Origin: Amycolatopsis methanolica 239
GTDB lineage: Bacteria > Actinomycetota > Actinomycetes > Mycobacteriales > Pseudonocardiaceae
Direction: 5' to 3'
NCBI RefSeq assembly: GCF_000739085.1
Contig: NZ_CP009110.1
Span: 4,340,001-4,404,000 of the forward strand
Length of the DNA: 64,000 bases
How positions within the stretch are numbered: position 1 is the stretch's first letter; every line of letters starts with the position of its first letter. A program made the translations under genes and the position numbers. Below, one piece after another: positions 1 to 64,000 of this stretch. The notes below the pieces were generated by a model that was not told the DNA's origin, searched no databases, and saw nothing but the letters and a program-made list of their open reading frames with translations.

Positions 1-132
1 CGGCAGAACGTGCACGCTCCGCGGCAGACCGGCCTGGAGCCGGGGCTCCCGCCCGAGGCGGACCCCGGCGACGTCGCCGAGCAGCAGCAGGAAGTGGAGT
101 TCGAGACGGACGAGGAGGCGCTGCGTGGCTGA
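1..132 (+). CDS. C-terminal tail of an unidentified protein (partial)
   Basis: The window opens inside this gene. Only the last 43 codons are visible, ending in TGA at 130-132. The tail is acidic and rich in Gln and Glu, with no recognisable domain, so no function can be given. Its stop lies inside the start region of the next gene (GTG at 125, 8-bp overlap), which suggests the two are translated from one transcript. Confidence 0.5.
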   Translation, partial: RQNVHAPRQTGLEPGLPPEADPGDVAEQQQEVEFETDEEALRG

Positions 133-1429
133 CCCCGCCCGCATCGTGATCATCGGCGGGGGCTACGTCGGCGCCACCACGGCCCGGCAGCTGCGCAAGC
201 GGCTCACCGCCGAGGAAGCCCAGCTGGCCGTGGTCGACCCGCGGTCCTACATGACCTACCAGCCGTTCCTCGCCGAGGCCGCGGCCGGGTCCGTCGAGCC
301 GCGGCACGTGGTCGTGCCGCTGCGCGAGGTGCTGCCCGGCTGCAAGGTGATGGCCGCCGAGGCGACCGGCGTGGACACCACGTCCAAGTCGGTCACCCTG
401 CGCGTCGCCGCCGGGCACGTCGAGCAGCTCGGCTACGACATCCTCGTGGTGGCGCCCGGCTCGGTGTCCAAGACGCTGCCGATTCCCGGCCTGGCCGAGC
501 ACGGCATCGGCTTCAAGACCCTGGAGGAGGCCGTCTACCTGCGCAACCACGTGCTGTCCCGGCTCGACCTGGCGGCCAGCACGATGGACCGCGAGCTGCG
601 GCGCAAGCTGCTGACGTTCGTGTTCGTCGGCGGCGGCTACGCGGGCATCGAGGCGATGGCGGAGCTGGAGGACATGACCCGCCACGCGCTGAAGGACTAC
701 GGCATCGACCGCTCCGAGCTGCGGTGGGTGCTGGTCGAGGCGGCCGACCGGATCATGCCGGAGGTCAGCTCGTCGCTGGCGAGCTACACCCTCGACGTGC
801 TGACCAAGCGCGGCTTCGAGGTGCACCTGGGCACGACGCTCAAGTCGTGCGAGGACTGCCACGTCGTGCTGGGCGACGACACCGAGTTCGACGCCGACAC
901 GATCGTCTGGACTGCGGGCGTCAAGCCGAGCCCCATGCTCGCCGACACCGACCTGCCGCTGAACCCGCGCGGCCGGGTGTGCTGCGCGACGACGCTGGAG
1001 GTGGACGGCGCGCCGGGCGTGTTCTCGGCCGGTGACGCCGCCGCGGTGCCGGACGTGACCAGCAAGGAACCGGGCGCGGTGTGCGCGCCGTCGGCGCAGC
1101 ACGCCTCGCGGCAGGCGGTCGTGCTGGCGAAGAACATCGTCGCGACGCTGCGCGGCGGGCCGCTGGAGGGCTACCGGCACTCCTACGCCGGGTCGGTCGC
1201 GAGCCTCGGCCTGTACCAGGGGGTCGCGCAGATCTACGGCGTGAAGCTGCGCGGCTGGCCGGCGTGGGCGCTGCACCGCGCGTACCACCTGATGACGATG
1301 CCGACCGCGCACCGCAAGACGCGGATCGCCGCGGACTGGCTGATCTCGCTGCCGTTCCGGCGCCAGGTCGTCGCGACCGGCGAGCAGCACCACCCGCGGG
1401 AGCAGTTCGTGCGGGCCAGCCAGAAGTAG
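125..1429 (+). CDS. NAD(P)/FAD-dependent oxidoreductase, NDH-2-like
   Basis: The 434-residue product has the two-dinucleotide-fold layout of type II NADH dehydrogenases. The FAD-binding GGGYVG is at residues 11-16, a second glycine-rich motif GGGYAG for NAD(P)H is at about 169-174, and the FAD-contacting VFSAGDAA is at about 299-306. Such enzymes pass electrons from NADH to quinone at the inner face of the membrane without pumping protons. A C-terminal segment rich in W, Y and basic residues (about 375-410) could attach it to the membrane. The start GTG at 125 overlaps the previous gene by 8 bp. The electron acceptor is not shown by the sequence; a different flavoprotein reductase is possible. 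Confidence 0.8.
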   Translation: MADPARIVIIGGGYVGATTARQLRKRLTAEEAQLAVVDPRSYMTYQPFLAEAAAGSVEPRHVVVPLREVLPGCKVMAAEATGVDTTSKSVTLRVAAGHVEQLGYDILVVAPGSVSKTLPIPGLAEHGIGFKTLEEAVYLRNHVLSRLDLAASTMDRELRRKLLTFVFVGGGYAGIEAMAELEDMTRHALKDYGIDRSELRWVLVEAADRIMPEVSSSLASYTLDVLTKRGFEVHLGTTLKSCEDCHVVLGDDTEFDADTIVWTAGVKPSPMLADTDLPLNPRGRVCCATTLEVDGAPGVFSAGDAAAVPDVTSKEPGAVCAPSAQHASRQAVVLAKNIVATLRGGPLEGYRHSYAGSVASLGLYQGVAQIYGVKLRGWPAWALHRAYHLMTMPTAHRKTRIAADWLISLPFRRQVVATGEQHHPREQFVRASQK

Positions 1430-1431
1430 CT

Positions 1432-3272
1432 GTGGGATTCCCGGTCGCCCGCAAGCTGATCGACAGCCACCTGGTGTCGGGTGCGCCGGTGCCGGGTCGC
1501 GAGATCGGCCTGCGGGTCGACCAGACCCTCACCCAGGACGCCACCGGCACGCTGGTGATGCCGGAACTGGAGGCGCTGGGGCTGGACCGCGCGCGCACCG
1601 GGGTGAGCATCCGGTACGTCGACCACAACCTGCTGCAGGCGGACGAGAAGAATCGCACCCGACGCACATGGCGCGCTTCGGGGTGCCGGGGCAGACGATG
1701 GTCGGGTCCGACTCGCACACGTGCGCCGCGGGGTCGCCCGGCATGCTCGCGATCGGTCGGCGGGCTGGAGGTCGCGATGGCGATCGCCGGGGAGCCGCTG
1801 TACCTGCGGATGCCGGAGATCTGGGGCGTGCGCCTGACCAGCGCGCTGCCGGAGTGGGTGTCGGCCAAGGACGTGACCCTGGAGATGCTGCGCCGGCACG
1901 GCGTCAAGGGGGGCTGAACCGGATCGTGGAGTACCACGGTCCGGGGCTGGCATCGCTGGCGGTGATGGACCGGCACGTGATCGCGAACATGGGCGCGGAA
2001 CTCGGCGCCACGACGACGGTCTTCCCGACGGACGAGGCGGTGCTTGAGTTTTTGCGGGCGCAGGACCGGGCTTCGGATTTCAAGGAGCTCGTCGCCGATC
2101 CGGACTCGGTGTACGACGTGGCGGAGGAGATCGATCTGTCCGCGCTGGAGCCGCTGATCGCGTGCCCGTCGACGCCGGACAACGTGGTGCCGGTGCGGGA
2201 GGTGGCGGGCACCGAGGTGCGGCAGGTGGTGATCGGCTCGTCGGCCAACCCGGGTTTGCGGGACTTCGCGGTGGCGGCGGCGATGGTGCGCGGGCGGCAG
2301 ACGCACGACGCGGTGAGCTTCGACGTGAACCCGACGTCGCGGGAGATCCTCGCGGACCTGACCAAGATGGGCGCGACGCTCGACCTGGTGTCCGCGGGCG
2401 CGCGGCTGCACCAGGCGGGGTGCCTGGGGTGCATCGGGATGGGGCAGGCGCCGGCGGCCGGGCACAATTCGCTGCGCACGTTCCCGCGGAACTTCCCCGG
2501 CCGGTCCGGCACCAGGGAGGACAGGGTGTGGCTGTGCTCGCCGGCGACCGCGACGGCGGCCGCGCTGACCGGGGTGATCACCGATCCGCGTGAGCTGAGC
2601 ATGGGTTACCCGTCGGTGGCGCTGCCCGGGCGGGCCACGGTCAACACGGCCATGCTGGTGCCGCCGCTGCCGCCGGAGCGGGCCGCGCGCGAGGAGTTGG
2701 TCAAGGGACCGAACATCTCGTCGCTGCCGGACTTCCCGCCCCTGCCGGACGACATCTAGGCCGTCGTGTTGCTGAAGGTGGGCGACAACATCTCGACCGA
2801 CGAGATCTCCCGGCCGGCGCGGCGGCCCTGCCGTTCCGTTCGAACATCCCGAGCTGGCGGACTTCACGTTCACCCGGGTCGACGAGACGTACCCGTCGCG
2901 GGCGCGCGAGACCGAGGTCGGGCACTTCGTCGTCGGCGGGGACAACTACGGGCAGGGCTCGTCGCGGGAGCACGCCGCCATCACGCCGCTGCACCTCGGT
3001 CTGCACGCGGTGATCGCGAAGTCGTTCGCGCGGATCCACTGGCAGAACCTCGCCAACTTCGGGATCCTCGCGCTGGAGTTCACCGATCCGGCGGACTACG
3101 ACCGCGTCGAGCAGGGACACGTGCTGGCGCTGCGGGAGTTGCGCTCGCAGTTGGCCGAGGGCGAGGAGCTCACCGCGACCGACAGGACCGCGGGAGTGGA
3201 CATCGCGCTGCGGCACCGGCTCTCCCCGAGGCAGGTGGAAGCCGTCCTGGAGGGCGGCCGAATCCCCTCCTC
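1432..3272 (+). pseudogene. Aconitate hydratase (AcnA/mitochondrial-type, about 640 aa) pseudogene
   Basis: Translation in shifting frames gives an almost end-to-end aconitase. It begins at GTG 1432 (VARKLIDSHLVSG) and continues through GSDSHT, VGVRL-like and GMGQAP regions to the swivel domain (NYGQGSSREHAA, SFARIHWQNL). I count at least six lesions. About 30 codons plus the frame are lost near 1650 after LLQADEKN. Frameshifts lie near 1755, in the G6 run near 1911, near 2811 and near 2850. A stop TAG replaces a GAG-like codon at 2757-2759. The first iron-sulfur cysteine (usually in IGSCTNSS) is replaced (IGSSANPG), while the C-x-x-C before IGMGQAP remains. The internal deletion makes genuine decay more likely than sequencing error. 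Homology fades near 3272. Confidence 0.9.
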
Positions 3273-3757
<485 letters not shown>

Positions 3758-4405
3758 TCATCGCAGCCAGGAACGCGGCGTCGGCGCCAGGCGGAGCCGC
3801 TGGGGTGGCCGCACTCCGGCCGGGAGCAGCCCGGCCGGGGCCGGGGATCTGCTCAGCCAGACGAAAACCTGCTCGCCCTCACGGACCGGCAGGCGGGGAT
3901 AGTCGTTGCGGTGCCCCGAACTCCGGAAGGACGCCAGCGGTGGCGCACCCGCTTCGGCGAGCGCGGGCAGCAGGTCGCGGCGGAAAAACTCGGGGAACGC
4001 ATCCGGATCCTCCGGGTGGCAGATCACGATCTCGAGCCCCGCCGCACCGTCCCCACCCGCGAGGGCCGGGGGCGAGGCGCGAGCCGCGTCGAGGTCGCCG
4101 GTCACCGCGGTCAGCAGCAGCACATCGTCCGAATCCACCATCGTCGCATTGGCGGCCTCCCGGTGCTCCAGCCACGCGGGATGTCGCTCGTAGAAGGCGG
4201 CCAGCGACCCGGCTCTCCGGGATGCGTCCGGGAATCCCCGGATCCACACGAAACGGTCCTGATCGTCCAGGTCGCGGAACTGGCCGTACACCCGCATGCC
4301 CGCCTCGGCCTGCGACTCCACGAACTCGTTGTCGAACAACGCGACCAGCTCGTCGCGCCGTCCCGGGTGCAGCGTGTACTGCCGGAGCTCGAACAGCTCG
4401 GTCAT
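3758..4405 (-). CDS. NIPSNAP-family protein
   Basis: The start is taken at ATG 4405 because the reading MTELFELRQYTLHPGRRDEL begins like other NIPSNAP proteins; an in-frame ATG at 4429 adds eight residues. The 215-aa product has the dimeric alpha-beta barrel pattern twice (residues about 1-100 and 110-210) and ends LRLAPTPRSWLR, a typical family terminus. The role of bacterial NIPSNAP proteins is not established; the fold is often used for small-molecule binding. The gene stands alone, pointing toward the aconitase remnant. Confidence 0.75.
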   Translation of the reverse strand: MTELFELRQYTLHPGRRDELVALFDNEFVESQAEAGMRVYGQFRDLDDQDRFVWIRGFPDASRRAGSLAAFYERHPAWLEHREAANATMVDSDDVLLLTAVTGDLDAARASPPALAGGDGAAGLEIVICHPEDPDAFPEFFRRDLLPALAEAGAPPLASFRSSGHRNDYPRLPVREGEQVFVWLSRSPAPAGLLPAGVRPPQRLRLAPTPRSWLR

Positions 4406-4589
4406 CTGGTCCCCCTCGTCGTGATCCATCCAGCACGCCGAGGCTAACGAGCACCACCGACAATTCCGGGCCGCTCAGGTTGCTCCCCGTTCTGGGCGGT
4501 GTCAGCGGCGTCGCCGGTCGTGTTCTACTTCGGGGACATCCCGTTCGGGCCGGGAGTGCACGTGCACCCGCGGCGAGGAGAGGAGCCTG

Positions 4590-5858
4590 ATGGATCTGGT
4601 CGCCCTGCGCCGGGACGTGCACGCGCACCCCGAACCCGCCTTCTGCGAGGTGCGGACGGCGGCGACGGTCCTCGCGCACCTGCGGGAACTCCCGGTGGAG
4701 GTGCGCACCGGCGTCGCCGCGATGCGCCGCGAGGGCGTGCCCGCCTACCCGGACGAGGCCACGCTCCGGGACTTCGCCGACCGGGCCGTCGCGACGGGCG
4801 CGGACGCCGCGGACGTGCGGCGGTTCGCCACCGAGGGCACGGCGATCGTCGCCGACCTCGCCGGCCGCCGCCCCGGCCCGGTCTGGGCGCTGCGGTTCGA
4901 CATGGACGCGCTGCCGGTCACCGAGGCCGACGACCCCGCGCACACTCCCGCGGCCGACGGGTTCCGCTCGCGCTACGAGGGGTTCATGCACGCCTGCGGG
5001 CACGACGGGCACGTGGCGATCGGGCTGGCGCTGGCGCGCCGGCTGGCCGACCGCGACTTTCCCGGCACGGTGCGGTTCCTGTTCCAGCCCGCCGAGGAGG
5101 GCGGCCGGGGAGCCCGCGCGATGCTCGCCGCGGACGCCGTCGCCGGTGTCGACCGCTTCCTGGCCGTGCACCTGGGCCTCGACCTGCCCGCGACGACCGT
5201 CGCGGCCGGGATCACCGGCATCTTCGCGACGACGAAGATGCGCGCGCGGTTCACCGGGGTCGCCTCGCACGCGGCGGCGGCACCCGAGGACGGCCGCAAC
5301 GCGCTGCTCGCCGCCGCGACGGCCGTGCTCGGCATCCATGGCCTGCCCCGGTTCTCCGCCGCCGACACGCGCGTCAACGTCGGCACCCTGCACGCCGGGG
5401 GCAACGTCAACATCGTGCCCGCGGCGGCCGAGCTGACCTGCGAGGCGCGATCGAAGGACGGCGCGGTGAACGCGGACCTCACCGAGCGGATCAAGCAGGT
5501 CCTGTGCGGCGCCGCGCAGGCGCAGGGCGTGGCGGTGGAGATCGAGGAGACCGGCGGCTCCACGTCGCTGGACTGCGACGACGAACTGCTGGACGCGGTG
5601 CTCGCGGCGGCCTCCGCGACCGGTCACGGCGAGCGGGCGCTGCGGACGCACGAAATGGGCGGCAGCGACGACGCCAGCCTCTTCGCCGAGGCCGTGCAGC
5701 GCGCGGGCGGTCTCGCCACCTACACGGTGATCGGCGGCGGCAACCCCGCGCCGCACCACAACCCGTACTTCGACGTGGACGAGGCGGCGTTGCCCGTCGC
5801 GGTCGGCATGCTGGAAGCTCTTGTGCGCCAGACCACACGTACGGATGACAATACGTAG
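4590..5858 (+). CDS. M20 family amidohydrolase (IAA-amino-acid hydrolase type)
   Basis: The 422-residue product is a two-metal M20D peptidase, the family that splits N-acyl or N-aminoacyl amides such as indole-acetyl-amino acids, hippurate or aminobenzoyl-glutamate. The metal-binding motifs are in order: RFDMDALP at about 102-109, HACGHDGH at about 133-140, PAEEGG at about 167-172 and the distal histidine in PHHNP at about 387. The dimerisation domain lies between about 210 and 320. The start ATG 4590 follows a GAGGAGAGGAG ribosome-binding site. The substrate cannot be read from the sequence. It is a single gene with no partner on its strand. Confidence 0.88.
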   Translation: MDLVALRRDVHAHPEPAFCEVRTAATVLAHLRELPVEVRTGVAAMRREGVPAYPDEATLRDFADRAVATGADAADVRRFATEGTAIVADLAGRRPGPVWALRFDMDALPVTEADDPAHTPAADGFRSRYEGFMHACGHDGHVAIGLALARRLADRDFPGTVRFLFQPAEEGGRGARAMLAADAVAGVDRFLAVHLGLDLPATTVAAGITGIFATTKMRARFTGVASHAAAAPEDGRNALLAAATAVLGIHGLPRFSAADTRVNVGTLHAGGNVNIVPAAAELTCEARSKDGAVNADLTERIKQVLCGAAQAQGVAVEIEETGGSTSLDCDDELLDAVLAAASATGHGERALRTHEMGGSDDASLFAEAVQRAGGLATYTVIGGGNPAPHHNPYFDVDEAALPVAVGMLEALVRQTTRTDDNT

Positions 5859-5915
5859 CCGACTCGGTGGTTCGGCTGATGTGTGCTCGTCTCGCCGAGG
5901 GGCACCCTTTGTGGT

Positions 5916-6191
5916 ATGACCGCGCAAGACATGCAAGCTCTGGCCGACACGGCCGCCGGGCTCATCCTGTTCCACAACGGCTTGTGGGGAGCGCCCACGT
6001 GCTACATGTGGGCCGGCCCCGACGGCTCCGCGGCAGGCCGCGTCCCGCCGTGGGAGTGCGAAGCGCTCGACCGGCTCCGCTGGCGCAAGCTGATCTCCGC
6101 ACCATCCGGCGCGGGAGTCGAGGACGTGCCCGTCGTGCCCACCGAGGCCGGGCTCGCTGCGCTGCGGGCGCAGCGGGCGCACGCCGCCTGA
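5916..6191 (+). CDS. Hypothetical protein, 91 aa
   Basis: The start is placed at ATG 5916; an upstream in-frame start at 5883 is possible, and neither has a convincing ribosome-binding site. The product has a helix-rich N-terminus, a middle with several Trp residues (HNGLWGAPTCYMWAG) and a C-terminal PTEAGLAALRA that resembles the wing end of a winged-helix fold. I do not recognise the family. Confidence 0.5.
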   Translation: MTAQDMQALADTAAGLILFHNGLWGAPTCYMWAGPDGSAAGRVPPWECEALDRLRWRKLISAPSGAGVEDVPVVPTEAGLAALRAQRAHAA

Positions 6192-6200
6192 AGACCGCGG

Positions 6201-6308
6201 TCAGCGCACCAGCGCGCTGAAGTCCGCCGTGAACCGGGCCAGCAGCTTCGCGAGCGCCGCCCGGTCGTCCGGATCCCACCCGGCCGTCACCTCGGCCACC
6301 ACCCTGGC
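6201..6308 (-). pseudogene. 3' remnant of a MarR-type regulator gene
   Basis: Read on the minus strand, 6308 down to the TGA at 6203-6201 encodes WDPDDRAALAKLLARF, then TADFSALVR and a stop. This resembles the closing helix of MarR-family regulators (pattern: D-R-x-x-L-x-x-L-L-x-x-F/L). A TAA lies directly upstream (6309-6311), so no N-terminal part remains. The fragment lies head to head with the intact MarR-like gene at 6325. I rate the family assignment as moderate because only 36 codons remain. Confidence 0.45.
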
Positions 6309-6324
6309 TTACATAGGAGTTGTC

Positions 6325-6699
6325 GTGGATCCGCTCGACAAGCCGATCGGTTTCTGGCTCAAGCACCTGCACAACCTGCTGGAGGACGGCCTCACGCGCG
6401 TGCTCGCCGACCGCGGCCTGACGCGGCGGCACTGGCAGGCGCTCAACACCTCGCGCCACGGCGCGGACACGCTCAAGGTGTTCGACGGCGCCGCCGAGGC
6501 ACGCGCCGATCTGGTCGCCCGCGGCTGGATCACCGCGGACGGCACCCTCACCGACGAGGGCCGCACAGCGCGCACGGAGATCGCCGAGCGGGTGCGGCGC
6601 TTCCGCGACCTGTCCGTCGCCGGACTGACGAATGACCAGTACGCCGACAGCGTCCGGGCACTCGCGACGATGGCAGGCAACCTGGAGACCGCGCGCTAG
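6325..6699 (+). CDS. MarR-like winged-helix regulator
   Basis: The start is GTG 6325 with AGGAG at about 6316 as ribosome-binding site; a longer frame upstream runs through the antisense of a gene remnant and is not credible. The 124-aa product begins VDPLDKPIGFWLKHLHNLLE (dimerisation helix), continues with the helix-turn-helix (LTRRHWQALN) and wing (ARGWITADGTLTDEGRTAR) and ends in a dimerisation helix, as in MarR proteins. Its stop overlaps the convergent LysR gene stop by 4 bp. The ligand is unknown. Confidence 0.65.
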   Translation: MDPLDKPIGFWLKHLHNLLEDGLTRVLADRGLTRRHWQALNTSRHGADTLKVFDGAAEARADLVARGWITADGTLTDEGRTARTEIAERVRRFRDLSVAGLTNDQYADSVRALATMAGNLETAR

Positions 6700-7589
6700 C
6701 TCTCCAGCTCCGCGTGCACCTCCCGCAGCAAGGCCGCCGCCGCGGGGGACAGCGGCCGCGCCGTCGAGTGGATCAGCGACACCGGCCAGCGCAGCGGGTC
6801 GGCCAGTGGCACCGGCACCACGCCCGGCATGTCCCCCGCCGCGCCCGAGGGCAGGAAACCGATCCCGAGCCCTTGGCAGATCAGGGCCCGCGCGTTGCCG
6901 TAGTCCGACACCTCCAGCGGCACCTGCCTGCTCAGCCCGGCCCCGGCGAAGGCGCGGTCCACGAGCGTCCGGTTCCCCCACCCCACCGGGAAGTCCACGA
7001 AGGACTCCTCCGCCAGGTCGGCGAGCGTCACCCCGCTCCGGCTCGCCAGCGGGTGGTCCGGCGCGACCAGGAGGCTCAGGTCCTCCTCCGTGACGATCTC
7101 GTGCGCCAGCCCGGCAGGTACCTTGCCGGCCAGGGACGCCAGGGCGAGGTCCATCCGCCCGTCGAGCACCGCCCGCACGTCTCCCGCCGAGCCCGACGGC
7201 GAGTACTGCATCCGCACGGCCGCGTGCGGATGCCGTCGCGAGAACCGGCCGAGCAGCCGCGGCACGTTGACTCGCCCGGTCGACAGGAGGGCGCCCATCG
7301 TGACCGCACCGCGGACCTCCCCGCTGGCTCCCGCCGCGGCCTGCGCCGCCGCGCGCGCCGCGGCCAGTGCGGTCCGCGCCTCGGGCAGCATCGCGGCGCC
7401 GGCCGCGGTCAGCGCGACCCGGCGGCTGTCCCGGTCGAACAGCTCGGCCCCGACCTCCCGTTCCAGCGCCCGGATCGCCGTCGACACCGCCGACTGCACG
7501 ACCCGCAACCGCTGGGACGCGCGCGTGAAACTCAGTTCCTCGGCGACCGCCACGAAATACGACAGCTGACGCAGTTCCACGCCACCCAT
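6696..7589 (-). CDS. LysR-family transcriptional regulator
   Basis: The 297-residue product has the LysR helix-turn-helix at about 5-65 (VELRQLSYFVAVAEELSFTR, SAVSTAIRALEREVG) and a periplasmic-binding-like effector domain at about 95-295. It is transcribed away from the MFS remnant that begins 44 bp upstream of its start. The usual arrangement would have this regulator control that transporter, so its natural target may be lost. The effector is unknown. Confidence 0.88.
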   Translation of the reverse strand: MGGVELRQLSYFVAVAEELSFTRASQRLRVVQSAVSTAIRALEREVGAELFDRDSRRVALTAAGAAMLPEARTALAAARAAAQAAAGASGEVRGAVTMGALLSTGRVNVPRLLGRFSRRHPHAAVRMQYSPSGSAGDVRAVLDGRMDLALASLAGKVPAGLAHEIVTEEDLSLLVAPDHPLASRSGVTLADLAEESFVDFPVGWGNRTLVDRAFAGAGLSRQVPLEVSDYGNARALICQGLGIGFLPSGAAGDMPGVVPVPLADPLRWPVSLIHSTARPLSPAAAALLREVHAELES

Positions 7590-7632
7590 CTAACACCGCG
7601 ATAGCTGCCAGCGAAAACATTCGTTGGACGAG

Positions 7633-7949
7633 ATGAGCGTACGGGCGCACTCTGGGGTCGTGATCATCGAGACCCATCCCCCGCACACCACGTCCCGCCA
7701 GCACGGCGCCGGAGCGGGCGCCGGGTTCAAGGCCAGCGTCGGGATCGTGCTCGGCCTGGCCCCGGCGGAAAGCCGTGGCGAGGCGCTGTCCGGGCTGTTC
7801 CTGGCCGCCTACGCCGGGCTGCGCTGCCGGTGCTCGCGCTCGGGGTGGCCCCCCAGGTGGTGGACGTGCGGATCGCGCTGGCCGGGTTCACCGTGGCCCT
7901 GCTGGCGATCCTGGCGGCCGTGGTGCGGCGGCTGTTCCGGGCGAGCTGA
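7633..7949 (+). pseudogene. MFS transporter, internally deleted remnant
   Basis: The 5' end (MSVRAHSGVVIIETHPP) is followed within 40 codons by GIVLGLAPAESRGEALSG and FLAAYAGL, which is the start of the last two membrane helices of an MFS carrier. A missing base near 7829 changes frame. In the other frame the text continues LPVLALGVAPQVVDVRIAL, then AGFTVALLAILAAVVRRLFRAS and TGA at 7947-7949. About 350 codons are therefore missing between the N-terminus and the last helices, so the gene cannot make a carrier. Its 3' end overlaps the convergent gene at 7888-8685. Confidence 0.75.
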
Positions 7950-8685
7950 GCGCCTGCACGTCCGCATAGGACGGGACAGGCGGGATGGCGCCGCCCGCCG
8001 CGACCGCGCCGACCGTGCGGACCACGGCCTCCAGCGCGGCCCGGAACAGCAGCGAGCCGCAGCTGACGCGCCGGACGCCGAGTTCGGCGAGCCGCCGCAG
8101 GGGCGGGCCCGCCAGGACGTTCACACCGACGTCGACCGCCGCGACCACCGCGGCGATCGTCGTCTCGTCCGTCAGTCCGGGCACGAACACCCCGTCGGCC
8201 CCGGCGTCCCGGTAGGCGCGGACACGGGCCACGGGGTCGTCGCCGGTGCCGAGCCAGTGCGTGTCGGTGCGGGCGTTGACGAACAGGCCGGGCGCGGCGT
8301 CCTTGAGCGCGGTGATCAGCCGCTGCTGGTGCGCGGGTTCGGCGAGGCGCCCGCCGTCGCGGCCGTCCTCGATGTTCACCCCGGCCACGCCGAGTTCGGC
8401 GAGTTCCGCGCCAAGGGCGGCGACCTCGCCGGGGTCGTCCGAGAAGCCGCCCTCGATGTCGACGGTGACGTAGCAGGGCAGCCGGGTCAGCCTGCGGGCG
8501 AGGGCGACGGTCTCGTCCCGGGTCGCGCCGGCGCCGTCGGGCAGGCCGGCCGCGGCGGCGACTCCCAGGCTGGTGGTGCCGATGGCCGGGAAGCCTTCGG
8601 CGACGAGGACGGCCGCGGAGGCGTAGTCCCAGGCGTTGGGCAGCAGCAGGGGTTTCCCGGTCCGGTGCAGCGCGGCGAAGCTCAT
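7888..8685 (-). CDS. Isocitrate lyase / PEP mutase family protein
   Basis: The 265-residue product is a TIM-barrel enzyme of the isocitrate lyase/phosphoenolpyruvate mutase superfamily. It has the metal- and substrate-binding VDIEGG at 75-80, NIEDG at about 104-108 and VNARTD at about 136-141. It lacks the KKCGH loop of true isocitrate lyases, so it is more likely a phosphonopyruvate hydrolase-like, carboxyvinyl-phosphonate or oxaloacetate-type lyase of unknown substrate. The family-like sequence ends at SYADVQAL. The last 19 residues read into the neighbouring MFS remnant and may be an acquired extension. Confidence 0.8.
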   Translation of the reverse strand: MSFAALHRTGKPLLLPNAWDYASAAVLVAEGFPAIGTTSLGVAAAAGLPDGAGATRDETVALARRLTRLPCYVTVDIEGGFSDDPGEVAALGAELAELGVAGVNIEDGRDGGRLAEPAHQQRLITALKDAAPGLFVNARTDTHWLGTGDDPVARVRAYRDAGADGVFVPGLTDETTIAAVVAAVDVGVNVLAGPPLRRLAELGVRRVSCGSLLFRAALEAVVRTVGAVAAGGAIPPVPSYADVQALSSPGTAAAPRPPGSPAGPR

Positions 8686-8737
8686 GCCGGAACGCTAGCG
8701 CCGGGAATTGTCGGTGGTGGCCGATACGATGCGTTCC

Positions 8738-9361
8738 GTGAGCAACCCGCACCTGGAACCGGACCCGGTCTTCGCGGGCGCGCCCCTGGCCCGGGCCCGG
8801 CGCGCCGCGCTCGTCGTGCACGGGCGGGGTCAGACGCCGGACTACATGCTCGCGATCCTCGACCGGGTCGCGGTGCCGGACATCGCGTACGTGCTGCCAG
8901 GGGCGGCGGGGCAGACGTGGTACCCGGCGGGGTTCATGCAGCCGCTCGCGGCGAACCAGCCGTGGGCGGACCACGCGCTGGACGCGATGGCGGCGTTCCT
9001 GGCGCGCATCGCCGAGGCCGGGATCGGGGCGGAGAACGTGTTCCTGGTCGGGTTCTCGCAGGGGGCGTGCCTGTTGTCGGAACTGCTGGTGCGCTCGCCG
9101 CGCCGGTACGCCGGGGCGGCGCTGCTGACCGGCGGGTACCTGGGGCCGGAGGAGCGCGCGCCGTCGGGGTCGCTGGCGGGCACGCCGGTGTTCGCGGGCA
9201 CGAGCCGCTACGACGAGTGGGTGCCGCTCGAGCGAGCGGAGGCCACAGCGAGGCTGCTGGAGCGGATGGGAGCCGCGGTGACGCTGCGCGTGTACGAGGA
9301 CCGCGAGCACCTGGTGAACGACGACGAGATCGCGGAGGTGCGCAAGCTGCTGACGAGCTGA
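8738..9361 (+). CDS. Alpha/beta-hydrolase, phospholipase/carboxylesterase type
   Basis: The start is taken at GTG 8738 (VSNPHLEPDP); upstream starts at 8708 add a non-conserved leader. The 207-aa product has an HGRGQ oxyanion segment near residue 29, the nucleophile elbow GFSQGA (Ser about 107), an acidic residue in SRYDEWVP (about 158) and a histidine in REHLVND (about 190). This is the layout of the AB_hydrolase_2 (phospholipase/carboxylesterase) family. No signal peptide is seen, so it is probably cytoplasmic. It is divergent from the PEP-mutase-like gene with about 50 bp between. Confidence 0.85.
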   Translation: MSNPHLEPDPVFAGAPLARARRAALVVHGRGQTPDYMLAILDRVAVPDIAYVLPGAAGQTWYPAGFMQPLAANQPWADHALDAMAAFLARIAEAGIGAENVFLVGFSQGACLLSELLVRSPRRYAGAALLTGGYLGPEERAPSGSLAGTPVFAGTSRYDEWVPLERAEATARLLERMGAAVTLRVYEDREHLVNDDEIAEVRKLLTS

Positions 9362-9504
9362 GGTCGTCTGCCACGGGGATCGGTCATTTGCGGCCAGGTG
9401 GGCGGCACCCACGGGACGATCGCGGTTCCTGGCCACGATCGGTCCATCGGGTGGCGACGACTCCCCGGGCGAGCGGCCGTTGGGGAACACCCGCATCTGC
9501 CGGG

Positions 9505-9632
9505 GAACCACACACCCGGCCGATACCCCGCGCCGCCGCCTGCACCAGCGGCGCCAGCGCGGCCGGCTGCGCACCATCGGCATGCACCACCAGCGACACC
9601 GCCGCGATCACCGCGCCCGAACCATCCCACAC
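9505..9632. repeat. Direct repeat copy A: duplicated 3' end of the adjacent iclR gene
   Basis: This 128-bp segment matches 9723-9850 with about four mismatches, at an offset of 218 bp. On the minus strand it encodes the same C-terminal residues as the IclR protein (AVIAAVSLVVHADGAQPAAL and onward). It is followed by a divergent tail and no separate start, so it is a duplicated gene end rather than a gene. Confidence 0.88.
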
Positions 9633-9676
9633 GCGCACAGCGATACCTCCCTGGGCAACACAAGCGCGGCGATAGC

Positions 9677-10462
9677 TCACCGGGCAATCGGCTCCCGCGG
9701 AAACACCCGCGCCCCACCAGGAGAACCACACGCCCGACCGATACCCCGCGCCGCCGCCTGCACCAGCGGCGCCAGCGCGGCCGGCTGCGCACCATCGGCA
9801 TGCACCACCAGCGACACCGCCGCGATCACCGCGCCCGAACCGTCCCGCACGGGCGCCGCCACCGAGACCGCGTCCGTGGTGACCTGTCCGTCGCTGACGG
9901 CGTAGCCGTTGCGGCGCACCGCGGCGAGCATCTCGCGCAGCCGGGCCGGGCTCGTCACCGTCTTCGGCGTGTAGGCCTGCAACGGCGCGGCCAGCACCTC
10001 CTCCTGCACCTCCGCCGGCGCGTGCGCGAGCAGCGCCAGCCCGACGCCCGTCGCGTGCAGGGCGAACCGGCCGCCCACCCGCGTCCACACCGGAACCGCC
10101 TTGCGGCCGGAAATCCGTTCCACGAACACGAGTTCCAGACCCTCCCGCACGGCGAGCTGCACGTTCTCGTGGGTGACCTCGTACAGGTCCTCCAGGAACG
10201 GCATCGCCGCCTCGCGCAGAGCCAAGCCGCGCGGCGCCAGCGAAGCGACCTCCCACAACCGCAATCCGACGCGATACCGGCCGTCCGCGCCGCGCTCCAG
10301 CGCGCCCCACGCGACCAGTTCCGCGACCCGCCGGTGCGCGGTCGCCAGCGACAGCCCTGCCCGGCGCGCCAGCTCGGACAGGGTCAGCTCGGGGCATTCC
10401 GGGGTGAACGCGCCGAGCAGCGCGAGCACCTTGCCGGTCACGGTCCGGACTTCGCCGTCCAT
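9677..10462 (-). CDS. IclR-family transcriptional regulator
   Basis: The 261-aa product has an IclR winged helix at about 5-65 (LTLSELARRAGLSLATAHRR) and the effector-binding domain at about 75-245, including ALLAHAPAEV and AVSDGQVTTDAVSVAAPV. It starts 24 bp after the vanB stop on the same strand, so it is probably the last gene of the vanillate operon and a candidate regulator of it. Its C-terminal 43 codons are duplicated just downstream. The start ATG 10462 is chosen because the helix-turn-helix begins soon after it. Confidence 0.85.
   Translation of the reverse strand: MDGEVRTVTGKVLALLGAFTPECPELTLSELARRAGLSLATAHRRVAELVAWGALERGADGRYRVGLRLWEVASLAPRGLALREAAMPFLEDLYEVTHENVQLAVREGLELVFVERISGRKAVPVWTRVGGRFALHATGVGLALLAHAPAEVQEEVLAAPLQAYTPKTVTSPARLREMLAAVRRNGYAVSDGQVTTDAVSVAAPVRDGSGAVIAAVSLVVHADGAQPAALAPLVQAAARGIGRACGSPGGARVFPREPIAR
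9723..9850. repeat. Direct repeat copy B, inside the iclR gene
   Basis: This is the source-side copy of the 128-bp repeat. It lies within the last quarter of the IclR coding region (minus strand). Weaker similarity extends upstream (AACACCCGC at 9485 and at 9702), so the duplicated unit was probably about 150 bp. Confidence 0.88.
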
Positions 10463-10486
10463 CCGATCATCCTGCCCCGCGCCGGC

Positions 10487-11449
10487 CTACAGGTCCAGCA
10501 CGAGCCGCGGCCCGCACGAGCGCGACACGCAGATCATCATCGTGTCGTTCGCCGCGCGCTCCTCGTCGGTGAGCAGCGAGTCGCGGTGGTCCGGCACCCC
10601 GTCGAGCACCGGCGTCTCGCACGTCCCGCAGGTGCCCTCCTGGCACGACGACAGCACGCTCACCCCGGCTTCCTCGACCGCGGCCAGGATCGACTTGTCG
10701 GGGGGCACGGTCACGGTCCGGCCGGACGCGGCGAGCTCCACCTCGAACGTCGTCCGCTCCCCCGCGTCCGCGCCTGCCTTGGGCGAGAACCGTTCCACGT
10801 GCAGCGAGCCCGGCGGCCACACGGCGCAGCGCTGCTCGACCGCCGCCAGCAACGGCTCCGGCCCGCAGCAGTACACCGCCACGCCGTCGCGCGGTGCGCC
10901 CAGCAACTCGCCCAGGTCCAGCAGCCCGGTCTCGTCCTGCGGCCGGATATCGACGCGGTCGCCGTAGCGCGCCACCAGCTCCTCGCGGAACGCCATCGAC
11001 GCCCGCGACCGCCCGCCGTACACCAGCCGCCAGTCGGCGCCGGACGCCTCGGCCCGCACGATCATCGGCACGATGGGCGTGATCCCGATCCCGCCCGCGA
11101 CGAACAGGTACCGCGGCGAGTCCACGAGCCGGAAGTGGTTGCGCGGCCCGCGGACCCGCACGGTGTCCCCTGTGGACAGACGGTCGTGCACCCAGGCCGA
11201 TCCGCCGCGCCCGTCCGGCTCGCGCAGCACCGCGACCTGCAGCACGCCGCGGTCCGCGGGATCCCCGCACAACGAGTACTGCCGCACCATCCCCTCGCCG
11301 AGCACGAGGTCCAGGTGCGCCCCCGGCTCCCACTCCGGCAGCGGGTCGCCCGCGGGGTGCCGCAGGGTCAGCCGCACCACGCCCGCGGCGAGTTCTTCCT
11401 TGCGCTCCAGGAGAACGTCGAGTTCCACTTCGGTCAGCACCGCCGTCAT
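10487..11449 (-). CDS. vanB: Vanillate O-demethylase reductase-type protein (PDR family)
   Basis: The 320-residue product carries the three modules of phthalate-dioxygenase-type reductases. They are an FMN-binding domain (RQYSLCG at about 55-61), an NAD-binding domain (GGIGITP at about 118-124, CCGPEPLL at about 193) and a C-terminal plant-type ferredoxin. Its [2Fe-2S] cysteines are in CQEGTCGTC (about 269, 274, 277) and near 305. It feeds electrons from NADH to the Rieske oxygenase two genes upstream. Its start overlaps the preceding 72-aa gene by 4 bp (ATGA). The substrate assignment rests on the partner oxygenase. Confidence 0.82.
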   Translation of the reverse strand: MTAVLTEVELDVLLERKEELAAGVVRLTLRHPAGDPLPEWEPGAHLDLVLGEGMVRQYSLCGDPADRGVLQVAVLREPDGRGGSAWVHDRLSTGDTVRVRGPRNHFRLVDSPRYLFVAGGIGITPIVPMIVRAEASGADWRLVYGGRSRASMAFREELVARYGDRVDIRPQDETGLLDLGELLGAPRDGVAVYCCGPEPLLAAVEQRCAVWPPGSLHVERFSPKAGADAGERTTFEVELAASGRTVTVPPDKSILAAVEEAGVSVLSSCQEGTCGTCETPVLDGVPDHRDSLLTDEERAANDTMMICVSRSCGPRLVLDL

Positions 11450-11664
11450 CGCGCGCTCCCCGCTCCGGCGAGCACCGGGTCACCGGCGGGCGCCGGGTCG
11501 TCGTGGCCGTCGGGATGGGCCAGCAGCCACTCCCACAGCTCGACCGGATCCTCCGACTCGTGCTCAGCGCCGCAGTGGCAGACGCCGACGAGGACGTCGG
11601 CGCCCAGTTTCCAGTGGATGCGGTACACGGTGTCGCCGTGCAGCATCGCGGTCCGTTCGGTCAT
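11446..11664 (-). CDS. Small conserved-looking protein between vanA and vanB, 72 aa
   Basis: ATG 11664 overlaps the vanA stop, and the stop overlaps the vanB start, so translation is probably coupled on both sides. The protein reads MTERTAMLHGDTVYRIHWKL, then GADVLVGVCHCGAEHESEDP, with a C-terminal acidic, Pro/Ala tail. The CHCG motif with nearby His and Glu could bind a metal or contact the oxygenase, but I know no function for it. Its tight place in the operon argues for a role with the oxygenase-reductase pair. Confidence 0.75.
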   Translation of the reverse strand: MTERTAMLHGDTVYRIHWKLGADVLVGVCHCGAEHESEDPVELWEWLLAHPDGHDDPAPAGDPVLAGAGSAR

Positions 11665-12707
11665 CGCGTGGCGGCCTTCTCCGGTTCGCCGGCCATCTTC
11701 TTCAGGATGCGCCGCGCTGCCAGGCCGCCGGTGTCGATGTTGACCGACAGCTCCTGGTAGCCCTGCGGCTCGGCCTGGATGACCCGCTCCAGGATGTCGA
11801 GCGCCTCCACGTCCTGCAGCACCACGGTGCGGTTGCTCTGCGCGAGGAAGTCGGACACCTCCTGGTCGCCGAGCGCGAAGTCCCGTGCCACGGCCCAGAA
11901 GTCGTGGGTCGAGTGCTCGGTCTCGGGGGTGATCGCGTAGACGACCTCGACGTGGAACCCGTCCGGATCGGTGCCGTCGGCGTTGGGCAGCACGCCGACC
12001 GGCGCGATGCGGCTGTGCAGCAGGTACAGGCACGGCGGGTGGTACTCGATGTCCTGCCAGCGCGTGATGCGGCCCTGGATGCCGGTCGACTTCGCGTAGA
12101 ACGGCGGGCAGGCGGCGTCGTCCATGTGGCGGCTGACGTAGATGATCCGCCGGTCCTCGTCGACCTCGGTGGTGATCGGGGTGTTGGCGACCTCCGGCGT
12201 GCCGATGTAGCCGCCGTGCAGGTAGGTCTCGTGGGACAGGTCCATCAGGTTGTCCACGAGCAGGTCGTAGCGTGCGGCCAGCGGTTCCATGCCGCACACG
12301 GTGGTGTAGGCGGGGTCGGCGAGCCACGGCGCGCGCGGGATGAGCGTGGTGTCGGCGCGGGCGGGGTCGCCGATCCACACCCACACGAACGAGTCCTGCT
12401 CGACGACCGGGTAGGACGGCACCCGCGCGGTACGCGGGATCCGCGACTGGCCGGGCACGAACACGCAGCTGCCGGAGGGTTCGTAGGTGAAGCCGTGGTA
12501 GCCGCAGACGATGCGGTCACCGTCCAGGCGGCTTTCCGACAGCGGGTAGCGGCGGTGCACGCAGCGGTCGGCCAGCGCGACGACTTCCCCGGCTTCGGTA
12601 CGGTAGAAGACGATGGGCTCGCCCAGGATCGTCCTCGCCAGCAGGTCCCGTCCGACCTCGCTCCCGTAGGCGGCGACGTACCACTGGTCGCGCACGAACG
12701 CAGTCAT
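11661..12707 (-). CDS. vanA: Vanillate O-demethylase oxygenase-type Rieske protein
   Basis: The start is ATG 12707, eight bases after GAAGGAG; an upstream in-frame start at 12740 is less likely. The 348-aa product has the Rieske [2Fe-2S] ligands C49-x-H51 and C68-x-x-H71. The catalytic-domain motif NLMDLSHETYLH supplies the mononuclear iron ligands H159 and H164. This motif and the WYVAAY start are typical of vanillate O-demethylase oxygenases, which convert vanillate to protocatechuate and formaldehyde. Related oxygenases act on other methoxybenzoates or on dicamba, so the exact substrate is inferred. It is the first gene of the operon with the 72-aa protein, the reductase and the IclR gene. 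Confidence 0.82.
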   Translation of the reverse strand: MTAFVRDQWYVAAYGSEVGRDLLARTILGEPIVFYRTEAGEVVALADRCVHRRYPLSESRLDGDRIVCGYHGFTYEPSGSCVFVPGQSRIPRTARVPSYPVVEQDSFVWVWIGDPARADTTLIPRAPWLADPAYTTVCGMEPLAARYDLLVDNLMDLSHETYLHGGYIGTPEVANTPITTEVDEDRRIIYVSRHMDDAACPPFYAKSTGIQGRITRWQDIEYHPPCLYLLHSRIAPVGVLPNADGTDPDGFHVEVVYAITPETEHSTHDFWAVARDFALGDQEVSDFLAQSNRTVVLQDVEALDILERVIQAEPQGYQELSVNIDTGGLAARRILKKMAGEPEKAATR

Positions 12708-12786
12708 CTGCAGCTCCTTCGGTGTAGATGCGACGACCACACTTTCGCTGCCGGACGCGGGCCGGGACCAGCCGTGTTTTCAGCAG

Positions 12787-13305
12787 GTGAAAGCTCACCG
12801 GCGGAGCGGATTCGACGAGTTCGCGGCCGAGCCGGGTCTCGAAGCACCACCTGGAGGAGGTCCGCTGCCCCGGATCGCGCCCCTGACCCCGCCCTATCCG
12901 CCTGCCATCGAGGACGCCCTGCGGCGCTGGATGGCGCCGCACGTCGCGCACGATCCGCTGGTGCTCTTCCGCGTGCTGCACCGGCACCCGGAGCTCGCGT
13001 CGCGGATGGGGGCGCTCGGCGCCGGCCTGCCCGCCCACGGAGAACTCCCCGTCGCCGACCGCGAGCTGGTCATCGCCCGAACCTGCGCGCGCTCCGGGTG
13101 CGAGTACGAATGGGGCGTGCACGCGGTGGTGTTTCCCGAGCACACGGCGGACGAGCTGGCCGCGCACCTGCCCGCCCCCCAGCTGCTGGAGTTCCTGGTG
13201 CCGGCCGGCTGGTACCGGACGATCACCGGGCTCGCCAACGCCCTCGCCCTGCCACCCGAACCCTGGGCGGCGCGCTTCGGGGACAATGCTGATCATGCTG
13301 GATGA
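12787..13305 (+). CDS. Carboxymuconolactone decarboxylase-family (AhpD-like) protein
   Basis: The core (about residues 30-170) is an AhpD/CMD helical domain with the signature RTCARSGCEYEWGVHA. Family members act as decarboxylases or as peroxidase-like redox proteins; nothing here distinguishes them. The start is uncertain. GTG 12787 gives the longest product, but family similarity begins at PRIAPLTPPYPP, just after GGAGGAGG and a CTG at 12864. It diverges from vanA with 79 bp between. The 3' end overlaps the next gene by 11 bp. Confidence 0.75.
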   Translation: MKAHRRSGFDEFAAEPGLEAPPGGGPLPRIAPLTPPYPPAIEDALRRWMAPHVAHDPLVLFRVLHRHPELASRMGALGAGLPAHGELPVADRELVIARTCARSGCEYEWGVHAVVFPEHTADELAAHLPAPQLLEFLVPAGWYRTITGLANALALPPEPWAARFGDNADHAG

Positions 13306-13756
13306 GGAGAGCTTCCTGTTCTTCACCGATCGCGCGCTCGACGGGATGACGGCGATCCTCGCCGGCCTGGGTGACGAGCTGGCCAGCACCCGGCTGCCGG
13401 GCGCGAACACGCCCTACGCCATCGTGAACCACTGCCTCGGTGTGATCGCGGCCTGGGCCGGGCAGGTCGTCGCGGGCCGCACCGTGCACCGCGACCGTGA
13501 GGCCGAGTTCACGGCTGCCGGGCCGATCGCACCGCTGCTCGACCGCGTCGCGCGGGCGCGGGAGCGACTGCGTGAGGATGTCGCGGCCGCCGATTTCGAC
13601 GCCCCGCAGCGCGGCGAGGTGCCGGACAAGTACGCGACCACGCCGGCCGGACGGCGACAGGGCGCCGCACTCGTGCACGTCTACGAGGAACTGGCCCAGC
13701 ATCACGGTCAGCTCGAGCTGACCCGCGACATCCTGCTGGCCTCCGTCAGGTCCTGA
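13295..13756 (+). CDS. DinB/maleylpyruvate-isomerase-like four-helix protein
   Basis: The 153-aa product starting MLDEESFLFFTDRAL (ATG 13295; an ATG at 13286 is also in frame) is a four-helix DinB-type protein. Histidines in VNHCLG and in ELAQHHGQLELTRDIL fit the metal site of this family, which includes mycothiol-dependent transferases. The function is not known. It overlaps the upstream AhpD-like gene, suggesting a two-gene operon. It ends 11 bp inside the convergent CoA ligase gene. Confidence 0.75.
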   Translation: MLDEESFLFFTDRALDGMTAILAGLGDELASTRLPGANTPYAIVNHCLGVIAAWAGQVVAGRTVHRDREAEFTAAGPIAPLLDRVARARERLREDVAAADFDAPQRGEVPDKYATTPAGRRQGAALVHVYEELAQHHGQLELTRDILLASVRS

Positions 13757-15272
13757 GCAGCCGCCGCAGGATCTTGCCCGTCGGGGACTTCGGGATCTGC
13801 TCCACGAACTCGACCTCGCGCACCTTCTTGTACGGCGCGACGCGCTCGGCCACGAACGCCATCAGTTCGTCCGCTTCGACGGCGCCCTCGGCGACCACGA
13901 ACGCCTTCGGCGCCTCGCCGCCCTCGGTGTGCGGCACGCCGACCACCGCGGCGTCCAGCACGGCCGGGTGGGTCAGCAGCACGGCCTCCAGCTCGGCGGG
14001 CGCCACCTGGTAGCCCTTGTACTTGATCAGCTCCTTGAGCCGGTCGACGACCCAGAACACGCCGTCGTCGTCGACGCGGACCAGGTCGCCGGTGTGCAGC
14101 CAGCCGCCGGTGATGGTCGCGGCGGTGGCGTCCGGGTCATCCAGGTAGCCGTCCATCACCTGCGGGCCGCGGATCAGCAGCTCGCCGGTCTCGCCGGGGG
14201 CGACGTCGGTGTCCGTGCCGGGGGCCACGATACGTGCCTCGGTGTTCGGCGACAGCCGTCCCACGCTGCCCGGCGGGGTCACCGCGAAGTCGTCGTCGAA
14301 CACCTGGTGCGTGCCAGGGCTGGCCTCGGTCATGCCGTAGCCCTGCCGGATCAGGCAGCCCAGCCGCCGTTCCGCGCGCTCGGTCACCTCCACGTCCAGC
14401 GGCGCCGCCCCGCACAGCGCGAACCGCAGGCTGGACAGGTCGTGGTCCTCCACGTGCGGCGCGGTGGCCAGCGCCAGCACCATCGGCGGCGCGAAGTAGG
14501 CGCGCGTCACCCGGTGCGCGGCCAGCGTCCGCAGGTACTCGTCCAGCTCGAACCGCGGCAGCGTCACCACCTTCGCGCCGCCGAGCAGCCCGGAGTTGAG
14601 GATGATCGTGAAGCCGTAGATGTGGAAGAACGGCAGCACCGCGGCCTGCACGTCGTCCGGGCCGATCCGCCACCCGGCCCGCGTCTGCGCCAGGTTCGCC
14701 ACGAGGTTGCGGTGCGTCAGCCGCACACCCTTCGGGATCCCGGTGGTGCCGCTGGAGAACGGCAGGACCGCGACCGTCGTGGCCGGGTCCAGGTCCAGCT
14801 CCGGCGCCGGCCCGTCGGTGAACAGCGACGTGAACGAGCGGGCACGCGGGTGCTCGCCCAGCACGAGCACCTCGCCGGCGACCTCCAGCGCCTTGTCCAC
14901 GACGGGTTCCGCGGCGATCAGCAGCCGCGCCCCGGACAGCCGCAGCTGCTTGGAGATCTCCCCTGGCGTCAGCGCCGGGTTGACCGGGGTGACCGCGGCC
15001 CCGGCCGCGATCGCCGCGTGCAGGGCGACCACGAACGACGGCTGGTTGTGGCTCATCAGCGCGACGACGTCACCAGGCCCGACGCCGTGCGCCGCGAGGC
15101 CCGCAGCCCCGGCCGTGACCGCCGCGCGCAATTCGGCGTAGGTCAGGCTTTCGCCGGTGCGGCCGTCGACGAGCGCGGTCGCGTCGCCGAACCGGGCCGC
15201 GCCGCCGATCACGAACTCGGTGAGCGTGACGTCGGGGATCTCGACGTCCGGCAGCGGGCTGCGGTGGATCAT
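13746..15272 (-). CDS. 4-coumarate--CoA ligase-family acyl-CoA synthetase
   Basis: The 508-residue product is an ANL-superfamily AMP-forming ligase. The P-loop SSGTTGIPKGV lies at about 172, GYGMTEASPG at about 310, the hinge near 410 and the catalytic lysine in SPTGKILRR near 497. ATG 15272 overlaps the upstream amidohydrolase stop by 4 bp. With that gene and the divergent MFS carrier it matches the makeup of the hydroxycinnamate clusters known as cou in Rhodococcus and phd in Corynebacterium. The inferred role is p-coumarate/ferulate activation to the CoA thioester. Enzymes for the remaining side-chain steps are not in this window. Confidence 0.82.
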   Translation of the reverse strand: MIHRSPLPDVEIPDVTLTEFVIGGAARFGDATALVDGRTGESLTYAELRAAVTAGAAGLAAHGVGPGDVVALMSHNQPSFVVALHAAIAAGAAVTPVNPALTPGEISKQLRLSGARLLIAAEPVVDKALEVAGEVLVLGEHPRARSFTSLFTDGPAPELDLDPATTVAVLPFSSGTTGIPKGVRLTHRNLVANLAQTRAGWRIGPDDVQAAVLPFFHIYGFTIILNSGLLGGAKVVTLPRFELDEYLRTLAAHRVTRAYFAPPMVLALATAPHVEDHDLSSLRFALCGAAPLDVEVTERAERRLGCLIRQGYGMTEASPGTHQVFDDDFAVTPPGSVGRLSPNTEARIVAPGTDTDVAPGETGELLIRGPQVMDGYLDDPDATAATITGGWLHTGDLVRVDDDGVFWVVDRLKELIKYKGYQVAPAELEAVLLTHPAVLDAAVVGVPHTEGGEAPKAFVVAEGAVEADELMAFVAERVAPYKKVREVEFVEQIPKSPTGKILRRLLRT

Positions 15273-16144
15273 CCCCGCTCCTGGGCCAGGCCGAGCACGC
15301 GGACGGCGTTGTCCTTGAGGATCTTCGGGCGCACGTGGTCCTTGATGTCCAGCCGCGCGAAGTCGGCCATCCACCGGTCCGGTGTGATCAGCGGGTAGTC
15401 CGAGCCGAACAGCACCTTGTCCTGCAGGAGGCTGTTGGCGTAGCGGACCAGCTGCGGCGGGAAGTACTTGGGCGACCAGCCGGAGAGGTCGATGTAGACG
15501 TTCGGCTTGTGCGTGGCGACGGCGAGCGCCTCGTCCTGCCACGGGAACGACGGGTGGGCCATGATGATCGTCAGATCCGGGAAGTCGATGGCCACGTCGT
15601 CGAGCAGCATCGGGTTGGACAGGCCGAGCCGGACTCCCCCGCCGCCGCGCATGTTCGCGCCGATACCGGTCTGGCCGGTGTGGAACAACGCGGGCAGGCC
15701 GTGCTCTTGCGCGATCTCCAGCAGCGGGTACGCGCTGCGGTCGTTCGGCGCGAAATCCTGCAGGCTCGGGTGGAACTTCAGGCCGCGCACGCCGTGGTCG
15801 GCGATGAGCCGCTCCAGCTGCCGGGCGCCCGCCCTGCCCTTGGCCGGGTCGATGCTGGCGAACGGGATGAGCACGTCGGGGTGCTTGGCCGCCGCCACCG
15901 CGATCTCCTCGTTGGACAGCGCGGGGTGCCCGGTGAACGCCTCGATGTCGACGGTGAACAGCACCGCCCCGATGCGGCGCTCGCGGTAGTAGGCCGCGAT
16001 CTCGTCGATGGTCGGGCGCCGGGCGTCGGCACCGAAGTAGGCCGAGGACGCCTCGACGAAGTCGTCGGGCAGGGACAGGTGCCCGTGGTCGTCGGTCTCG
16101 ACGTGGACGTGCACGTCGATCGCCTCGAGCTGGCTGGGATCCAT
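15269..16144 (-). CDS. Amidohydrolase (amidohydro_2), putative 4-hydroxyphenyl-beta-ketoacyl-CoA hydrolase
   Basis: The 291-aa product is an amidohydrolase-2 TIM barrel. The metal ligands are DVHVH at the N-terminus (H12, H14), KFHPS near 118, LFHTGQTG near 150, MAHPSFPW near 189 and FGSDYPL near 250. Proteins of this type next to a coumarate-CoA ligase are the hydrolases that release the aromatic acid from 4-hydroxyphenyl-beta-ketoacyl-CoA (CouO/PhdB in the known clusters). The start ATG 16144 follows from position and similarity; an in-frame upstream extension to 16267 crosses the promoter palindrome. It is the first gene of a two-gene operon with the ligase. Confidence 0.75.
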   Translation of the reverse strand: MDPSQLEAIDVHVHVETDDHGHLSLPDDFVEASSAYFGADARRPTIDEIAAYYRERRIGAVLFTVDIEAFTGHPALSNEEIAVAAAKHPDVLIPFASIDPAKGRAGARQLERLIADHGVRGLKFHPSLQDFAPNDRSAYPLLEIAQEHGLPALFHTGQTGIGANMRGGGGVRLGLSNPMLLDDVAIDFPDLTIIMAHPSFPWQDEALAVATHKPNVYIDLSGWSPKYFPPQLVRYANSLLQDKVLFGSDYPLITPDRWMADFARLDIKDHVRPKILKDNAVRVLGLAQERG

Positions 16145-16147
16145 GGT

Positions 16148-16164
16148 TATCAGGTGTACTGATA
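16148..16164. promoter_or_regulatory. Perfect inverted repeat, candidate operator
   Basis: TATCAGGTGTACTGATA: six-base arms TATCAG/CTGATA around a five-base spacer. It lies 4 bp upstream of the amidohydrolase start codon, in the 197-bp gap shared with the divergent MFS gene. The position fits repression of the ligase operon, possibly by a MarR-type regulator as in known hydroxycinnamate clusters. No such regulator gene is adjacent. Confidence 0.6.
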
Positions 16165-16303
16165 TGTATCCGCCGCTGTCAACGCCGCTTCTGCTCGCCG
16201 GAAGTGTCCGCTTCATTGCACATTCTCCGGAAATGCGCCGCAGAATGCGATCCGGATCACCGCTCACACAGTGCGAGCTTGGTCATCCGATCCGGCGAAA
16301 ATC

Positions 16304-16323
16304 AGTTAGCATAGGTCAACTAA
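16304..16323. promoter_or_regulatory. Second inverted-repeat element upstream of the MFS gene
   Basis: The sequence contains TTAG and CTAA arms ten bases apart (16306-16309 and 16320-16323). It is AT-rich compared with its surroundings and ends 18 bp before the MFS start. It could be a -10 region overlapped by an operator. Confidence 0.4.
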
Positions 16324-16341
16324 TTTTCGCTGGTTGGAGTG

Positions 16342-18876
16342 ATGGAAGTGCAGCCTGCGCTCGGTCCCCGCTACAAGTGGATCGCGCTGTCCAACACGAC
16401 ACTGGGCATGCTCATGGCCACGATCAACTCCTCGATCGTGCTCATCGCGCTGCCGGACATCTTCCGCGGCATCGACATCAACCCGCTGGAGCCGTCGAAC
16501 ACCAGCTACCTGCTGTGGATGATGATGGGCTTCCTCGTCGTCACAGCGGTGCTGGTGGTCGGTTTCGGCCGGCTGGGCGACATGTACGGCCGCGTGCGCA
16601 TGTACAACCTGGGTTTCGCGGTCTTCGCGGTGTCGTCGGTCTTCCTGGCGATCACGTGGATGAACGGCGGCGCGGCGGCGATCTGGATGATCGCCTGGCG
16701 CATCGTCCAGGGCATCGGCGGCGCGTTCCTGATGGCCAACTCCAGCGCGATCCTCACCGACGCCTTCCCCAAGCACCAGCGCGGCATGGCGCTGGGCATC
16801 AACGGCGTCGCCGCGATCGCCGGCTCCTTCCTCGGCCTGGTGATCGGCGGTCTGCTCGGCCCGGTCGAGTGGCGGCTGGTCTTCCTCGTATCCGTCCCGT
16901 TCGGCGTGTTCGGCACCATCTGGGCCTACCTCAAGCTCAAGGACACCAGCGAACGCCACCACGCGAAGATGGACTGGTGGGGCAACCTGACCTTCGCGGT
17001 CGGCCTCATCGCCGTGCTCGTCGGCATCACCTACGGCATCCAGCCCTACGGCGGGCACACCATGGGCTGGACCAGCCCGTTCGTGCTGTCCTGCCTCATC
17101 GGCGGTGCCGTCGTCCTGGTCCTGTTCTGCGTCATCGAGACCAGGGTCGCGAACCCGCTGTTCAACCTCGGGCTGTTCAAGATCCGCGCGTTCACCTTCG
17201 GCAACCTGGCGAACCTGCTCGCCTCGCTGGGCCGCGGCGGCCTGCAGTTCGTGCTGATCATCTGGCTGCAGGGCATCTGGCTGCCGCAGCACGGCTACAG
17301 CTTCGAGAAGACCCCGCTGTGGGCCGGGATCTACATGCTGCCGCTGACGATCGGTTTCCTCGTCTCCGCGCCGGTGTCGGGCATCATCTCCGACCGCATC
17401 GGCGGGCGGCTGCTGTCCACCGGCGGCATGCTGATCACGGCCGTCAGCTTCGTCCTGCTGGAAGTCCTGCCGGTCGACTTCAACTACTGGGCCTTCGCCG
17501 CGATCCTGCTCCTCAACGGGCTCGGCATGGGCCTGTTCACGTCGCCCAACCGGGCCGAGGTGATGAACAGCCTGCCGAACAACGCGCGCGGCGCGGGCGC
17601 CGGGATGACCGCGACCTTCCAGAACTCCGCGATGGTGTTGTCCATCGGCTTCTTCTTCAGCCTGATGATCGCCGGGCTCGCCGACCACCTGCCGTCGGCG
17701 ATGGCGCAGGGCCTGACCGCGAACGGCGTGCCCGCCGCCGACGCGAACCAGATCGCGTCGCTGCCGCCGGTCGGCGTGCTGTTCGCCGCGTTCCTCGGCT
17801 ACAACCCGATCGAACAGCTCCTCGGCGGCGTCCTGCACACCCTGCCGCCGGACCAGGCCGCCTACCTGACCGGCCGCAGCTTCTTCCCGCAGCTGATCTC
17901 CGGGCCGTTCGCCGACGGCCTGACCGCCGCGTTCTGGTTCGCGATCATCGCCTCCGTGGTCGCCGCGCTCGCGTCCTGGTTCACCGGCCACGCTCGCAAG
18001 CCCGCGCCGGGGCAGCCGCACGAGACCGTGGGCTCCGAACTCGCCGCCGCGGTGGGCGACCTGGTCGACGTGAGCGAGCACGACACCGTCGCCACCGCGC
18101 CCGGCCGGATCGCCGGCCGCCTGCGCACCTCGGGCGGCAACGCGCTCGCCGGCGGCGTGGTGACGGTGACCGGCGCGGACGGCAGGCAGGCCGGCCGCAC
18201 CCGGGCCGGCGCGGACGGCGGTTACGCGGTCTCCGGCCTGCGCCCCGGCACCTACACGCTGATCGTCACCGCGCCCGGGTTCCAGCCGGAGGCCGCCGCG
18301 GTCACCCTCAACGGGTCCGGGGCCGTGCGCGACTTCGTCGTGTCGGGCTGCGGGATCGTGACCGGGATAGTGCGCCGCGCCCCCGGCGGCGCCGGAGCCG
18401 GCGACACGGCGGTGGTCGCCACCGACGGCGGCGGCCAGGTGGTCGGGCAGACGCGCACCCTCGACGACGGCACGTTCCAGCTGACCGGCCTGCCCGCCGG
18501 GGAGATCACGGTGACCGCGCACCTGGACGGCCACCGCCCGGAGGCCGCCACCGTCGTGGTGTCCGGCACCGAACCGGCCGTGGCCGACCTGCTGGTCCAG
18601 GCCGCCGGGACGCTGCGCGGCACCGTCACCGGGGCGGACGGCCGCCCGGTGCCCGGCGCGCGCGTCGCCGTCAGCACCGCCGCGGGCGAGTTCGCCGCGG
18701 CCGCGGTGACCGACGAGCACGGCGGCTACTCGGTGGACGACCTCGCACCCGGCGACTACACCGTGGTGACCAGCCTGTTCGAGCCCGTCGTGCGGCAGGT
18801 GGACCTGAGCGGCGGCGAATCGGCCACCGTCGACGTCGACCTGCACGCGGGCCGTCCCGAGCAGGCCCGCTCATGA
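16342..18876 (+). CDS. 14-TM MFS transporter fused to carboxypeptidase-regulatory-like repeats
   Basis: The N-terminal 555 residues are a drug/aromatic-acid type MFS carrier with about 14 membrane helices and the GRLGDMYGRVR loop of this superfamily. From about residue 586 to the end, three soluble beta-sandwich repeats follow. Each has a G-x-V core and a GGYxxxGLxPGTYTL-type strand (for example DGGYAVSGLRPGTYTL). These resemble the carboxypeptidase regulatory-like domain. With 14 helices the C-terminus should be cytoplasmic. ATG 16342 (or GTG 16339) follows TTGGAG. The stop overlaps the next gene, which has three more repeats. The location suggests aromatic acid transport. Confidence 0.82.
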   Translation: MEVQPALGPRYKWIALSNTTLGMLMATINSSIVLIALPDIFRGIDINPLEPSNTSYLLWMMMGFLVVTAVLVVGFGRLGDMYGRVRMYNLGFAVFAVSSVFLAITWMNGGAAAIWMIAWRIVQGIGGAFLMANSSAILTDAFPKHQRGMALGINGVAAIAGSFLGLVIGGLLGPVEWRLVFLVSVPFGVFGTIWAYLKLKDTSERHHAKMDWWGNLTFAVGLIAVLVGITYGIQPYGGHTMGWTSPFVLSCLIGGAVVLVLFCVIETRVANPLFNLGLFKIRAFTFGNLANLLASLGRGGLQFVLIIWLQGIWLPQHGYSFEKTPLWAGIYMLPLTIGFLVSAPVSGIISDRIGGRLLSTGGMLITAVSFVLLEVLPVDFNYWAFAAILLLNGLGMGLFTSPNRAEVMNSLPNNARGAGAGMTATFQNSAMVLSIGFFFSLMIAGLADHLPSAMAQGLTANGVPAADANQIASLPPVGVLFAAFLGYNPIEQLLGGVLHTLPPDQAAYLTGRSFFPQLISGPFADGLTAAFWFAIIASVVAALASWFTGHARKPAPGQPHETVGSELAAAVGDLVDVSEHDTVATAPGRIAGRLRTSGGNALAGGVVTVTGADGRQAGRTRAGADGGYAVSGLRPGTYTLIVTAPGFQPEAAAVTLNGSGAVRDFVVSGCGIVTGIVRRAPGGAGAGDTAVVATDGGGQVVGQTRTLDDGTFQLTGLPAGEITVTAHLDGHRPEAATVVVSGTEPAVADLLVQAAGTLRGTVTGADGRPVPGARVAVSTAAGEFAAAAVTDEHGGYSVDDLAPGDYTVVTSLFEPVVRQVDLSGGESATVDVDLHAGRPEQARS

Positions 18877-19619
18877 CCGAGGTGACCGGACGGGTGCGCG
18901 ACACCCGGGACGCTCCCGTGCCCGGCGCCGCGGTCACGCTCGTCGACTCCGCCGGGCAGCAGATCGCCCGCGGCGCCACCGGCCCGGACGGCGGCTACCG
19001 GCTGCCCGCGCCCGGCCGGGGCGTCCACGTCCTGATCGCCTCGGCGCCGGCGTACCGGCCGGAGGCGGTCACTCTGACCGTCGGCGACACCGCGGCCGTC
19101 CTGGACCTCGTGCTGGACAGCGCGACCGGGCTCGGCGGCGTGGTCCGCTCGGCGGTCACCGGGGCGCCGGTCGCGGACGCGACGGTGACGCTGGCCGACG
19201 CCCGCGGCGAGGTCGTCGGGTCCTACATCTCCGGCCAGGGCGGCGAATACTCGTTCGGCGCCCTGCCCGCCGGGACGTACACGCTCGCCGTGAACGCGTC
19301 TGGCTACCGGCCGTCCGCGGTGGCGGTGAACATGACCGACGCGACCGTGCGGCGGGACCTGGAACTGGCCGAGGCCGCGGTCATCCACGGGACCGTGAAC
19401 GTGCGCGACCTGCCGCGGCCGTGGCCGCGGATCACGGTGAGCCTGCTGGACGAATCGGGCGACGTCGCCCGGCGCACCCTCGCGGGCGAGGACGGGCACT
19501 ACGCCTTCCACGACCTCGAACCCGGCACCTACACCGTCGTCGCTACGAGTTACGCACCGGTAAGGAAAGCGGCCCGCGTCGGCGGCGGCGACACCCGGCT
19601 GGACGTGCGGCTCACCTGA
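18873..19619 (+). CDS. Protein made only of carboxypeptidase-regulatory-like repeats, 248 aa
   Basis: ATG 18873 overlaps the transporter stop by 4 bp (ATGA). The product has no signal peptide or membrane helix. It consists of three repeats of about 80 residues (about 1-85, 86-165, 166-248), each ending in a GxYxFxxLxPGTYTV-like strand, continuing the repeat series of the transporter. Translational coupling and shared domains suggest the two proteins act together, perhaps as a docked cytoplasmic module. A split of one ancestral long protein is equally possible. The role is unknown. Confidence 0.7.
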   Translation: MTEVTGRVRDTRDAPVPGAAVTLVDSAGQQIARGATGPDGGYRLPAPGRGVHVLIASAPAYRPEAVTLTVGDTAAVLDLVLDSATGLGGVVRSAVTGAPVADATVTLADARGEVVGSYISGQGGEYSFGALPAGTYTLAVNASGYRPSAVAVNMTDATVRRDLELAEAAVIHGTVNVRDLPRPWPRITVSLLDESGDVARRTLAGEDGHYAFHDLEPGTYTVVATSYAPVRKAARVGGGDTRLDVRLT

Positions 19620-19778
19620 GCGTTTCCCGTGGCGGGACAAGCCGAACCACCTTCCGTCGATCACCGGGGCACGGTGCGTCAAGGTCGCGGAGAGTGGTGG
19701 ACACGCGGGGTCGGAGTGGTTGCATAGCGTTCACCGGCGCGGGTTCGGCCACACGCGGGGGAAGGGGTCCCGGCGACG

Positions 19779-20910
19779 TTGAGGCCGCCGCACGTGACGA
19801 ACCCAGGCAGTTGGGACGACATGGCGACGCGGGCTCGAGAACTGCTCAACCGCTCACGCGCGCTGCTGGACCTGCTCTCCCAGCTGGAGGAGATGGAGGC
19901 CAGGGAGGAGGACACCGAGCGGCTCGGCGAGCTGTGCCGGCTGGACCACCTCGCGACCCGGCTGCGCCGCAACGCGGAGAACCTGCGCGTGCTGGCGGGC
20001 CGCGACGCTACCGACACCGCGACCGAGACGACCTCGCTGGTCGACCTGGTGTGCGGCACGATGTCGTCGATCGACCAGTACGCCCGCGTCAACATCGGGC
20101 GGATCGTGTCGCTGGACGTGGTCGGCTTCGCGAGCGAGGACCTCAGCCGGCTGATCGCCGAACTGCTGGACAACGCGACGAAATCCTCGCCGCCGAACAC
20201 CCCGGTGCGGGTCAGCGCCCACCTCACCGAGGCGGGCAGCGTGCTGGTGCGGATCGAGGACGAGGGCATCGGCCTGCCGCCGGACCGGCTGCAGGAACTC
20301 AACGACCGGCTCTCCGGCGAGCCGGTGCTCGACGACTCCTCGGTGCGGCACATGGGCCGGGGCGGTCGTGCGGCGGCTGTCCGCCCGGCACGACATGCGC
20401 ACCCGGCTCGACCGCCGCGTCCCGCACGGCACCACCGCCTCGGTGCTGCTGCCCGCGGGTCTGGTCGCCGACCTGCCGGAGGCCAACTGGTCCGGCACCC
20501 AGACAGTGGTGTTCCCGCAGGCCCCGCGCAGCACGGCGGTGGCCGAGGCGCCCGCGCAGCCCCGCCACCGCGCCGGACTGCCCACACGCGAGCCCGCGCC
20601 ACCGAAGCCGGCGCCGGCGCGCCGCCCCCAGCCTGGGTCGATGGTCGGCGGCACCACCGCCAGCGGCCTGCCGCGCCGCGTCTCGCACAGCCTGAAGAAC
20701 CCCCAGGGGCAGGCGGCCTCGGCGCAGTCCGCGGCGGAGCCGACCCCCGCCGAGGACCGCGCCGCCGGGCACGAGAAACCGCTCGCCGAGGCGTTCGCGC
20801 TCAACCCGGACGTCCCGCTGGTCACCTGCGACGCCCGGGACAAGACGTCGGTGCTGGAGACCCTGCAGGAACTGGTGTCCTACACGCTGTCACTGGCCGA
20901 AGTCTCGGAG
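19779..20910 (+). pseudogene. Collapsed conservon: histidine-kinase (CvnA-like) piece joined to a CvnD-like GTPase tail
   Basis: Frame one from about 19821 reads a kinase dimerisation/ATPase core (LDHLATRLRRNAENLRVLAG, IAELLDNATKSSPPNTPV, DEGIGLPPD) lacking its sensor part. Near 20360 the frame shifts and continues RLSARHDMRTRLDRRVPHG, TTASVLLPAG and the Pro-rich CvnA-like tail (GLPRRVSHSLKNPQ). At about 20770-20908 the text changes to the end of a small GTPase of the CvnD type (NPDVPLVTCDARDKTSVLET). The CvnB and CvnC genes that would lie between are absent. The parts are therefore deletion products and not a working kinase. Confidence 0.7.
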
Positions 20911-22037
20911 GGGGGCGGATCCGCGCCGCGTGGGTCACCTCGACCCAGTGCATGTTCGCCGACGCGCTCGCCATCGAGCGCAAGCACGGGCTCAACCTGT
21001 GGGACGACGTCGCTCCCCGCGTTGCTGGGCAAGGGTTTTCGATGGCCGGGCCGGACGGGCAGCGCGCGCTGAACTGGATCGCCTCGTGGGACGGCGGCCC
21101 GGCGCAGTCCATCGACCAGCGGGTGAAGATGGCGGCGTGGCTGAAGCTGTTCGAGGAGCGCGGCGGCAACGTCGTGATCCACGGCGTCACCACGGCCGAC
21201 CTGAACGGCCCGGCGCGGCTCTACGAGCTGGTGATCGTCGCGGCGGGCAAGGGCGAGCTGGTGCAGCTGTTCGACCGCGGCCCGTCGCGATCCCCCTACA
21301 CCAAGCCGCAGCGCCAGCTTTCGGTGTCCTATGTGCACGGTCAGGAGTCGCGTCCGGAGTGGCTGGGCACCACCGACGTGTGGATGAACATCATCCCGGG
21401 CGTCGGCGAGCTGATCAACATCCCGGGCTACACGTTGTCCGGGCCGTGCGACATCTTCTACGTGTCCGGCATTCCGGGCGGGCCGTTCGACGCGTTCGCC
21501 GGCCGGCCGCCGGCGGAGGAGCAGTTGCGGCGGCACCTGGAGCTGTTCCGGCAGTACATCCCGTGGGAGTACGAGCGGGCGAAGAACGCCGGGCTGACCG
21601 ACGGCAAGGCGGTGCTGGTCGGCGGCTACCCGCCGGTCGTGCGGCGCCCGGTGGGCGAGCCGCCCTCCGGCGGGTTCGTGCTCGGCATGGCGGACGTGGT
21701 GGTGGCGAACGACCCGATCACCGGTCAGGGCGCGAACAACGCGGCCAAGTGCGCCGAGTCGTACCTGGGCAGCATCCTGGAGAACGGGGACCGGCCGTTC
21801 GACCGGACGTGGATGCAGGGGGCATTCGACCGGTACTGGGAGCACGCCCGGTGGGGCACGATGTTCACCAACGCGATGCTGCAGCCGCCACCGCCGCACG
21901 TGCAACAGATCCTCGGGGCGGCGCAGACGAACCCGGCCGCGGCGAAGCGGTTCGTGAACGGCTTCAACAACCCCACGGATTTCCAGCACTGGCTGCTGGA
22001 CCCCGCCAAGACGGAGGAGTACCTGGCTTCGGTGTGA
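20911..22037 (+). pseudogene. Styrene/indole monooxygenase-like flavoprotein (StyA type), 5'-truncated
   Basis: In the third frame the sequence enters a StyA-like protein at RIRAAWVTSTQCMF (the usual context is R-I-R-x-G-R-V-x-S-T-Q-C-M-F) and runs intact for about 370 residues to TGA 22035-22037. Markers are VDQRVKM-like QSIDQRVKMAAW, LVIVAAGKGELVQLFDR and NDPITGQGANNAAK. The first 40 or so residues with the FAD-binding GxGxxG are missing, replaced by the conservon remnant. An internal ATG at 20952 could start translation, but the product could not bind FAD in the usual way. Intact homologues epoxidise styrene or indole with a StyB reductase; no styB is present. Confidence 0.75.
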
Positions 22038-22063
22038 CCGGGCGGCCGTCCGCGGCCGCCCGG
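22038..22063. terminator. Bidirectional hairpin terminator
   Basis: The arms are CCGGGCGGCC and GGCCGCCCGG, perfectly complementary over 10 bp with a 6-base loop. It lies directly after the StyA remnant stop and before the convergent AMIN-like gene stop at 22072. There is no long T run, as is common in high-GC actinobacteria. Confidence 0.7.
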
Positions 22064-22071
22064 CGCTCGTT

Positions 22072-22560
22072 TCAGTGGCCCACGTCGATGACGACGCGGG
22101 TCGGTGCGGTGAGCGTGAATACCCGGACCCAGGACTGGTACCGGGTGCCGAGGCCGATCGACACGTAGCCTTCGAAGTCCCCGGTCACCGCGACGGCCAT
22201 GACGTTGCGGAGGTTGCGGGTGCGGAACTTGTCTGGCCCCGGGTAAGTGCGGTTGCCGTTGTCGTCGTGGGCGCGGGCCGGTGTGGTGGTGACGGCGACG
22301 AAGTGCTCGCCGGTGAGCCACACGATGTCGCCGGAGCCGTCGGCGATCAGCTCGTCGACCCACTGGTAGGACGTCTGGGGCGCGGGGCCCGTCATGTCCA
22401 GCACGATCCGGTCGAAGCCGGTGTTGAGGCCGGTGCGGATGTTCGTCATGGTGGCGACACCCGGTTGCGCACCGGCCGGCACCGCCGCGACGACGGCGCC
22501 GGAGAGCGCGAGCAAGGCGGCGGCGCAGACCGCGAAGAGCCGCCGTGGGGTGAGGGTCAT
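22072..22560 (-). CDS. Secreted AMIN-like domain protein
   Basis: The 162-aa product starts at ATG 22560 with a signal peptide (MTLTPRRLFAVCAAALLALS, cleavage near AGA at about 30). It continues with a single beta-rich domain of the AMIN-like type found in actinobacterial secreted proteins (TNIRTGLNTGFDRIVLDMTG, YQSWVRVFTLTAPTRVVIDV). AMIN domains bind cell-wall or envelope components; the actual ligand is unknown. A GGAGG ribosome-binding site is present. It is a single gene. Confidence 0.78.
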   Translation of the reverse strand: MTLTPRRLFAVCAAALLALSGAVVAAVPAGAQPGVATMTNIRTGLNTGFDRIVLDMTGPAPQTSYQWVDELIADGSGDIVWLTGEHFVAVTTTPARAHDDNGNRTYPGPDKFRTRNLRNVMAVAVTGDFEGYVSIGLGTRYQSWVRVFTLTAPTRVVIDVGH

Positions 22561-23282
22561 CGGTGACCTCCTGCCGGGAGGGGATGGGGTTCCCAGCGCT
22601 GGTGCCTGAAGAGACGTGCCCGGTGGGGTGGAGGTTGTCCGGGTTCGGTCTCGGAACGGACACCGCACCCGCCGCGCCCGCCGGCCGGGCCGGAGTCGCG
22701 TGGGCAACGGCACCGATGACTCCGCACGGCCCCACCGGATGCGCCGGAGGCCCGTGGAACGGCGGCCCTGCCGAGGTTCCCACCCAGCCGCCGACTGACC
22801 GCGCCAACCTCGGCCCCGGCGGCCGCCACCGCACGGCCCGAGCGGTTCCGGCCGGCCACCTTGCCCATCGGCGGCCGCCATCGCGCGGCCCCAACGGGCA
22901 GCCACCGCGCCCCGGCGCACGCCCAGGCACCCAACAGCCGCCGGGCACCACCTGGCCGCACTCCCTCCGCCCCCGCCACGGGTCCCCCGCCCAGCTGTGC
23001 GCCTCCGGCCGCCACCGCGCCTCGGGTCACGCCCCAGCCCGCCGGCCGCGAACCACCACCTGCGCGCGCTCGGTCGCGCGCCGCGCACCGCCCTGCCAAC
23101 GGGGCTCACCGCCAACCGCACCCCAGATCGCACGCCTCGCGGCGAGGCATCGCGCACACCCCACCCCGCCCGGGCGAACCGCCCAGGGCGAGCCCCGCGC
23201 CTCCCCTCCGGCCCAGGCACCGCGACACCGCCCACACCTCAGCGCCCACCGCCTCGCCCCGCCCCCTCCGGCAGCGCACCGC
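22561..23282. other. Gene-free GC-rich region
   Basis: No gene is supportable in this 720-bp interval. Open frames are Pro/Arg-rich read-throughs without start signals. Short direct repeats such as GGCCGCCA recur. The promoter of the AMIN-like gene should lie at the left end. Confidence 0.5.
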
Positions 23283-23561
23283 CTAACGTTCCCAGCGCAC
23301 CTCCGCCCAGGGCACCTCCCGCATCCCCCGGTGCAGCACCTTCGCCAGCCACGCCAGCAGCATCGGCCCGCGCTGGCTGGTCCGCTCGTACCCCAGCAAC
23401 CGCCCCCGGCGGCGAGGGGTCACCAGCACCGCGACGGTCCGTTCCCGGCCGAGCTCGTCCGGCCGCGTGATCAGGTCGGTCACCTTCCCGAGCGGACGGC
23501 CGCGCCCGTCGTACACCCGGCATCCCAGCAGGTCGCTCGCCCGCACCTCATCCCCCGGCAT
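23283..23561 (-). CDS. PRC-barrel domain protein, 92 aa
   Basis: It starts at ATG 23561, 14 bp inside the preceding PRC-barrel gene. The first half is a PRC-barrel (VRASDLLGCRVYDGRGRPLG, VTDLI), the second half basic and Trp-containing (GYERTSQRGPMLLAWLAKVL). PRC-barrels mediate protein or RNA contacts. It is the last gene of the lipoprotein/Nramp/PRC operon. Confidence 0.7.
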   Translation of the reverse strand: MPGDEVRASDLLGCRVYDGRGRPLGKVTDLITRPDELGRERTVAVLVTPRRRGRLLGYERTSQRGPMLLAWLAKVLHRGMREVPWAEVRWER

Positions 23562-23943
23562 GTCCGCTCCCCGGGATCCGCGCGATCAGCTTGCCCCGCA
23601 ACCACTTCTCCGGCGACGGCACCTCCAGCACCTCCGCGCGCAGCGACAGCCTCACCTCGCTGCTCACCTGCTTCACGTGGTCGTAGGTGATCCGCAGCGG
23701 CTCGGTCCGCCCGCCGCCCAGTCGCTCGGCCAGCCCGCACAGCACCTTCCCCAGCAGGCCGCCGATCCGCTGCCCGAGCGCGTGCTGCCCGACCAGCAAC
23801 GCGACGACGTGGTAGGTGCCGTCCGCGTCGCGGGCCAGTTCGACGTCGTCGACCTTGCCGACCGGGTGCCCGTCGACGTCGACGATCTGCCGGTCCAGCA
23901 GGTGGAATTCGACCCGCAGCGGGTCCGGGCGGCCGTGGGTCAT
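23548..23943 (-). CDS. PRC-barrel domain protein, 131 aa
   Basis: ATG 23943 overlaps the Nramp stop by 4 bp. The N-terminal 55 residues form a PRC-barrel (FHLLDRQIVDVDGHPVGKVD, DVELA). The rest is a helical stretch with ALGQRIGGLLGKVL, then a second beta part (LRITYDHVKQVSSEVRLSL). A domain of this kind encoded next to a metal carrier suggests a cytoplasmic accessory or sensing partner. This is inference from the operon only. Confidence 0.75.
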   Translation of the reverse strand: MTHGRPDPLRVEFHLLDRQIVDVDGHPVGKVDDVELARDADGTYHVVALLVGQHALGQRIGGLLGKVLCGLAERLGGGRTEPLRITYDHVKQVSSEVRLSLRAEVLEVPSPEKWLRGKLIARIPGSGHAGG

Positions 23944-25171
23944 GTCTGCCCCATCCCGGTGATGATCATGAGCGGGATGGCCGCGACCGCGCCGACGACG
24001 ACGACGATCAGGAACGTCACGCCGAGGAAGTTCGGCACCCGCCCGTTCGCGTGGTCGCCGAGGTAGTCCCGGTCGTTGGCGACGACCAGGATCGGCAGGT
24101 AGGTCAGCGGCAGCACCACGGCGCTGAACAGCAGCGACAGTTCGGTGATCTGCACCGGGTCGATCGTCGTCAGCAACGCCGCCGTGCCCAGCAGCACGCT
24201 GACCAGCACCACAGTGTGGAACCGCGCCGCCTCACGGGGTTTCACCAGCTTGCCCCACTGCCAGCCGAAGTACTGCGCGATCGAGTACCCGGTGGACAGC
24301 CCGGTCTCCAGCGCGGCGCCGAACGTGGCCGCGAAGAACCCGATCATCACCACGACCAGGCCCAGCTTCCCCAGCGCCAGCGCGACCGGCAGCGCGGTCT
24401 GGCTGAGCTGGTCGACCTGGATGCCGGCGGGGAAGAACATCGTCGCGGCGCAGCCCATGATCGCCAGTCCGAGCAGCCCGCCGAGGGGGAAGCCGACGAA
24501 GGTGTTGCTGCGCTCGGTCGCCAGGTCCTTCGTCGTCCACTTCTCCTCCCCCCGCCGGAGGAGAAGAAGAACACCTCGTACGGCGTGAGGGCGGAGGCGA
24601 ACAGCGACACGGCGAGGTAACCCCAGGTGCCCCAGTTCTCCCCCTGCGGCGGGCCCGCGTGCGTGAGCTGCTCGGCGAAGGTGCCCCACGGCGGGTCGAG
24701 CGCGATCAGGGCGACCACGAACACCACCAGCGCCAGCCCCAACACGCCGAACACCTGTTCCATCACCTGGAACTTCACGCGCCACAGCACGATCCACACG
24801 GCGAACGCGGCCAGCGGCACCCACAGCACGTGCGGCAGGCCGCTGGCGAGCTGGATGGTGAGCGCGATGCCGCCGATCTCCGCGGTCAGGGTCAGCAACG
24901 TGACGAGGTAGGACCCGACGAGATTGGTCATCGCGATGCGCGGCCCGAGGCGCTCCCGCACCAGGTCGAACACGGGGCGGCCGCTGACCGCGGCGACCCG
25001 GCCCGCCATCTCGGCGAACACGCAGATTCCGACGACGCCGACGACCACGACCCACGCCTGCCGCATGCCGAAGCGGGCGCCGGACTGGGCGTTGGCGACC
25101 AGGTCGCCGATGTCGACGAACCCCCCGATGGCGGTGAGGATGCCGAGTGTGACGGCGATGAGCTTCTTCAC
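23940..25171 (-). pseudogene. Nramp-family metal transporter with one frameshift
   Basis: The 5' part from ATG 25171 (MKKLIAVTLGILTAIGGFVD and six helices to LTPYEVFFFSSGG) and the 3' part from about 24557 (EEKWTTKDLATERSNTF to the stop at 23940) are parts of one Nramp-like protein of about 410 residues. They are in different frames, separated at a C6 run (24548-24553) where a base or two is missing. The usual metal ligands differ: helix 1 has DIGD instead of DPGN and helix 6 has TPYE instead of MPHN. The substrate may therefore not be Mn or Fe. The frameshift may be decay, sequencing error or slippage. The gene sits between a lipoprotein and PRC-barrel genes with 4-bp overlaps. Confidence 0.8.
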
Positions 25172-25605
25172 TGGTGGCCCGCCACGAACGCGGTCAGCTC
25201 GTCGCCGACCCGCACCAGCTGGGTGTCCGCCGCGGCGATCCGGCCGGTGTCGCCCGAGTCCAGCGCCTCGCGGGCCTCGGTGACGCGCGCGACCGCGTCC
25301 TGCAGGTGCGGGTGCAGCTCGTCGTAGAGCTGCTGGGTCTCCGGGCTGGTGGGCGGCTCGCTGTCCAGTTCGTCGAGCGCCTTGGTGGCGGTGGCGAGCA
25401 CGTCGTCGGTCGCCGCGGTGGCGAACGTGGGAAACAGGCGGCCCTCGGTGTGGGCCCGGATGACCTGGTGCAGGGTGCCGACGGCGGAGAGGCCCTCCTG
25501 CGCGCTGACGACCGCACTGTCCTCGTAGCTCGCTGCTGAGCTGCCGGAACAGGCGGTGAGCGTGACCGCGAGCGCGGCGCCCGCGAAAGCCGTCCTCCTC
25601 CGCAT
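25168..25605 (-). CDS. Lipoprotein, helical, unknown function
   Basis: The 145-aa product has a lipoprotein signal peptide with lipobox LTAC (Cys about 19) and a helix-rich mature part of about 125 residues. It overlaps the Nramp start by 4 bp and so heads the four-gene operon. The IS982 element begins only 15 bp upstream of its ATG, so its original promoter is separated and no good ribosome-binding site remains. I do not recognise a domain. Confidence 0.72.
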   Translation of the reverse strand: MRRRTAFAGAALAVTLTACSGSSAASYEDSAVVSAQEGLSAVGTLHQVIRAHTEGRLFPTFATAATDDVLATATKALDELDSEPPTSPETQQLYDELHPHLQDAVARVTEAREALDSGDTGRIAAADTQLVRVGDELTAFVAGHQ

Positions 25606-25620
25606 CAGGCCTGGTGTACC

Positions 25621-26606
25621 CCTAGACGAGTAATGCGTATCTCGGTTAGTGGTCGTAGGCGGTCAGTGATCGGGTGATGGGTTGGCCGGTGGCGCGGTTG
25701 TGCCAGATGGCGGCGGTGAGGGCCAGGAGGCGTTGGGCGACGCGGGTTCCGACGCCTTCGATGGTGCGTCCGCCGTGCTGTTCGAGGTCGAGTTGGCCTT
25801 TGAGGGTGTCGTTGACTGACTCGATGAGCTGGCGGATGGACTTGAGCAGCGGCTCGCCGGGATGGGGCCGGCGGTTGCGGTAGGACGGTCGGATCAGCCG
25901 GACCCCGCGCTCGGTGAGGTAGTGGTCGAGTTCGCGGGAGACGTAGCCCTTGTCGGCGATGATCAGCAGGCCGGGGCGGTCGGTGAGCAGGTGGGGTTCG
26001 TGGTCGCAGATCGCCATGAGTACCTGCCGCTCGTCGATCTTCGGGTCCGCCAGCGCCCAGGCCACCGGGAGTCCGGCAGGGGTGCAGACCAGATGCAGCC
26101 GCAGTCCCCAGAACCAGCGGGAGTGTGAGCGGCAGAAGCCGTACTTGGCCCAGCCGGCCAGCTCTGAGCGCTTGACCGTCGGTCGGGACCGGCCGCACTC
26201 CACCGGGGTGGAGTCGACGATCCAGGTGGTGTCGGTCCACAGGTCGGTATCGGCCGCCAGCCAGCGCATCACGTGCTTGATCAGTGGCAGCGCAGCGCGC
26301 AGGCGACGGTTGTAGCCGGACTGGCCGGGCAGGTAGCGGAACGCGCCGGGCATCCGGGCGGGCAGGAACCGCAGCCAGCGGGCCTCGGAGGTGAACCCCA
26401 GCAACGCCTGGGCGACGGCCAGCGTGACCAGCTCAGCGTCGGTCAGCTTCGGCGGTCTGCCCATCCGCCGCCTGCCCGCGAGATGGTCGTCGATCTTGAC
26501 GTAGAGTGCGGTGAGAAGGGTGTTCAGGTCGGTCGTCACAAACTGATCTTGGACACCCTTCACCTCACTCCGGGCATCACCCCGACTTACGCATTACTCG
26601 TCTAGG
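25621..26606 (-). mobile_element. IS982-family insertion sequence, complete
   Basis: The element is about 986 bp with 19-bp perfect terminal inverted repeats, CCTAGACGAGTAATGCGTA at 25621-25639 and its complement at 26588-26606. Weaker complementarity continues a few bases inward. It encodes one intact transposase. I could not find a convincing target-site duplication in the flanks (GGTGTACC on the left, TCAACTTG on the right). It lies between the lipoprotein operon and the HtrA-type protease gene. Confidence 0.93.
25646..26563 (-). CDS. IS982-family transposase
   Basis: The 305-residue intact protein begins MKGVQDQFVTTDLNTLLTAL, matching the N-terminus typical of IS982 transposases. It carries a DDE catalytic set: D in WIVDSTPV (about 116), D in LIIADKGYVSRELD (about 200) and E in QLIESVNDTLKGQ (about 241). 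No frameshift or stop is seen, so it may still be active. It is contained between the terminal inverted repeats. Confidence 0.92.
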   Translation of the reverse strand: MKGVQDQFVTTDLNTLLTALYVKIDDHLAGRRRMGRPPKLTDAELVTLAVAQALLGFTSEARWLRFLPARMPGAFRYLPGQSGYNRRLRAALPLIKHVMRWLAADTDLWTDTTWIVDSTPVECGRSRPTVKRSELAGWAKYGFCRSHSRWFWGLRLHLVCTPAGLPVAWALADPKIDERQVLMAICDHEPHLLTDRPGLLIIADKGYVSRELDHYLTERGVRLIRPSYRNRRPHPGEPLLKSIRQLIESVNDTLKGQLDLEQHGGRTIEGVGTRVAQRLLALTAAIWHNRATGQPITRSLTAYDH

Positions 26607-26628
26607 TCAACTTGGCAAACGCGACCGG

Positions 26629-26668
26629 TTCTCAGGGGTTTCACGGCCGAGCGGCAGGCGATTCTCAG
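26629..26668. promoter_or_regulatory. Paired TTCTCAG direct repeats upstream of htrA-like gene
   Basis: TTCTCAG occurs at 26629-26635 and again at 26662-26668, 33 bp apart (about three helical turns), ending 39 bp before the protease start. Similar CTCAG direct repeats are known for the envelope-stress regulator MprA, which controls pepD-type protease genes in mycobacteria. The assignment to such a regulator here is inference. Confidence 0.4.
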
Positions 26669-26706
26669 AGAAGCGGGGTTCACTGGAGGGCGGAGGAGGG
26701 GCACTC

Positions 26707-27870
26707 ATGAGCTATTACCCACCGCAGTACGACCCCTGGGCGCCGCCACCCCCGCCGCCGCCACGCCGGAAGCGCGGGCTGGCCACGGCGCTCGCCGCGC
26801 TGGGCCTGGTGGTGCTGGTCGTGCTGGGTTTCGTCGCGTGGGACCTGGGCCGCGGGTCCCTGCCGCCGGGCAGCACTTCGTCGCCGCTGGAGCGGAGCCT
26901 GCGCAACGAGCAGAGCGGAAACTCGACGCTCGACGTGGCCGAGGTCGCGGAGAAGGTCGAGCCCGGCCTGGTCGACGTGTACTCGACGCTCGGGTACTCC
27001 GGGCAGCAGGCCGCGGGCACCGGCATGGTGCTCACCCAGGACGGCAAGGTCCTGACGAACAACCACGTGGTCGCGGGCGCGACCAGCATCAAGGTGACCG
27101 ACGTGGACACCGGCCGCACCTACCGCGCCGAGGTCCTCGGGTACAGCCGGTCGCGGGACGTGGCGCTGCTGCAGGTGCGGAACGCCTCCGGGATGGGCAC
27201 CGTCACCACGGGCGACTCGTCGGAGGTGTCCGTCGGCGATCCGGTCGTGGGGCTCGGCAACGCGGGCGGCGACGGCGGCGAACCCAGCGTGTCACCGGGG
27301 AAGGTCACCGCGCTGAACCAGTCCATCACCGCGACGGACGAGTCCACGGGCAGTTCCGAGCAGCTGACCGGGCTCATCCAGGTGGACGCGAACATCCAGT
27401 CCGGCGATTCCGGCGGCGCGCTGGCCGACGCCGAGGGCCGGGTGATCGGGATGAACACCGCGGCCTCGACCGGTTACCAATTCGGGCAGAACGAGCGCGC
27501 CGCCGGGGCGAGCGGCTTCGCCATCCCGATCGACGATGCGCTGAGCCTGGCCCGGAAGATCGAGGCGGGCCAGGGCTCCGACACCGTCCACATCGGACCG
27601 TCAGCGTTCGTCGGCGTGTCGGTGAGCGACGCGGGCGGCTCGGGTGCGCTGGTGCAGCAGGTGGTGCCCGGCGGACCGGCTGACGACGCGGGGCTCGTCG
27701 CCGGCGACGTCATCGTCGCACTGGACGGCCGCGCGGTCGGCTCGGCGACCGACCTGACCGCGGTGATGGACACCCTGCACCCCGGTGACCAGGTCGCGGT
27801 GACGTGGCTGGACCAGTCCGGGCAGCAGCGCAGCGCGACCGCCACCCTGGTCGAGGGGCCGGTGGGTTAG
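26707..27870 (+). CDS. HtrA/PepD-type membrane-anchored serine protease
   Basis: The 387-aa product has a Pro-rich cytoplasmic N-terminus (PPPPPPPRRKR), one membrane helix (about 24-46), an S1C trypsin-like domain and a C-terminal PDZ domain (about 295-380). The catalytic triad is visible: His119 in NNHVV, Asp150 in SRDVALL and Ser234 in GDSGGAL. Such proteins degrade or refold misfolded proteins outside the membrane. GGAGGAGGGG precedes ATG 26707. Paired TTCTCAG repeats upstream may be a stress-regulator site. Confidence 0.9.
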   Translation: MSYYPPQYDPWAPPPPPPPRRKRGLATALAALGLVVLVVLGFVAWDLGRGSLPPGSTSSPLERSLRNEQSGNSTLDVAEVAEKVEPGLVDVYSTLGYSGQQAAGTGMVLTQDGKVLTNNHVVAGATSIKVTDVDTGRTYRAEVLGYSRSRDVALLQVRNASGMGTVTTGDSSEVSVGDPVVGLGNAGGDGGEPSVSPGKVTALNQSITATDESTGSSEQLTGLIQVDANIQSGDSGGALADAEGRVIGMNTAASTGYQFGQNERAAGASGFAIPIDDALSLARKIEAGQGSDTVHIGPSAFVGVSVSDAGGSGALVQQVVPGGPADDAGLVAGDVIVALDGRAVGSATDLTAVMDTLHPGDQVAVTWLDQSGQQRSATATLVEGPVG

Positions 27871-27899
27871 CCGTCCCGGGGCGAGGGTAGCTGGGAGGT

Positions 27900-28727
27900 A
27901 TGACGAACACAGCTCCCCTGCCCGCGGAGCAGGGCGGACGGCCCCGGACGGCGATCGTGACCGGTTCCGACTCCGGCATCGGGCGGGCGATCGCCGTCGC
28001 GCTCGGTGGTGGCGGCGTGGACGTCGGCATCACGTGGCGCCGGGACGAAGAGGGCGCCAACGCGACCGCCGCGCAGGTGCGCGAAGCCGGCGCGCGCGCC
28101 GAGGTACGGCAGCTCGACGTCGGCGACCTGCCCATGGCGGCGGCCGCGATCGACGAGCTCGCCGAGGCGCTCGGCGGGGTCGACGTGCTGGTCAACTGCG
28201 CCGGCACGGGCACCGGCCAGCGGGTGATGGACATGGACTTCGACACCTGGCGGCACGTGCTGAGCATCGACCTGGACGGCGCGTTCCTGTGCGCGCAGCG
28301 GGCGGCGCGGCACATGATCGACGCCGGTGGCGGCGGGCGGATCGTCAACATCACCAGCGTGCACGAGCACGCCCCGAAGGTCGGCGCGGCGCCCTACTGC
28401 GCGGCGAAGGCCGGGATGGGCATGCTGACCAAGGTGCTGGCGCTGGAGCTGGCCGAGCACGGCATCACGGTGAACTCGGTGGCGCCCGGCGAGATCTCCA
28501 CGCCGATGACCGGCCAGACCGACGTGAACCCGCGCGACCAGGAGCGCCCCGGCGTGCCACTGGGCCGGACCGGGCACGCGGAGGAGGTCGCCGCCGTGGT
28601 GGCTTTCCTGACAACGCCCGCGGCAGGCTACGTGACCGGCTCGTCGTACGTGGTGGACGGCGGGATGCTCCTCATGGGCCCCCAGGGAGCCTCCGGCCTC
28701 GGCGACAACAGCTGGCGCAAGCTCTGA
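27900..28727 (+). CDS. SDR-family oxidoreductase
   Basis: The 275-residue product is a classical short-chain dehydrogenase. It has the nucleotide motif TGSDSGIGR (about 21-29), NCAGTG (about 99-104), the active-site Tyr in YCAAKAG (about 165-171) and VAPGEISTPM after it. The C-terminus (YVTGSSYVVDGGMLL) is like glucose 1-dehydrogenase relatives. The substrate is not known. ATG 27900 follows GGGAGGT. It sits 29 bp after the protease stop and may be cotranscribed. Confidence 0.88.
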   Translation: MTNTAPLPAEQGGRPRTAIVTGSDSGIGRAIAVALGGGGVDVGITWRRDEEGANATAAQVREAGARAEVRQLDVGDLPMAAAAIDELAEALGGVDVLVNCAGTGTGQRVMDMDFDTWRHVLSIDLDGAFLCAQRAARHMIDAGGGGRIVNITSVHEHAPKVGAAPYCAAKAGMGMLTKVLALELAEHGITVNSVAPGEISTPMTGQTDVNPRDQERPGVPLGRTGHAEEVAAVVAFLTTPAAGYVTGSSYVVDGGMLLMGPQGASGLGDNSWRKL

Positions 28728-28733
28728 GGCGGC

Positions 28734-28784
28734 GCTGGATCTGAACCCGCGCTCGATCTGGGCCCGCGCTGGATCTGGGCCGGC
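28734..28784. repeat. Three tandem 17-bp repeats
   Basis: The copies are GCTGGATCTGAACCCGC, GCTCGATCTGGGCCCGC and GCTGGATCTGGGCCGGC, directly adjacent and just after the SDR stop. They lie in non-coding DNA. Confidence 0.8.
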
Positions 28785-28851
28785 GGCCGACACGGCGCCC
28801 GATCCGGCACACACGCCGCCCTGACGGGCAAACACACGGCGGCCCCGTTAT

Positions 28852-28979
28852 TGGCCGCTCCGGGCGCCGTGTTGGCTACCTCGGGCGGCGAGTTTGGCCG
28901 CCCCCGGCGGGGTGTTTGCCACTCCCAGCGCCATGTTCGCCGCTCCCGACGCCGAGTTCGCCCCTCACGAGGGCGAGTT
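28852..28979. repeat. Six imperfect tandem repeats of 21-22 bp
   Basis: The consensus is close to GCCGCTCCCGACGCCGAGTT, with each unit beginning TGGC or CGCC. The units run from 28852 to 28979 without spacers, so this is a minisatellite and not a CRISPR array. The interval between the SDR gene and 29042 holds no gene. Confidence 0.75.
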
Positions 28980-29042
28980 GGCGAAACGGAGAACTCGCGC
29001 CCGCGAACGTGGGACTCGCGCGCGAACGCGGGCCTCGCGGGG

Positions 29043-29325
29043 TCAGGTCAGTTCCGCCAGCAACGCTTCGATGCGGGACGCCAGCCACAGGTCCGGCTCG
29101 GTGACCCGGCCGGGGAAGCCCGTGGTGACGGTGAAGGTCAGCTCGCCCCGGCGGCGTTCGAACTGCGCGTGGTCGCTCCGTGTCGCCGCGTCCCGCTGCA
29201 CGCGGCCGATCAGCGCGCCGTGTGCCTGCTCCGGCACGCGCACCGTGCGCGAGAGGTGGCCGGCGTCCCCGCGCCATCCCGCCCAGCGCCCGGGCGATTT
29301 CGGTGTCCGACAGCGTCTCCGGCAC
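29043..29325 (-). pseudogene. Pterin-4a-carbinolamine dehydratase-like gene with a frameshift
   Basis: The gene starts at GTG 29325 behind GGAAGGAGG ([15 protein letters not shown]). A base is lost near 29278, after which the other frame reads [20 protein letters not shown] and ends [20 protein letters not shown], then [11 protein letters not shown] and stop at 29043. The order is that of a DCoH/PCD protein of about 95 residues. The usual His-His-Pro active-site motif is reduced to DHA, so the ancestor may not have been a standard pterin dehydratase. Whether the frameshift is real cannot be told here. Confidence 0.6.
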
Positions 29326-29451
29326 GACGTCCTCCTTCCGTTTCCCGGGCGGGTACCCGTGGCCCCGCAGGACGAACCGCGCAAGATTGGAGAAGACGCG
29401 CGGCCCCCGTGCTCCTTACGGTCTAACCACCTGACACGGGAAGGAGCGGCG

Positions 29452-30567
29452 ATGAGCGGGGTTCGCGTGCTGGTCGGCACACGCAAGGGTGCCTTCGTCC
29501 TGACGTCCGACGAACGGCGAGCCGACTGGGAGGTCAGCGGCCCGCACTTCCCGGGCTGGGAGATCTACCACCTCAAGGGCTCCCCCGCCGACCCGGACCG
29601 GATCTTCGCCGCCCAGTCGACCAGCTGGTTCGGCCAGCTGATCCAGCGTTCGGACGACGGCGGGAAGACGTGGCAGCCGGTGGGCAACGAGTTCGCCTAC
29701 GAGGGCGTGCCCGGCACCCACCAGTGGTACGACGGCACGCCGCACCCGTGGGAGTTCGCGCGCGTGTGGCACCTCGAGCCGTCGCTGACCGATCCGGACC
29801 TGATCTACGCCGGTGTCGAGGACGCGGCGCTGTTCCGCTCGAACGACGCGGGCGCGACCTGGCAGGAGCTGCCGGGCCTGCGCGGGCACGGCTCCGGCCC
29901 GAAGTGGCAGCCGGGCGCGGGCGGGATGTGCCTGCACACGATCATCCAGGACCCGCGCGACGCGAACCGCCTGATCATCGCCATCTCCGCGGCGGGCGCG
30001 TTCCGCACCGAGGACGGCGGCAAGACCTGGCAGGCCATCAACCACGGGCTGAAGTCCGGCCAGATCCCGGATCCGGACGCCGAGGTGGGCCACTGCGTGC
30101 ACCACATCGCGCGCCACCCGCAGCGCCCGGACGTGCTGTTCATGCAGAAGCACTGGGACGTGATGCGCAGCGACGACGGCGGCGACAACTGGTACGAGAT
30201 CAGCGGGAACCTGCCGACCGACTTCGGGTTCGTCATCGACGTGCACGCCCACGAGCTGGACACCGTCTACGTGGTCCCGATCAAGAGCGACGAGCACCAC
30301 TTTCCGCCGGACGGGCGGCTGCGCGTGTACCGCAGCCGCGGCGGCGGTCACGAGTGGGAGCCGCTGACCGCCGGGCTGCCGCAGGAGAACTGCTACGTCA
30401 ACGTGCTGCGCGACGCGATGGCGGTGGACTCGCTGGAGTCGTGCGGCGTCTACTTCGGCACGACCGGCGGCCAGGTGTACGCGTCGGCCGACTCCGGGGA
30501 CACCTGGGCGCCCATCGTGCGCGACCTGCCCGCGGTCCTGTCGGTGGAGGTCCAGACGCTGCCATGA
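29452..30567 (+). CDS. BNR-repeat (sialidase-like) beta-propeller protein
   Basis: The 371-aa product starts at ATG 29452 after GGAAGGAG. It is built of BNR/Asp-box blades: [40 protein letters not shown] and [10 protein letters not shown]. There is no signal peptide, so it is probably cytoplasmic, unlike secreted sialidases. A catalytic role is unproven; the family includes photosystem-assembly-like and exo-alpha-sialidase-like propellers. It overlaps the MoaD-like gene by 4 bp (ATGA), which suggests a protein pair. Confidence 0.8.
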
Positions 30568-30860
30568 TCCGCGTCCACCTGCCCGCGCACCTGCGCACCA
30601 TCGCCCACATCGACGGCGAGGTCGAACTGGAACTGAACGGCACCGCGACCCAGCGTGCCCTGCTGGACGCGCTGGAGGAGCGCTATCCGATGCTGCGCGG
30701 CACGATCCGCGAGCACGGCACCGGCAGACGCCGGGCGTTCGTCCGCTTCTTCGCCTGCGAAGAGGACCTGTCACACGAGGAGCCGGACGCCCCGCTGCCC
30801 GCGCCGGTGGTCGCGGGAGCCGAACCGTTCCTCGTGATGGGCGCGATGGCGGGCGGTTGA
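30564..30860 (+). CDS. MoaD/ThiS-family (ubiquitin-fold) protein
   Basis: The 98-aa product has the beta-grasp pattern of MoaD/ThiS proteins ([25 protein letters not shown]) and ends in Gly-Gly (MGAMAGG). This is the terminus that such proteins use for adenylation and thiocarboxylate or isopeptide formation. It is translationally coupled to the BNR propeller gene. No adenylating enzyme gene is adjacent. Its acceptor or sulfur role is unknown. Confidence 0.75.
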
Positions 30861-30864
30861 TCTT

Positions 30865-30883
30865 TTCCCGGTACGGCCGGGAA
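30865..30883. terminator. Hairpin after the MoaD-like gene
   Basis: The arms TTCCCGG and CCGGGAA are separated by a 5-base loop, starting 5 bp after the stop codon and preceded by a short T run. Confidence 0.5.
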
Positions 30884-30978
30884 TCGCGGAAGATTCACCA
30901 CGGCGCGGCGCTTGGTCGGCGCACCGGATGTGTTTAGGGTGAAGGCCCCGACCGGTCCCCCGACGCGATGCCCTGGTG

Positions 30979-31449
30979 ATGAAGACAATTAGCGACGACA
31001 CTGTCGAAATTCCGCGGGAGAAACCCGTTTTCGTCGATCCGTCCGGGCGAAGACGCCGCATCGTGCGCCGCGTGAGCATCTCGGCGTGCGCTCTGGTCAG
31101 CGGTTATGCCGTGCTGTTGATGGCTTCGCTGCTGGGCGCGCCAATCCCCGCCTCCGTGCTCCTGCCGGTGCCCGACGCGCCCGCCGCGTCCCCGGCACCG
31201 CCGCCGCAGGGTGGCCCGTCGGTGGCCGACGACACCACCGCGCCGCGCGGCACCGACCCGTCGTCCCAGGCCCAGACCCAAACTCAGGCCACGGACCAGG
31301 GCACGACCGCGCCGGTGCCGCAGGCCCCAGCCGTGACCACGACGGCCGCGCCGCAACCGCCGTCGTCTCCCGGCGAACCGCGCAACCCACGCGCCCGCCC
31401 CGATCCCCCCGGGCGCGGGCAGAACGGCGAGCCGGAACCCGGCCGGTGA
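30979..31449 (+). CDS. Membrane protein with Pro/Thr-rich extracellular tail
   Basis: The product of about 156 residues (ATG 30979; GTG 30976 also possible) has a basic N-terminus, one membrane helix (ISACALVSGYAVLLMASLLG, about 33-53) and a low-complexity tail rich in Pro, Thr, Ala and Gln. It overlaps the deacetylase-glycosyltransferase gene by 4 bp (GTGA). Small membrane proteins with Pro-rich tails commonly precede such synthases, and it may be an accessory subunit. The function is not known. Confidence 0.65.
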   Translation: MKTISDDTVEIPREKPVFVDPSGRRRRIVRRVSISACALVSGYAVLLMASLLGAPIPASVLLPVPDAPAASPAPPPQGGPSVADDTTAPRGTDPSSQAQTQTQATDQGTTAPVPQAPAVTTTAAPQPPSSPGEPRNPRARPDPPGRGQNGEPEPGR

Positions 31450-33533
31450 CCCGGCACCGGCGGCCAAGCCCGCCGAAGGCCCACTGGCTGCTGCTGTCGG
31501 CGATCCTCGCGGTCGTCGCCGGCCTGCTCGCGCTCGACGCCGTCGTCACGGGCGCGGACGGCGGCGAGGACACGTCGCCGCCCGGTCCCGCGACGACCGT
31601 GCCCGCGCAGGTGCGCGGCGGCGGCGCGGTGATCGACCCGCGGCCGGCCTCCCCCGCCATCGCGCGGGCGCGGGACCACACCATCGCCCTGACCTTCGAC
31701 GACGGGCCGGACCCGGTGTGGACGCCGCGGATCCTCGACGCGCTGGACCGCAACGGCGCGAAGGCGACGTTCTTCGTGACCGGCGCGCGCGCCGCGCAAT
31801 ACCCGGACCTGGTCCGCGAGATCCTGGCCCGCGGCCACGAAATCGGCAACCACACCGCAACCCACACCGACCTGAGCACGGCGAGCGGCTTCCGGGCCGA
31901 TCTGGAGATCCGCACGACGGACCTCGTCCTCGCCGGCACCGCGGGTGTCATCCCGGCGCTGGTGCGGCCGCCCTATTCGTCCACTCCGGACGGCCTGGAC
32001 GACCGGGACTGGGCCGCGGCACAGCGGCTGGGCGCGGACGGCAAGCTGGTGGTGCTGTCCGATGTGGACTCCCAGGACTGGCGCCGCCCCGGCGCGGACG
32101 CGATCATCGCCAACGCGACCCCGGCCGGGAACAATGGCGCGGTGGTCCTGATGCACGACGGCGGCGGGGACCGCGCGCAGACCGTCGAGGCCCTCGACCG
32201 GCTGATCCCGGAACTGCGGTCGCACGGCTGGACCTTCGGCACGGTCAGCGAATCCGTCGGGCTGTCCGGCACCCAGGCGGCGGCCCCAGTCCGCGCACGG
32301 GTGGGCGGCTGGCTGCTCGTGTTCGCCGTGGGCGCCGCGGAATTCACCGCCGGGGCGCTGTTCGTGCTGACGGTGGTGGCGACCGTGCTGGCGCTGCTGC
32401 GTACGGTTCTGCTCGGCGTGACGACAAGTCTGCACGCGCGGCGGCGCCGCCCGCGGGAGGCGCCGGACCAGCCGGTGACCGTGATCATCCCCGCCTACAA
32501 CGAGCGCGAAGGTATCGAGTGGGCGGTCCGCTCGGCACTGGCCGCGGGCCCGCGCGTGCAGGTGATCGTGGTCGACGACGGATCCACCGACGGCACCGAC
32601 GCACTGGTGGAGCGGATCGCCCGCCGCCGCCCGAACGTGCGCCTGATCCGGCAGGCCAACGCGGGCAAGGCGGCCGCGCTGAACACCGGACTCGCCGCCG
32701 CGCGCACCGAACTGGTCGTGCTTATGGACGGCGACACCGTGCTGGAGCCGGGTTCGGTGCCCGCGCTCGTGCGCAACTTCGCCGATCCGGCCGTGGCGGC
32801 CGTGTCCGGCAACGCCAAGGTCGGCAACCGCGGCCGGCTGCTCGGCCGGTGGCAGCACATCGAGTACGTGTGCGGCTTCAACCTGGACCGGCGGCTCTAC
32901 GACGTGCTCGAATGCATGCCCACGGTGCCGGGCGCGGTCGGCGCGTTCCGGCGGTCGGCGGTGCTGCGCGTCGGCGGGGTGCCCACGGACACGCTCGCCG
33001 AGGACACCGACCTGACGATGGCGCTGGAGCGCGGCGGCTGGCGCGTGGTGTACGAGGAGGAGGCGCGGGCGCTGACCGAGGCCCCGGCGACGCTGGCAGA
33101 GCTGTGGACGCAGCGGTACCGCTGGTGCTACGGGACGCTGCAGTCGGTGTGGAAGCACCGGCACGCGGTCGCCGAGCGCGGCAGCGCGGGACGGCTGGGG
33201 CGGCGGGGGCTGCCGTACCTGCTGCTGTTCCAGGTGCTGCTGCCGATCGTCGCGCCGCTCGTCGACGTCGCCGCCGTGTTCGGGCTGTTCACCGGCGACC
33301 GGTGGCTGGTGCTCGGGGCGTGGCTGGCGTTCCTGACTCTGCAGGCGATCCCGGCGGTGGTGGCGTTCCGGCTGGACCGGGAACCGCTGCGGCCGCTGCT
33401 CGCGCTGCCGCTGCAGCAGTTCGTCTACCGGCAGCTGATGTACCTGGTGGTGCTGCAGTCGCTGAGCACCGCGCTGGCCGGGGCGCGGCTGCCGTGGCAC
33501 AAACTACCGCGCCGCGGCCTGCTCAAGCCGTGA
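31446..33533 (+). CDS. Bifunctional polysaccharide deacetylase / family 2 glycosyltransferase
   Basis: The 695-aa product from GTG 31446 combines two modules. After an N-terminal anchor (about 11-31), a NodB deacetylase lies at about 75-270, with TFDDGPD and the zinc ligands in HTATHTD. After a second membrane segment (about 295-325) a GT2 domain follows, with VDDGSTDGT, MDGDTVLEPG, EDTDLTM and QRYRWCYGT, the processive synthase signature, and two or more C-terminal helices. It should polymerise and modify an exported polysaccharide. The same fusion is common in actinobacteria. It forms an operon with the Pro-rich membrane protein. Confidence 0.88.
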   Translation: MTRHRRPSPPKAHWLLLSAILAVVAGLLALDAVVTGADGGEDTSPPGPATTVPAQVRGGGAVIDPRPASPAIARARDHTIALTFDDGPDPVWTPRILDALDRNGAKATFFVTGARAAQYPDLVREILARGHEIGNHTATHTDLSTASGFRADLEIRTTDLVLAGTAGVIPALVRPPYSSTPDGLDDRDWAAAQRLGADGKLVVLSDVDSQDWRRPGADAIIANATPAGNNGAVVLMHDGGGDRAQTVEALDRLIPELRSHGWTFGTVSESVGLSGTQAAAPVRARVGGWLLVFAVGAAEFTAGALFVLTVVATVLALLRTVLLGVTTSLHARRRRPREAPDQPVTVIIPAYNEREGIEWAVRSALAAGPRVQVIVVDDGSTDGTDALVERIARRRPNVRLIRQANAGKAAALNTGLAAARTELVVLMDGDTVLEPGSVPALVRNFADPAVAAVSGNAKVGNRGRLLGRWQHIEYVCGFNLDRRLYDVLECMPTVPGAVGAFRRSAVLRVGGVPTDTLAEDTDLTMALERGGWRVVYEEEARALTEAPATLAELWTQRYRWCYGTLQSVWKHRHAVAERGSAGRLGRRGLPYLLLFQVLLPIVAPLVDVAAVFGLFTGDRWLVLGAWLAFLTLQAIPAVVAFRLDREPLRPLLALPLQQFVYRQLMYLVVLQSLSTALAGARLPWHKLPRRGLLKP

Positions 33534-34524
33534 CGAGCGAGCGGGCGCGGTCGAGCACGGTGTCCGCGAGCGGCCGCGGGTTCCAGGCCAGCACGTCGCG
33601 CGCCTTGCCGGTGGCGAAGCGGAACTCCTCGCCGAGCCCGGGCACGACCTGGCGCAGCGCGCGGTCGAACGGGGGGGGGGCCGCGCGGACGAGCGGGCCG
33701 GGCAGCCGCCGGGACGGCACACGCGCACCGTGCTGCCCGCGCAGGATGGCCGCGACGTCCTCGATCCAGTGGAACGGCCCGGCGGCGAGGAACCGCTCCC
33801 CCGCCGCGTCCGGGCTGAGCATCGCGGCGACGTGCAGGCCGGCGACGTCCCGCACGTCGGTGAATGGGAAACCCAGGCGCGGCAGCCCGGGCATCCGGCC
33901 CGCCACGAGCCGCTCGACCACCGACAGCGAGTAGGACGGGCGGCCGCGCACGGGTCCCAGCAGCGTGCCGGGCGCGATCACGGTCAGCCGGTCCGTCATC
34001 CCGTGCTCGTGCGCGTACGCCCAGGCGGCGCGCTCGGCGAGGATCTTGGACCGCACGTAGGCGCGGGCCAGCGGGTGGCCGGGGTCGGTCCAGTGGTCCT
34101 CGGTGATCGGGTCGGGCCGGGGGCCGGCCGGGTAGGCGGCCGCGGACGACGACGAGGTCACCACGATCCGCCACGCGCCCGCGGCCCTGGCTGCGGCGAG
34201 GACGCGGAGCGTGCCGTCCCGGGCGGGGCCGACCAGGGCGGCGGGGTCCCGCGGCGACACGGCCGGGAACGGCGACGCGACGTGCAGGACGAAGTCCCAG
34301 CCCGCCGCGGCCTCCGCCCAGCCGGCGTCGGAGCCGAGATCGGCCTCGACGACGGTGAGGCGGGCCGTGGGGTCTCCCGGCGGCAGCTGGACGGCCACCA
34401 CCGGACGGCGGGAGCGGTCGCGGACGGTGGCCCGCACGTGGTAGCCGCGGGCGAGGAGGAGGTCGATGCACCAGCCGGCGAGGTAGCCGGTGCCGCCGGT
34501 CACGAGGAGGGTTTCGTCGGTCAC
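33523..34524 (-). CDS. NAD-dependent epimerase/dehydratase (dihydroflavonol-reductase-like)
   Basis: The 333-residue product (GTG 34524; GTG 34527 is an alternative) is an extended SDR with TGGTGYLAG near the N-terminus and SSSSAAAYP with YVRSK (catalytic Tyr/Lys, about 155-160). Its closest style is dihydroflavonol/cinnamoyl-CoA reductase-like dehydrogenases. The substrate is unknown. A run of ten G (33671-33680 on the plus strand) encodes part of AAPPPF and is a slippage-prone site. The 3' end overlaps the convergent glycosyltransferase gene by 11 bp. Confidence 0.82.
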   Translation of the reverse strand: MTDETLLVTGGTGYLAGWCIDLLLARGYHVRATVRDRSRRPVVAVQLPPGDPTARLTVVEADLGSDAGWAEAAAGWDFVLHVASPFPAVSPRDPAALVGPARDGTLRVLAAARAAGAWRIVVTSSSSAAAYPAGPRPDPITEDHWTDPGHPLARAYVRSKILAERAAWAYAHEHGMTDRLTVIAPGTLLGPVRGRPSYSLSVVERLVAGRMPGLPRLGFPFTDVRDVAGLHVAAMLSPDAAGERFLAAGPFHWIEDVAAILRGQHGARVPSRRLPGPLVRAAPPPFDRALRQVVPGLGEEFRFATGKARDVLAWNPRPLADTVLDRARSLVTA

Positions 34525-34527
34525 CAC

Positions 34528-34905
34528 TCCAGGCTGCGTGCGCGAACGGGTCGCGGCCTCGTCCCCGCGGGCCGGTCGCGGTGGCGTCGCGGCTGATGGG
34601 GACTCGTTCCGAGGGAGGAGGCGCTCGGCGCGATCACCGGACAGCCGCCCGCGCGCGCCTACCTCGGCACAAGCGCCACCCGGAACCAGCGGAACCGCCC
34701 TCCCCAGCGGAACCGCGCGGTCCGACCGCCGGTCATCCACTACCGCGCACCAGGTCCGGCACGACTGCCAGCCGGAACCAGCCGGACCTCCTTCCCAGGG
34801 AGGAACCGCCCGGCGCGTCCGCCCGTTAGTGTCGGTTCTGTGCTTCTGGGGTGAGTTGGGCGGGCGGTCGGCGACCGGTTCGGGCCCGCGCGCCCGCTGC
34901 CCCTC
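34528..34905. other. Gene-free interval with imperfect direct repeats
   Basis: No gene is supportable. Two imperfect repeats of about 35 bp built around CCGGAACCAGC lie near 34680 and 34773. The promoter for the downstream two-component genes should be near the right end. Confidence 0.45.
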
Positions 34906-36017
34906 GTGCTCGGCCCTGGCTATCTGCTGCTGGTGCAGCGGCCGGAGCCGACGCCGGCGGACTGGGTGGTCGTGTTCGCCGCGGCCGGGGTCTTCCTCGC
35001 GGGCGGGGTGTGGCCGCTGGCGGTCGCGGGCGTGGAATCCCTGCTCATCCTGGCCGCGCACCAATGGGCCGACGCCACGCCGGTGGCGGTGAAGGTGCTG
35101 GCCGGCGTCGCGGTGTTCGAGCCGGCGATCCGCCGCCCGATGCGCGTCGCCCTGCTCGGCGCCGGCGTGCTCACCGCGGTGTACTTCGTGCTCGGCACCT
35201 ACGACCACGTGCTGACCGGCGTGCTCGCCGTCGGCTACCGGGTCCTCACGGTCGTGGGCGGCCCGCTGCTGCTGGGCGCCTACCCGCGGGCCGGGATGCG
35301 GGCGGTGGTGCAGGCGAGCGCGCGGGCCGAGGAGGCCGAGGCGCGCCGGGAACTCGCCGCGCGCGGCGCCCGCCTGAGCGAGCGCACCGATATCGCCCGC
35401 GAGCTGCACGACCTGGTGGCCCACCACGTCGCGTCGATGGCGCTGCGGGTGGGCGTGGCGCGGGCCGTGGTGCCGGACCTGGATCCGCGTGTCGGCGAGG
35501 TGCTCGACGACGTCCACGCCTCGGCCACCCGGACCCTCGCGGACCTGCGGGAGCTGGTGTCCGCGCTGCGCGACCCGGCGGGCGTGCGCGACCACGGCGT
35601 GCTCATCGGGACCGCGTCGCTGCCCGCCGCGGTGGAGTCGGTGATCGGGCGCGGCAGGCCGGGCCGGCGATCGACTGCCACGTCGACCCAGCCATCGCGG
35701 CGCTCGATTCGCTGCGCGGCCTGGCGGTGCTGCGGCTGGTGCAGGAGAGCCTGACCAACGTCGCCAAGCACACCGGCCCCGGCGCGCGGGCGAGCGTCCG
35801 GGTGGACACCGGCGGCGGGCAGGTGCTGGTCGAGGTCACCGACACCGGTGTCGTGCGGGACGGCGGCAGTGAACCGGGCTACGGACTGGTGGGCCTGCGG
35901 GACCGCGTCGACCTGGTCGGCGGCACCCTCGAGGCCGGCCCGCACGGCGACGGCTGGCGGGTGCGTGCGCTGATCCCGGTGGAGACGTCCGCCCCGGTCG
36001 ATTCGGAGATCCCGTGA
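34906..36017 (+). pseudogene. NarL/DesK-type sensor histidine kinase with frameshift
   Basis: The first frame from GTG 34906 carries about five membrane helices and the HisKA_3 phosphoacceptor ELHDLVAHHVASMALRVG, continuing to about 35650 (LPAAVESVIGRG). A base change near 35655 moves the frame, and the ATPase domain (LRLVQESLTNVAKHTGPGAR, DTGVVRDGG, YGLVGLRDRV) is read in the frame ending at 36017. The N-terminus is also uncertain, since TGA at 34852 blocks extension. The intact response regulator overlaps its stop. Real inactivation or a single sequencing error are both possible. Confidence 0.78.
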
Positions 36018-36661
36018 TCCGCACCCTGCTCGTCGACGACCAGGAGCTGGTCCGCGCCGGCCTGCGCATGCTGTGCGAGTCCACGTCGGACATCGAGGTC
36101 GTCGGCGAGGCGCCGCACGGCGGTGAGGGGATCCGGCTGGCCGGCCGGGTCCAGCCCGACGTGGTGCTGATGGACCTGCGGATGCCCGGCACGGACGGGG
36201 TCACCGCGACGAGGACGATCCTGGGTGAACGGCCCGCGACGCGGATCGTCGTGCTGACGACCTTCGACGACGACGAGCACCTGTACCCGGCGCTGGCGGC
36301 GGGCGCGTGCGTGTTCCTCGCCAAGGACGCCACGCCCGCCGAGCTGCTCGACGGGATCCGCCGGGCGGCCGCGGGCGGCAGCCCGTTCAGCGACGACGTC
36401 CTGCGGCGGCTGGTCGGGCAGGCGGTGCGGTCCAGGGCGGAGCGGCCGGATCTGCCGCTGACGCCGCGCGAGCGCGAGGTGCTCGGACTGGTCGGAATGG
36501 GACTGTCCAATGCGGACATCGCGGCGCGGATGCAGGTCGGGGTCACGACGGTCGAGACGCACGTGGCGAACCTGATGGACAAGACCGGCAGCCCCAGCCG
36601 CGTGCACCTGGCGATCCTCGCGGTGCGCCACGACCTGACCCCGGACAACGGGAAACGGTGA
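36014..36661 (+). CDS. NarL/LuxR-family response regulator
   Basis: The 215-aa product starts at GTG 36014, overlapping the kinase stop (GTGA). The receiver domain has DD at 8-9, the phosphoacceptor Asp54 in VLMDLRMPG and Lys about 104 in FLAKDAT. The C-terminal LuxR helix-turn-helix (LTPREREVLGLVGMGLSNAD, about 150-210) is complete. It is the partner of the neighbouring kinase. The target genes are unknown. Confidence 0.9.
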   Translation: MIRTLLVDDQELVRAGLRMLCESTSDIEVVGEAPHGGEGIRLAGRVQPDVVLMDLRMPGTDGVTATRTILGERPATRIVVLTTFDDDEHLYPALAAGACVFLAKDATPAELLDGIRRAAAGGSPFSDDVLRRLVGQAVRSRAERPDLPLTPREREVLGLVGMGLSNADIAARMQVGVTTVETHVANLMDKTGSPSRVHLAILAVRHDLTPDNGKR

Positions 36662-36684
36662 CCCCCGGCCTCACCGGGGGTCAC
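36658..36684. terminator. Strong hairpin terminator after the response regulator
   Basis: The arms GTGACCCCCGG and CCGGGGGTCAC are perfectly complementary over 11 bp with a 5-base loop. The left arm includes the stop codon. It also faces the end of the convergent secreted-protein gene. Confidence 0.8.
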
Positions 36685-36713
36685 CGTCAGGGAGAGAGGC
36701 AGGGCGGGTGACG

Positions 36714-37130
36714 TCAGTCGTCGTCGCCCTCGTCCCCTTCGTCGTGCCAGTCGTTGTCGTGGTCGTGGTGGTGGTGACCCGCGACCGACCAGGTGTCACT
36801 CGAGTGCGCGCCCTCCGGGCCCGCCCACTGGCAGCCTTCACCATAGAAGGAGGTGTGGCCGTTGGTTCCGGAGACGGTGTAGTCGCCGCCCGCCCCCTCC
36901 GGGCCTGCCGACAGGTTGGCGTCGTAGTAGCCGGCGTAGCCGTGACCGTAGCCGTCGTCGTCGTAGCCGTAGTCGTGGCCCGCGACCGAGCCGGTGCTGG
37001 AGATCGCGGCGCCGTCCGGGCCGGCGGACGCGGCGGAGTCCCCGTAGCTGTCAGCCGACGCGATGCCCGCGGCACCGAACGACAGCGGGATGGCCAGCAG
37101 GCTGGCGATCGCGAAGCGACGAACGTTCAT
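36714..37130 (-). CDS. Secreted His/Asp-rich protein, 138 aa
   Basis: ATG 37130 begins a clear signal peptide (MNVRRFAIASLLAIPLSFGA, cleavage after ASA at about 27). The mature part contains three degenerate GPD/EGA units (SAGPDGAAISS, SAGPEGAGGDY, WAGPEGAHSSD), a Tyr/Gly/Asp-rich middle and the tail HHHHDHDNDWHDEGDEGDDD. The tail could bind divalent metal ions or calcium. I do not recognise a family. It is a single gene with its own upstream region. Confidence 0.72.
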   Translation of the reverse strand: MNVRRFAIASLLAIPLSFGAAGIASADSYGDSAASAGPDGAAISSTGSVAGHDYGYDDDGYGHGYAGYYDANLSAGPEGAGGDYTVSGTNGHTSFYGEGCQWAGPEGAHSSDTWSVAGHHHHDHDNDWHDEGDEGDDD

Positions 37131-37477
37131 GGTTCTGAATTCCCTTCGTATCAACGGATTCCGGGCCGGAACCTGAGCGGCTCCGCGGACCGGGTGCCCG
37201 GGACGGCAGGGGCAAATCCGGCACGCAGATGTGACGCAGGACACGTTGCGATCACGGAGTGTCCACGTGACAGGCGAACTCTCGCTGGTCGGCCCCGCAA
37301 AACCGATCCGTCACGGCGGATGCCGCGAATTCCGTTGCCACACAGGGCATCCACCCTTGGTGCGTCACTCACGCGTGTGGACCGGACCAGGCCCCTGCGC
37401 TTGACAAGGCTCGCCCGGCCGCCGATGCTCATCGCAGTAACTGTTACTTCGGGTAATAGATTCAGCGAGGAGGCTGC
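37131..37477. promoter_or_regulatory. Divergent regulatory region with a 13-bp palindrome
   Basis: There is no gene in these 347 bp between the secreted protein and the hydrolase. At 37436-37448 lies AGTAACTGTTACT, a perfect 6+1+6 palindrome of the size bound by TetR-type regulators. TTGACA at 37401-37406 with GATGCT 17 bp later is a possible promoter for the hydrolase. TAATAG at 37454 is an alternative -10. GAGGAGG at 37467 is the hydrolase ribosome-binding site. Confidence 0.5.
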
Positions 37478-38821
37478 GTGGTCCGGCGAGTGGTGTCCCG
37501 GGACGGCACGCGGATCGCGGTCGCGGAAGCCGGTGATCCGGCCGCGCCGACCGTGGTGTGCGTGCACGGCTATCCCGACGACCGGTCCGTTTGGGACGGT
37601 GTGGCGGCCCGGCTCGCGGAACGGTTCCACGTGGTCACCTACGACGTCCGCGGCGCGGGCGAGTCGGACCGGCCCGCGCGGCGCGACGGGTACGCGCTCG
37701 ACCGGCTGGCCGAGGACCTGGCCGCCGTGCTCGACGAGGTCAGCCCGGGCCGGCCGGCGCACCTCGTCGCGCACGACTGGGGTTCGATCCAGAGCTGGCA
37801 CGCGGTGACCGGGGACCTGCTGCGCGGGCGGATCGCGTCGTTCACCTCGATCTCAGGACCTTCGCTCGACCACGCCGGGCACTGGTTCCGCACGCGGTTG
37901 CGGCGGCCGTCGGGATGGGGGCCGGCGCTGCGGCAGCTGGTGCACTCGACCTACATCGTGTTCTTCCAGATCCCGCTGGTTCCCGAGCTGAGCTGGCGGT
38001 CCGGGGTGGGTCGCCGGGTACTGCGGCGGCTTTCGGGCAGCGCGGCGGGCCGTCCGGCGGTGTCGGACGCCGTGCACGGGCTGGAGCTGTACCGGGCGAA
38101 CATCGGCGCCCGCCTGTCCCGTCCGCGGCCGCGGCCCGCGGAGGTGCCGGTGCAGGTGCTCGCGCCCCTGGACGATCCGTACGTGACGCCCGCGCTGCAG
38201 ACGGACGTGGCGCGGTGGGCGCCGCGGCTGTGGGTGCGGCGGTTGCCGGGCGGGCACTGGATTCCGCGCGAGCGGCCGGATGTCATCGCGCGGTGCACGG
38301 CCGAGCTGGTGGATTTCGCCGAGGGGGCGCCGGAGAGCCGGGGACTGCGGCGGGCTCGGGCGGCCGCGTCGGTGGATTCCGCCGAGGGCGCGCCGGAAGG
38401 CCGGGCGCGGTCGGCCTGGGCCGGGCTGGTCGATTTCGCCGGGCGGGCGCCGGAAAGCCGGGCAGTGCGGCGGGCGCGGGTGGCCGGGTTCGACGGGTAC
38501 CTGGTGGTGATCACCGGGGAGAGCCGGTTCGCGCGGGCGGTGGCCGCGGCGTTCGCGGGCGCCGGAGCGGAGGTGCGCGGCGACGGGCCGGGGGTGCCGG
38601 ACGTGGTGGTGGACAGCCAGGGCAAGGCGCGGGAGTTCGCGGCCCGGATGGCCGACCGCGGCGAGGGCGGGCAGCTGGTGCTGCACGACCCCGCGGAAGC
38701 CGCCCGCCTGCGACGAGAGTTCCCCGGCCTGAACGTGATCGTGGCCGGGGACGGCTCCCCGGACCGCGCGGCAAGGCGAGTACTGCGCGCAGTGGCCCGC
38801 AACCGCCACGCAGGAGCCTGA
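37478..38821 (+). CDS. Alpha/beta-hydrolase (EphD-like) with degenerate C-terminal SDR part
   Basis: Residues 1-280 form an alpha/beta-hydrolase with HGYPDDRSVWD, AHDWGSIQS (nucleophile Asp about 99) and GGHWIPRE (His about 266), as in epoxide hydrolases. EphD-type proteins continue with a short-chain dehydrogenase domain. Here residues about 285-345 are three copies of a unit like VDFAEGAPESR. The dehydrogenase part is cut to about 100 residues (YLVVITGESRFARAVAAAFA, VIVAGDGSPDRAARRVLRAV) without GxxxGxG or YxxxK. Only the hydrolase part is likely to be active. GTG 37478 follows GAGGAGG. Confidence 0.78.
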   Translation: MVRRVVSRDGTRIAVAEAGDPAAPTVVCVHGYPDDRSVWDGVAARLAERFHVVTYDVRGAGESDRPARRDGYALDRLAEDLAAVLDEVSPGRPAHLVAHDWGSIQSWHAVTGDLLRGRIASFTSISGPSLDHAGHWFRTRLRRPSGWGPALRQLVHSTYIVFFQIPLVPELSWRSGVGRRVLRRLSGSAAGRPAVSDAVHGLELYRANIGARLSRPRPRPAEVPVQVLAPLDDPYVTPALQTDVARWAPRLWVRRLPGGHWIPRERPDVIARCTAELVDFAEGAPESRGLRRARAAASVDSAEGAPEGRARSAWAGLVDFAGRAPESRAVRRARVAGFDGYLVVITGESRFARAVAAAFAGAGAEVRGDGPGVPDVVVDSQGKAREFAARMADRGEGGQLVLHDPAEAARLRREFPGLNVIVAGDGSPDRAARRVLRAVARNRHAGA

Positions 38822-38930
38822 CGGCGCCCCAGCGGCTCGTGCCGCTGCTGCGGCACCTGCGAGAGGAATCCCCCACCGACAGCGAGAGGCTGGAGGCAGC
38901 GCCCCCGCCAGCGACCTCGCCCGAGGTCGA

Positions 38931-38960
38931 AGGGGCGCCCGGTCAACGCCGGGCGCCCCT
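38931..38960. terminator. Bidirectional hairpin terminator
   Basis: The arms AGGGGCGCCCGG and CCGGGCGCCCCT pair perfectly over 12 bp around a 6-base loop. It lies between the hydrolase stop and the carboxylase stop, which converge here. Confidence 0.8.
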
Positions 38961-38966
38961 CCGGTA

Positions 38967-41900
38967 TCAAGCGCGCGCCAAACCCCGCTCCACCGCGGCG
39001 ATGATCTGCGGCCGCAGCTCCTCCGGGCGGATGATCGCGTCCACCGAGCCGACCCGTTGCGCCCGCTGGATCGAGTGCACCCCGTCGAACTCGGCGGCCA
39101 CCTCGCCCAGCTTCTCGGCCCGCACGGAAGCCCGGACGTCCGCCAGCTGCGTCACCAGCGCGGCCCGCGAAGCGCTGTCCGCCGCCGCGATCCGCGCCTC
39201 CAGCTCCGACACCCGCGGGTCGTTCGCCGTGCGGGAGTTGACCTCCTGCGCGAACACCACGGCCGCCGCGGGGGCGCCGCCCAGCACGGACGCGTACGAG
39301 CCGTCCACGGCGAGCACGGTCATGTTCGGGTTCAGCGTCTTCGAGAACACCACGAACGCCCCGCCGTGGTAGCGCGAGATGACGCAGAACACGATGGGCC
39401 CGCGGAAGTTCACGATCGCCCGCCCGATCTCCGCGCCGTACTCCAGCTGGAGCTTGCGCATCGACTCCGGGGAGCCGTCGAAACCGGACAGGTTCGCCAG
39501 CACCACCAGCGGCCGGTTGCCACTCGCCGCGTTGATCGCGCGCGCCGCCTTCTTCGACGAGCGCGGGAACAACGTGCCCGCGGTGTAGGTGTCCGGGCCG
39601 TCGGTGGGCGGGAAACCGCGCCGCGGCACCGACCGCGACTCGATGCCCAGCAGGCACACCGGGATCCCGCCGAGGTGGACGTCCTGCACGACCGCGGTCT
39701 CCGCGTCCGCCATGCCCGCCCAGCGTTCCAGGATCGCGTGGTCCTGGTCGGCCAGCGCGCGCATCACGGTGCGGATGTCGAACGGCTTCTTGCGGTCCGG
39801 GTTGGTCTCCCGCGAGAAGATCTGGCCCACCGTGGTGAAGTCGGACCCGACGATGGCGTGCGGGTAGTCGCACACGTCCCGGTCCACCGGGTCCGTCGTC
39901 GTCGCCCGGCGCGGGCCGGTCTCGCCCGGCAGCACGTACGTGTGGTCGTAGTGCGTCATCAGCACGCCGTGCGCGGCGCCGAGGTTGGGCGCCCAGTACT
40001 GCGCCTGCCCGTTCGGCCCCATCACGCGGTCGTAGCCGCCGATGCCGAAGTTGTCCTCGGCGGACACGCCACCGGAGAAGTCCAGCGACTGCTTGCCCGT
40101 CAGCACCATCGCCGAGTCCGGCGTCATCACCAGGATGCCCTTGGTGTGCATGAGCATCGTGGCTTCGGCGTTCCAGTACGGCTGCGCGCCCACGTTGATG
40201 CCGGCGACCACGATGTTGATCTCGCCGCCGTCCTGGGTGAACTGGACGATGCGGCGCAGGGCCGCGGCGATCCAGTCCATGTTCTCGGTGCCCGAGTCCA
40301 TCGCGATCCGCGCGCCTGCCGACAACGCGTACCACTCGACCGGGACCCGCAGCCGCTCCGCGAGGTCCAGCGCGGCGATCACGCGGGCACACTCCGGTTC
40401 GGACAGCGCGCCCAGCGCCTTCGTCGGGTCGCCGAGCAGCACCACGCGGGTCACGCCTTCCGGGTACCGCTCGGTCGGCGTGGTCGCCACCCCCGCGACG
40501 ATCCCGGCCTTGTTCAGGCCCCGCTCGCGCTCGACCGGCACGAGCGCGCCGGCGTCGTCGAGGTCGTACTCGGTGAACGAGCCGCCCTCGCCGGCGAGCA
40601 TCCCGGTCAGCTCGTACGGGTAGACCGTGCCGCGGCGCCGCGCACGCAGCACCTTCTGGCCGTAGTCGTCCAGCGGCTGGATCAGCTCGGTCGGCGGGTC
40701 GGTGATGGTCAGCCGGACACCGGTGGCGACGTCGTAGGTCACCCGCACCGCGATCGGCCGCAGCTCGCCGGTCTCCTTGTCGCGCTGGCGGCCGAGGAAC
40801 AGCACCTCCTCGACGCCCGCGCCCGCGGTCGTCGGCACCACCCGCTGCGCGACCGTGTTCAGGTCTTCGGCGGTGAGGTCGCTGGGCGGCCACACGTAGA
40901 GGAAGATCCGGTTGGTGTCGAGCCGCTTCTTCGCCGGGCGCTGGGCCTGCACCTTGCGGATCGCGTCCAGGCACGCGCCGAGCGCGCCCTCGACGGCGGG
41001 CAGGGCGAGGATGCGGCCCTCGTCGTCGCGCAGCGGGGTCAGGTCGCGGACCTGGGCCATCGCCACGAGGCGTTCGTCGGACGGGTTCTTCGGCGCGACG
41101 CAGCGCACCAGGTAGACGTCCTCGTCGGCCGACGGCAGGCGGGTGAGGTCGAAGTTCTGCAGGCGCCGCAGCTGCAGCCGCTGCCCGATCAGCGGGTGCA
41201 GGCCGCGGATCAGCCGCTCCTCGGCCAGGCCCGCCGACGACGGCCGGAACGTGAAGTGGTGGTGCATCGCCGATCCGCTGCGCCCGGCGACCGTGGTGGT
41301 GAGGCGGCGCAGGTTGCTCGGCAGCGCGACGCGGGACAGCACCTCGCGCAGCTCGGCGGCCATCAGGTCGGCCTCGGCCGGCTGGCCGGTCCAGGTCAGG
41401 TAGATGTCGGCGACCAGCGCGCCCGGCTCGGCCTTCGCGGCGACCTCGCCGACCGTGCGCACCGCGTCGGCCAGTCCGTCGAAGTTGGCGACGGTCGCGA
41501 TGAGCCGCTGCCGCTGGCCGTCCAGGTCGTACCCGGCGGTGACGAACGCGTGCCCGCCCGCGGTGCCGGTCTCCACGCCCTCCAGGCCGTGCTCTCGGTA
41601 GTAGCGGCGGCTGAGCACCTCCAGCAGCGGGCCGGGGTCGAGGCCGGGCCGTCCGATGCGCTGGCCGAGCAGCCGCACCAGCGGTTCGGGGCTGGCGACC
41701 ATCTCGGCGATGCGCCGCTCGCGGTCCGGCGCCTCCGGGTTCGCGTCGAGGTAGCTGAGGTGGCGGCGCACCTTGGTGTAGACCTCGGCGCGGGTGCGGC
41801 GCAACAGCGGCTGCGCGAACCAGCGGAACACCAGGCTGCGGGCGAGGTCGCCCACCACCGGGAAGCGCAGCTGGGTGGCGCGGATCAGGTGCTCCAGCGC

Positions 41901-44453
41901 CTGGCCGACGGTCTGCCGGAGCCCGTTGTGCGGCGGGGCCTCGGTGAGCCACTGCTGCAGCAGCGCGGTGATCACGGCGACGTCGGAGGCCGCGCGCTGC
42001 TGGGCGAGGAAGATGCGGAAGACCGCCTCCTCCAGCTCCGGCGTGCGGTCCAGCCCCTCGACGCCGTAGTGGCCCAGCACGCGGGTCAGGCGGCCCTGGA
42101 AGGTCTCGGACAGCCCGGCTCGCTCGGCGTCGAGGCTCTGCAGGTAGGTGTGGAAGTGCTCGCGCGGGCTGTGCACCCGCGTCTCGGCCTTGGTCTCCTC
42201 GCCTTCCGGCTTGTTGCGGGACAGCTCGGACAGGTCGGCGAAGACCTCCAGCAGCGCGGTCTCGGCGTCCAGCGGCCGCTGCGGCAGCTCGGCGCGCGCG
42301 GCCAGGTACCCGGCCAGCGTGCGGCCGCCGTCGCGCGGGTCGACGTCGAACCCGAGCAGCATGCTGCGCAGGTCGGCCAGGCCGCGCTCGACGCGGTGCG
42401 CGGCGGACAGCCCGTCCGGCTCGGACGGCAGGTCCAGGTCAACCCCGGCGGTCTCCGGGGCGGCGTCGGCGTCGTCGTCGGCGAGAGGTTCCAGCCGCAG
42501 CAGCGCGGCGCCGGTCTCCACCTGGCTGCCGACGGAGACCAGGGACTCCTTGAGCAGCGCCCGGAACGGCGCGCGCAGGACGGTCTCCATCTTCATCGAC
42601 TCGAGCACCAGCACGGGGGCGCCGGCCTCGACCTCGTCGCCGGCGGCGAGCGGCGTGGCGACCACCAGCGCCGGGGCGGGCGAGCGGACGACGCCGCCCT
42701 CGTCGCGGCTGATCCGGTGGGTCACGCCGTCGACCTCGACCAGGTGGATCGGCCCGTGCGTGCCGGTCACCAGCCGGAAGCGGTGGCCGTTGACGTGGAT
42801 CTGGCCGGTGTGCGAGTCGTAGCGCTCCAGCTCGGCGTCGACGGTCTGCACGTCGTCGCCCGTCACGAAGCCGATCCGGTAGCGGCCCGGCCCGGTCTGG
42901 GCGACGGTGAGGCGGTAGCTCGCGCCGCGCAGCTTCAGGTCGATCGGGCGGCCGACCTCGTGCTGGACCTGGGGGCGCCCGCCGTGCGCGGTGGACAGCA
43001 GGCGCTGCAGCTCGACCTGCTTCTCGTCCTGGTAGGCCTCGATCGCGGCGGTGGCCAGCGCGATGCCGGAGTGCGCGTGCGACACCAGGCGGCCCTGCGC
43101 GCGGACCCGGTCGATCCAGCCGGTGTCGGCGCTCGCGTCGATCACCTCGGGCTGACCGAGCAGGTCCAGGACGAAGCTCTTGTTGGTGGTGCCGCCCTCG
43201 ATGAGCACGGTGGTCTCGCGCATGGCGCGGCGCAGGCGGGAGAGCGCCTCGTCGCGGTCGCGGCCGTAGGCGATGATCTTGGCGATCATCGAGTCGAAGT
43301 CGGCGGGGATCGTGTCGCCCTCGCTGACGCCGGTGTCGACGCGGATGCCCGGGCCTGCCGGGAGGTCGAGCAGCGCGATGCGACCGGGGGCGGGCGCGAA
43401 GTCGCGGTCCGGGTCCTCGGCGTTGAGCCGGGCCTCGATGGCGTGGCCCAGCTCGGCGGGCGGGGCGCCCTCCAGCTTGCCGCCGGACGCGACGTGCAGC
43501 TGGGCTTTGACCAGGTCCATGCCGGTGGTGGCCTCGGTGATCGGGTGCTCGACCTGCAGCCGGGTGTTCACCTCGAGGAAGGCGAACAGCTTCTCGCCGG
43601 GGTGGTAGAGGAACTCCACGGTGGCGGCGCCGCGGTAGCCGACCGCGACGGCGAGCCGCTCGGCGGAGGCTTTCAGCTCGGCCACCTGCTCCGGCGCGAG
43701 CACCGGCGAGGCGGACTCCTCGATGATCTTCTGGTTGCGGCGCTGCACGGAGCAGTCCCGCACGCCCAGCGCCCACGCGGTGCCCTGGCCGTCGGCGATG
43801 ACCTGGACCTCGACGTGCCGGGCGCCGGTGACCAGGCGCTCCAGGAACACGACACCGCTGCCGAAGGCGCGCGCGGCCTCCTGGCTGGTGCGCTCGTAGG
43901 CGTCCCGCAGCTCGTCGGCGTCGTTGACGACCCGGATGCCGCGGCCGCCGCCGCCCGCGGTGGCCTTGAGCATGAGGGGGTAGCCGATCTGCTCGGCGGA
44001 GCGCAACGCGGCGTCGAGGTCCTCGACCGGCCCGCGGCTCCACGGCGCGACGGGCACGCCCACCTCTTCGGCGATCAGCTTGGCGCCGATCTTGTCCCCC
44101 AGTTTGCGCATCGCCTCCGGGTTCGGGCCGATGAAGGTGACCCCGAGCTTTTCGCACAGCTCGGCGAAGGCCGGGTCCTCGGCGACGAAGCCCCAGCCGA
44201 CCCAGGCGGCGTCGGCCTTCGTCTCGGTCAGCGCGCGTTCCAGGACGGCGAGGTCGAGGTAGGGGCGGTTCGCCGCGGCGCCCAGGTTGTAGGCGATGTC
44301 GGCTTCCCGCACGAAGGTGGCGTTGCGGTCCACGTCGGTGTAGAGGGCCACCGTCTCGATGCGCGGCCCGCCCTCCGCGTTGAGCTCACCGACGGCGTGG
44401 ATGAGCCGCATCGCGGCTTCTCCCCGGTTGACGATCGCGACACGACTGAACAC
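38967..44453 (-). CDS. Single-chain acyl-CoA (acetyl-CoA) carboxylase, 1,828 aa
   Basis: The start is GTG 44453 (FSRVAIVNRGEAAMRLI). The domains in order are a biotin carboxylase (about 1-450, with KATAGGGGRGIR and EVNTRLQVEHPITE), a biotin carrier domain with the biotinyl-lysine in ESMKMET at about residue 620, a long central region (about 660-1230) and the two carboxyltransferase halves (about 1250-1810, with GGYDRVMGPNG and GANLSGFDGSPESM-like sequence). This all-in-one order is like eukaryotic acetyl-CoA carboxylases and unlike the separate subunits usual in bacteria. It should make malonyl-CoA or a related extender. No frameshift is seen along 5.5 kb. Confidence 0.9.
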   Translation of the reverse strand: MFSRVAIVNRGEAAMRLIHAVGELNAEGGPRIETVALYTDVDRNATFVREADIAYNLGAAANRPYLDLAVLERALTETKADAAWVGWGFVAEDPAFAELCEKLGVTFIGPNPEAMRKLGDKIGAKLIAEEVGVPVAPWSRGPVEDLDAALRSAEQIGYPLMLKATAGGGGRGIRVVNDADELRDAYERTSQEAARAFGSGVVFLERLVTGARHVEVQVIADGQGTAWALGVRDCSVQRRNQKIIEESASPVLAPEQVAELKASAERLAVAVGYRGAATVEFLYHPGEKLFAFLEVNTRLQVEHPITEATTGMDLVKAQLHVASGGKLEGAPPAELGHAIEARLNAEDPDRDFAPAPGRIALLDLPAGPGIRVDTGVSEGDTIPADFDSMIAKIIAYGRDRDEALSRLRRAMRETTVLIEGGTTNKSFVLDLLGQPEVIDASADTGWIDRVRAQGRLVSHAHSGIALATAAIEAYQDEKQVELQRLLSTAHGGRPQVQHEVGRPIDLKLRGASYRLTVAQTGPGRYRIGFVTGDDVQTVDAELERYDSHTGQIHVNGHRFRLVTGTHGPIHLVEVDGVTHRISRDEGGVVRSPAPALVVATPLAAGDEVEAGAPVLVLESMKMETVLRAPFRALLKESLVSVGSQVETGAALLRLEPLADDDADAAPETAGVDLDLPSEPDGLSAAHRVERGLADLRSMLLGFDVDPRDGGRTLAGYLAARAELPQRPLDAETALLEVFADLSELSRNKPEGEETKAETRVHSPREHFHTYLQSLDAERAGLSETFQGRLTRVLGHYGVEGLDRTPELEEAVFRIFLAQQRAASDVAVITALLQQWLTEAPPHNGLRQTVGQALEHLIRATQLRFPVVGDLARSLVFRWFAQPLLRRTRAEVYTKVRRHLSYLDANPEAPDRERRIAEMVASPEPLVRLLGQRIGRPGLDPGPLLEVLSRRYYREHGLEGVETGTAGGHAFVTAGYDLDGQRQRLIATVANFDGLADAVRTVGEVAAKAEPGALVADIYLTWTGQPAEADLMAAELREVLSRVALPSNLRRLTTTVAGRSGSAMHHHFTFRPSSAGLAEERLIRGLHPLIGQRLQLRRLQNFDLTRLPSADEDVYLVRCVAPKNPSDERLVAMAQVRDLTPLRDDEGRILALPAVEGALGACLDAIRKVQAQRPAKKRLDTNRIFLYVWPPSDLTAEDLNTVAQRVVPTTAGAGVEEVLFLGRQRDKETGELRPIAVRVTYDVATGVRLTITDPPTELIQPLDDYGQKVLRARRRGTVYPYELTGMLAGEGGSFTEYDLDDAGALVPVERERGLNKAGIVAGVATTPTERYPEGVTRVVLLGDPTKALGALSEPECARVIAALDLAERLRVPVEWYALSAGARIAMDSGTENMDWIAAALRRIVQFTQDGGEINIVVAGINVGAQPYWNAEATMLMHTKGILVMTPDSAMVLTGKQSLDFSGGVSAEDNFGIGGYDRVMGPNGQAQYWAPNLGAAHGVLMTHYDHTYVLPGETGPRRATTTDPVDRDVCDYPHAIVGSDFTTVGQIFSRETNPDRKKPFDIRTVMRALADQDHAILERWAGMADAETAVVQDVHLGGIPVCLLGIESRSVPRRGFPPTDGPDTYTAGTLFPRSSKKAARAINAASGNRPLVVLANLSGFDGSPESMRKLQLEYGAEIGRAIVNFRGPIVFCVISRYHGGAFVVFSKTLNPNMTVLAVDGSYASVLGGAPAAAVVFAQEVNSRTANDPRVSELEARIAAADSASRAALVTQLADVRASVRAEKLGEVAAEFDGVHSIQRAQRVGSVDAIIRPEELRPQIIAAVERGLARA

Positions 44454-44698
44454 CGAATCGAGCCTCACAAGTTGTGGTGGTTGGACTGCGCGGCCTCCCC
44501 TGGCCGCTGGTCCAGCATCGCGCGTACCCACCGGTAGTGTGATCGTCGCACCCGCACCGTGCCGACGGCGGTTTTTTGTCGGAACCCTCCAAAGGACCGC
44601 TCTGACCCGGGACTATGCCCACGGCTCGTGCACACGCGGGACCGCGCGGATCGTGAGAGCCTGGTCACTCGCCCTTGTAGAAGACGACCAACGGCCGG

Positions 44699-45307
44699 CT
44701 AGCCGCGGCGGCGCACCGGGAGGCGCAGGTGCAGCACACCGTCGCCCTGGATGACCACGTCGGGGTCGCCCAGCATCAGGTTGCCGTCGGCCAGCGCGCC
44801 GAAGTACGGCTTCCCCCGGCCGAAGACGACCGGCACGACGTCGATCGCCACGTGGTCGATGAGCCCGAGCGCCAGCGCCTGCCCGCCGACGTCGCCCGCG
44901 CCCACTCCGATTTCGCCGTCGCCGGCCAGTTCCCGCGCTCGCGCGATCCCCTCCTCCACCGAGCCGGCGAAGTGGTAGGTCGCCTCCGGGTGCCAGCCCG
45001 CGGGCCGCGGCCGGTGCGACACGACCACGACGTGCTCGCTCGCCGGCGGATGACCCTCCCAGCCGTTGGTCAGGTCGAATTGGTGCCGCCCGACGACCAG
45101 GACCTTTTGGCGCGACCCCATGCCGCGCACGTACTCGGCGGAGGCCGCCGAGACCCGGAACGGCGAACCGTGGATGTCGGGGTGGTCCTCGCCGACGAGC
45201 GGGTGGTCGCCGTTGAAGTACCAGTCGTGGAGCGGTCCGACGTCGTCGTTGTCGTCGGCGATGTAGCCGTCCAGCGAAGCCACCGCGTGCAGGTAGGTCG
45301 TCCCCAT
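44699..45307 (-). CDS. Dihydrofolate reductase-like (RibD C-terminal) protein
   Basis: The 202-aa product from ATG 45307 (TTYLHAVASLDGYIADDND) is a RibD-C/DHFR-fold reductase, with VVGRHQFDLTNGWEGHPP in the NADPH region and the C-terminal GLIDHVAIDVVPVVFGRG. Stand-alone proteins of this fold are mostly of unknown substrate. It lies downstream of the gentisate operon on the same strand, separated by a terminator-like hairpin. GGGAGGAG precedes the start. Confidence 0.8.
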   Translation of the reverse strand: MGTTYLHAVASLDGYIADDNDDVGPLHDWYFNGDHPLVGEDHPDIHGSPFRVSAASAEYVRGMGSRQKVLVVGRHQFDLTNGWEGHPPASEHVVVVSHRPRPAGWHPEATYHFAGSVEEGIARARELAGDGEIGVGAGDVGGQALALGLIDHVAIDVVPVVFGRGKPYFGALADGNLMLGDPDVVIQGDGVLHLRLPVRRRG

Positions 45308-45367
45308 CGCCGCTCCTCCCAGGGGGACCAGCGTCCCCCAGGGGCCGTGCGCGCGCAACCGCCCCGG

Positions 45368-45396
45368 CGGGGCACCCCGCCCGGCGAGGTGCCCCG
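45368..45396 (-). terminator. Hairpin after the gentisate operon
   Basis: The arms CGGGGCACC and GGTGCCCCG (9 bp, perfect) enclose an 11-base loop, 8 bp beyond the last operon gene. A second smaller hairpin (GGGGGAC/GTCCCCC) lies at 45322-45339. Confidence 0.6.
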
Positions 45397-45404
45397 TCAC
45401 GGCC

Positions 45405-46577
45405 TCACGGCTGGTAGAGCCAGTCGGTCCAGCGGTAGTCGTCCAGGCGGCGTTCGGTCAGGTACTGGTTGCGCAGCAGCCGGGCCAGGCCGTCGCAGTG
45501 CCAGAGCTCGCCCCAGACCCGGGCGCTGGACTGCACGCGCGCGGTCCGCGCCGTGCGGGCCTGCTCGTACGACGCGAGCGCGGCCGGCCAGTCCAGCGCG
45601 GCGGCGGCCTGCTGCTTGGCGACCTCGCCGGCGAGGCTGTGCGCGTCCTCCAGCGCCTGGCACGCCCCCTGCGCGAGGTACTGCAGCATCGGGTGCGCCG
45701 CGTCGCCGGTCAGCGCCAGCCGTCCGTCGACCCAGCGCGGCACCGGCAACCGGTCGTACATCGGCCACCGTCGGTCCCGCCACAGCCAAGCCAGACCGCG
45801 CCGCACCGCGTCGCAGGTGTCCTCGAACGCCGCGTCCAGCTCGTCCGGGCCGCCCCATTCGCTCTCGCCGCGCTCGTACGCCGGCGAGGCGAACACCGCG
45901 ACCGTGTTGAGCAACTCCCCACCACGCAACGGGTACTGTACGAGGTGGCACTTCGGTCCGAAGTGGACGACCACGTCGGTGAGCACGTCGTCGTCGAGTC
46001 CGGTCACCTCGGACACCGGGCGGGTGCCGCGGTAGGCGACGTAACCGGAGCACACGGGCTGGTCGTCGGACAGCCGCGACCGCAGCGACGACCACAGCCC
46101 GTCGGCGGCCAGGGCGGCGCCCGCCGCGAACTCCCGCTCCCCCGCCCGCACCCGCACACCGCCGGGCCGCACCTCGATTTCGTCGGCCTGGTGATCGGCC
46201 AGCAACTCGACCCCGGCATCCCGGCAGGCGTCGTGCAGGATCGTCAGCAGGTCGCTGCGGTGGATCACCACGTACGGCGCGCCGTAGCGCTCGACGAACC
46301 CCCGCCCGAGGTCGAGCGAGGTCAGCTCGGCGCCGTCGAGCGCGTCCTTGAGCACCAGCCGCCGCGGCAGCACCCCGCGCGCGACCACCTCGTCCAGCAG
46401 GCCCCACTCGCGCAGGATCCGGGTCGCGTTGGGGGCCAGCTGCAGCCCCGCGCCCACCTCGGCGAACGCGGGGGCCCGCTCCAGCACGCGGACCCGCTGC
46501 CCGGTCGCGGCGAGGGCGAGGGCGTTGGCGAGCCCGCCGATCCCGCCGCCGACCACGACCACATCGGTGTCGGTCAT
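45405..46577 (-). CDS. 3-hydroxybenzoate 6-hydroxylase-type FAD monooxygenase
   Basis: The 390-residue product is a class A flavoprotein hydroxylase. It has GGGIGG at about 10-15, the AADGLWSSLR (DG) motif near 157 and GDAAHPMLQYLAQGACQALE near 287. The neighbouring genes encode the complete gentisate ring-cleavage route, so conversion of 3-hydroxybenzoate to gentisate is the best reading; salicylate 5-hydroxylation is a less likely option. It is the last of four genes on the minus strand, 9 bp after the isomerase gene. Confidence 0.87.
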   Translation of the reverse strand: MTDTDVVVVGGGIGGLANALALAATGQRVRVLERAPAFAEVGAGLQLAPNATRILREWGLLDEVVARGVLPRRLVLKDALDGAELTSLDLGRGFVERYGAPYVVIHRSDLLTILHDACRDAGVELLADHQADEIEVRPGGVRVRAGEREFAAGAALAADGLWSSLRSRLSDDQPVCSGYVAYRGTRPVSEVTGLDDDVLTDVVVHFGPKCHLVQYPLRGGELLNTVAVFASPAYERGESEWGGPDELDAAFEDTCDAVRRGLAWLWRDRRWPMYDRLPVPRWVDGRLALTGDAAHPMLQYLAQGACQALEDAHSLAGEVAKQQAAAALDWPAALASYEQARTARTARVQSSARVWGELWHCDGLARLLRNQYLTERRLDDYRWTDWLYQP

Positions 46578-46586
46578 GTCTTCCTC

Positions 46587-47168
46587 CTACAGCCAGGGGC
46601 CGAGTTCGGGGGCCTGGTACGCGCGTCCGGTGAGCCAACGCGCGAGAGCGGGGCCGTGGCCCTGCGCGGTCCGCCGCCGCAGCGCGTCGGCGATCAGCGC
46701 CTCGACCAGGTCGGCCGGCAGGTCCTCGAACCCGACGCCGCAGTCGAGGTCGACGGCGTGCACGGCGACCTCGCGGGTGCGCATCCAGACGATCTCGGTG
46801 GCGGGCACGGTCCGGCCCTGCGCGGTGACCACCTCGTTGGCCCAGGCGTCCGCGGGCAGCGCCGCCACGTCGGCGGCCAGCGCGTCGGCCGAGTCGTGTA
46901 CCAGCCGCCGCAGTTCGGGCACGGGCAGCTTCGCGCCCGCCTCGATCTCCGCGGCGCGGTGCTCGGCGCTTTCGTACATCCGCGACTCGACCCCGGTGCG
47001 GGCCCAGCTCAGCAGTCGCCGCAGCGCTTCGGCGTTGTAGTGCAGGTGCGCCACGAGGTGGCGGCGGGTCCAGCCGGGCAGCAGCGTCGGCGCGTCGAAC
47101 GCGTCGCCGGGCAGCTCGTCGATCGCCCGGAGCACGAGCCGGGTGCCGTCGTCCATCCAGTCACTCAT
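46587..47168 (-). CDS. Maleylpyruvate isomerase, mycothiol-dependent type
   Basis: The 193-aa product has the four-helix N-terminal domain of mycothiol-dependent isomerases (LLPGWTRRHLVAHLHYNAEA) with metal-binding His/Glu positions and EVAVHAVDLD later (about 131-140). It converts maleylpyruvate, the gentisate ring-cleavage product, to fumarylpyruvate using mycothiol. This fits an actinobacterial host. Its start overlaps the upstream hydrolase stop by 8 bp. Confidence 0.85.
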   Translation of the reverse strand: MSDWMDDGTRLVLRAIDELPGDAFDAPTLLPGWTRRHLVAHLHYNAEALRRLLSWARTGVESRMYESAEHRAAEIEAGAKLPVPELRRLVHDSADALAADVAALPADAWANEVVTAQGRTVPATEIVWMRTREVAVHAVDLDCGVGFEDLPADLVEALIADALRRRTAQGHGPALARWLTGRAYQAPELGPWL

Positions 47169-47988
47169 CGCGGGCCACGTTCTCCAGCCTGCCCAGTCCG
47201 CTGATCTCGGTGACCAGCCGGGCGCCGTGGGACAGGTACCGCGGTGGTTTCCGCGCGTGACCGACGCCGCCGGGGGTGCCGGTGGCGATGACGTCGCCGG
47301 GCCGCAGCGTGAGGATCGTGGAGGCGTAGCGGACCAGCTGGACCGGGTCGAACACCAGGTCGCCGGTGTTCGCCTTCTGCACCTGCTCGCCGTCGACCTC
47401 GCAGCTCAGCTCCAGCGCGGGTGTGGCGCCGCCGGGCAGCTCGTCCGGGGTCACCAGGTACGGGCCGAACGGTGTGGTGCCCTCGAACGTCTTGCCCTGC
47501 AACCACATCGGCGACCGGTACTGCCAGTCGCGGGTGGTGACGTCGTTGAGGACGCTGAACCCGGCGATCGCCGCGGCCGCCTCGGTCTCGCTCGCGCGGC
47601 GCACGGTGGCGCCGACGACGAGCGCCAGCTCGGCCTCCCAGTCGACCGCGTCCGACTCGGGCGGCAGCGCGATCGGGTCGGCCGGGCCGACGAGCGCCTC
47701 CGGGTACTTGGCGAACAGCGTCGGGTACCGCGGCAGTTCGCGGCCCATCTCCAGGATGTGGTTGCGGTAGTTCAGGCCGACGCACAGGATCTTGCCCGGC
47801 CGCGGCACGACCGGGGCGAGGTCGGCGCCGGCGAGCGGCCGCTCCGGGGTCACCGCCGCGGCCTGTTCACGCCAGTCCTCCTGGGCCAGGAACGCGCCGA
47901 CGTCGGGCGCGCCGAGCTCGGCGTAGCGCTCACCCTCGACGCGGATCGCGCGTGTGCCTTCGGCGGTGCGCAGGGTCGCGAGCTTCAC
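47161..47988 (-). CDS. Fumarylpyruvate hydrolase (FAH family)
   Basis: The 275-aa product from GTG 47988 is a fumarylacetoacetate-hydrolase-family protein. It has KILCVGLNYRNHILEMG (about 85-100), the metal ligands in DWEAELALVVG (about 135) and DVTTRDWQ, and GTPGGVG near 240. It splits fumarylpyruvate to fumarate and pyruvate, the last step of the gentisate route. It overlaps the dioxygenase stop by 4 bp. The function is inferred from family and operon. Confidence 0.87.
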   Translation of the reverse strand: MKLATLRTAEGTRAIRVEGERYAELGAPDVGAFLAQEDWREQAAAVTPERPLAGADLAPVVPRPGKILCVGLNYRNHILEMGRELPRYPTLFAKYPEALVGPADPIALPPESDAVDWEAELALVVGATVRRASETEAAAAIAGFSVLNDVTTRDWQYRSPMWLQGKTFEGTTPFGPYLVTPDELPGGATPALELSCEVDGEQVQKANTGDLVFDPVQLVRYASTILTLRPGDVIATGTPGGVGHARKPPRYLSHGARLVTEISGLGRLENVARDE

Positions 47989-49058
47989 CGCTGTCCTCCC
48001 ACCCGCACGCGGTCGGCGTGCAGCCGCTCGAAGATCGGGGTGTCGCTGAACCGGAACAGGTCCAGCTGCGTCGCGGCGGCCAGGGTCACCTCGGCCCAGG
48101 ACGGCACGACGAACAGGTCGCCGTGGTCGACGGTCCACTCCGCCTCGCCGACGCGGACCGTGCCGGAGCCCTGGAAGACCTGCCACACGGCCGAGCCGAC
48201 CTCCTGGCGCGGCGCGGTCTCGGCGCCGGCGCGCAGCCGGTGGAACTCGGCGCGGATGGTCGGCATGACGTCGCCACCGGTGGTCGGGTTGGTGAAGCGG
48301 ACCGCGGCGTGACCGGGCTCGACCACGCCCGGGTGGCCCTCATCCTCGAGTGCGAGCTGGTCGGTCAGCGCGGCGTCGGTGTGCTCCCAGCGGTAGGCGG
48401 CGATCGGCGAGTTCATCGCGGGCGCGGTCTGCGACAGCGGGCGCAGGCCGGGGTGGGCCCACAGCCGCTCGGCGCGGGAGCGCTCCGGGGTTTCGGTGCT
48501 GGACACCTGCTCGGGGCCGAACTCGAAGAAGGCCGAGCCGGTGTAGTGCACGAACGGGATGTCCAGGCCGTCGATCCAGGCCATCGGTTCGCTGGAGGTG
48601 TTGTGGTGGCCGTGGAAGTGCCACCCGGGGGTGAGCAGGAAGTCGCCGCGGCGCATGGCCACCGGGTCGCCGTTCACGACGGTCCAGACGCCTTCGCCCT
48701 CGACGACGAACCGGAACGCGTTCTGCGTGTGCCGGTGCTCGGGCGCGTTCTCGCCGGGGCGGAGGTACTGGATCGCGGCCCACAGGGTCGGCGTCGCGTA
48801 CGGCGCGCCGCCGAGGCCCGGGTTGGCCAGCGCGATGGCGCGCCGCTCCCCGCCTCGGCCGACCGGCACCAGCTCGCCGGCCTTCTCCGCCAGCGGCAGC
48901 AGGGTCTTCCAGCGCCAGGCGTGCGGGCGCATCGCCGGGGACGGGCTCATCGGCATCAGGTCGCCGATCTCGGTCCACAGTGGAACGAGCAGTTCCTCCG
49001 CGAACCCCCGGTACAGCTCGTCGAGCTCGGGGGACGGATCGGGCTGGTTGGCGGTCAT
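47985..49058 (-). CDS. Gentisate 1,2-dioxygenase
   Basis: The 357-residue product is a bicupin. The N-terminal cupin carries the Fe(II) ligands in PEHRHTQNAFRFVVEG (H-x-H at about 108-110) and the third His in TPGWHFHGHHN (about 145-150). The second cupin (about 270-345) lacks that set. It opens the gentisate ring to maleylpyruvate. It is the first gene of the four-gene operon and diverges from the IclR gene with 82 bp between. Confidence 0.9.
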   Translation of the reverse strand: MTANQPDPSPELDELYRGFAEELLVPLWTEIGDLMPMSPSPAMRPHAWRWKTLLPLAEKAGELVPVGRGGERRAIALANPGLGGAPYATPTLWAAIQYLRPGENAPEHRHTQNAFRFVVEGEGVWTVVNGDPVAMRRGDFLLTPGWHFHGHHNTSSEPMAWIDGLDIPFVHYTGSAFFEFGPEQVSSTETPERSRAERLWAHPGLRPLSQTAPAMNSPIAAYRWEHTDAALTDQLALEDEGHPGVVEPGHAAVRFTNPTTGGDVMPTIRAEFHRLRAGAETAPRQEVGSAVWQVFQGSGTVRVGEAEWTVDHGDLFVVPSWAEVTLAAATQLDLFRFSDTPIFERLHADRVRVGGQR

Positions 49059-49117
49059 CGCCTGGCCACTCCTTCCTTGGGACGGCGGGTCGAGGAGGAC
49101 GCTAGGCGATGTTCTGC

Positions 49118-49141
49118 CAGCAGGGATCTAGAATTCTGCTG
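49118..49141. promoter_or_regulatory. Inverted repeat between gentisate operon and iclR gene
   Basis: The arms CAGCAG (49118-49123) and CTGCTG (49136-49141) enclose a 12-base AT-richer centre with TCTAGA and GAATTC. TTCTGC also occurs as a direct repeat at 49112 and 49134. The right arm reaches the IclR start codon. It is a plausible site for the divergently encoded IclR regulator. Confidence 0.45.
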
Positions 49142-49875
49142 TGAAGAACAAGCCGTCGTACGCGATCGACTCGGTCGACCACGCGCTCCACCTGGCCACG
49201 GTGCTGCAGCAGGAGGGGCCGATGGGGGTGTCGGAAGCGGCCGCGCGGCTGGGGGTGTCCCGCTCGACGGCGCACCGGCTGTTGCAGATGCTGGTGTACC
49301 GGGACTTCGCCGAGCAGGGCCCGGACCGCCGCTACCAGGCCGGGCCGGTGCTGCGGCCCGCGGATCCGGCCGGCGCGCCGGTGGCGTTGCTGCGCCAGGC
49401 GGCGATGCCCCACCTGCGCGCACTGGTGGCGCGGGTGGGGGAAACGGTGAACCTGCAGGTCCTGGCGGGCACGGAGGCGCGGTTCGTGGCGTCGGTGGAG
49501 TGCGACCAGATCCTGCGGGTGGGTGACCGGGCCGGGCGGGTGCTGCCCGCGCACCGCGTGTCCGGCGGCAAGACGTTGCTGGCCGCGCTGCCGCCGGCCG
49601 AGCTGACGCGCCGGTACGCCGGGACTGACGTGGACCTGGTCCGCCTGCGGCGTGAGCTGGGCCTGGTGCGGCGGCGCGGCTTCGCGGTCAACGACCAGCT
49701 GACGGAGACCGGACTGACCGCGGTCGGGGTGGCGATCCCGTGGCCCGGCGGGGCCGAGCCCGCCGCCGCGTTGTCGGTGGCCCTGCCGTCGGCCCGGTTC
49801 GACCACGACCTGCTGCCCACGTGGGTCGGCGCGCTGTCGGCGGCGGCGACGGCGATCGCGCACGACCTGGGCTGA
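49141..49875 (+). CDS. IclR-family regulator of the gentisate operon
   Basis: The 244-aa product starts at GTG 49141. The winged helix is at about 8-65 (MGVSEAAARLGVSRSTAHRL) and the effector domain at about 80-244 (VGETVNLQVL, LPAHRVSGGKTLLAAL). It is divergent from the gentisate dioxygenase gene. IclR proteins in this position usually respond to the aromatic substrate or gentisate. The start has no clear Shine-Dalgarno sequence and may be leaderless. Confidence 0.87.
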   Translation: MKNKPSYAIDSVDHALHLATVLQQEGPMGVSEAAARLGVSRSTAHRLLQMLVYRDFAEQGPDRRYQAGPVLRPADPAGAPVALLRQAAMPHLRALVARVGETVNLQVLAGTEARFVASVECDQILRVGDRAGRVLPAHRVSGGKTLLAALPPAELTRRYAGTDVDLVRLRRELGLVRRRGFAVNDQLTETGLTAVGVAIPWPGGAEPAAALSVALPSARFDHDLLPTWVGALSAAATAIAHDLG

Positions 49876-49878
49876 GGG

Positions 49879-50290
49879 TCAGCTTGCCCGCGGGATCGCG
49901 GGGATCGCCTCGACCTCGACGACGTACTGCGGCGCGGCCAGTGCCGCGACCACGGCCAGCGACTGCGCCGGGAAGTCGTCGCCGGGGAAACCAGAGCTTG
50001 AACGCTTCGGCCTGCGCCGCGCGGTATCCGTCGAGGTGCTCCACCCCGGCGACGAGCGTCAGCAGCTTCACCAGGTGTTCCGGACCACCACCGGCGGCGG
50101 ACAGCAGCGCCTCCAGGTTGGCGAAGATCTGCTCGCCCTGCGCCCGCGCGTCCGGCCCCGCGAGCGTGCCGTCCGGCCGGACGCCGAGCTGCCCGGCGAG
50201 GTAGACGATCTCGTGCCCCTCGGGCACGGACGCGAGGTGGCTGTAGCGCCCGGCGGGCGACGCGACGGTGTCGGGGTTCCAGCGGTTCAC
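49879..50290 (-). pseudogene. RidA-family protein gene with one-base frameshift
   Basis: ATG 50290 begins MNRWNPDTVASPAGRYSHLA and the protein follows the RidA pattern to EAFKLWF. An extra C in CCCC near 49988 then shifts the frame. In the other frame the normal end continues GDDFPAQSLAVVAALAAPQY, then VVEVEAIPAIPRAS and TGA at 49881-49879. One base would restore a protein of about 136 residues. RidA proteins hydrolyse reactive enamines or imines. The lesion could be a sequencing error. Confidence 0.78.
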
Positions 50291-50301
50291 CCCCCGCCAT
50301 G

Positions 50302-50342
50302 GTCCACCCCGGACGGGTGCGCGGCACCCGTCCGGGGTGGAC
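50302..50342 (-). terminator. Very strong hairpin terminator after the LPMO gene
   Basis: Arms of 18 bp pair perfectly (GTCCACCCCGGACGGGTG with its complement at 50325-50342) around a 4-5 base loop. It lies between the LPMO stop and the RidA gene start, both on the minus strand. Confidence 0.85.
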
Positions 50343-50353
50343 AGACGTGGTGA

Positions 50354-50869
50354 TCAACCGATCTGCAGGTCGACGCAGGCGTAGAAGGCGTTGGCGGTGT
50401 CGGCGATGTTCCAGACCGCCAGGAGTTTCTGCCGCCCGGTGAAGCCGCCGAGGTCGACCGGGTGCGAGACAGTCGCCGCGGGCTGCGCGCCGCCGTCGTC
50501 GACGAACCCGACACGGGTGTCGCCGATGTAGTACTCCCAGGTGCTGGTGCGGTGCTGGGCGGTCAGCTTCCAGGTGAAGGTCACGGTATTGCCGACCTGG
50601 GTGGCCCGCCAGCCCTTGCCGTCGTCGTCGAGTTCGGCGAAGCGGGTGTTGCCGCCGCTGCAGCTGCGCAGCCCCTTCGGACCTTCCACGCTCTGCGGTT
50701 CGTACTTGATGTCGCCGCAGGGCACGATCCCCTGGGCGCACTGGGCCTGCCTGCTGGGCGGCGAGTCGACGTAGCCGTGGGCGCTGGCGGCGCCCGGGAG
50801 GGCCACGAGGGCGATGGGAGCGAGCGCGGCCCCGGCGGCGATGGTCGCGATGCGTCGTCTGATGGTCAT
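50354..50869 (-). CDS. Lytic polysaccharide monooxygenase, AA10 family
   Basis: ATG 50869 gives a 171-aa protein with a signal peptide of 30 residues ending ASA, which leaves His31 as the mature N-terminus (HGYVDSPPSRQAQCAQG). With His106 in AQHRTSTWEYY it forms the copper-binding histidine brace, and Phe near 163 fits the axial site. Four cysteines can form two disulfides. AA10 enzymes oxidatively cleave chitin or cellulose. There is no carbohydrate-binding module. A DasR-type operator 32 bp upstream points to chitin-linked control. Confidence 0.92.
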   Translation of the reverse strand: MTIRRRIATIAAGAALAPIALVALPGAASAHGYVDSPPSRQAQCAQGIVPCGDIKYEPQSVEGPKGLRSCSGGNTRFAELDDDGKGWRATQVGNTVTFTWKLTAQHRTSTWEYYIGDTRVGFVDDGGAQPAATVSHPVDLGGFTGRQKLLAVWNIADTANAFYACVDLQIG

Positions 50870-50900
50870 GTCGGCTCCTTGCGGTGAACCCGGATGACTT

Positions 50901-50912
50901 TGGTCTAGACCA
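50901..50912. promoter_or_regulatory. DasR-responsive element (dre)-like palindrome
   Basis: TGGTCTAGACCA, a perfect 12-bp palindrome, is identical to the core of the dre sites bound by the N-acetylglucosamine regulator DasR in Streptomyces. It lies 32 bp upstream of the LPMO start codon. Confidence 0.75.
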
Positions 50913-51014
50913 CCTATCAGGACCATAACGTGAAGTTTGTTCGCGGTCAATGCGCCAGTGGGAAAAGCGCCGACCGCGGCAGGAGCCGTTGCCGCCGCGT
51001 TGCGGACACACGAG

Positions 51015-51064
51015 GACCTCCGGGTTGGTGCGGATCGTGGTGATCCACACCGAACCCGGAGGTC
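51015..51064 (-). terminator. Long hairpin after the trypsin-like protease gene
   Basis: Arms of about 22 bp (GACCTCCGGGTT, then GGTGCGGATC, against their complement at 51042-51064) carry one mismatch and one bulge. The loop is GTGGT. The hairpin begins 17 bp beyond the protease stop on the minus strand. Confidence 0.8.
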
Positions 51065-51080
51065 GGCACTCACACGACGA

Positions 51081-52223
51081 TCAGCGAGCAGGCTGCAGCA
51101 GGATCCGTTCCGCCACCTCGACCCGCAGCAGTGTCCGCACATCCTCGAAGTGGTTGCAGATCGTCACCTGGGTGCTGCCGGCGAACAGGAGTCCCACGGC
51201 GTTGTTGTCCAGGTCGCAGACCAGGCTGCCGGAGTCCCCGCCCGCGGACATCCCCGTCGTGATGATCTGGTTGAGGAACCGGCCCACGCGGCCCCCGCCG
51301 TAGTTGACGTCGACCGTCGCGTTGGTGACGGTGACGCGCCCGACGGTGAAGTTCGTGGTGCGACCGGTCTTGCGCACCAGATCCCCGGCGCGGATGCCAC
51401 CCTTGCGCACCCATCCGCGCGGCGCGCCGGTGAAGTAGATCTCCCGCGTGGCGTCGCCGAAGTTGCACTCCGCGACGGCTGCGTCAACGATGTTGCGGTG
51501 CAGGGCCCGGGGGATGAAGGGTTCCAGCTGGAGGGGAACGAACCGGGACAGGGTGGCGATGCGATCCTGCGGATCGGTGCCGCCATCGAAGGTGCCCGGC
51601 TGAACGATCGCCGAACCGGCCGGTGCGGCGTTCGTGTTGGCCAGGACGTGGTTGTTGCTCAGGATGTAGAACCGCGCCGGCGTCCCGATTCCGGACACGG
51701 GCGGGTTGATGGTCGCCTGCGGCAGGAAGTCGTAGACGACACTGCCGAGCGTGCCAGCGGTCACGGAGACGTTGCCGACAGAGGCCCCGGACGGACAGGG
51801 CCGCATGCGGCGCGTGAGCAGCTGCGGAGCAGCCTCCGCGATCGGCCGCTCCATCGTCGCGCCGCGACCGTTGCGGTACCCCTCGAGCATCGTCGCCAAG
51901 TCCTCGACGCCGGCGGACGGCGCAACGCCCGAACGTTGCGCGATCAGGTCCCCGACCGAGTAGACGTCGGTCTGCAAGCCGGCGATTTCGTCCGGAACGA
52001 GGTCGCGCTCGGGAAGGTCTTCACGCGGGATCTTCTGCGTCACCATCACGACGGCCGCGGCCTCCCCCGTCGGCACTCCGCCGCGCCACTTCACGCCCAG
52101 ACCGACCCCGACGACGTTCGACGGGGGAAGCTCCGGGCTCATCAACTGTTCCGCGGCGGCTTGCTGATCGTCCACGCTGAAACGCGCGCCGTCAGGGAGC
52201 CTCAGGAGTCGTTGCTCGAACAT
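51081..52223 (-). CDS. Trypsin-like serine protease without signal peptide
   Basis: The 380-residue product has an N-terminal domain of about 95 residues (SNVVGVGLGVKWRGG, VVMVTQKIPREDLPE, VPDEIAGLQTDV) followed by a chymotrypsin-fold domain. The catalytic residues are visible: His192 in LSNNHVLAN, an Asp near 246 (VDAAVAEC) and Ser near 332 in GGDSGSLV. No secretion signal is seen, so it acts inside or is exported with help. The 70-aa protein encoded 30 bp upstream resembles its N-terminal domain. Substrates are unknown. Confidence 0.82.
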   Translation of the reverse strand: MFEQRLLRLPDGARFSVDDQQAAAEQLMSPELPPSNVVGVGLGVKWRGGVPTGEAAAVVMVTQKIPREDLPERDLVPDEIAGLQTDVYSVGDLIAQRSGVAPSAGVEDLATMLEGYRNGRGATMERPIAEAAPQLLTRRMRPCPSGASVGNVSVTAGTLGSVVYDFLPQATINPPVSGIGTPARFYILSNNHVLANTNAAPAGSAIVQPGTFDGGTDPQDRIATLSRFVPLQLEPFIPRALHRNIVDAAVAECNFGDATREIYFTGAPRGWVRKGGIRAGDLVRKTGRTTNFTVGRVTVTNATVDVNYGGGRVGRFLNQIITTGMSAGGDSGSLVCDLDNNAVGLLFAGSTQVTICNHFEDVRTLLRVEVAERILLQPAR

Positions 52224-52253
52224 TGTTATCAGCCTGCCAAAATAGGGCGAATT

Positions 52254-52466
52254 TCAGTTTTGCGCGGTAATCGTTCCCGCGACTATGATCTCGACCGGAT
52301 ATCCTTCAAGGCGATCGGGGATGACCCCGGTGTCGCGCGGCGGCTGGGTGACGAAAACCTTGATGACCGGGTTCTCCTCGTCCTCTGCGTCTCCGACCGC
52401 CACGACCTCCGGGATCGACATCAGGTCGGATTCGTGCCGCAGACGAACCTCGTGCACGGTAGCCAT
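52254..52466 (-). CDS. 70-aa protein resembling the protease N-terminal domain
   Basis: ATG 52466 follows GAGGAG. The protein reads MATVHEVRLRHESDLMSIPE, then VVAVGDAEDEENPVIKVFV and ends with P-x-R-L-E-G-Y-P-V-E-I-I-V-A-G-T. The order V-V-x-V-G, V-x-V-x-V-T-Q, P-x-x-L-x-G matches residues about 37-90 of the protease encoded next. It may act as a separate pro-domain, chaperone or inhibitor. A TAGAAT at 52516-52521 (minus strand) could be the operon -10. Confidence 0.65.
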   Translation of the reverse strand: MATVHEVRLRHESDLMSIPEVVAVGDAEDEENPVIKVFVTQPPRDTGVIPDRLEGYPVEIIVAGTITAQN

Positions 52467-52704
52467 GAGCTCGAGCTCCTCATTCCAATGGAACCCAATC
52501 GTCTCGAGTGGAAAGATTCTACGTCACGCGGCACCCGCCGTGTTTCGTGCGTTCGGGTGACTTTTCGTGAATCAATACCGAACACCAAGTTCTACCGGCA
52601 TTCACACGCGCGCGCATTGGAGTTGGATCAGCATGACGGCCGCGCAGCCCTCATCCGTTTCGGGTGAGGCTCGAAACTGCCGGAGATCCCTAACATCCGC
52701 ACCT

Positions 52705-53730
52705 GTGACCATCACCGCCGTCAGGGGCGGGGCGTGGATCATCGTCGCGGCGGTGGTCGCCCTGACCTCGTGCACCGAAGCGGCCCAGCCGGCGGCGCCG
52801 CCCACGACAGGGGCGCCGCCGGCGACGGGCGCCGTCACTTCCGTCGCGGCGCTCGCCCAGCCCAGCGTCGTGAAGATCCTGACCGCGGGCGGCAACGGCA
52901 GCGGCGTCGTCTACGGCGCCGACGGTCTCATCCTCACCAACGAGCACGTCGTGCGTGGCGCGCAGGCGGTGCAGGTCGCCTTCGCCGACGGGCAGCGGGT
53001 TCCCGGGACGGTCCGCGCCGTCGACGTCGTCACCGACCTGGCCCTGGTCCAGGTCGCCCGTACCGGCCTGCCGCCCGCGCGGTTCCAGCCCCAGCTCCCG
53101 GCCGTCGGTGAGCTGGTCGTCGTCATCGGCAGCCCGCTCGGCTTCGAGAACAGCGTCACCGCAGGCGTGGTGTCCGGGCTGCACCGCGAAATCCCGGGCA
53201 GCGCCGCCGAAACGCAGGCGCTCGTCGACCTGATCCAGACCGACGCCCCGATCAGCCCGGGCAGCAGCGGCGGCGCCGTGTTCAACGCCGCCGGCGAGGT
53301 CGTCGGGATCAGCGAGGCCTACATCCCGCCCCAGGCCGGCGCGGTGTCGCTCGGTTTCGCCATCCCCGCCGCGACCGCCGTCGACGTCGCCGAGCAGCTG
53401 ATGAGCACCGGCCGGGCGCGACACGCCTTCGCCGGGCTCGAACCCGCCCAGCTCACCCCGCAGATCGCCGCCCAGCTGCGACTGCCGCGAGCCGACGGCG
53501 TGATCGTCGCCGCGATCGCCGACGGCGGCCCCGCCGCGGCCGCCGGCCTCCGGCCCGGTGACGTCGTCACCGCGCTGGACGGCACAACCGTCCGCACGCC
53601 GGAGGAGTTCCTCGGGCAGCTACGCCGCCGCGCCCCCGGCGACACCGTCACCGTCACCTTCCACCGCGCCGGGGGCCAGGACGTCCGAACACCCCTGACC
53701 CTGACCGACCGCCCTGCGTTCAGCAGCTAG
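52705..53730 (+). CDS. HtrA-like serine protease, lipoprotein
   Basis: GTG 52705 is preferred because it starts a lipoprotein signal directly (VTITAVRGGAWIIVAAVVAL, lipobox LTSC, Cys23); an ATG at 52633 is in frame. The 341-aa product has an S1C domain with His81 in TNEHVV, Asp111 in VTDLALV and Ser about 189 in SPGSSGGAVF, and a C-terminal PDZ domain (about 255-335). The TAACAT at 52691-52696 lies 8 bp before the GTG, which suggests a leaderless transcript. It should act at the outer face of the membrane in protein quality control. Confidence 0.87.
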   Translation: MTITAVRGGAWIIVAAVVALTSCTEAAQPAAPPTTGAPPATGAVTSVAALAQPSVVKILTAGGNGSGVVYGADGLILTNEHVVRGAQAVQVAFADGQRVPGTVRAVDVVTDLALVQVARTGLPPARFQPQLPAVGELVVVIGSPLGFENSVTAGVVSGLHREIPGSAAETQALVDLIQTDAPISPGSSGGAVFNAAGEVVGISEAYIPPQAGAVSLGFAIPAATAVDVAEQLMSTGRARHAFAGLEPAQLTPQIAAQLRLPRADGVIVAAIADGGPAAAAGLRPGDVVTALDGTTVRTPEEFLGQLRRRAPGDTVTVTFHRAGGQDVRTPLTLTDRPAFSS

Positions 53731-53749
53731 ACCGGGAGGCGAGCACGAG

Positions 53750-54026
53750 ATGAGCACGGCCGAAACGACCCGGACCGAGACCGCGAAATTCGGCGTCGCC
53801 ACGATGATGGCGATGGTCGTCGGCTCAATGGTCGGCGCGGGCGTGTTCTCCCTGCCGCACCGGTTCGCCGCCGAGACGGGCGTGAGCGGCGCGCTCGTGG
53901 CGTGGCTGATCGCCGGCGCCGGGATGCTGACGCTGGCCTTCGTCTTCCAGAACCTGGCGGTCCGCAAACCCGGGCTGGACGCCGGGGTCTACGCCTACGC
54001 CAAGGCCGGGTTCGGCGAGTACCTGA
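53750..54026 (+). pseudogene. Amino-acid antiporter (APC family), 3'-truncated
   Basis: ATG 53750 with GGGAGGCGAG upstream begins a typical basic-amino-acid antiporter of the ArcD type (FGVATMMAMVVGSMVGAGVF, first helix with G-S-M-V-G-A-G-V-F). After 92 residues (AKAGFGEYL) the similarity stops abruptly at about 54026. The frame then reads the antisense of another gene remnant. About 370 residues and ten helices are missing, so no carrier can form. Confidence 0.78.
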
Positions 54027-54324
54027 CCCAGCGCGCGGCCTTCTCGAGCGAGCCGCGCCTGGCGACCGCGCGCCGCAGGGCGTCGAGGAAGTCCGCGTCG
54101 AGCTTGCCCACCGCCGGGGTGTCGTCCCACACCGAGACCGGCGCGCCCTCCGGGACGACGCCGTCGGCCTCGCCCAGGGCGGACCGCGAAGCCGGCGGAG
54201 CGGCGGCCACGAACAGCCGCCGCACACCGGACGCGGCGATCACCACCCCGGCGATCGCGAGGCCGACGAGCACGATCCGGCGGACGCGGCGGGCGGGCGC
54301 GGACAGTGGCAGGCTGTGGTTCAT
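54026..54324 (-). pseudogene. M15 D-Ala-D-Ala carboxypeptidase-like gene, truncated and internally deleted
   Basis: ATG 54324 starts a membrane-anchored protein (VRRIVLVGLAIAGVVIAASG) followed by VSVWDDTPAVGKLDADFLDA, the lead-in of VanY-type M15 peptidases. LRRA is then joined directly to VARRGSLEKAARWV, which in family members lies about 30 residues later, so an internal part is lost. At about 54026 the gene is cut by the same junction that ends the APC remnant. The zinc-binding SxHxxGxAxD motif is absent. Confidence 0.65.
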
Positions 54325-54390
54325 ACCTCCACTGAAGGCGGGAGGCTGTTGCCACGGCGTCTGCGCTTTCCGATACGCCCGCGATATGTC

Positions 54391-54858
54391 CTACGGGTAG
54401 TAGCGGGTCAGGGATTCCGCCACGCAGGCCGGTTTCGCCGAGCCCTCGATCTCGAAGGTGAAGTTCCGCGTCACCTGCACCCCGCCGCGGCCGACCTCCT
54501 CGACCGCGGCGATCTCGGCGTGCAGCCGCACCCGGCTGCCGACCGGGACGGGCGCCGGGAAGCGGACCTTGTTGACGCCGTAGTTCAGCGCCATGCCGAC
54601 GCCGGTGACCTGGAGCAGCTCGGCGACCATCGGGATACCCCAGCTCAGCGTCATGTAGCCGTGGGCGATCGTGCGGCCGAACGGGCCGTCGGCCGCGCGG
54701 ACGGGGTCGGTGTGGATCCACTGGTGGTCCCCGGACACCTCGGCGTAGGCGTCGATCAGCTCCTGCGTCACCTCCCGCCACGACGAGCGGCCCAGGTCGC
54801 GTCCCGCGAGCGCCAGGATCTCCGGGATCCCGTTAGCCACCACCGGCATCGAAGTCAC
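54391..54858 (-). CDS. MaoC-family (hot-dog) enoyl-CoA hydratase
   Basis: The 155-aa product (ATG 54858; ATG 54849 is equally possible) has the hydratase-2 motif DAYAEVSGDHQWIHTDPVRA, with catalytic Asp and His, and the hot-dog helix IAHGYMTLSW. It hydrates 2-enoyl-CoAs. It starts 6 bp after the MHS transporter stop, so the two genes form an operon. Through the shared promoter element this operon is linked to the CoA-transferase operon, which lacks its own hydratase. Confidence 0.85.
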   Translation of the reverse strand: MTSMPVVANGIPEILALAGRDLGRSSWREVTQELIDAYAEVSGDHQWIHTDPVRAADGPFGRTIAHGYMTLSWGIPMVAELLQVTGVGMALNYGVNKVRFPAPVPVGSRVRLHAEIAAVEEVGRGGVQVTRNFTFEIEGSAKPACVAESLTRYYP

Positions 54859-54864
54859 TCCCCC

Positions 54865-56175
54865 TCAGGCCGCGACGGCCCGCACGCCGGACTCCTCGCC
54901 CGCGCGCTCGTCGTAGTTTGGCTTGCGCAGCAACGCGAGCATGCAGCCCAGCGTCAGCACCACCTGGAACACCGCGTACACGATCACCGCGACGATCGAT
55001 CCGGTCTGGTTCAGCAGGAACTGGCCCACGATCGGCGTGGTGCCGCCGAGCAGGGTGCCGCACAGCTGGTAGCACAGCGAGATGCCGGTATAGCGCACGT
55101 TCGCGGGGAAGCGGCTGGCGAGCATCCCGGCCAGCGCCGCGTAGTACAGGCAGTGCGGCACGGTGGCGACCGCGGTGCCGATCATCGCGAGCGGGTAATT
55201 CTCGGTGCCGATGAACAGGAACATCAGCGGCATCAACAGGATCTCCGGCACCAGCATCACGATCACCGCGCGGGACCAGCTGCGCATCTTCGTCGCGATC
55301 ACCGCGCCCCACGGCTGCACCAGGATCTGGGTGATGTTGGCGACCAGGATGATCGTCAGGAACGAGCTCTTGTCGAAGCTGAGGTCCGAAGTCGCCCAGG
55401 ACAACGCGAACGTCGACTTGAAGTAGGTGGCCGACAGGCCGATGGTGCAGGCGCCGATGCCAAGGACGATCAGCAGCGGCTGCGTGCGGAGCACCTCGGT
55501 GAACGGCAGCTTGGCGACCTCCTTCTTCTCGATGAGGTGCGCCATGGCCGGCGACTCGGCGACCCGCAGCCGGATGAACAGGCCGACGATCACCAGCAGC
55601 GCGGAGAACAGGAACGGCAGCCGCCAGCCCCACGAGGTGAACGCGTCGTCGGGCAGCTGGCTGATCGCCAGGAAGCAGACGGTGCTCAGCGTGTTGCCGA
55701 CGGGCGAGCCCTGCTGGGCGAACGCGCCGTAGAGGATCGACTTGCCCTTGGGGGCGTGCTCGGAGGCGATGAGGACGGAGCCGCCCCACTCCCCACCGAG
55801 GCCGATGCCCTGCACCATGCGGATCGCGATGAGGAGCAACGGCGCGGCGACGCCGATCTGCGCGTAGGAGGGCAGGACGCCGATCAATGTGGTCGAGATG
55901 CCCATCATCAGCAGCGTGATGACCAGCGTCTTCTTGCGGCCGAGGCGGTCGCCGTAGTGGCCGAAGATGACGCCGCCCAGCGGCCGCGCGAGGAAGCCGA
56001 CCCAGAACGTCGCGAAGGCCACCAGCGTGCCGAGCGCCCCGTCCAGCTCGGGGAAGAAGACCTCGTCGAAGACCAGCGCCGACGCGGTGCCGTAGATGTA
56101 GAAGTCGAACCATTCGATGGTCGAGCCGATGAACGACCCGATGCCCGCTCGTCTGGCCGCCGTGGCCGTGCTCAT
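54865..56175 (-). CDS. MFS transporter, metabolite:H+ symporter (MHS) family
   Basis: The 436-residue product has 12 predicted helices and the MHS signatures GSTIEWFDFYIYGTASALVF at the N-terminus, GRPLGG-like ARPLGGVIFGHYGDRLGRKK in loop 2-3 and RMVQGIGLGGEWGG in helix 5. MHS carriers import organic acids such as alpha-ketoglutarate, shikimate, citrate or aromatic acids. ATG 56175 follows AAGGGAGAG. Its upstream region carries the two-part element shared with the CoA-transferase operon. Confidence 0.88.
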   Translation of the reverse strand: MSTATAARRAGIGSFIGSTIEWFDFYIYGTASALVFDEVFFPELDGALGTLVAFATFWVGFLARPLGGVIFGHYGDRLGRKKTLVITLLMMGISTTLIGVLPSYAQIGVAAPLLLIAIRMVQGIGLGGEWGGSVLIASEHAPKGKSILYGAFAQQGSPVGNTLSTVCFLAISQLPDDAFTSWGWRLPFLFSALLVIVGLFIRLRVAESPAMAHLIEKKEVAKLPFTEVLRTQPLLIVLGIGACTIGLSATYFKSTFALSWATSDLSFDKSSFLTIILVANITQILVQPWGAVIATKMRSWSRAVIVMLVPEILLMPLMFLFIGTENYPLAMIGTAVATVPHCLYYAALAGMLASRFPANVRYTGISLCYQLCGTLLGGTTPIVGQFLLNQTGSIVAVIVYAVFQVVLTLGCMLALLRKPNYDERAGEESGVRAVAA

Positions 56176-56213
56176 CGTGATTTTCTCTCCCTTGAGATCC
56201 CGTGTTGCTCGGA

Positions 56214-56254
56214 CACCGTGCCAAACGGGACCTAGAAGAGTCCAATACCGAATC
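56214..56254 (-). promoter_or_regulatory. Shared two-part element, copy 1 (MHS transporter promoter)
   Basis: Read on the minus strand: GATTCGGTATTGGAC (56254-56240), then 16 bases, then TGGCACGGTG (56223-56214). The 15-mer ends 65 bp before the transporter start. The same two blocks, 15 bases apart, lie 64 bp before the CoA-transferase start. A site for the LysR regulator encoded between them, or a shared promoter, is likely. Confidence 0.75.
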
Positions 56255-56280
56255 GCGCGGCCGGTAAGACGGTGGTCGTC

Positions 56281-56940
56281 TCAATCGCGCAGGCGAATGA
56301 CGGTGCGCTCGCCGGGTGCGTCCTGCTGGGCCCAGGCCGCCTCGACCTGGTCGAGCGGGAACGGATGCGGGCGCACAGCCATGCCGCCCGCCGCGATCGC
56401 GGCCACGAGCTCGGTGAACTCCCGCCGCATGACCTGCATGTCCACGGCGCCGAAGCCGCTACCGAGGATCCGGAACGCGTTGGAGCGCAGAAGGTGCCCG
56501 GAGAGGGTGATCGCCTCTCCGCCCATGCCGCCGATCTGCACCCAGTCGAGCAGGCGGGTGTGCTGGGGCCGCGCTCCGAGGACGACACGCATGGCGAGTT
56601 CGGAGGGCTGCCCCCACACGTAGTCCAGGACCAGGTCGACCTCGGCGGCAGCCTCGGCGAACGCGGCCGCGGTCGCGTCCTGGTCGGGGACGAGCTGGGC
56701 AACGGCGTCCGCGCCCTGGTCCAGGAGTTCGTCGAGGCGGGCGCGGTTGCGTCCGGCGGCGATCACCCGCCCCGCGCCGAGGTGCTTGGCGACCTTGACA
56801 GCCATCGAGCCGGCGTTGCCGGTCGCGCCGTGCACCAGAACCGACTGCCCGGCCTGGAACGGCACGCGGGTGCACAGCGCAGTCCATTCCGCGAGACCGT
56901 GTGGCTTCCCCTGCTCGGCCGGCGCCGAGTCGAGGAGCAC
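56281..56940 (-). pseudogene. Zinc-type alcohol dehydrogenase/quinone reductase, 5'-truncated
   Basis: The 219 codons encode only the nucleotide-binding half and the C-terminus of an MDR protein. It runs from QAGQSVLVHGATGNAGSMAV through DLVLDYVWGQ to WAQQDAPGERTVIRLRD. The N-terminal GroES-like catalytic domain (about 130 residues) is missing. The frame opens with unrelated codons next to the LysR stop. It is probably a remnant after deletion; a shortened active protein is unlikely. Confidence 0.65.
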
Positions 56941-56948
56941 TCAATTCG

Positions 56949-57851
56949 TCAGGGCCTCTGACCTGGCGTCGGCAGCGCCTGTTCCGCGATCGCCAGCACT
57001 GTCCGCAACGCCGCCGACGGGTTGTCCGGCCGCCAGGCCAGCGCGGCCTGCAACCGCACCGGCTCCCCCGCCAGCGGCCGGTACGCCAGCCCCGTCTGCT
57101 GGATGTGCTGACACGACGACACCGTCAACGTCACCCCGACGCCGGCCGCCACCAGCGCGAGGATCGTGTACGAATCCGGCGCCTCCTGCACCACCCGCGG
57201 GTTGAACCCGGCCGACACGCACACCCGCACCGTCGCGTCCCGCACGCTGGACCCGGCGTTGGCCGGGAAGCTGACGAACGCCTCCTCCGCCAGCGCCTCG
57301 ACCGGCACCTCGTCCAGCCGCGCCAAAGGATGGTCCGATGGCAGCGCGCAGATCATCTCCTCCTCGTCGATCACCCGCGCCTCGACGCCGGGCTGGGTGA
57401 TCGGCAGCCGCACGAACCCCAGGTCCAGCGAGCCGTCGGCGACACGCGCGAGTGCCACGTTCGCGTACGTCTGCCCGCGCATCACCAGCTCCAGCCCGGG
57501 GTGCGCGGCCCGCACGGCGCGGGTCAGCAGCGGCAGGCTCTCGTGGCTGGACGCGCCCGCGAACCCCACCGTCACGCGCCCGTACTCGCCGCGGCCCGCC
57601 GCGCGCGCCGCCTTCGTGGCGATGTCCAGGTCCTCCATCACCCGCCGGACCGGCCCGAGGAAGGACTCCCCCGCGCTGGTCAGCCGCACCGAGCGGGTGT
57701 TGCGCTCGAACAGCTGGACCCCCAGTTCCTTCTCCAGCTGCCGGATCTGCTGCGACAGCGGCGGCTGCGCCATCTGCAGCCGCTTGGCGGCGCGCCCGAA
57801 GTGCAGCTCCTCGGCCACGGCCAGGAAGGACGTGAGGTAACGCAGCTCCAT
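56949..57851 (-). CDS. LysR-family transcriptional regulator
   Basis: The 300-aa product begins MELRYLTSFLAVAEELHFGR, with the LysR helix-turn-helix at about 1-62 (QPPLSQQIRQLEKELGVQLF) and the effector domain at about 90-290. Its start lies 30 bp from the shared element upstream of the divergent CoA-transferase operon, the usual LysR arrangement. The second copy of the element lies upstream of the MHS transporter on its other side, so it may control both. The effector is unknown, probably the acid being degraded. Confidence 0.9.
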   Translation of the reverse strand: MELRYLTSFLAVAEELHFGRAAKRLQMAQPPLSQQIRQLEKELGVQLFERNTRSVRLTSAGESFLGPVRRVMEDLDIATKAARAAGRGEYGRVTVGFAGASSHESLPLLTRAVRAAHPGLELVMRGQTYANVALARVADGSLDLGFVRLPITQPGVEARVIDEEEMICALPSDHPLARLDEVPVEALAEEAFVSFPANAGSSVRDATVRVCVSAGFNPRVVQEAPDSYTILALVAAGVGVTLTVSSCQHIQQTGLAYRPLAGEPVRLQAALAWRPDNPSAALRTVLAIAEQALPTPGQRP

Positions 57852-57880
57852 TATTACCAGCTCCGTCTTGATCTAACTCT

Positions 57881-57920
57881 GATTCGGTATTGGACACTAA
57901 TCAATCTTGGTGGCACGGTG
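57881..57920 (+). promoter_or_regulatory. Shared two-part element, copy 2 (CoA-transferase promoter)
   Basis: GATTCGGTATTGGAC at 57881-57895, then 15 bases, then TGGCACGGTG at 57911-57920. The 15-mer ends 64 bp before ATG 57959. Flanking GATT and AATC (57881-57884, 57899-57902) also form a small inverted repeat. It is identical in both blocks to copy 1 upstream of the MHS transporter. Confidence 0.75.
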
Positions 57921-57958
57921 AAGACCGCCCCATCCACGAGCAGCACAGGAGCGCGACG

Positions 57959-58888
57959 ATGCCCCGCCCGGGTCCGGACAAGACGATGAGCCTGCGCGAC
58001 GCGGTCGCGGCTTACGTGCACGACGGGGACACCGTCTCGCTGGAGGGGTTCACGCACCTCATCCCCACCGCGGCCGGGCACGAGATCATCCGCCAGGGCC
58101 GCCGCGACCTCACCGTCGTCCGGATGACCGCGGACATCGTCGTCGACCAGATGCTCGCCGGCGGGTGCGTGCGCAAGCTGGTGTCCTCGTTCGTCGGCAA
58201 CTCCTCCGCCGGGTCGCTGGGCGAGCTGCGCCGCCGGATCGAGCACGCCGACCCGGAGCCGCTGGAGTTCGAGGAGTACAGCCACTACGGCCTGATCTGC
58301 CGCTACCTCGCCGGGGCGCAGCGCCTGCCGTTCTACCCACTGCGCTCCTACGCGGGCTCCGACCTGCCTGCCGTCAACCCGGCCATCCGCAAGGTCGCCT
58401 CCCCCTACGGCGACGAGCACATCTACGTCGTCCCGCCGGTCAACCCGGACGTCACGATCATCCACGCCCAGCGCGCCGACCGGGCGGGCAACACCCAGAT
58501 CTGGGGCCTGACCGGCGTCCAGGCGGAAGCGGTGTTCGCCGCGGACAAGGCGATCGTCGTGGTCGAGGAGATCGTGGCCGACGAGGTGGTCCGCTCCGAC
58601 CCGAACCGCACGGTCGTGCCCGCGCACGCCGTCGACGCGGTGGTCGAGGTCCCGCGCGGGGCGCACCCGTCGTTCGCGCAGGGCTACTACGACCGGGACA
58701 ACGCCTTCTACCGCGCGTGGTCGGGCATCAGCAGGGACAAGCAGAAACTGGCCGCGTGGATGGCGGAGTGGGTACACGGCACGGCCGACCACACCGAGTA
58801 CGTCGCCAAGCTGGGCGAGCAGTTCTGGGCCGGGCTCGCGGTCGGCGAGGCGCTGAGCGAGCCGGTGAACTACGGGCGGAGGCTCTGA
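57959..58888 (+). CDS. CoA-transferase subunit A (glutaconate/3-oxoadipate type)
   Basis: ATG 57959 is chosen over an upstream frame start at 57890, which would include the regulatory element; CAGGAG precedes it. The 309-aa product is a family I CoA-transferase alpha chain of the GctA/CatI/IpdA group (SLEGFTHLIPTAAGHEIIRQ, LVSSFVGNSSAGSLGE). It works with the subunit B encoded 1 bp later. The acid activated is not shown by sequence. The following genes suggest a beta-oxidised acid. Confidence 0.85.
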   Translation: MPRPGPDKTMSLRDAVAAYVHDGDTVSLEGFTHLIPTAAGHEIIRQGRRDLTVVRMTADIVVDQMLAGGCVRKLVSSFVGNSSAGSLGELRRRIEHADPEPLEFEEYSHYGLICRYLAGAQRLPFYPLRSYAGSDLPAVNPAIRKVASPYGDEHIYVVPPVNPDVTIIHAQRADRAGNTQIWGLTGVQAEAVFAADKAIVVVEEIVADEVVRSDPNRTVVPAHAVDAVVEVPRGAHPSFAQGYYDRDNAFYRAWSGISRDKQKLAAWMAEWVHGTADHTEYVAKLGEQFWAGLAVGEALSEPVNYGRRL

Positions 58889-58889
58889 C

Positions 58890-59654
58890 ATGACCACTGT
58901 GACAACAGCAAGCGAAGTCCTGTCCGTCGTCGCCTCCCGCGAGCTGGCGGGCAAGCGCACGGTGTTCGCCGGGATCGGCCTGCCCACGCTGGCCGCGTCG
59001 CTGGCCCACCTGACTGTCGCGCCGGACCTGGAGATCGTCTACGAGTCGGGCGTGTGCGGGGCGCACCCGTCGCACCTGCCGGAGACGATCGCCGACGCAG
59101 TCCTGATCACCGGCGCCGAGGCGGTGCTGTCGATGCCCGCGTTGTTCGGCTACGTGCTGCAGGGCGGGCACATCGACGTCGGGTTCCTCGGCGCCGCGCA
59201 GATCGACCGCTGGGGCAACCTGAACTCCTCGGTGATCGGCGACTGGCATTCCCCGAAGGTGCGGCTGCCCGGTTCCGGCGGCGCGATGGAGGTCATGGCG
59301 AACTCGCGCGAGGTGTTCGTGGTGATGCGCCGCCACGACCCGCGGTCCTTTGTGGACGAGCTGGACTTCTGCACCTCGCCCGGCCCCGACCGCGCCCTCA
59401 CCGACGGTGTGCGGCCGGCCGGGCTCGGCGTCACCAGGGTGATCACCGAACTCGGCATCCTCGCGCGGAGCGGCCCCGGCGACGAGCTGAAGCTCGTCGC
59501 GCTGCACCCGGGCGTCACCGTGGACCAGGCTCGCGAGTGCACCGGCTGGCCCCTGGAGGTCGGCGGCGACCTGACGGTGATCGAACCGCCGAGCGAGGCC
59601 GAACTACGGTTGCTGCGCGAAGATGTCGACCCGGAGCGGGTGTATCTGCGATGA
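58890..59654 (+). CDS. CoA-transferase subunit B
   Basis: The 254-aa product is the beta chain (GctB/CatJ/IpdB group), with the catalytic-Glu context IVYESGVCGA (about 50-59) and VGFLGAAQIDRWGNLNSSVI. It starts one base after subunit A ends. In this group IpdAB-type members have become hydrolases, so a non-transferase activity cannot be excluded. Confidence 0.85.
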   Translation: MTTVTTASEVLSVVASRELAGKRTVFAGIGLPTLAASLAHLTVAPDLEIVYESGVCGAHPSHLPETIADAVLITGAEAVLSMPALFGYVLQGGHIDVGFLGAAQIDRWGNLNSSVIGDWHSPKVRLPGSGGAMEVMANSREVFVVMRRHDPRSFVDELDFCTSPGPDRALTDGVRPAGLGVTRVITELGILARSGPGDELKLVALHPGVTVDQARECTGWPLEVGGDLTVIEPPSEAELRLLREDVDPERVYLR

Positions 59655-59665
59655 AGGAGAGGACC

Positions 59666-61153
59666 GTGCGCATCAGGATCGTCGGGACCGGGGTGATGGG
59701 CCGCGGGATCGCCCAGTGGGCCGCGACCACCGGGCACACCGTGGAGCTGGCCGACGCCAGGCCGGAGTCGGTCGGCGAGGCCGTGGAGTTCATCCGCGGC
59801 ATGCTCGACCGGGCGGTGGCGAAGGGCCGCAGCACCGCCGAGGAGGCCGCCGCGATCGGCGCGCGCCTGGTGCCGCTGGATTCCCCCGCCCAGCCGGGCG
59901 AGGCGGACCTGGTGATCGAGGCGATCCGCGAGGACCTGGACACCAAGGCCGCGTTGTTCACCGAACTGGAGAAGGCGCTGCCGGCCACGACGGTGTTCGC
60001 CACGAACACCTCGTCGCTGCCGGTCACGCAGATCGCGGCGCGCCTGTCCGACCCGTCCCGCCTGGTCGGACTGCACTTCTTCAACCCGGCGCCGCTGATG
60101 AAGATCGTCGAGGTGATCCCCGGCGCCCGGACTCGGCCCGACGTGGTGGACACGGTGTCCGCGCTGGTCCGGGAGACCGGGCACAGCGCGGTCGTCGTCT
60201 CCGACACGCCGGGCTTCCTGATCAACCACGCCGGCCGCGGGCTCGTCACCGAGGCGCTCGCGTTGCTGGAGCGCCAGGCCGCCGAGCCCGCCGAGCTGGA
60301 CCGGATCGCGCGTGACGTGCTGGGCCTGAAGATGGGCCCGTTCGAGCTGATGGACCTCACCGGGCTGGACGTCACCGCGACGGTGATCGAGTCGATCTGG
60401 GCCGGGTTCCGCTACTCCGACCGCCTGCGCGCGTCCTTCCTGACGCCGAACCGGGTCGCCGCGGGCCTGCACGGCCGCAAGACGAAGCAGGGCTGGTTCG
60501 ACTACGCCGAGGGCGCGGAAAAGCCCGCCGAGAAGCCCATCACCGGGGACGCGGACCGTCCGGTATGGACGGACGACGACGAGCTGCGCGCCGCGCTGAC
60601 CGAATCCGGCGCGAAGGTCGCCGACACGCTCACCGAGGACGTGGTCGCGCTCGTCACCACGTGGGGCACCACGGTCGCGACCGCGATCGCCGCGCAGGGC
60701 CTGCCGCCGGAGCGGACCTTCGGCGTCGACCCGCTGTCGATCCGGACCGCGCGCCGGGTGCTGGCGATCACCCCGGCCGCCGACCCGGCCGCGGCCCGCG
60801 ACGCGCGAGCGGTGCTGGCCCGCGGCGACAAGGCGGTGTCGGTGGTGCGGGACGTCGAAGGCGGTGTGGCGCAGCGGCTGGTGTCGTCGATCGTCTCGGT
60901 GGCCGCCTCGATCGCCGAGCAGGGCATCGCCGCGCCCGCCGACATCGACCTGGGCGTGCGGCTCGGGCTCGGCTACCCGCGCGGCCCGCTGGCCTGGGGC
61001 GACGAGGTCGGCCCGGCCCGGCTGCTCACGCTGCAGCGCGCGCTGCACGAGGCCACCGGCGACCCGCGCTACCGCCCGACGCGGTGGCTGGCCGAACGCG
61101 CGCAGCTCGGCCTGCCGCTGACCGCCGCGGGCACCGCGCCCGAAGACGTCTGA
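59666..61153 (+). CDS. 3-hydroxyacyl-CoA dehydrogenase
   Basis: GTG 59666 follows AAGGAGAGG by six bases; ATG 59651, which overlaps the previous stop, is also in frame. The 495-aa product has the NAD motif GTGVMG (7-12), the HCDH catalytic context FATNTSSLPVTQIA and LHFFNPAPLMKIVEVI, and two C-terminal helical HCDH domains (about 180-275 and 385-480). This is the long form seen in 3-hydroxybutyryl- or 3-hydroxyadipyl-CoA dehydrogenases. It oxidises a 3-hydroxyacyl-CoA to the 3-oxoacyl-CoA in the operon's pathway. Confidence 0.9.
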   Translation: MRIRIVGTGVMGRGIAQWAATTGHTVELADARPESVGEAVEFIRGMLDRAVAKGRSTAEEAAAIGARLVPLDSPAQPGEADLVIEAIREDLDTKAALFTELEKALPATTVFATNTSSLPVTQIAARLSDPSRLVGLHFFNPAPLMKIVEVIPGARTRPDVVDTVSALVRETGHSAVVVSDTPGFLINHAGRGLVTEALALLERQAAEPAELDRIARDVLGLKMGPFELMDLTGLDVTATVIESIWAGFRYSDRLRASFLTPNRVAAGLHGRKTKQGWFDYAEGAEKPAEKPITGDADRPVWTDDDELRAALTESGAKVADTLTEDVVALVTTWGTTVATAIAAQGLPPERTFGVDPLSIRTARRVLAITPAADPAAARDARAVLARGDKAVSVVRDVEGGVAQRLVSSIVSVAASIAEQGIAAPADIDLGVRLGLGYPRGPLAWGDEVGPARLLTLQRALHEATGDPRYRPTRWLAERAQLGLPLTAAGTAPEDV

Positions 61154-61167
61154 AGAGGAGAAAGCCA

Positions 61168-62328
61168 ATGCTGGCACGGGATTTCGGTCTCACCGAGACC
61201 CAGCGCGACTTCCGCCGGATGGCGGCGGAGTTCGTGGACGCCGAGATCGCGCCCAACGCCCGGGAGTGGGACCGCGCCGAGCACGTCGACCAGTCCGTGG
61301 TGCGGCGGCTCGGCGAGCTGGGGTTCCTCGGCCTGACTCTGGACGAGCGGTACGGCGGGGTGGACGCCGACATGCTGTCCTACGTCCTGGTCACCGAGGA
61401 GCTGGGCCGCGGCGACTCGGCGGTGCGCGGGATCGTGTCGGTGTCGCTCGGCCTGGTGTCGAAGACGATCGCCGCGCACGGCACCGACGAGCAGAAGCAG
61501 GAGTGGCTGCCGCGGCTGATCAGCGGTGAGGCGCTGGGCTGCTTCGGCCTCACCGAACCGGGCACCGGCTCCGACGCCGGGTCGCTGAGCACCCGCGCCA
61601 AGCGCGACGGCGGCGACTGGGTGATCAACGGCAGCAAGATGTTCATCACCAACGGCACGTGGGCGAAGGTCGCGCTGACCTTCGCGCGCACCAGCGACCG
61701 CGGCATCACCGCGTTCCTGGTGCCCACCGACTCCCCCGGCTTCACGGCGACGGAGATCAAGGGCAAGCTGGGCCTGCGTGGCCAGGCGACCGCCGAGCTG
61801 ACCTACGACAACGTGCGCGTGCCCGATTCGGCGCGGCTCGGAGAGGTGGACAAGGGCCTCGGCATCGCGCTCGGCACGCTGTCCCGCGGCCGGATCTCGG
61901 TGGCCGCGGGCGCGGTCGGCGTGGCGCAGGCGGCCCTGGACGCGGCCACCCGCTACGCCACCGAGCGGGAGCAGTTCGGCAAGCCGATCGCCTCGTTCCA
62001 GCTGGTCCAGGAACTGCTCGCGGACGCCGCGGTGGACGTGCAGGCCTCGCGGCTGCTCACCCACCAGGTCGCCCGCATGGCCGACGCCGGGATGAAGCCG
62101 AAGGAGTACGCCACGGACGCCTCGGCCGCGAAGTACCACGCGAGCGAGACCGCGGTGCGCGTGGCGAACAACTGCCTGCAGGTGTTCGGCGGGTACGGGT
62201 TCATCGACGAGTACCCGGTCGGCAAGTACGTCCGCGACGCCCGCGTGCTCACCCTCTACGAAGGCACCAGCCAGGTGCAGAAGCTGATCATCGGGCGGGA
62301 CCTGACCGGCGTCAACGCGATGACGTGA
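61168..62328 (+). CDS. Acyl-CoA dehydrogenase
   Basis: The 386-aa product starts at ATG 61168 after AAGAGGAG. It has the FAD-binding CFGLTEPGTGSDAG (about 126-139), FITNGTWAKV, and the catalytic Glu in TLYEGTSQVQKLIIGR (about 364-379), the position of short/medium-chain enzymes. It should introduce the 2,3 double bond in the CoA ester made by the transferase. The MaoC hydratase and hydroxyacyl-CoA dehydrogenase would follow. No thiolase gene is in the window. Confidence 0.92.
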   Translation: MLARDFGLTETQRDFRRMAAEFVDAEIAPNAREWDRAEHVDQSVVRRLGELGFLGLTLDERYGGVDADMLSYVLVTEELGRGDSAVRGIVSVSLGLVSKTIAAHGTDEQKQEWLPRLISGEALGCFGLTEPGTGSDAGSLSTRAKRDGGDWVINGSKMFITNGTWAKVALTFARTSDRGITAFLVPTDSPGFTATEIKGKLGLRGQATAELTYDNVRVPDSARLGEVDKGLGIALGTLSRGRISVAAGAVGVAQAALDAATRYATEREQFGKPIASFQLVQELLADAAVDVQASRLLTHQVARMADAGMKPKEYATDASAAKYHASETAVRVANNCLQVFGGYGFIDEYPVGKYVRDARVLTLYEGTSQVQKLIIGRDLTGVNAMT

Positions 62329-62929
62329 TGCCCAGCCGCGCCAGCTGCTGGTCGAAGGGGACGAACTCGTCCTCCTCGGCCACGGCAGGCGCGGCAGGCC
62401 TGCCGCTCACCGCGGCGGCCAGCTCACCGGCGGCACGCTCGATGCGCGCGGTCAGGTCGCCATCCGGCCCGTCCGAAGCGCCCCAGTCCCTGGACGCGGC
62501 GAACACGGCGGTCGGCATGACGTCGGCGCGCAGGTAGGCGAACAGCGGCCGCAGCGCGAACTCCAGCGCGAGCGAGTGCCGCGCGGTGCCCGCGGTCGCG
62601 GCGATGAGGACCGGCTTGCCCTGCAGCGAGCCGGCCTCGATCACGTCGAAGAACGACTTGAACAGGCCGCTGTAGGAGGCGTTGAAGATCGGTGTCACCA
62701 CGATCAGCCCGTCGGCGCGGGTCACGGTCTCGACGGCGTCCCCCAGCTGCGGGCTCGGGAAACCGGTGACCAGGTTGTTCGCGATGTCGGTGGCGAGGTC
62801 GCGCAGCTCGACGACCTCGATCGCGGCGCCGGTCTCCCGTGCGGCCGCCTGCGCCAGACGGTCACCCAGCAGCCGCGTGGAGGAGGGGCTGCTCAGGCCG
62901 GCCGAGACGACCACGAGTGTGCGGGACAT
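62312..62929 (-). CDS. NADPH-dependent FMN reductase
   Basis: The 205-aa product (ATG 62929, MSRTLVVVSAGLSSPSSTRL) is a flavodoxin-fold FMN reductase of the CE1759/MsuE type, with TPIFNASYSGLFKSFFDVIE at the flavin site. Such proteins supply reduced FMN to monooxygenases or reduce quinones and metals. It converges with the acyl-CoA dehydrogenase gene with a 17-bp overlap. Confidence 0.87.
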   Translation of the reverse strand: MSRTLVVVSAGLSSPSSTRLLGDRLAQAAARETGAAIEVVELRDLATDIANNLVTGFPSPQLGDAVETVTRADGLIVVTPIFNASYSGLFKSFFDVIEAGSLQGKPVLIAATAGTARHSLALEFALRPLFAYLRADVMPTAVFAASRDWGASDGPDGDLTARIERAAGELAAAVSGRPAAPAVAEEDEFVPFDQQLARLGITSSR

Positions 62930-63001
62930 GGACCTCACCCTGCTCAGGTAGTTGTGCGTTCAACTAGTGAGCACAACGGCCTGGGCAGGGCGGGTATTCC
63001 A

Positions 63002-63244
63002 TCACTGGCGGTAGGACTCGACCTCGCTGACCGGGCGGGCCTCCGCCTGGTCCGGGTCCTCCCCGAACTCGCGCGCGGCCCGGCGCCGGCGGAGCAGGTC
63101 CCAGCACTGGTCCAGCCGCTCCTCGACCCGGCGCATCCGGGTGCGGTCCTCGTCGCTCAGGCCCCCGCCGACCGAACGCGACCGCAGCTCGTGCTCCTCG
63201 GCGATCAGCTTGTCGATGTTGGCGATGATGTCCTGGTCGGCCAT
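63002..63244 (-). CDS. DUF2630-family protein, 80 aa
   Basis: The small helical protein (IIANIDKLIAEEHELRSRSV, VEERLDQCWDLLRRRRAARE, EVESYRQ) matches the actinobacterial DUF2630 family in full length. Its function is unknown. GAGGAGACAC precedes ATG 63244. Confidence 0.85.
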   Translation of the reverse strand: MADQDIIANIDKLIAEEHELRSRSVGGGLSDEDRTRMRRVEERLDQCWDLLRRRRAAREFGEDPDQAEARPVSEVESYRQ

Positions 63245-63272
63245 AGTGTGTCTCCTCGTCCCGGTAACCGCT

Positions 63273-64000
63273 TCAGACCGTACCCGCGATCACCTGTAGC
63301 TGCGGCCCTTCCAGGCCGCGCCGCGCCCGCGCCAGTGCCGCACGGCCGAGTCGACGGGTCATCAACAGGTACAGCGTGGCCGTGACCGGCAGCAGCAGCG
63401 CCACGGGCCACGGTTGCCGGTGGTAGCGCAGCATCGGGACGTAGGTGAGGGTCATCAGCAGCCACGCGGCGAGGGCGAGCACGCGTGCGGGGCCGGTGCC
63501 GGCGAGGGCCAGGACCGGGGGCGCGAGGAACACCAGCGCCAGGCCGAGCGCGGTGCCGGCGAGCAGCGCCGGGGAGTGCCGCAGCTGGGTGTAGGCGCTG
63601 CGCGCGACCATGTCCCACAGCGAGCGCAGGCCCGGGTACGGGCGGACGCTGCGCACGTCCCCGGCCAGGCCGAGCCAGATCCGGCCCCCGGCGCGTTTGA
63701 CCAGCCTGCCGAGGGCGACGTCGTCGATCACCGCGTCCCGGATCGCGGCCACTCCCCTGGCCCGCTCCAGCGCGGTGCGCCGCACGAGGCAGCACCCGCC
63801 GGCCGCCGCGGCCGTGCGACCGGGTCCGTTCACCCGGCGGAACGGGTAGAGCATCGCGAAGAAGTACACGAAAGCGGGAACGAGCAGCCGCTCCCAGCCG
63901 GTGCGGGTGCGCAGGCGCGCCATCTGGGACACGAGAGCGCGCTCCCCCGCGGCTTCGACCAGCGCGGTGACCGAGTCCGGGCCGTGCGCGATGTCGGCGG
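63273..64000 (-). CDS. hpnB: Hopanoid-associated glycosyltransferase HpnB-like (partial, 5' end outside window)
   Basis: The gene runs off the right edge, so only the C-terminal 242 codons are seen. They start in a GT2 domain (ADIAHGPDSVTALVEAAGE) and continue FFAMLYPFRRVNGPGRTAAA, AGGCCLVRRTALERARGVAA and IDDVALGRLVKRAGGRIWLG. Two or three membrane helices follow near the C-terminus. This order is typical of HpnB, a glycosyltransferase found in hopanoid clusters. No other hopanoid gene is visible here. Confidence 0.82.
   Translation of the reverse strand, partial: ADIAHGPDSVTALVEAAGERALVSQMARLRTRTGWERLLVPAFVYFFAMLYPFRRVNGPGRTAAAAGGCCLVRRTALERARGVAAIRDAVIDDVALGRLVKRAGGRIWLGLAGDVRSVRPYPGLRSLWDMVARSAYTQLRHSPALLAGTALGLALVFLAPPVLALAGTGPARVLALAAWLLMTLTYVPMLRYHRQPWPVALLLPVTATLYLLMTRRLGRAALARARRGLEGPQLQVIAGTV

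Follow-up and report, generated by a model that had tools for sequence, protein, structure and literature searches.

Two copies of a short two-block sequence stand before two operons on either side of a LysR-type regulator gene in Amycolatopsis methanolica 239, and the locus raises the question of what this element is and which protein reads it. The window, by which we mean the whole stretch of 64,000 nucleotides analysed here (contig NZ_CP009110.1, positions 4,340,001 to 4,404,000), contained two exact copies of GATTCGGTATTGGAC-N15/16-TGGCACGGTG, at 57881-57920 on the plus strand with a gap of 15 bases between the blocks and at 56214-56254 on the minus strand with a gap of 16. An earlier note on this DNA had described identical blocks with unequal gaps at nearly equal distances from two start codons. 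Both copies were exact. The ATG of the MHS transporter lies 65 bases from the end of the first block (56240 to 56175), and that of CoA-transferase subunit A 64 bases (57895 to 57959). The annotation agreed with the note on gene content and on the two operons flanking the LysR gene; the note had missed an alcohol-dehydrogenase gene lacking its 5' part, which lies between LysR and the MHS promoter. The genes are as follows.

54391..54858, minus strand: MaoC-type hydratase (Pfam MaoC_dehydratas; best solved match Rv0130)
54865..56175, minus strand: MHS-type MFS transporter (Pfam MFS_1 and Sugar_tr above cut-off)
56281..56940, minus strand: 5'-truncated zinc-type alcohol-dehydrogenase gene, situated between LysR and the MHS promoter
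56949..57851, minus strand: LysR-type regulator of 300 aa, which would activate the regulon (Pfam HTH_1 and LysR_substrate)
57959..58888, plus strand: CoA-transferase subunit A, glutaconate CoA-transferase type (closest solved match glutaconate CoA-transferase)
58890..59654, plus strand: CoA-transferase subunit B (solved-structure match glutaconate CoA-transferase)
59654..61153, plus strand: 3-hydroxyacyl-CoA dehydrogenase (NCBIfam NF006124 above cut-off)
61168..62328, plus strand: acyl-CoA dehydrogenase (from the annotation)

The transporter scored 370 bits against TIGR00883, under the cut-off of 443, and subunit A is of the type that we take to be named IpdA. A second CoA-transferase A, 56% identical, was present in the genome at 5,559,301-5,560,092 (locus L037), and none of the three genome or genus patterns used in this work matched there. 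The 5'-less alcohol-dehydrogenase gene is not thought to be part of the mechanism. A full-length frame occupied the equivalent place in one other locus (L042, about 10866-11829), the gene was matched in only three of the 14 genus loci examined, and we read it as a probable insertion that was later truncated in the A. methanolica genome. Beyond the operons lay a permease remnant (53750-54400, plus strand), in which the opening 93 residues resemble the beginning of an amino-acid permease and the rest is unrelated sequence (77 of the 427 positions of PF13520 covered), and a CE1759-type FMN reductase (62312-62938, minus strand), whose 3' end overlaps that of the acyl-CoA dehydrogenase gene and which was matched in nine of the 14 genus loci.

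The motif was not scattered through the genome. The exact two-block pattern occurred only at the two window sites in the 7.24 Mb genome, and none of 100 dinucleotide shuffles of the window matched it. When the first block was relaxed, the pair still gave two matches in the 7,237,391-base genome, both in the window, and none for the reversed-pattern controls. The first block alone, with at most two mismatches, was a weak signal, as its eight genome matches compare with three for the reversed controls; two of the eight were the window copies and three shared identical flanks, which we recognised as presumably 16S rRNA.

The motif was kept upstream of the orthologous operons in related genomes, namely in two Amycolatopsis clades, Saccharomonospora, Streptomyces and other genera. 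Neither of the two outcomes that the note had named as speaking against its reading, random scatter and a lack of conservation before orthologous operons, was thus observed. A search of 390 family genomes for the strict form GGTATTGGAC-N12..19-GGCACGGT gave 22 sites in 15 of them, all at LysR loci and with no control matches. Seven genomes of the genus had two sites each, and eight genomes of another genus bin (g11) had one each; at the eight g11 loci the MHS promoter retained the first block (block B), and the second (block C) read TGGCATGGT, TGGCATCGT or TGGCAGGGT. Loci were also selected by protein, comprising 50 family LysR orthologs with at least 68% identity and seven class orthologs with 66-82% (57 loci). 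The element stood on the CoA-transferase side in 51 of these and behind LysR in 39. The six without a CoA-transferase-side element were G264, G373 and G372, where block B was present and block C changed; G010, where a contig end falls inside the element; and G363 and G360, where LysR has no adjoining CoA-transferase or hydroxyacyl-CoA dehydrogenase. The three loci with a changed block C count against reading the element as a LysR promoter, and so does G350, where a changed element (GTATTAGAC, gap 17) was kept with none of the queried operon genes adjoining. A further 15 loci (13 from Streptomyces and two from Saccharomonospora, the latter with LysR matched only in part) brought the total to 72; they were found by the motif scan and thus are not independent evidence of conservation. 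That scan of contigs had given 26 stretches, nine of which were left out as duplicates of contigs already represented (L083, L086, L089, L091, L092, L097, L098, L102 and L103), and matches on Psychroflexus and Akkermansiaceae contigs were set aside as chance, none of the nine queried proteins being matched there.

The second element, behind LysR, followed the operon that it precedes. It was present at all 35 loci where MHS follows (all protein-selected), at 15 of the 16 where thiolase follows (four protein-selected, 12 motif-selected) and at one of the 21 remaining loci, some of which are cut by contig ends. The exception among the thiolase loci was the protein-selected G478, where thiolase adjoins LysR and no element was recognisable; the one remaining locus with an element, G679, had neither MHS nor thiolase found behind it. 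Both loci speak against the promoter reading. Both genes follow LysR in G373 and G372. In Streptomyces the thiolase comes first behind LysR, in one case with MHS and MaoC after it. Gene order changes across these genomes, and the element remains with whichever operon comes next.

Alignment of 117 elements from the 72 loci (66 from the CoA-transferase side and 51 from the downstream side, behind LysR) revealed a common unit of three parts: an upstream dyad (block A), block B with TTGGAC, and block C, which reads TGN-nAnnnT. Many of the aligned rows are close relatives, so the element counts overstate the independent evidence; 41 and 38 sequences remained after the removal of rows at least 90% identical. 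Aligned on the end of TTGGAC, the consensus of block A was approximately ATTGAKAC-N7-GTMTYRAT, in columns -46 to -39 and -31 to -24. The parts of the two window promoters were assigned as follows.

57850..57872, plus strand: block A of the CoA-transferase promoter, candidate LysR recognition site (RBS), ATTATTAC-N7-GTCTTGAT, 5/8 pairs, centre 57861
57881..57895, plus strand: block B of the CoA-transferase promoter, TTGGAC at 57890-57895 being the proposed -35
57889..57905, plus strand: proposed activation site (ABS), an ATTG-N9-CAAT dyad overlapping the -35
57911..57920, plus strand: block C of the CoA-transferase promoter, proposed extended -10 TGG-CACGGT at 57911-57919, predicted start about 57926
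56263..56285, minus strand: block A of the MHS promoter, candidate RBS, ATTGAGAC-N7-GTCTTACC, 5/8 pairs, centre 56274
56240..56254, minus strand: block B of the MHS promoter, TTGGAC at 56240-56245 being the proposed -35
56214..56223, minus strand: block C of the MHS promoter, proposed extended -10 TGG-CACGGT at 56215-56223, predicted start about 56208

With the start placed seven bases past the -10 hexamer, both window promoters would have 33-base leaders and -35 spacers of 18 and 19, and the centre of block A would lie at -65 (CoA-transferase) and -66 (MHS) relative to the predicted, unmapped start. CGTCTT was equidistant from block B in both promoters, and its combination with block B occurred at exactly two sites genome-wide.

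The dyad scan (8-base arms, 7-base spacer, mean number of complementary pairs per centre over the orthologous elements) placed the centre of dyad A 35 columns upstream of the TTGGAC end in both promoter types. On the downstream side this centre had the highest mean of all (4.57 of 8 pairs, against 2.13 averaged over centres); on the CoA-transferase side its 4.45 was second to 4.67 at centre +1 (2.10 over centres). The latter corresponds to the second dyad, ATTG-N9-CAAT, whose right arm CAAT was present in 62 of the 66 elements. The downstream-side promoters were at background there (2.27 of 8 pairs at centre +1), and block B could thus act as a dimer site only on the CoA-transferase side. Another dyad, with its centre at -13, lay between A and B, its right arm in block B. 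It ranked third on the CoA-transferase side (4.05/8); as a common part it was dropped, since the downstream side was at background (2.16). Both window copies of block A are imperfect, with 5/8 pairs each and without the textbook T-N11-A, which we weighed against the reading as a LysR promoter. They have T-N11-C or G-N11-C in its place; T-N11-A itself was found in block A of the downstream side of G359 (GATAC-N7-GTATC), and it is contained in the ATTG-N9-CAAT of block B.

Blocks B and C were consistent with a promoter. TATTGGAC was exact in 61 of the 66 CoA-transferase-side elements and in all 51 downstream-side elements, the search having permitted one change there. Block C kept the form TGN-nAnnnT across both sets, partly by construction of the search. 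Its commonest version was TGGCACGGT, in 32 of 66 elements on the CoA-transferase side and in eight of 51 on the downstream side, where it tied with TGCGAAGGT (eight). No more than one change in block C and no more than two overall were permitted in the search, so that the constancy of both blocks is partly built in, including the A at -11 and the T at -7. The features of a sigma-70 promoter comprised TTGGAC, a spacer of 18-19 at gaps of 15-16, which is within the 16-19 bp of such promoters, and nAnnnT after TGN, with the T at -12 absent. The gap was 15 or 16 in 116 of the 117 elements, and the blocks would be kept while the gap shifts because B and C are the putative -35 and -10. A -10 within the B-C gap (TAATCA/TAGGTC) was also considered and dropped, no TAnnnT being kept there across orthologs. 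At the g11 loci the CoA-transferase GTG, taken as the start from the conserved D-K-T residues that follow it, lay six nucleotides after the -10 hexamer in seven of eight loci and seven in the eighth and in L106. The transcript would thus be leaderless or nearly so, which fits a -10 and not a downstream operator. At these loci (L056-L063 and L106) translation of CoA-transferase A seems to begin with a GTG that coincides with or adjoins the predicted transcription start, as against the 33-base leader predicted in the window.

The window locus contains no thiolase. The Streptomyces gene order suggested a third target, and a thiolase was therefore sought elsewhere in the genome. The Streptomyces protein (PF00108 and PF02803) has an 83% identical ortholog here at 3,871,832-3,873,040 on the minus strand, and its promoter, at 3.87 Mb and 523 kb from the window sites, has all three parts: ACTGAGAC-GCTCGTC-GTCTCAGT (8/8 pairs), ATATTGGAC, a 15-base gap and TGCGATCGT, with dyad A at the same offset from the -35 as in the window promoters. 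We searched RTATTGGAC-N15..16-TGNNANNNT, a pattern from which block A is absent, in 19 genomes of the genus. It gave 36 matches and none for the reversed controls, with three sites in the A. methanolica genome; 22 of the 36 were at the LysR locus, nine before thiolase orthologs, four at a paralogous LysR-MHS locus (three read directly and the G015 site via L201) and one elsewhere, on contig 48 of G010, with none of the queried genes adjoining. A scan of the genus with CANNGT as the -10 had given 29 matches, 22 at the LysR locus and seven elsewhere, with one reversed-control match, and had missed the thiolase promoters. The thiolase element was thus present in nine of the 19 genomes, including G008 and G018, where no MHS adjoins LysR. 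Block A had 6-8 of 8 pairs in all nine, a count that covers element-bearing orthologs only; the dyad was weaker (3-4/8) at three of the four paralog sites and at the G010 site. The missing thiolase of the beta-oxidation set was in this way found through relatives and confirmed by the motif. The small regulon with a motif of its own, as proposed in the earlier note, is thus supported by the comparative data, and its outline was too narrow: the upstream dyad is a third part of the element and the thiolase promoter a third member of the regulon.

We consider it very probable that a three-part, LysR-activated promoter, of which B and C form the downstream two thirds, stands before three operons of one acid pathway. 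The element, its conservation, its geometry and its association with LysR and the targets can be read directly from the sequences; from association and geometry we infer that LysR binds it. The transcription starts are predicted, and activation, which we favour over repression, and the pathway are likewise putative. The LysR protein had both expected domains above cut-offs (PF00126, 82 bits, the N-terminal HTH; PF03466, 141 bits, the C-terminal substrate-binding domain). Its gene is divergent from its putative target, with starts at 57851 and 57959, and block A at 57850-57872 overlaps the lysR start codon, which suggests that lysR may repress itself through block A. LTTRs bind 50-60 bp, with the RBS near -65 and the ABS at -35, according to two papers (PMC8407307, PMC5603801). 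A LysR tetramer would be anchored on block A, centred at about -65, and an acid or acyl-CoA inducer would lead the second dimer to engage the -35 region at block B, the contact being TATTGGAC plus, at the CoA-transferase promoter, CAAT. LysR would thereby help RNA polymerase at a promoter whose -35 is poor, whose spacer measures 18-19 bp and whose extended -10 lacks the usual T at its first position. Operon 1 would comprise CoA-transferase A/B, hydroxyacyl-CoA dehydrogenase and acyl-CoA dehydrogenase; operon 2, the transporter and the MaoC hydratase; and operon 3, the thiolase at 3.87 Mb. Together they could take up one carboxylic acid, activate it by CoA transfer and pass it through one round of beta-oxidation, with desaturation, hydration, oxidation and thiolysis.

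Four other explanations were weighed. The best of them, which we still consider improbable, is that block A serves mainly to terminate the preceding gene at the MHS and thiolase promoters. The stop codon TGA of that gene lies inside block A at both promoters, and a partial terminator role is possible for this reason; yet the dyad has the same position at the divergent CoA-transferase promoter, at the lysR start, where no terminator is needed, and no T-run follows it in the sequences shown. It is quite unlikely that some other DNA-binding protein reads the element and that LysR has another purpose. The element does also precede the unlinked thiolase, which has a TetR-family gene (PF00440; 5143-5832 in L220) directly upstream, but 22 of the 36 genus sites adjoin LysR, the Streptomyces thiolase itself adjoins LysR with the element present, and the LysR genes of G363 and G360, which lack the operon, also lack the element (G350 keeps its changed one). 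Slightly less credit still is due to the view that an alternative sigma factor recognises B and C as its -35 and -10, with the LysR gene a bystander: a pair of conserved blocks whose gap shifts by a single base does resemble sigma-factor hexamers, and block C is poor as a vegetative -10, but the RTATTGGAC pattern has only three sites in the genome, the LysR locus accounts for 22 of its 36 sites in the genus, a conserved dyad precedes the blocks at constant spacing, and some paralogous LysR-MHS loci have a related element in the same layout. That the copies are alike through recent duplication of a promoter segment rather than selection on both is highly implausible, since the 25 bases identical at two places 1.7 kb apart are accompanied by differing spacers and flanks, and letters specific to each promoter are kept across genera (CAAT after the CoA-transferase block B in 62/66, other letters after the MHS block B).

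The LysR-activated promoter thus remains the preferred reading. As a predicted three-operon LTTR regulon it is of an ordinary kind; its anatomy is exceptionally clear, and its constant -35/activation block is unusual. TATTGGAC was exact in 112 of the 117 elements and more constant than dyad A across genera, a figure partly built by the search. Some related LysR proteins (50-60% identical) go with GTCTTGGAC in the same layout. The related paralog elements differ from block B by no more than one change (GTCTTGGAC, GTATTGGAC and others), and L141-L143 likewise, so the layout of the element may be shared by a wider LysR subfamily. In a raw count of the paralogous loci L182-L201 (50-60% identity), a related element was present in 12 of 20, in 11 of them behind LysR. 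More tentatively, we put forward as a possibility, rather than an expectation, that members of this LysR subfamily recognise the -35 region itself in a highly sequence-specific way, the regulon being defined by an activation site fused to the -35. This would provide a sequence-specific activation site, in contrast to a 2017 paper, in which a conserved sequence motif for activation sites was described as not known (PMC5603801). Pro30 of the recognition helix is reported to contact the T-N11-A thymine in BenM and CbnR (PMC12609908), and the window LysR has Pro30 (AQPPLS). Covariation between a Pro30 to Ser change and base three of block B (GTATT to GTCTT) was attractive in three paralogs and failed in a larger set, the counter-cases being L183, with Pro30 and ATCTTGGAC, and L199-L201, with Ser30 and GTATTGGAC. 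The constant block B lets one ask what an LTTR contacts at the -35, and the well-sampled alignment of actinobacterial LTTR promoters makes RBS, ABS, -35 and -10 distinguishable by sequence. An observation made by eye has thus become a testable regulon of three promoters and one regulator with base-precise geometry.

Among the portions of the open-access literature available to us, no earlier description of this LysR/CoA-transferase/MHS system was found, and known systems offer partial parallels. The solved structure best matched by the window LysR was 7w06, followed by BenM, 1ixc (which we take to be CbnR), a peroxide-inducible activator and CatM, with RipR (7xro) lower; 7w06 and 7xro are presumably itaconate regulators. 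The best NCBIfam model was AlsR, with a score of 266, below the cut-off of 430, and the window targets differ from the acetoin genes in the name of that model. At the BenM/CatM promoters PbenA and PcatB, site 1 (ATAC-N7-GTAT with T-N11-A) lies upstream, weaker sites reach into the promoter, the -35-like sequence is TTGAAC, and activation occurs by a shift of the second dimer, as described in PMC6628147. The simplest reading of the window promoters, with a tetramer at block A and a second dimer at the -35, is modelled on these. The upstream dyad and the -35-like sequence are alike, as the proposed contact at the -35 would be; the regulators are related by structure match, and the CoA-transferase side alone has a third, in-between dyad (centre -13, 4.05/8). 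Unlike in BenM/CatM, the upstream dyad in the window has other bases in place of the T-A pair, block A varies more than block B, and the targets are genes of the beta-oxidation type.

The operons of the dca type for dicarboxylate beta-oxidation encode a transporter, a two-subunit CoA-transferase, an acyl-CoA dehydrogenase, a hydratase, a hydroxyacyl-CoA dehydrogenase and a thiolase. Unlike in these, the CoA-transferase of the window is nearest to glutaconate CoA-transferase, the hydratase is of the MaoC type, and the genes are split over three transcription units. The likeness is one of genes, and in this respect the proposed regulon comprises the same set, thiolase included.
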